Below are positions 1 through 15,976 of a DNA stretch of 15,976 nt, one piece after another (positions within the stretch are counted from its first letter, which is position 1; every line of letters starts with the position of its first letter). Made by a program: the position numbers and the translations under genes. This stretch comes from Thalassiosira profunda (Eukaryota; Bacillariophyta; Thalassiosirophyceae; Thalassiosirales; Thalassiosiraceae). The stretch lies in contig JALLAP010001209.1 of assembly GCA_036939355.1 (NCBI GenBank), positions 1 to 15,976 of the forward strand, given 5' to 3'. The notes beneath the pieces were generated by a model. That model was not told the DNA's origin and searched no databases. It saw only the letters and a program-made list of their open reading frames with translations.

Positions 1-46
1 GGGCGGCGGGGAGGGCGGCGAGGAGGAGGGCGGGGGAGAGCTTCAT
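1..46 (-). CDS. N-terminus of a secreted or plastid-targeted protein (partial)
   Basis: The minus strand from the ATG at 46-44 reads MKLSPALLLAALPAA and runs off the window edge. A Lys after Met followed by an uninterrupted Leu/Ala hydrophobic core is the form of a signal peptide. In this kind of alga that would lead either to secretion or to the first step of import into a complex plastid. The cleavage site and any following Phe motif lie outside the window, so destination and function cannot be read. The short length limits confidence, but the start of the gene on the neighbouring two plastid proteins has the same composition. Confidence 0.55.
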   Translation of the reverse strand, partial: MKLSPALLLAALPAA

Positions 47-948
47 CGTCGGCTTGGGCTTGGTCGGCGGCGGTGCAGGTGAAATGGGGTTGGGGATGGA
101 GCGGACGGCGGCTCCCGGAAATTATGGGACGGAGTGGGCGGCGCCGATTGCTCGTCCGAGGAAGCAAGGTGCAGCGAGGAGGTTGTGCGGTTGTGGCGAT
201 GGGCGGTCGAGACGGAGACGCAAACCACGCAAGGGGGGAGCAGGAGGTGCACTCTGCGGCCGACGTAGACGGGCTACAATGTGCGGTTCCGCGCGGTGTT
301 GTTGCGCGCGGCAACGGCTAGGAAACCGGCGAGCAGAGGAACATTGTACGATTCGTTGGGGCATGGCTGAGGTGGAGGAGGTGCACGCTCGGCCGGCGTG
401 GTTGGGGATGTGAGGGTGCCTTTTGTTAGCGGTTTTTGCAACGGATCAAGTTTAATTGGCGATTCGGGGACACGTGTCCAAATGTTGTATGAATTCCTCC
501 CACGTACAAATTATCTTATACGTAGGAACTGGTAAATCTACCAATAGTCGGAGAGGGCTCGACTTTTCTTGTGAACCGGTACGGCGGCAAAAAAGGCGGC
601 CGATGTCTCACAGGGACCAGTCGGAGAGGCGCTTGTAACGGCCAGAATCCTTCTGTGCTGTCGAAACGCAGTCTCTTCCTCCAGCAGTTGCCATGGATTA
701 GCTGGCGGCAGGGAAGGAACCAGCTCGGCGGTTCTTCCAATGACAACAACCTCAACCTGGATGTGGCAGGTGTCGAGTGTCGAGGAACACAGAAGGAAGT
801 GTTGGTTGTGGCGGGCTCTCCTCAAGTTTTGCGGAGAAGAGCCACGAGACAGGACTAGATACAGCAGTCCAACATGGATGTTTGAGTACACAATAACGGG
901 GGAAGAACATACTTAACCAGTGTAAACAATAGTTGTTGTACACTAATC
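47..948. other. Intergenic region with no recognised gene
   Basis: This stretch lies between the start of the left-edge gene and the 3' end of the CXC-PDZ-HA gene. Its first 370 bases are GC-rich and G-biased on the plus strand and would include the promoter and leader of the left-edge gene. The rest has a more even base composition. Several open frames of 60-120 codons exist on both strands, but none shows a domain, a targeting signal or convincing splice sites. Confidence 0.5.
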
Positions 949-954
949 TTTAAT
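949..954 (-). terminator. Candidate poly(A) signal ATTAAA
   Basis: The minus strand reads ATTAAA about 93 nt beyond the TGA of the CXC-PDZ-HA gene. This is the commonest variant of the eukaryotic poly(A) signal and is at a reasonable distance. Signal use in this lineage is not known to me, so this is a weak call. Confidence 0.3.
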
Positions 955-1046
955 GAAAGTCCAAGCCCAACCGAGGTGAGAGTTGGAGTCCATAACCCAA
1001 CCACCCGAACCTCCTCTCATGTTCAATCAGTGGACGGTAACCAGTG

Positions 1047-3691
1047 TCACCGCCAGTAGTTGTCCTGCTGCCTCCACACTTGTTGCGGGTGCGGATTGGC
1101 AATTCCGGGGTCATAGGCTGCCGGCGCCGGGAACTCCATCGCGTGCACCCCCGCCGTCGGATCTGCCGCCAACGGCGCTGGATGATCCCGCTCCTCGCCC
1201 ACCATCGCATTGCCGCCCACGACGGCCTGGTTGTCGGTGTTGCCCTCCGCCCGCTTCTTCCTCGACCGCGNCCACCATCGCATTGCCGCCCACGACGGCC
1301 TGGTTGTCGGTGTTGCCCTCCGCCCGCTTCTTCCTCGACCGCGACCTCCGCGGCTTTTCCGTGATGCCGTTCCGCTTCCGTTCCTCGGCTGCTTCCAAAA
1401 ACCCGGGCAAGAACCGGGCGTACTCGCCAAACACCTGCTCCGCCCGGTCCACCTCCTCTCCGTTGAGAATGGTCACGAGCTTCTCGATCTCCAGCCGGGC
1501 GCCCGTTCGTCGCGCGGTGGGATAGTTGTCCACCCTTTTGTTCACTTGGTCCTTGTAGTAAACGAAGCCTGGAGGAATGGAGCGCGAACCTCAGTTCGGA
1601 GGGGTGCATGCAACTAGATGTGTCGTTGAAAGAGTATGCATCAGATGTATGTACTCACCGGTGCGCCATAGGTGCCTTTGATCCTTGATGGCGCTCAGCT
1701 CCTCCTCCAAGAACCCTCCGAGCTCGAGCGCTTCGCGCATCGTCAGTTCCGGATACACCAGCCGGGCCGCAATCGCGCGGTTCTGTCGCGGGTCGCCTCC
1801 GGGGACGGGGCGGGCATATCCTTCAGGCAGCCCGCACCACTGAAAGCCGAGGTTCTCCAATAGTTCGATGCGCTTGGGGCTGAGGCTCTTCGCCTGGCTC
1901 CTTTTGGCGGTCCGCTGACTTGTCACGAATTTCCCGAGCGCCGACTTCGAGTAGACTTTGCAGTTACCATTCTGTGGATATCAATCACAAGTAATGAGCG
2001 AGGCGGTGGTTCTTCAGAAGAGCCAAGGTCCATTCGCTTACCTTTTCCTTGAACTGCGATAGCAAACAGAAGTAGGACAATAGCGGTGGCAGGATGTCAG
2101 AGACCGAAGATAAAAGAAAAGGGCATACAGGCTTCTCGGCTTCTCACGTACCTCGACAAGCTCGGCATATCGCGTGTTCCACTTGACGTCGTTCGTCCCG
2201 TCGTAGCTAACGAAATTGGGCGGCAGCTCCACAGGCGGCGCCCCCACGTTCCCCTCCAGCTTATCGTTCTTCTTCGACGCCATCGCAAAGTTCTTCACGT
2301 ACGATTGGGGAAAGCGCTTCGCCATGTAGTAGAGAATCATATTGGCGGCGTCCTCCTGCGTTCCGCTGCAGTACGAACCCCACGCGTTGAGGAATTTGTC
2401 GAACAACTTGGTTTGCTTGTTGTACGCGTGAAAGCACTGGTTGTCGAGTTCGCGCTTGTTCACTGTCTCGCGCCGTTTGAGGGGGACGGCGATGAGCTGG
2501 TACCGCGCCGGGCCCATCTTGGCGGTGGTGTTCACGCCATTCCGCTTGTCCCATTGCAGCAGCTCCGTCATGAGGTCTTCCCGTCGGTGCTCCGCCGCCC
2601 GGCCCGTGCCATCCGCGCCCAGTTCCCTGAGGTAAGGGAACGTCTGCTTCCGATTGTTGTGCCCCGCATCGTCCACCTTCCGGCTGCCACCTTGGAGAAG
2701 GCGCTGCGGTTTCAAGACGCCGAACTTGCGCACGCGCTCCTTCCCCACGGCGAGGTCGGCCATCTTTTCCACCTTCCGCCCGTCGATGGTCACGATGCGA
2801 TCGCCGACGCAGATCTGTCCTCGGAATGTGCAGGCAGGATCGACCCCCGTGACCTCCGCGCCGCCCTCCGCCAACATCGTGAGCGTGAGCCCCAGCCGTC
2901 CCGGGGACACGGTGAGCACCAGGAGGGACGGCACCGGCGGAGCCTTCCGCTTCGACCCCGAAAGCGTCTTCTTCGCCTTCGCCCGGGGGTGGGGCCCGTT
3001 CGGATTGTCGCAGCTTTTGCACTTGCAATCGTCGTGGCATCCAGTCGACGAAGCGTAGCAGGCACAATAGAGGAGGACGCAACGAGAGTTGCGGCAACTG
3101 CACTTCAATTCGTGGCCATGTCCTAAATGCGACAGAGAGAAGGTGTGTAAGAGGGACTGCTCGTTCAATCGGGCCTTAGAAGAGTCTATCCTGAATGCAG
3201 CTTCCATCAACATCTATCGCGGTACAACCATCACCACACTCCAGCAGGCAAATAATGAACGCATGATAGGCCCCCCCAGTTGAATTGCCAAATAGCAGGG
3301 CAAGCACGCAAGCAACAACAATACCACAAACACTTGGCTGAGCGTGTCGTAGGTTCAGGTGTGTGTCTGATCTGCTCATTAATCTCTCTAATGCACCCGC
3401 GACGGAGCCGACCAGGCCGTCGCAAGATACGAGCACATGATAAACAGACAGCGGCCGCTCACCTCCTCCCTCCCCGCCCTCGGCATTAGCCCCCTCGGTC
3501 GCTACATCTCCACCCAGCTCCGCGGTGGATGTCAGTTGGGCCTCCGCGGGCGTCGCCGCGTCGCCCGGCTGTCCACCACCGCCCGGCTGGCCACCGCCAG
3601 CGGCCGCGCTCGCTGCTGCTACCGCAGCCCCGGCCGCCGCGGGGGCAGCGCCCTCCGCGTCGGCCGTCGTGTCAAGGGACGTCGTTGGCAT
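1047..3691 (-). CDS. CXC (tesmin/TSO1-like), PDZ-like and helicase-associated (HA) domain protein
   Basis: Five exons are inferred on the minus strand: 3691-3463, 3122-2152, 2053-2042, 1971-1659 and 1568-1047 (TGA at 1049-1047). Donors are GTGAGC, GTACGT, GTAAGC and GTGAGT; all acceptors end in AG, and the phases (1, 0, 0, 1) match. With the 73-bp assembly duplication removed from the last exon, the product is 657 residues. Residues 1-76 are Ala/Gly-rich low complexity. Residues 84-114 hold nine Cys in exact CXC spacing (C-x-C-x4-C-x4-C-x-C-x6-C-x3-C-x-C-x2-C) with the usual Tyr before the fourth Cys. Residues about 143-213 are PDZ-like (GRLGLTL, then VGDRIVTIDG). Residues 391-449 form an HA domain (WNTRYAELVE to LSPKRIELLENLGFQW). 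A basic RSRSRKKR patch near the C-terminus could be a nuclear signal. CXC domains bind DNA and HA domains accompany helicases, so a nuclear DNA-linked role is inferred. An in-frame ATG at 3811 would add 40 residues. Confidence 0.85.
1199..1343. repeat. Exact 72-bp duplication around a single N (assembly overlap)
   Basis: Bases 1199-1270 and 1272-1343 are identical, with N at 1271. The duplication interrupts the last exon of the CXC-PDZ-HA gene. The frame before it (ending in NQAVVGGNAMV) continues in the frame after it (GEERDHPAPL) only if 73 bp are removed. Confidence 0.95.
2042..2053 (-). other. 12-nt microexon encoding FKEK inside the HA domain
   Basis: The minus strand reads ...ctatcgcag|TTCAAGGAAAAG|gtaagcg, an acceptor and donor enclosing four codons in phase 0 on both sides. 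The flanking exons end in ...RYAELVE and begin NGNCKV.... Joined, they give AELVEFKEKNGNCKV, which follows the HA-domain pattern of Leu-x-x-Phe-(Lys)-x-x-x-Gly-(His/Asn)-x-x-Val. Skipping the exon would keep the frame but remove the conserved Phe. The flanking introns are 98 and 70 nt. Confidence 0.8.
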
Positions 3692-4138
3692 GGTGACGGG
3701 TTCATCTGCGCGGGTCTGTTCGAAACGGCTGGTGGGGTTGGCGTCTCGTCTGTCTGCCTTCGGTCGTTTGCTTGTGTGGTGTGGAAAGTGGAAAACGCGT
3801 CTTCCAGCCAAGCGAGATTCGTCCCTCGCTCAGGCCTCGACCAAACTGGGACAAAGAGAGAGCCGCGGGCTGGAGACTGCTGGATCAACATCATGCAACA
3901 AAGTAATGGAGCGCTCAGCAGTATGAGATCGCCAGTTGCCGTTACCATTCAGTTGAACCATTTCATGATACCATACGATGAATTGATCAACAATTCCGAA
4001 CACAAGACGTGCACGTCGACCAAAGGAAGCATACTCAAGCTGCTACAGAAACCCCCCAACAACATTCCAGACGCAGGGTGCCATTCATCAACGGTTGTTC
4101 TAGATGATATTAGAGCGACGACGGCTCGAAGCGAGCTA
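3692..4138. other. Spacer between FNR 3' end and CXC-PDZ-HA start
   Basis: This holds the 3' untranslated region of the reductase gene and the promoter or leader of the CXC-PDZ-HA gene, both on the minus strand. The CXC-PDZ-HA frame stays open back to an ATG at 3811, so part of it may be coding. No clear AATAAA signal follows the reductase stop. Nothing else is recognised. Confidence 0.45.
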
Positions 4139-5855
4139 TTAAAAATCAATCCACTCGTCGTAGTCAATTCCCTTGGACTTGCACACCTCCGCGAGCATGT
4201 CCTGGATTCCGGGCATCATTCCCTTAAGACCGCAGAAGTACATGTGGGCGCCGTTGTCGAGCTTGTCGAAGATCTCATCGGCGTACTCCTCGACCTTGTC
4301 CTGAATGTACATCTTCCCTCCCTTCTTGTTCTCCTGCTCGCGGGAGAGGGCGTAGTCCAGCCGGAAGTTGTCCGGGAACCGGGCCTTGGCGTCTTGGAAC
4401 TCGTCGTCGTAGAGGAGGGCGTCGGAGTTGGCGACGCCGAGGAAGAGCCACGCCTCGCCCTTGTACTTCTCGGCGACGGGGGTGTCCTCGAAGAAGAGGC
4501 GGCGGACGAATCCGCGGAAGGGGGCGATTCCGGTGCCGGTGGCGACCATGATGTAGTCGGTGGTGGGGTCCTCCTCGGGCATGAGCATGACCTTTCCGGC
4601 GGGGCCGGTCATCATCACCTCGTCGCCGGGGGCGGTGTCGCAGAGGAAGTTGGAGCAGATGCCCTTCTTGGCCGGATCGTCGGCCTTCAACTCCGGGCAC
4701 CAGTAGGTGGCGCGGCGGACGCAGAGGGAGCCGGTCTTACCGGTCATGTCGTCTCCGTAGCGGGAGGAGGCGATGGAGTAGAGACGGACGGCGTGGGGCT
4801 TTCCGTCCTTCTCGCGGTTGCCCGGGGGTATGACGCCCCAGGACTGTCCCTCGATGTAGGGGAAGTCGCCCTCGTGGTCGATGATGATGTGGCACGTCTC
4901 GCCGGTGGCCTTGGGGCCGACGATGCGCTTGGTCGAGACGACCTTTCCGGTGAAGGGGGCCTTGTTCTTGTAGGTGTTGACCTTCACGCCGGAGTGGTCG
5001 TAGTACGGGGAGTACTCGAGGAAGTCCTGCTTCAAGTTCAGGGAGGTTCTGTTGTATAGAGGAGAGAGAAGAGGTGAGATGTTTGCAAGAACGTGATCCG
5101 TGTGGTATAGAAGCACCCAAAAGAAGGTCCCGTCCTGAGATTGGGAGTAGATTGTGATATCAGCACCATGCCTCAGCCGATGTGCCCAGCCACGTAGCCA
5201 GAGAGTTGTGTGCACATCTTCTGTGGTCTTCTACCAACTGCGTNCTCAGCCGATGTGCCCAGCCACGTAGCCAGAGAGTTGTGTGCACATCTTCTGTGGT
5301 CTTCTACCAACTGCGTCTTTCGGGTGGAGTTGGGTTGAGCCGCGGCTTGATGTCAAGCTTCAATCACTGCTGGTGCGTGGAGGACACCTTGACACCCGGA
5401 CGAGAGGGGCAGAGGTCGTTGCACCTCGGATTTGCCGCCGACGAAGGCCAGCGGAGGTCTCGGCATACAGACTCAGCAGGAGGAGCTGCGCGCTCTGTGG
5501 GCGCTTGCAGGGGCGAAGGATCCAAGGCAGCGCAGTTGCCAACAACTGTGCCCGCTGCCCGATGATTCCCTGTCGACCCTTCTCTCCTCGAGCCTCAACT
5601 TGGCGCAGGATATCCACAAGACGTGCACACACCATTCTCGATTCTCGCCCACACTTTTGCAGTTGCAGCTTCCATTACACGGCATTCCGTCGGCCTCTCT
5701 GTTCCCTCCACCACCACCAAAAGTAACCGCGCTCGGTGCACCCGCGTCGACCACCAAAAAGATCCCCAGAGATGCACTCACCCGAACTTGGGAGCGGACG
5801 AGGGCACGAACGCCGAGGCGCTGGCCAGGGTGGCGGCGAGGAGGGCGACCTTCAT
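4139..5855 (-). CDS. petH: Plastid ferredoxin-NADP+ reductase (FNR), nuclear-encoded
   Basis: FNR moves electrons from photosystem-I-reduced ferredoxin to NADP+ through FAD, in the plastid stroma or at the thylakoid surface. Exon 1 (5855-5782) and exon 2 (5048-4139) join in phase 2 through a GTGAGT donor and a CAG acceptor, giving 327 residues. Residues 1-15 are a signal peptide and residues 13-18 read ASAFVP, the motif that directs proteins to red-lineage complex plastids. FAD-binding RLYSIASS is at 113-120, GICSNFLCD at 154-162, NADP-binding GTGIAPFR at 196-203, and [14 protein letters not shown] lies near the C-terminus. The protein ends ...[10 protein letters not shown]; plant and cyanobacterial FNRs continue about a dozen residues to a terminal Tyr that stacks on the flavin. 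The 733-nt intron is the longest firmly placed one in the window and contains an assembly duplication. Confidence 0.93.
5172..5316. repeat. Exact 72-bp duplication around a single N (assembly overlap)
   Basis: Bases 5172-5243 and 5245-5316 are identical, with N at 5244. It lies inside the FNR intron, so it does not affect the protein. Removing it shortens that intron from 733 to 660 nt. Confidence 0.95.
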
Positions 5856-6594
5856 CTTGACTGGGTTATGATAATGAAAAATTATGGCGGCTGCGGAGGG
5901 ACGCGGCCGAAGAACAACGCGAGGGTGCGTGGTGTTGGCGGCTGGAGGCAGGTGTTTTGCGCGCGGGCTGGCGCCGTCCGTGGGATTTTTAGGGGTGGGA
6001 TAAGGAGCCAAATTCGTGTCATGAATTGTAAATAATACGACAGAGTGCTAATTTAATTTAATTCCACTAATCTTTCAATGCTATCTTCAAAACGATTTTG
6101 TAAGCGCTGGAGAAGATCTCGGCGACTGACGTACTCAGCGAGTGCTGTTTGGTCAGGGGAGATGTCAAAAAATACATGTCCAATTTTCGGAGATTGACTG
6201 GGGTCTCCCAATAGAATTTCCTAACAAAAACAGCAGAAACGCGAGAACAAGAGAAGTCAAATTCTGGAGAACAGATGATAAATCTCAAGCCCACGTATCT
6301 TGCCGACAATCGGGATTCCGTGGTTGTTGGATTTGCACGAGTGGACTCGCCTCAAAATGAGTCGTATGACTTCTCGCTCTCAACCTCAACTGTGAAATGA
6401 AAAGCAAGTCCTCTATCAAATGGCCGGAAAGAACAGATGAATATCTAGATACTATGATGTTTCGTCCGTCGTGGTGTTTGAACACCGAAGAATGAGAAAG
6501 GTTGTATCCAGCCTTTAAAGTGGTTTGCAAATTGCACGTATCGATCCCCGACCGCGAGCTTGAAAGAGCAATCGTCAACGCAGGGACGGATGCA
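5856..6594. other. Intergenic region with no recognised gene
   Basis: This contains the promoter of the reductase gene (adjacent to 5855) and the far 3' flank of the SnoaL-like gene, both minus strand. From about 6010 onward it is clearly more AT-rich than the flanking exons, which suits non-coding DNA. A 157-codon minus-strand frame (6285-6758) overlaps it but has no domain or targeting signal, and it runs into the 3' untranslated region of the next gene. Confidence 0.5.
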
Positions 6595-6600
6595 TTTATT
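6595..6600 (-). terminator. Candidate poly(A) signal AATAAA
   Basis: The minus strand reads ctacAATAAAtgc about 155 nt beyond the TGA of the SnoaL-like gene. This is the canonical eukaryotic signal, in an AT-richer stretch downstream of a convincing stop codon. Confidence 0.4.
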
Positions 6601-6754
6601 GTAGATCCACATCCATCAACATTTATCCAGTGCACAGATTTGGGTGCATAGTCTGCGTCAGGCCGCAGCGAACGGCAAAGCAATGGCTCGTGTCCCGACG
6701 AGCTTCCCGCGTTCGCCCGGCTCCGCACAACATTGCACACGAATTGTCGCGTCG

Positions 6755-7580
6755 TCATCTACTGCTCTTCAGCAGCATCTCCTCCCACCGGCTGAACGTT
6801 CGTGTGATGACAATCTCCTTGATCTTCAAATCGTCGTCCACCCAAAACCGCGTCTGGCCCTGCACCGTCAGCGGCGATCCGTCGGGCTCGATGCCCTCGG
6901 AAGGACCGGACCAGCTCCCCTCCTCGTACCAGTGGGCGTGGACCCAGTTGTTGTTTCGGCCTCTCCCGCAGGTTGGACTGATCGTTGCATTGCAAGCCAG
7001 TGAGATGGATTAGATCCGAGTTGGCGCATTGCGTGAGATTGTATTCACAGTCCAAAGACCCGCTTCATTCATAATATTATCCCGGGGGCACTCACGCGTA
7101 GCGAAACATCACTTTGCAATCGGGATGGGCCGCCAGGAACTCGCGGCACCGCTCCCCCAGGAACTCCGGCGTAACTTCCTTCCCCACCGCTTCATACGGC
7201 ACGTCTCTGTTGGCCAAACTGCAGCAAATGTCGCGGATGGTTGCGCCCTCTTCAGAGAAACACTCGACGATCTGCGGAATGTTTTGGGTATCGACGCCGT
7301 GGAAGTACTTGTGCACCACTCTTTCCCGGAGGTCCTTCCCCAGTCCGATGCGCAGGCGGAGCTTTTGCAACAGGGTCGGCGACGTCAGCGCGTCGGTGGG
7401 GGCGCGCGGGCGGATCTCGAGGTGCGGATCGCTCGCGGATCGGAGGGCGGTGGCGGAGGACGACGTGGCTCGCGCCGCGGCGGAAGCGCAGAGCGAGCGG
7501 GCGGCGGGCGAGAAGGCCTTGGCGCCGCGGGCGAGGGCCAGGGCGCCGAGGGCCGCGAGGAGGGCGGCGGGCCGGGCCAT
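6755..7580 (-). CDS. Plastid-targeted SnoaL/NTF2-like protein
   Basis: Exon 1 (7580-7096) and exon 2 (6977-6755, TGA at 6757-6755) join in phase 2 across a 118-nt intron (GTGAGT donor, CAG acceptor), giving 235 residues. Residues 1-22 are an Ala/Leu-rich signal peptide, followed by AKA|FSPAARS with Phe at +1 and then a Ser/Ala/Arg-rich stretch. This is the presequence form used for complex red-lineage plastids. From about residue 90, the segments VVHKYFHGVDTQNIPQIVEC, FSEEGATIRD, HAHWYEEGSWSGP, QGQTRFWVDDDLKIKEI and a closing TFSRWEEML fit an NTF2-like cone fold of the SnoaL type. That fold serves many small isomerases, dehydratases and binding proteins, so no reaction can be assigned. An ATG at 7607 would add nine residues; 7580 is preferred because it begins directly at the signal peptide. 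Confidence 0.8.
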
Positions 7581-7686
7581 AGTAGCTACGACGCGGACGT
7601 TGTTCACTGCGGCCGCGGGAGTGCGTGTGAGGGTGAGGTGAGTCGAGTTTGCAAAAAATTGGCTCTTTTTCTTTTTCGGACGGAAG
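7581..7686. promoter_or_regulatory. Compact divergent (bidirectional) promoter region
   Basis: Only 106 bp separate the start codons of the minus-strand SnoaL-like gene (7580) and the plus-strand DUF285 gene (7687). Both core promoters and 5' leaders must fit here or extend into the coding sequence. A CCAAT sequence reads on the minus strand at 7662-7658, 78 nt from the SnoaL-like ATG. A pyrimidine-rich run (7663-7677) precedes the plus-strand ATG. No TATA box is evident. Confidence 0.5.
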
Positions 7687-9767
7687 ATGGAGAAGAATCA
7701 AACCACCGCCGCGGACGCGGACGGCGCCGCCAGCGGCGGCGGCAGCCCGTCAGATACGGAGGGGGGCGGGCGGTCGTCGGCGGGCGCAATATCCCTCGGC
7801 GACGCCTTGGCCTCCTCGGCGGTCCAAACGCACTCGAGCACAACCGATGCACCGTCGCCATCTGCACGCGTCGAGAACCACCCCGAGCCCGACGAGGCGC
7901 CGGTGCCCGTCGCTCAAACTGCCGCTGCTCGCGATGCCGAGTCGGAGAATGGCAAACGGAGGGGCGTGGAGGAAATTGACTCCTGTGGAGGCGACGTTCC
8001 GGTGCCCGTTGGAATGTTAGACACATCTCATGAGCATGAGACAGAGGGATTGAAAGGGCCGGAAATTGGTGCCGACGATGGAAGAACGCCGACAGTTGCG
8101 CCGACAATCAAAGGGGTGGAATCGATCGGGCGCGACGATGGGGAGTCGGGCGGACCTGCCCCCGCATCTTTGGATAGCAGCGTCCGGGCCGTCCGACCGT
8201 CCCTGCCCTCGATGATCCCTCGGACTCCCCCCGCGTCCGAGCGCGGGGAGCCGCCCGTGCTCGCCTTCCACGAGGTGCACGCTCGCCTGGTCGAGGATGA
8301 AATGGATGAGCCGGTTTATGACGCAGTGCCTGTGGGAGAGGAACATTGGGCCAAGCGGCACCAGAGGAAGATCATCGGGGGTCTCGTGCTCGCGATTGTT
8401 GGATTGGCCGTGGCGCTGGGGGTAGCGTTCGGCACGGACGGCGACGACGAAGGCGAGGATGCCACAAGGACAACGATTTCTGCGACGAGGTCGCTCTCAC
8501 CGATAACATCGGCGTCTCCCTCGTCCGGGCCGAGTCAGGCCCCGTCGATCGAACCGTCGAACCAACCCTCGATGCATCCGCGCTTGTGCTTCGCGGACAG
8601 CGAGGAGCTCTGGGCGGCTGTCGATAATCCAACCGTCGATGCACCCACGCCCCTGCTTTGCCGACAAGGAAGAGCTTCAGGCTGCGGTGGACGGCTACGC
8701 TGCTGGAGGGGCCGCCTGCGTAAGGGGAGAAAGCGAGTGCGAGGTCACGCAAAAGTATGGGTGGCCGATCGGAACGTGGTGCACGTCCAACGTCACCGAC
8801 ATGTCTCGATTGTTTGAGGGGAAAGCCAGTTTCGATGAAGACCTGTCGTTGTGGGATACCTCCAAAGTGACGTCAGTGGAGAGAATGTTCGAAGGAGCCT
8901 CGGCATTCAACGGGGACGTGAGCAGTTTTGACACCTCCAAAGTGACTTCAATGTCTCGCTTGTTCCTTCGAGCCTCTTCATTCAACCAGGACTTGCCCTG
9001 GGACGTCTCGGACGTCACGGCGATGGATAGTATGTTCGAGGGAGCATCGGCGTTTGGTCGTGATGTGAGCAATTTCGATACCTCCAGAGTCACGTCGATG
9101 GCGTACATGTTCCAGCAAGCTTCGACTTTCAATAAGGACTTGCCGTGGGATACCTCGAGGGTGACAGATTTGACGCGGATGTTCTATTACGCAACTTCCT
9201 TCAATCGGGACGTGAGCGGTTGGAATGTTACCTCTGTGAGAAGAATGAATGGGATGTTTCTTGGAGCCTCTTCTTTCAACCAAAATCTCTGTGCCTACGG
9301 AGCCTACCATTCGACTGGAGTGAAATACAACAATATGTTCTTCAGCACGAGCTGTCCAAACAAAGACGATCCTCTGGGGCCTTCTACGAACTGGTGTGCG
9401 GCGACATGCGACAGTGACGGGCAGACTTCCACATGCTATGATGTTGAAATGGGCATCCTTCTCGATAGCTCTCCTTTGGGCGTGGGCTACCGTTTGTCCA
9501 AGGTCGAATCTACCGGCAGCAAAACCACAATTAATCGACTCATTCCGCTTCGACGACTCTCTGGCCAACGAACAATACACTCGAACCTACTGCCTGGAGA
9601 GGGGCAGGTACAGTTTTTACGTGTATGATCGTTCCGGAGAGGGCATCTGTTGTTCGAAGGGCAACGGCGAATATGCAGTAACGAGCGAGGGAGCGACCCT
9701 GGCCGTGGGCGGAGAATTCGCTACATTCAGCGAAGAAGCTGTCTTTGACATCCCCGTAGTGGCATGA
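7687..9767 (+). CDS. Membrane-anchored DUF285-repeat surface protein, frame broken twice (possible pseudogene)
   Basis: No convincing intron is needed. The frame from 7687 encodes about 227 disordered residues rich in acidic, Ser and Pro residues. A single membrane helix follows (about 229-248, IIGGLVLAIVGLAVALGVAF), then a Ser/Pro linker (PSSGPSQAPSIEPSNQPS). The head motif CFADxEELxAAVD occurs twice because of a 67-bp duplication, which shifts the frame by one. The second frame (through 9628) holds YGWPIGTW and seven DUF285 (PF03382) repeats, then a Cys-containing cap (STNWCAATC). Near 9520-9540 the homology moves to a third frame reading TYCLERGRYSFYVYDRSGEG, ICCSKGNGEY and VGGEF, and stopping at 9767. 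That tail resembles the ICC-containing C-terminal domain of secreted stramenopile proteins. An N-in, C-out orientation is inferred. It is either a young pseudogene or a gene with sequence errors; all segments are otherwise well preserved. Confidence 0.75.
8563..8696 (+). repeat. Diverged 67-bp tandem duplication of the DUF285 head motif
   Basis: Copies at about 8563-8629 and 8630-8696 align without gaps at roughly 70% identity. Copy 1 reads QPSMHPRLCFADSEELWAAV and copy 2 reads QPSMHPRPCFADKEELQAAV in the next frame. As 67 is one more than a multiple of three, the duplication itself causes the frame change. The mismatches show it is old, unlike the exact 72-bp assembly duplications. A 49-nt GT...AG removal (8620-8668) would restore the frame, but the donor GTCGAT is poor. 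Confidence 0.8.
8792..9310 (+). repeat. Seven DUF285 repeats (24-25 residues each)
   Basis: Units follow V-T-x-M-x-x-M/L-F-x-x-A-x-x-F-N-x-D-(V/L)-x-x-(W/F)-D-T-S-x. Examples are VTSVERMFEGASAFNGDV and VTDLTRMFYYATSFNRDV. Units three and five lack one residue (DLPWD in place of DLSLWD) and are 24 residues long. The array ends in a divergent cap, NQNLCAYGAYH. Confidence 0.9.
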
Positions 9768-10722
9768 GGGCCGCGGCGAGGGCTGTCGCGTTTTACTACA
9801 ACACGATAGGTGTGGAGTGTGGAGCGTTGGACGCCCCGAGACTGGGCGAGCGACAGCAAGAATCTTTCGTTCGGAGTCTTATCGACGCTGCGCTGGTGGC
9901 CCAACTCATTAACATCACACTCTAATTGCCTATTGTCTAGAGCCGCGTACAAATTACTCTTGCTGTTGAGGGCATTTTGCATTGGTTCATTTGTTCTTTC
10001 TTCTTGCTGATCCATCCTGTATCCAAGAAGCCCCGCGTAGCCGTACGCCAATCATCCTCTCGCTCGCCACGCAGCATCTCCAGCACATGCCGAGGCCCCC
10101 CGACTGATCCACGGCGCGTCGAGGACGAGGGCACCGAAGTTTCGAAGGAAGCGGTGGGTGGACCGGGGACGAAGCGGAGCAAGTCCGTGGCCCGCCACCT
10201 CCAACGATAGCCACGTAGCCTCCACCGCCAAACGGCGGGGGTCTCCCGTGGCTAGTGCACGATAGACGAGACGCTAGCCGAGCAACGCCAGCTGCAATGC
10301 GAGACTTTTGGTACCGCCTGCACCGTCAGGACGTGGCTCCAACGAGAGAGAGGGAGATTGTTGAAGTTGAAGAAGGACGCGTGGTGAACGAAAAATTTGG
10401 TTGAGTTCGGCTCTAATTGCATGCAGCTTCTTAGAACCTACGACGGACTCACTACAATACGCCAGGATCTTGGACTTTTCACCATCTTGCGTCTTGAGCA
10501 GCCCCCTTCTTGGAAGGGTCTTGCCGCGCCGGGCCGCTTCTCTTGCAATTGAACGACGTTGTCCCCGCACAAATGAATAAGAGGTGCTGCCGAAACCAAC
10601 CGATAATATTCGTCCTGATTGCTCTCATTGATCTCATTTCCGTCCTGCACTACCACCGCCTGCACCGCCGCCACCGTCTCGTCTATTTGGCTGCGGAGTG
10701 CATTTTGCGGACGAGGACTGCC
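9768..10722. other. Intergenic region, possibly ending in a 5' untranslated exon of the downstream gene
   Basis: This follows the stop of the first DUF285 gene. Several 75-98 codon frames occur on the minus strand (for example around 10274-10674, with the segment GNEINESNQDEYYRL), but none shows a domain or a complete gene structure. The right end (10722) precedes a good plus-strand splice donor, so part of this could be a 5' untranslated exon of the second DUF285 gene. Confidence 0.4.
10208..10254. repeat. Two-level stem-loop (47 bp)
   Basis: An outer perfect 8-bp stem pairs 10208-10215 (TAGCCACG) with 10247-10254 (CGTGGCTA). Inside it, CCGCC at 10225-10229 pairs with GGCGG at 10234-10238 around the loop AAAC, extended by two further C-G pairs past one mismatch. 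It lies in non-coding DNA. It lacks the arms of a tRNA, and its role is unknown. Confidence 0.5.
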
Positions 10723-11536
10723 GTGAGTGCCCCCTCCCTCCTCTCCTTTTCACCGCTGTGCCATTCGTCGCTTGCCCGATGCCCGGCGGACTGTTGCGCG
10801 GTGTGTTGCATTTGTTGCCCGGGAGATGTCGGTCTCGCGTCGAGACGATGTCGCGAATTGCGGCGCGCCGCTCGAACACGAGTTTGCTTGTTGCTCATGT
10901 TGGATCCGCGGCCCTCGCCCCGGCCCAGCGGAGGACGAACGCCCGCCGTCGTCAGCTTGCCGGCTTGCACCACCAGCCCCTTGCGGTTGGTGCGGGGGCC
11001 GAAGTTGCAAAAAAACGACGCGCGTTGCACAGGCGCACTCGCACACCTCCTGGCTCGCGGTGGCCCCCAACCCCTCCGCCCCGAGCGCTCGTTGCGCGCC
11101 AACGGAATTGGCCCCGGCCGGCCCTCCCCTTGCCATGTCCGCCAATCCTCCGCGCCGGCGGTCGCGCCCGATCTGCGATGTCGGTGGACCCATCAAGCCG
11201 CGCGGCCGGCCGCACATCATGCACACATCACGCGCGCGTCCGAGGCGATAGGCGACGGGTTGATGGTGGCCGGCGACCTGCTCGACGAGTCGCCCCTCGT
11301 CCTATCACCTCTTGCTCCGTCTCGTGGTGTTTCGTCGGACGTCGTGGCCGCGGTTTTGTTTCCAACCTCGTCGGATGGCTCGCCGGACGCTTTTGTGCAT
11401 ATGCGATGTGTGTGTGTGTGCATGGATGTGTTTTCATCGGGGGAACGCGCCCTCGTTTCCTGTTTGATATCTCATATTGATTTGTTTATCAATCACATCT
11501 CACGCTATTGTTGCTTCGTTCTGTATCTCTTTGCAG
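10723..11536 (+). other. Possible 5'-UTR intron of the second DUF285 gene
   Basis: A donor GCC|GTGAGTGCC at 10723, the same form as the confirmed donors in this window, is matched by a strong acceptor tctgtatctctttgcag|GCCGG ending at 11536. That acceptor is 188 nt before the ATG of the plus-strand DUF285-WSC gene. If used, the 814-nt intron would hold the very GC-rich segment 10900-11230 and the TG repeat. Nothing coding is firmly seen inside. A separate unrecognised gene here is possible, since a minus-strand stretch around 10890-11020 has strongly GC-ending codons. Confidence 0.35.
11407..11420 (+). repeat. (TG)7 microsatellite
   Basis: Seven perfect TG dinucleotides follow gatgcga-like sequence and precede CATGG. 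It lies about 115 nt upstream of the acceptor of the possible 5'-UTR intron. Confidence 0.85.
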
Positions 11537-11724
11537 GCCGGACAACCATCGATACATTCTCATAACGTGAAATAGGACCCGGAGTCCGCAGCATCGAAGG
11601 AGGGACGTTTCACGTCGATTCTTCAGCGAGTGGAAAAAACACCGAAGCCCAAATCACCGATAAGAGTCTCAGATACGTTGCCTCGAGGGACGATCTACGC
11701 CACTTCAGGTCAGAGACCGCAGTC

Positions 11725-14700
11725 ATGACCAACGAGCCCAACGATCCAGCTGCTCCCCCCGGGGAAGACGTCAAGGATGTCCCCGAAGCCACCCTCGAAG
11801 TCGAAGATGATGTGGCGCCGGTGCCCTTCGAGGATTCCCTTGATGACCCTCAAGACGCGGTGCCGCAGGAGCCGCGCCGCAGAAGCAAACTTGTCAAGGG
11901 CCTGAGCGCGATGGGCCTGAGCACGGTCGCACGTCGCTTCGATCGCCGGGGGCAGGGAGAGCTCGACGAAGCGGAGCAGCGGGCGCGGGATCTCGCGGAT
12001 ACCCAGGGCCACGTCCGCCCCGACCAAGCCATCACCGCGATGGAGCTTGGCATGGCCAACGAGAAGAAGGTGAGCTTAATCTCTTTCCATCTATTTCTTT
12101 ATCCTTCTCCATCTCACATCGTATCTCTCCAACCTCCCCGATCGAACAGCTCACCAAGGCCGTGCGCCACGTCAGGCTGTTGTCGGTCTTGGCTTTCGTC
12201 TTCTTCGTTGGGTTGTTCGTGGCCGTGTTCTTCGCGTCCGACAACGCCGTCGCCAAGGGCAACGTCGAGGTCAAACAGAAGATCGACGAGAGCGTCCAGA
12301 CCGACGTCGCCGTCGATGCGTTGGGCGACCCCCACCTGACGGACAAGGCCACCGGCAAGGACGTCACGGTCAAGGCGGACGGCGTGGTCGCCGGAACGAC
12401 CCCGCGCGTGAGTCGTATTCTTGTTCGATTTGACACACGAGTCCAGTGAAAGCGTAGATCTCACATATCATGCTTATTTGATGTTCAGGTCCTCAACGGG
12501 CGCAAGCTGACGTGCATCTCCATGGTCGACGTTGCCAAGGCAGTTGGTGGGTTGGCAACTGCTGCGACAAAAGTCAACCTCGTCTTCCACGATGAGGAAG
12601 GCACCGAGACCGAGATCACGCCCNTTGGCAACTGCTGCGACAAAAGTCAACCTCGTCTTCCACGATGAGGAAGGCACCGAGACCGAGATCACGCCCTTGT
12701 TGGACTACAAGGACGAGCAGAGCTTCTTGTCCTTTGATGGTGGAAGGATCAAGATCCTTCTGGATTCCGATGCCTGCGATTCTGCTGCCACGCTCGATGA
12801 CGGCGTGGAGGGAGTTCGTCGCCTCGGGCAAGTCGCGATTTCGACTTCTCGCCCAGGCGCCAAGGGCGAGGGCATCCAGGCCAAGCTTCGCCACGCTTTT
12901 GTCTCTGCTCGGACGGCGCTTCGCGAGGGACGGCGCCTGGACAGCAATGTTGAAGTGGAAGTGACTGTTGATGGCACGGTGAGTAGTAGCTGGGGTACGA
13001 ATTCTTTTCGTCGATCTCTGGTCCTCATCTGTTGCCCAGCAAACCTGCTTTGTTGAGCTGGAGTCTGGCCTAAGGCATCTTGCTCAGTCTCCCTATCTTC
13101 CTTTCGAGAATAGAGCTCAACTCAAGGAAGCCGTGGATGCCTACATCGATTGTGGCTGTGCCACTACGCCTGGCTGCNGAGAATAGAGCTCAACTCAAGG
13201 AAGCCGTGGATGCCTACATCGATTGTGGCTGTGCCACTACGCCTGGCTGCACTGTTGAGGGCACGTACGGGCCCATTGGCTTCTGGGACGTAAGCCGCGT
13301 TACCGACATGAGCTTCTTGTTCGAGAACAAGAGGTCTTTCGACGAAGACATCTCTGACTGGGACACATCGAGTGTTACGACAATGCAAGGGATGTTCCAA
13401 GGAGCCAGAGCATTCAACCGCGACCTGGCGAAGTGGGATACTTCAAGCGTGACTGATATGTCACAAATGTTCTATGGTGCCTGGGCATTCAACGGGGATG
13501 TGAGCAACTTCGACACCTCCAAAGTTACTGACATGTCACAAATGTTCGCGGCAGCCTCGTCATTCAATGGCGACGTGAGCAACTTCGACACCTCCAGAGT
13601 GACTTCAATGGGTCGGATGTTCGATCGAGCCAATGCATTCAATGGGGACATGAGCAATTGGGACACCTCCCAAGTCACTGATATGGATGCCATGTTCAAT
13701 GGAGCCTCTTCCTTCAACGGGGATGTGAGCAATTGGGACACCTCCAAGGTCACTCGGATGGATTCAATGTTCTGGCAAGCCTCTTTATTCAACGGGGATG
13801 TGAGCAACTTCGACACCTCCAGCGTCACTTCAACGGAGGGCATGTTCCGTGAAGCCACTGCATTCAACCAAGACTTGTCGAGCTGGGATGTATCCAGCGT
13901 GACTGATATGTATGAAATGTTNTGAAGCCACTGCATTCAACCAAGACTTGTCGAGCTGGGATGTATCCAGCGTGACTGATATGTATGAAATGTTCCGTGG
14001 AGCCAGCTCATTCAGCGGCGACATCTGCACGTGGGGTGCCCATCATTCGACTACAGTGGATTATCGCGACATGTTCCGCGGCTCAAATTGCGACAACACC
14101 GACGATCCGGCAGGGAAGTATGGGAATTGGTGCGCGTCAAAGTGTCCTGCGCCCTACCATTTGGTGGGGTGCTACAAAGATGATACCAGCAACAGAGATT
14201 TTCCCGCCAATATTGCGATGTTTACAGATGATGTTACTCAGGATACGTGCCACGAAGCATGCAGGAACCTCGACTACAGTGAGTTTACCACCTCAATCTC
14301 ACAATTGAATAATGTCTTTTCATTGCTCACCTTGCGTCGCTACCTACTCCAAAGAGTATTTTGGCCTACAGGGGAATGATTTGGGGGGAAGCGAGTGCTT
14401 TTGCGGAAACAATCCTGGATCTCATGGAGAAGCCACAGGCTGCGATTGTTCCTGGGGATCGACCAATTTCGGCTCAGACAAGAATTGTGTTTACACCATC
14501 CGGGTATGTTGATTTGGTTGCCTCTTTGTTTCATTCCAGCCTCGCACTGACAAACTATTTTTATGACAAACCATTTTTATCCAGTCCAAGCTGACCCTGG
14601 ACCCTTGCGTTGGCGAGGTTGGGTTGTACTACCCCGACGAAGATCGCGATGGATATGGGAACAAAACTGCAGTGCCAAAGTCATGCATTCACCCGTGGCA

Positions 14701-15122
14701 CGTGCTCAACAATCAGGACTGTGATGATGCTGATCGTTCTGTGAATCCTGGAGCTCAAGAAGTCTGTGGCGATGGAATTGATAACGACTGCGATGGCAAG
14801 TTCCTCGACCCAAGNGAATCCTGGAGCTCAAGAAGTCTGTGGCGATGGAATTGATAACGACTGCGATGGCAAGTTCCTCGACCCAAGCACTGAAGTCTGT
14901 GACGGGCTGGATAATGACTGCGACGGCAACACAGATGAAGGAACCATGCCCTGCGAGTTTAGCTGCAGTGGTTCCATACCTATGTGCACAAACTTGGGTA
15001 GCAAGGGCGCTCACGACAATGTATGCCAATCAAAGAATACGGGCGACTCTTGTGACTGTGATGCGGAATGCGCCGGGGAATCGATTTGCAGGCCATTTTT
15101 CAATTTGAATACTTGCTCCTGA
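11725..15122 (+). CDS. EF-hand-like, single-membrane-helix, DUF285-repeat, WSC and MopE-type metal-binding surface protein
   Basis: Six exons: 11725-12069, 12150-12407, 12489-12978, 13040-14278, 14355-14503 and 14585-15122. Introns are 61-81 nt, with donors GTGAGC/GTGAGT/GTATGT and matching phases (0, 0, 0, 1, 0). Removing four 73-bp assembly duplications gives one 908-residue frame. Residues 1-60 are acidic. Residues 72-84 (FDRRGQGELDEAE) are a degenerate EF-hand loop. Residues 125-144 are a membrane helix, followed by a roughly 200-residue domain of unknown type (TDVAVDALGDPHL onward). Residues 363-398 are the head motif (ENRAQLKEAVDAY, YGPIGFWDVS). DUF285 repeats run from 400 to about 630 and end in a Cys cap (NWCASKC). 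A WSC domain covers 663-754 (HLVGCYKDD, YFGLQGNDLGGSECFCGNN), and a MopE-type Cys/Asp region about 769-850 (DCDDADRSVNPGAQEVC, DGLDNDCDGNTDEG). A cytosolic N-terminus and an extracellular C-terminus are inferred. WSC domains commonly bind carbohydrate, so adhesion or wall contact is plausible. Confidence 0.9.
12552..12696. repeat. Exact 72-bp duplication around a single N (assembly overlap)
   Basis: Bases 12552-12623 and 12625-12696 are identical, with N at 12624. It interrupts exon 3 of the DUF285-WSC gene. Removing 73 bp joins TEITP to LLDYKDEQSF in one frame. Confidence 0.95.
13106..13250. repeat. Exact 72-bp duplication around a single N (assembly overlap)
   Basis: Bases 13106-13177 and 13179-13250 are identical, with N at 13178. 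It lies at the start of exon 4, in the head motif before the DUF285 repeats. The exon is in frame from its acceptor (13040) only when one copy is removed. Confidence 0.95.
13299..14046 (+). repeat. About nine DUF285 repeats (25 residues each)
   Basis: Units such as VTDMSQMFYGAWAFNGDV-SNFDTSK repeat every 75 bp with little drift. Several adjacent units share near-identical DNA (TTCAACGGGGATGTGAGCAA occurs repeatedly), which suggests recent expansion or homogenisation. The same DNA words occur in the neighbouring DUF285 gene (8792-9310). One exact 72-bp assembly duplication (13850-13994) falls within the array and inflates it. Confidence 0.9.
13850..13994. repeat. Exact 72-bp duplication around a single N (assembly overlap)
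   Basis: Bases 13850-13921 and 13923-13994 are identical, with N at 13922. It lies within the last DUF285 repeats, where a true 75-bp repeat might be expected. The unit is 72 bp, not 75, it has no mismatches, and it matches the form of the five other N sites. Confidence 0.93.
14743..14887. repeat. Exact 72-bp duplication around a single N (assembly overlap)
   Basis: Bases 14743-14814 and 14816-14887 are identical, with N at 14815. It interrupts the MopE-type region in exon 6. Removing 73 bp joins DGKFLDP to STEVCDGLDNDCDG. Confidence 0.95.
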
Positions 15123-15133
15123 GCGTTGAGAGA

Positions 15134-15206
15134 GTAAGTGCCTGCACTTTTCATTCAGAGCCCCTTCGCCTCCATCCCTCCTGTTCACCCAACTCTTGAC
15201 GATTAG
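15134..15206 (+). other. Possible 3'-UTR intron of the DUF285-WSC gene
   Basis: A consensus donor GTAAGT begins at 15134, 12 nt after the TGA (15120-15122). A pyrimidine-rich tract leads to cttgacgattag, ending at 15206. The implied 73-nt length is in the 61-81 nt range of the gene's other introns. A junction this close to the stop would not be expected to trigger nonsense-mediated decay. Confidence 0.4.
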
Positions 15207-15245
15207 AAAGAACAGCAGGCCAAGAAACTACAGAAAAAGAAGAAT

Positions 15246-15409
15246 ACGTCCCAGCGACGGAATAAACGAACCCAAACACCAGAAGACGTCCCAGCGACGG
15301 AATAAACGAACCCCAGAAAAAGCAGAACACGTCCCAGCGACGGATTAGTAAACGAACCCAAACATCAGAAGACGTCCCAGCGACGATAAACGAACCCCAG
15401 AAAAATAAA
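15246..15409 (+). repeat. Degenerate tandem repeat carrying AATAAA poly(A)-like signals
   Basis: The core ACGTCCCAGCGACG recurs at 15246, 15286, 15329 and 15372 (spacing 40, 43 and 43). Each core is followed by a TAAACGAACCC-like segment. The linkers alternate (CCAAACAYCAGAAG and CCCAGAAAA types), so the higher-order unit is about 83-86 bp. AATAAA occurs at 15261-15266, 15301-15306 and 15404-15409, with variants (AGTAAA, GATAAA) in the other units. It lies 124-287 nt past the stop of the DUF285-WSC gene, where a poly(A) signal is expected. Confidence 0.75.
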
Positions 15410-15716
15410 CGGAACTAGGAGGCGAAGAGGGGCCCAAATGCGCAGCAACACGACGGGCTCTCTCGCCAGATGATCGATGTGAAATGAATAACACGGGGTT
15501 TTGGTAGAAACTTTCCCCAGCGTTCGGATATTGCCTTTTATGGGTTAGGAATAGCCTGCACTAACTCGCAAGACAATTTTCTAGGCGCAACTGACGCTTA
15601 TTTGTAGATAGCTGTACATTTTCATTGACACCGAACCGAAACAACAACACACACCTCCGCAAAAGGCCCGGCTGGCACCTGTTATCAGGAACCATGCCTC
15701 CGCCACTTCCATTTTA
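15410..15716. other. Spacer between two converging genes
   Basis: The plus-strand DUF285-WSC gene and the minus-strand right-edge gene end towards each other here. The stretch is more AT-rich than the exons. I see no open frame worth reporting and no repeat. It should hold the 3' untranslated region of the right-edge gene. Confidence 0.45.
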
Positions 15717-15976
15717 CTACTCGGCCGAGATCACCACGGCGTTGGCGTCGTCCCGCGCCTCGACCTTTGCCACCGGCGCGACGGAAGCGGCGGGATCGTG
15801 CACTTGGTCCTTGGGCGACGCCGCGGCCGGCCCCTCGACGGTGGGCGACGCGCCCTCGTCCGGGCTGTCCTCCGTCGCCGCCTCCTTTGCGGCCAGCGCC
15901 GCCTCCAACTCCTGCACCCTTGCCTCCCGCTCGTGGAAGTGGAGCGTCAGGAGCTTCAACGGCGACCCGGCCGCGT
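15717..15976 (-). CDS. C-terminus of an unidentified coiled-coil protein (partial)
   Basis: The frame is open from the window edge to TAG at 15719-15717, giving 85 complete codons. It begins with AAGSPLKLLTLHFHEREARV, then ELEAALAAKEAATED. These have heptad-like spacing of Leu/Ala with many charged residues, which suggests a coiled coil. An acidic, Pro/Ala/Val-rich tail without predicted structure ends in VVISAE. Codons are strongly GC-ending, as in the other genes here, which supports the frame. No domain can be named because most of the gene is outside the window. Confidence 0.6.
   Translation of the reverse strand, partial: AAGSPLKLLTLHFHEREARVQELEAALAAKEAATEDSPDEGASPTVEGPAAASPKDQVHDPAASVAPVAKVEARDDANAVVISAE

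What the first reader, a model, noticed from the sequence alone, without database searches (positions are those of the whole stretch)
1199..14887. Six single-N sites, each flanked by exact 72-bp duplicates
At 1271, 5244, 12624, 13178, 13922 and 14815 a lone N separates two identical 72-bp sequences. The constant length, lack of mismatches and placement in exon, intron and repeat alike point to unmerged k-mer overlaps (k-1 = 72 would fit) rather than biology. Each adds 73 bp and shifts the frame by one, so automatic gene models here will be truncated or will invent introns. Removing them restores two genes to full length. The same artefact probably occurs across the whole assembly.
Basis: seen in the sequence. 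Interest (0 to 1): 0.75.

Follow-up and report, generated by a model that had tools for sequence, protein, structure and literature searches.

The report
Unmerged contig overlaps marked by N
Six 72-letter exact duplications in this diatom sequence are almost certainly assembly software errors, where neighbouring contigs were joined with a single N without merging their shared ends, so they matter only because they break gene models.

Summary
It is best read as an assembly artefact. In 286,000 bases that I sampled from elsewhere in the same 21.8-Mb assembly, all 13 gaps are a single N; 8 have exact 72-base copies, 2 have 72-base copies with 1 or 3 mismatches, and 3 do not fit. Of 16 exact direct repeats of at least 60 bases (offset 30-400) in window plus sample, 15 have offset 73 and an N between the copies; the other is a tandem repeat of another period. 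A diverged paralogue on contig C942 carries the 12552-12696 sequence once. At site 1271 a homologous protein matches part of the duplicated residues once, although the window offers them twice in two frames (modest E-value). The best mechanism is de Bruijn contigs overlapping by k-1 = 72 (k = 73), scaffolded with a minimum gap of one N. This class of error is known. The DNA is from a diatom; among the named best hits centric diatoms lead. Assembler and species were not identified, and no reads were available.

The parts
1199..1343 (.). 72-base copy 1199-1270, N at 1271, identical copy 1272-1343; inside the 3' coding part of the minus-strand CXC/PDZ/helicase-associated gene
   Evidence: homologues P0154 and P0156 align to both sides in different frames (modest E-values)
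5172..5316 (.). 72-base copy 5172-5243, N at 5244, identical copy 5245-5316; upstream of the reductase homology, apparently non-coding
   Evidence: no codon phase long on both sides
12552..12696 (.). 72-base copy 12552-12623, N at 12624, identical copy 12625-12696; coding-like stretch of a plus-strand gene
   Evidence: paralogue on contig C942 has this sequence once
13106..13250 (.). 72-base copy 13106-13177, N at 13178, identical copy 13179-13250
   Evidence: shared open phase
13850..13994 (.). 72-base copy 13850-13921, N at 13922, identical copy 13923-13994; inside a DUF285 array of 75-base units
   Evidence: within the array from 13328 the spacing is 75 or 150, and 73 only at this N
14743..14887 (.). 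72-base copy 14743-14814, N at 14815, identical copy 14816-14887
   Evidence: shared open phase
1050..3213 (-). gene with CXC (TCR), PDZ and helicase-associated domains, broken by the 1271 site; ends approximate
   Evidence: Pfam hits on two of its open stretches; homologues by tblastn
4142..5068 (-). ferredoxin-NADP reductase coding stretch, itself without an N
   Evidence: Pfam NAD_binding_1; up to 92% identity to diatom reductases
13224..14376 (+). DUF285 repeat region, followed by a WSC match below Pfam's cut-off, split into two frames at 13922
   Evidence: Pfam on the two pieces apart; ORFs

Best explanation
Short reads from a diatom were assembled with a de Bruijn graph at k = 73. Contigs that meet at an unresolved branch both keep the shared k-1 = 72 bases. 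Paired reads then placed them next to each other with an estimated gap of zero or less, and the scaffolder wrote its minimum gap, one N, instead of merging. Shown: 72-base exact copies at all six window sites, single-base gaps only, recurrence in the sample, and single-copy counterparts at two sites. Inferred: the de Bruijn step and its k, the branch as the cause of the break, and the scaffolder's minimum-gap rule. Two sampled sites with 1 and 3 mismatches, and one with a partial overlap at another offset, suggest that heterozygous or erroneous branches cause some breaks.
For: Six of six window sites are exact at 72. In the sample, 13 of 13 gaps are one base long, 8 of 13 exact at 72 and 2 of 13 near-exact at 72. 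All 15 exact repeats at offset 73 in window plus sample have an N between the copies. In the DUF285 array from 13328 the 75-base lattice breaks to 73 only at the N. Contig C942 has one copy where the window has two, the two alignments (82% and 87%) sharing the same 72 paralogue bases. P0154 residues 274-286 are matched by both copies in two frames. No other match was found in the assembly for 1000-1600 or 4900-5600, so long repeats are not the evident cause there. Overlaps of k-1 in de Bruijn graphs, gaps put between overlapping contigs by SOAPdenovo2, and k-related variant-call bias that persists in scaffolds are documented (PMC5368935: passages, sections 9 and 13).
Against: Five of 13 sampled lone Ns are not exact 72-base overlaps and three of them show none at that offset, so the lone N means at most 'joined with a non-positive gap', not always 'k-1 overlap'. 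The second matches of P0154 and P0156 do not appear at E <= 1e-3 under default statistics, only in the permissive search. The assembler and its k are unknown. No reads were examined.
Confidence: 0.97

Rival explanations
1. Haplotype false duplication: two alleles of one place were assembled as separate contigs and set side by side, as described for vertebrate drafts.
For: Two sampled sites have 72-base copies with 1 and 3 mismatches and one has a partial overlap at another offset, as allelic ends would give. Kelley and Salzberg describe duplicated overlapping contigs (PMC2864568, passages).
Against: All six window sites and 8 of 13 sampled sites are exact and of one fixed length; allelic duplications would be expected to vary in length and identity. 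It may still explain some of the inexact sites outside the window.
Confidence: 0.02
2. Real tandem duplications of 72 bases, separated by one unresolved base.
For: Real tandem repeats do occur in this genome: L010 has a 184-base exact repeat run at offset 135 without N, and the window has diverged 75-base and about 40-43-base arrays.
Against: None of the 15 exact offset-73 repeats lacks an N; fixed length in unrelated places; 73 added bases shift any frame they fall in; a paralogue has one copy and a homologue matches part of the copy once.
Confidence: 0.005

Closest known systems
k-1 contig overlaps of de Bruijn assemblers and their traces in scaffolds (PMC5368935: passages and sections 9 and 13 read)
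   Same: Overlaps of k-1; k-related anomalies persist in scaffolds; gaps are inserted between overlapping contigs (reported for SOAPdenovo2).
   Different: That paper studies variant-call bias near contig ends; the one-N, two-copy signature is not described in the passages and sections I read. It gives SOAPdenovo2 -K 71 as k = 72, so an overlap of 72 would need an even -K there; whether that is possible I did not test.
False segmental duplications from mis-assembly, 'duplicated overlapping contigs' (Kelley and Salzberg 2010, PMC2864568: passages read)
   Same: Adjacent contigs share sequence at their ends and appear duplicated; coding sequence is affected.
   Different: Those arise from diverged haplotypes; here the length is constant and the window copies are exact.
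Cyclotella cryptica draft of 2016, assembled with ABySS 1.3.1; paired-end libraries of 76-base reads (PMC5124317: passages read)
   Same: A centric diatom draft by an ABySS pipeline; that ABySS contigs overlap by k-1 is recalled.
   Different: Not shown to be this assembly; the C. cryptica reductase listed in the protein database is 92% identical to the window's.

Membership tests
Unmerged k-1 contig overlap | Copies of one fixed length | tested here: met
   72 at 6 of 6 window sites and 8 of 13 sampled sites, plus 2 near-exact at 72; 3 of 13 do not fit
Unmerged k-1 contig overlap | Exact identity of copies | tested here: met
   6 of 6 in window; in the sample 8 of 13, with 5 of 13 not exact
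Unmerged k-1 contig overlap | Recurs across the assembly | tested here: met
   Exact cases in 6 of 37 sampled loci outside the window, unevenly spread
Unmerged k-1 contig overlap | Single copy in related sequence | tested here: met
   C942 paralogue at 12624; P0154 over part of the copy at 1271 (modest); sites 5244, 13178, 13922 and 14815 not tested this way
Unmerged k-1 contig overlap | Assembler run with k = 73 | not testable with these tools
   The assembly is unnamed
Unmerged k-1 contig overlap | Reads span with one copy | not testable with these tools
   No reads available
Haplotype false duplication | Copies differ as alleles and vary in length | tested here: not met
   No differences at 6 of 6 window sites; 3 of 13 sampled sites would fit it (1 mismatch, 3 mismatches, partial overlap)
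Real tandem duplication | Found also without an N between copies | tested here: not met
   0 of 15 exact offset-73 repeats lack an N

The most novel reading that the evidence does not exclude
Lone Ns in this assembly mark real branch points of the graph, so their positions could serve as a map of heterozygous or multi-copy sites in this diatom; the window, with six in 16 kb against 8 exact cases in 286 kb of sample, would then be an unusually polymorphic stretch. The window was picked because it has them, and contigs numbered 1000 or more are richer in them, so the excess proves little.
Probability: 0.15. Interest if true: 0.15.

Novelty: not a real feature. Interest (0 to 1): 0.08.

Why it matters
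Only as a quality warning. Extrapolating from 8 exact cases in 286 kb gives about 610 in 21.8 Mb (Poisson 95% interval 263 to 1202). That estimate assumes an even spread and a random sample, and neither holds: 7 of the 8 lie in the 65 kb taken from contigs numbered 1000 or more, and I chose the stretches. Each such site adds 73 bases and shifts a frame wherever it falls in coding DNA, so automatic annotation is likely to split genes or invent introns there (expected, not tested). A simple scan for one N with equal 72-base flanks would flag them.

Tried and rejected
Haplotype copies of the sites elsewhere in the assembly: no other match was listed for 1000-1600 or 4900-5600; for 12400-15100 the call listed 60 matches, of which, besides the window itself, two fall on the useful C942 stretch and the rest lie in the DUF285 part. 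The tool warns that only the best candidates are scored and that no match does not prove a sequence unique.

Homologue test at 1271: 59 homologues were compared with the window; 10 align within the first 2039 bases, and I looked closely at 8 of these (permissive settings, composition correction off, E up to 50, output cut in the middle). Two, P0154 and P0156, have a second match beyond the N in another frame (E 2.4e-4 and 1.6e-4); these second matches are not listed at E <= 1e-3 under default statistics. Only P0154's two matches overlap within the duplicated residues, and only over part of them. P0137 runs weakly through the N in the same frame and does not discriminate. The other five gave no second match of note beyond the N in the output that I saw.

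Assembler and species: paper searches (17: 20 of 375 listed; 18: 1 of 1; 24: 10 of 47; 25: 12 of 17; 32: 10 of 11) showed no description of the one-N, two-copy signature in the listings or in the passages I read. That ABySS marks unmerged joins with a single n is recalled and unverified. The 49-diatom annotation paper (PMC12159174, passages) did not identify the assembly.

Full report
What is there. The window is contig C1017 of an unnamed assembly of 21,800,803 bases in 1366 contigs. It has exactly six non-ACGT letters, each a single N, at the six reported places. At each, the sequence before the N and the sequence after it are identical over exactly 72 bases. The repeat finder returns four of the six as 72-base pairs at spacing 73, the 1271 pair in a register shifted by six bases, and the 13922 pair inside a DUF285 repeat family.

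Is it assembly-wide? I took 286,000 bases from 37 loci outside the window (three loci that lie in the window's contig were left out). Most are the first 5 or 10 kb of contigs spread over the list; six come from contigs picked because they hold DUF285 matches (C942, C941, C706, C67, C19, C322), two from contigs next to the window in the list. They hold 13 gaps, all of one base. Eight have exact 72-base copies, two have 72-base copies with 1 and 3 mismatches, and three do not fit: L014 shares 55 bases at another offset, L019 shares nothing longer than 7 bases within 300 bases on either side, and L029 has an 18-base suffix-prefix overlap. The spread is uneven: contigs numbered 1000 or more (L019-L022, L024-L028; 65 kb) hold 7 of the 8 exact cases and 9 of the 13 Ns; the remaining 221 kb hold 1 and 4. 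If contig numbers follow the assembler's own numbering, late numbers may be late merges; this is inference.

Is it ever seen without an N? Window and sample together have 16 exact direct repeats of at least 60 bases at offsets 30-400. Fifteen have offset 73 and an N between the copies; one of these is a 62-base run inside the copy pair that has one mismatch. The sixteenth is a 184-base run at offset 135 without N, a tandem repeat of its own. The DUF285 array from 13328 has spacing 75 or 150, and 73 only at the N of 13922; the other array, near 8850, has one spacing of 147, so natural spacing also varies, but by whole codons.

Single-copy counterparts. A diverged paralogue at the end of contig C942 aligns to window 12400-12623 at 82% and to 12625-12776 at 87%, and the two alignments share the same 72 paralogue bases: one copy, uninterrupted. 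At site 1271, in the minus-strand gene with CXC, PDZ and helicase-associated domains, homologue P0154 aligns at residues 186-286 to one side in frame -3 and at residues 274-349 to the other side in frame -1 (E 2.4e-4); residues 274-286, part of the duplicated stretch, are matched by both copies. P0156 aligns at 159-252 and at 294-322 (E 1.6e-4) in the same two frames. These second matches came from a permissive search and are not listed at E <= 1e-3 under default statistics, so this site's evidence is modest. The other six of the eight homologues examined do not discriminate in the output I saw, which was cut.

Reading frames. Without joining anything, I measured how far each codon phase stays open leftwards from copy 1 and rightwards from copy 2. 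At 12624, 13178, 13922 and 14815 one plus-strand phase is open on both sides (34/119, 41/223, 224/128 and 59/78 codons). At 1271 the phase backed by homologues is open 83/50, but other phases are open too in this G+C-rich stretch. At 5244 no phase is long on both sides. DUF285 domains are found on both sides of 13922 in frames that differ by one.

What organism. The reductase stretch at 4142-5068 is up to 92% identical to diatom ferredoxin-NADP reductases; named ones at 92% are from Cyclotella cryptica, Stephanodiscus triporus and Skeletonema menzelii (best 120 of 7369 listed). The CXC/PDZ gene's named hits include Skeletonema potamos. The database is clustered at 90%, so the species is not settled.

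Mechanism and literature. Fixed exact 72-base copies around a one-base gap are what k = 73 contigs give when placed side by side without merging. PMC5368935 (passages; sections 9 and 13) states that de Bruijn overlaps are k-1 long, that the k-related variant-call bias persists after scaffolding, and that SOAPdenovo2 often inserts gaps between overlapping contigs. PMC2864568 (passages) describes the related haplotype error. PMC5124317 (passages) shows that one centric diatom was assembled with ABySS; this is a lead, not an identification.

Verdict. Observation confirmed, interpretation supported, ordinary assembly artefact.

Noticed in passing
window 8821-9111 and 13328-14021: Two stretches of DUF285 repeats in 75-base (25-residue) units; a search of the assembly lists diverged copies on many other contigs, several of them in clusters (C19, C67, C783), so this looks like a large family in this diatom.
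   Followed up: partly
window 15234-15399: Four degenerate copies of a 40-43-base unit.
   Followed up: no
window 1594-3213 (-): A CXC (TCR) domain and a PDZ domain on one open stretch, with a helicase-associated domain on the next; homologues, mostly unnamed, carry combinations of these domains.
   Followed up: partly
L010:5627: A 184-base exact repeat run at offset 135 without any N, a likely genuine tandem repeat.
   Followed up: no
sampled loci outside the window: Lone Ns are much denser in contigs numbered 1000 or more (9 in 65 kb) than in the rest (4 in 221 kb), perhaps a trace of the order in which the assembler numbered merged sequences.
   Followed up: partly
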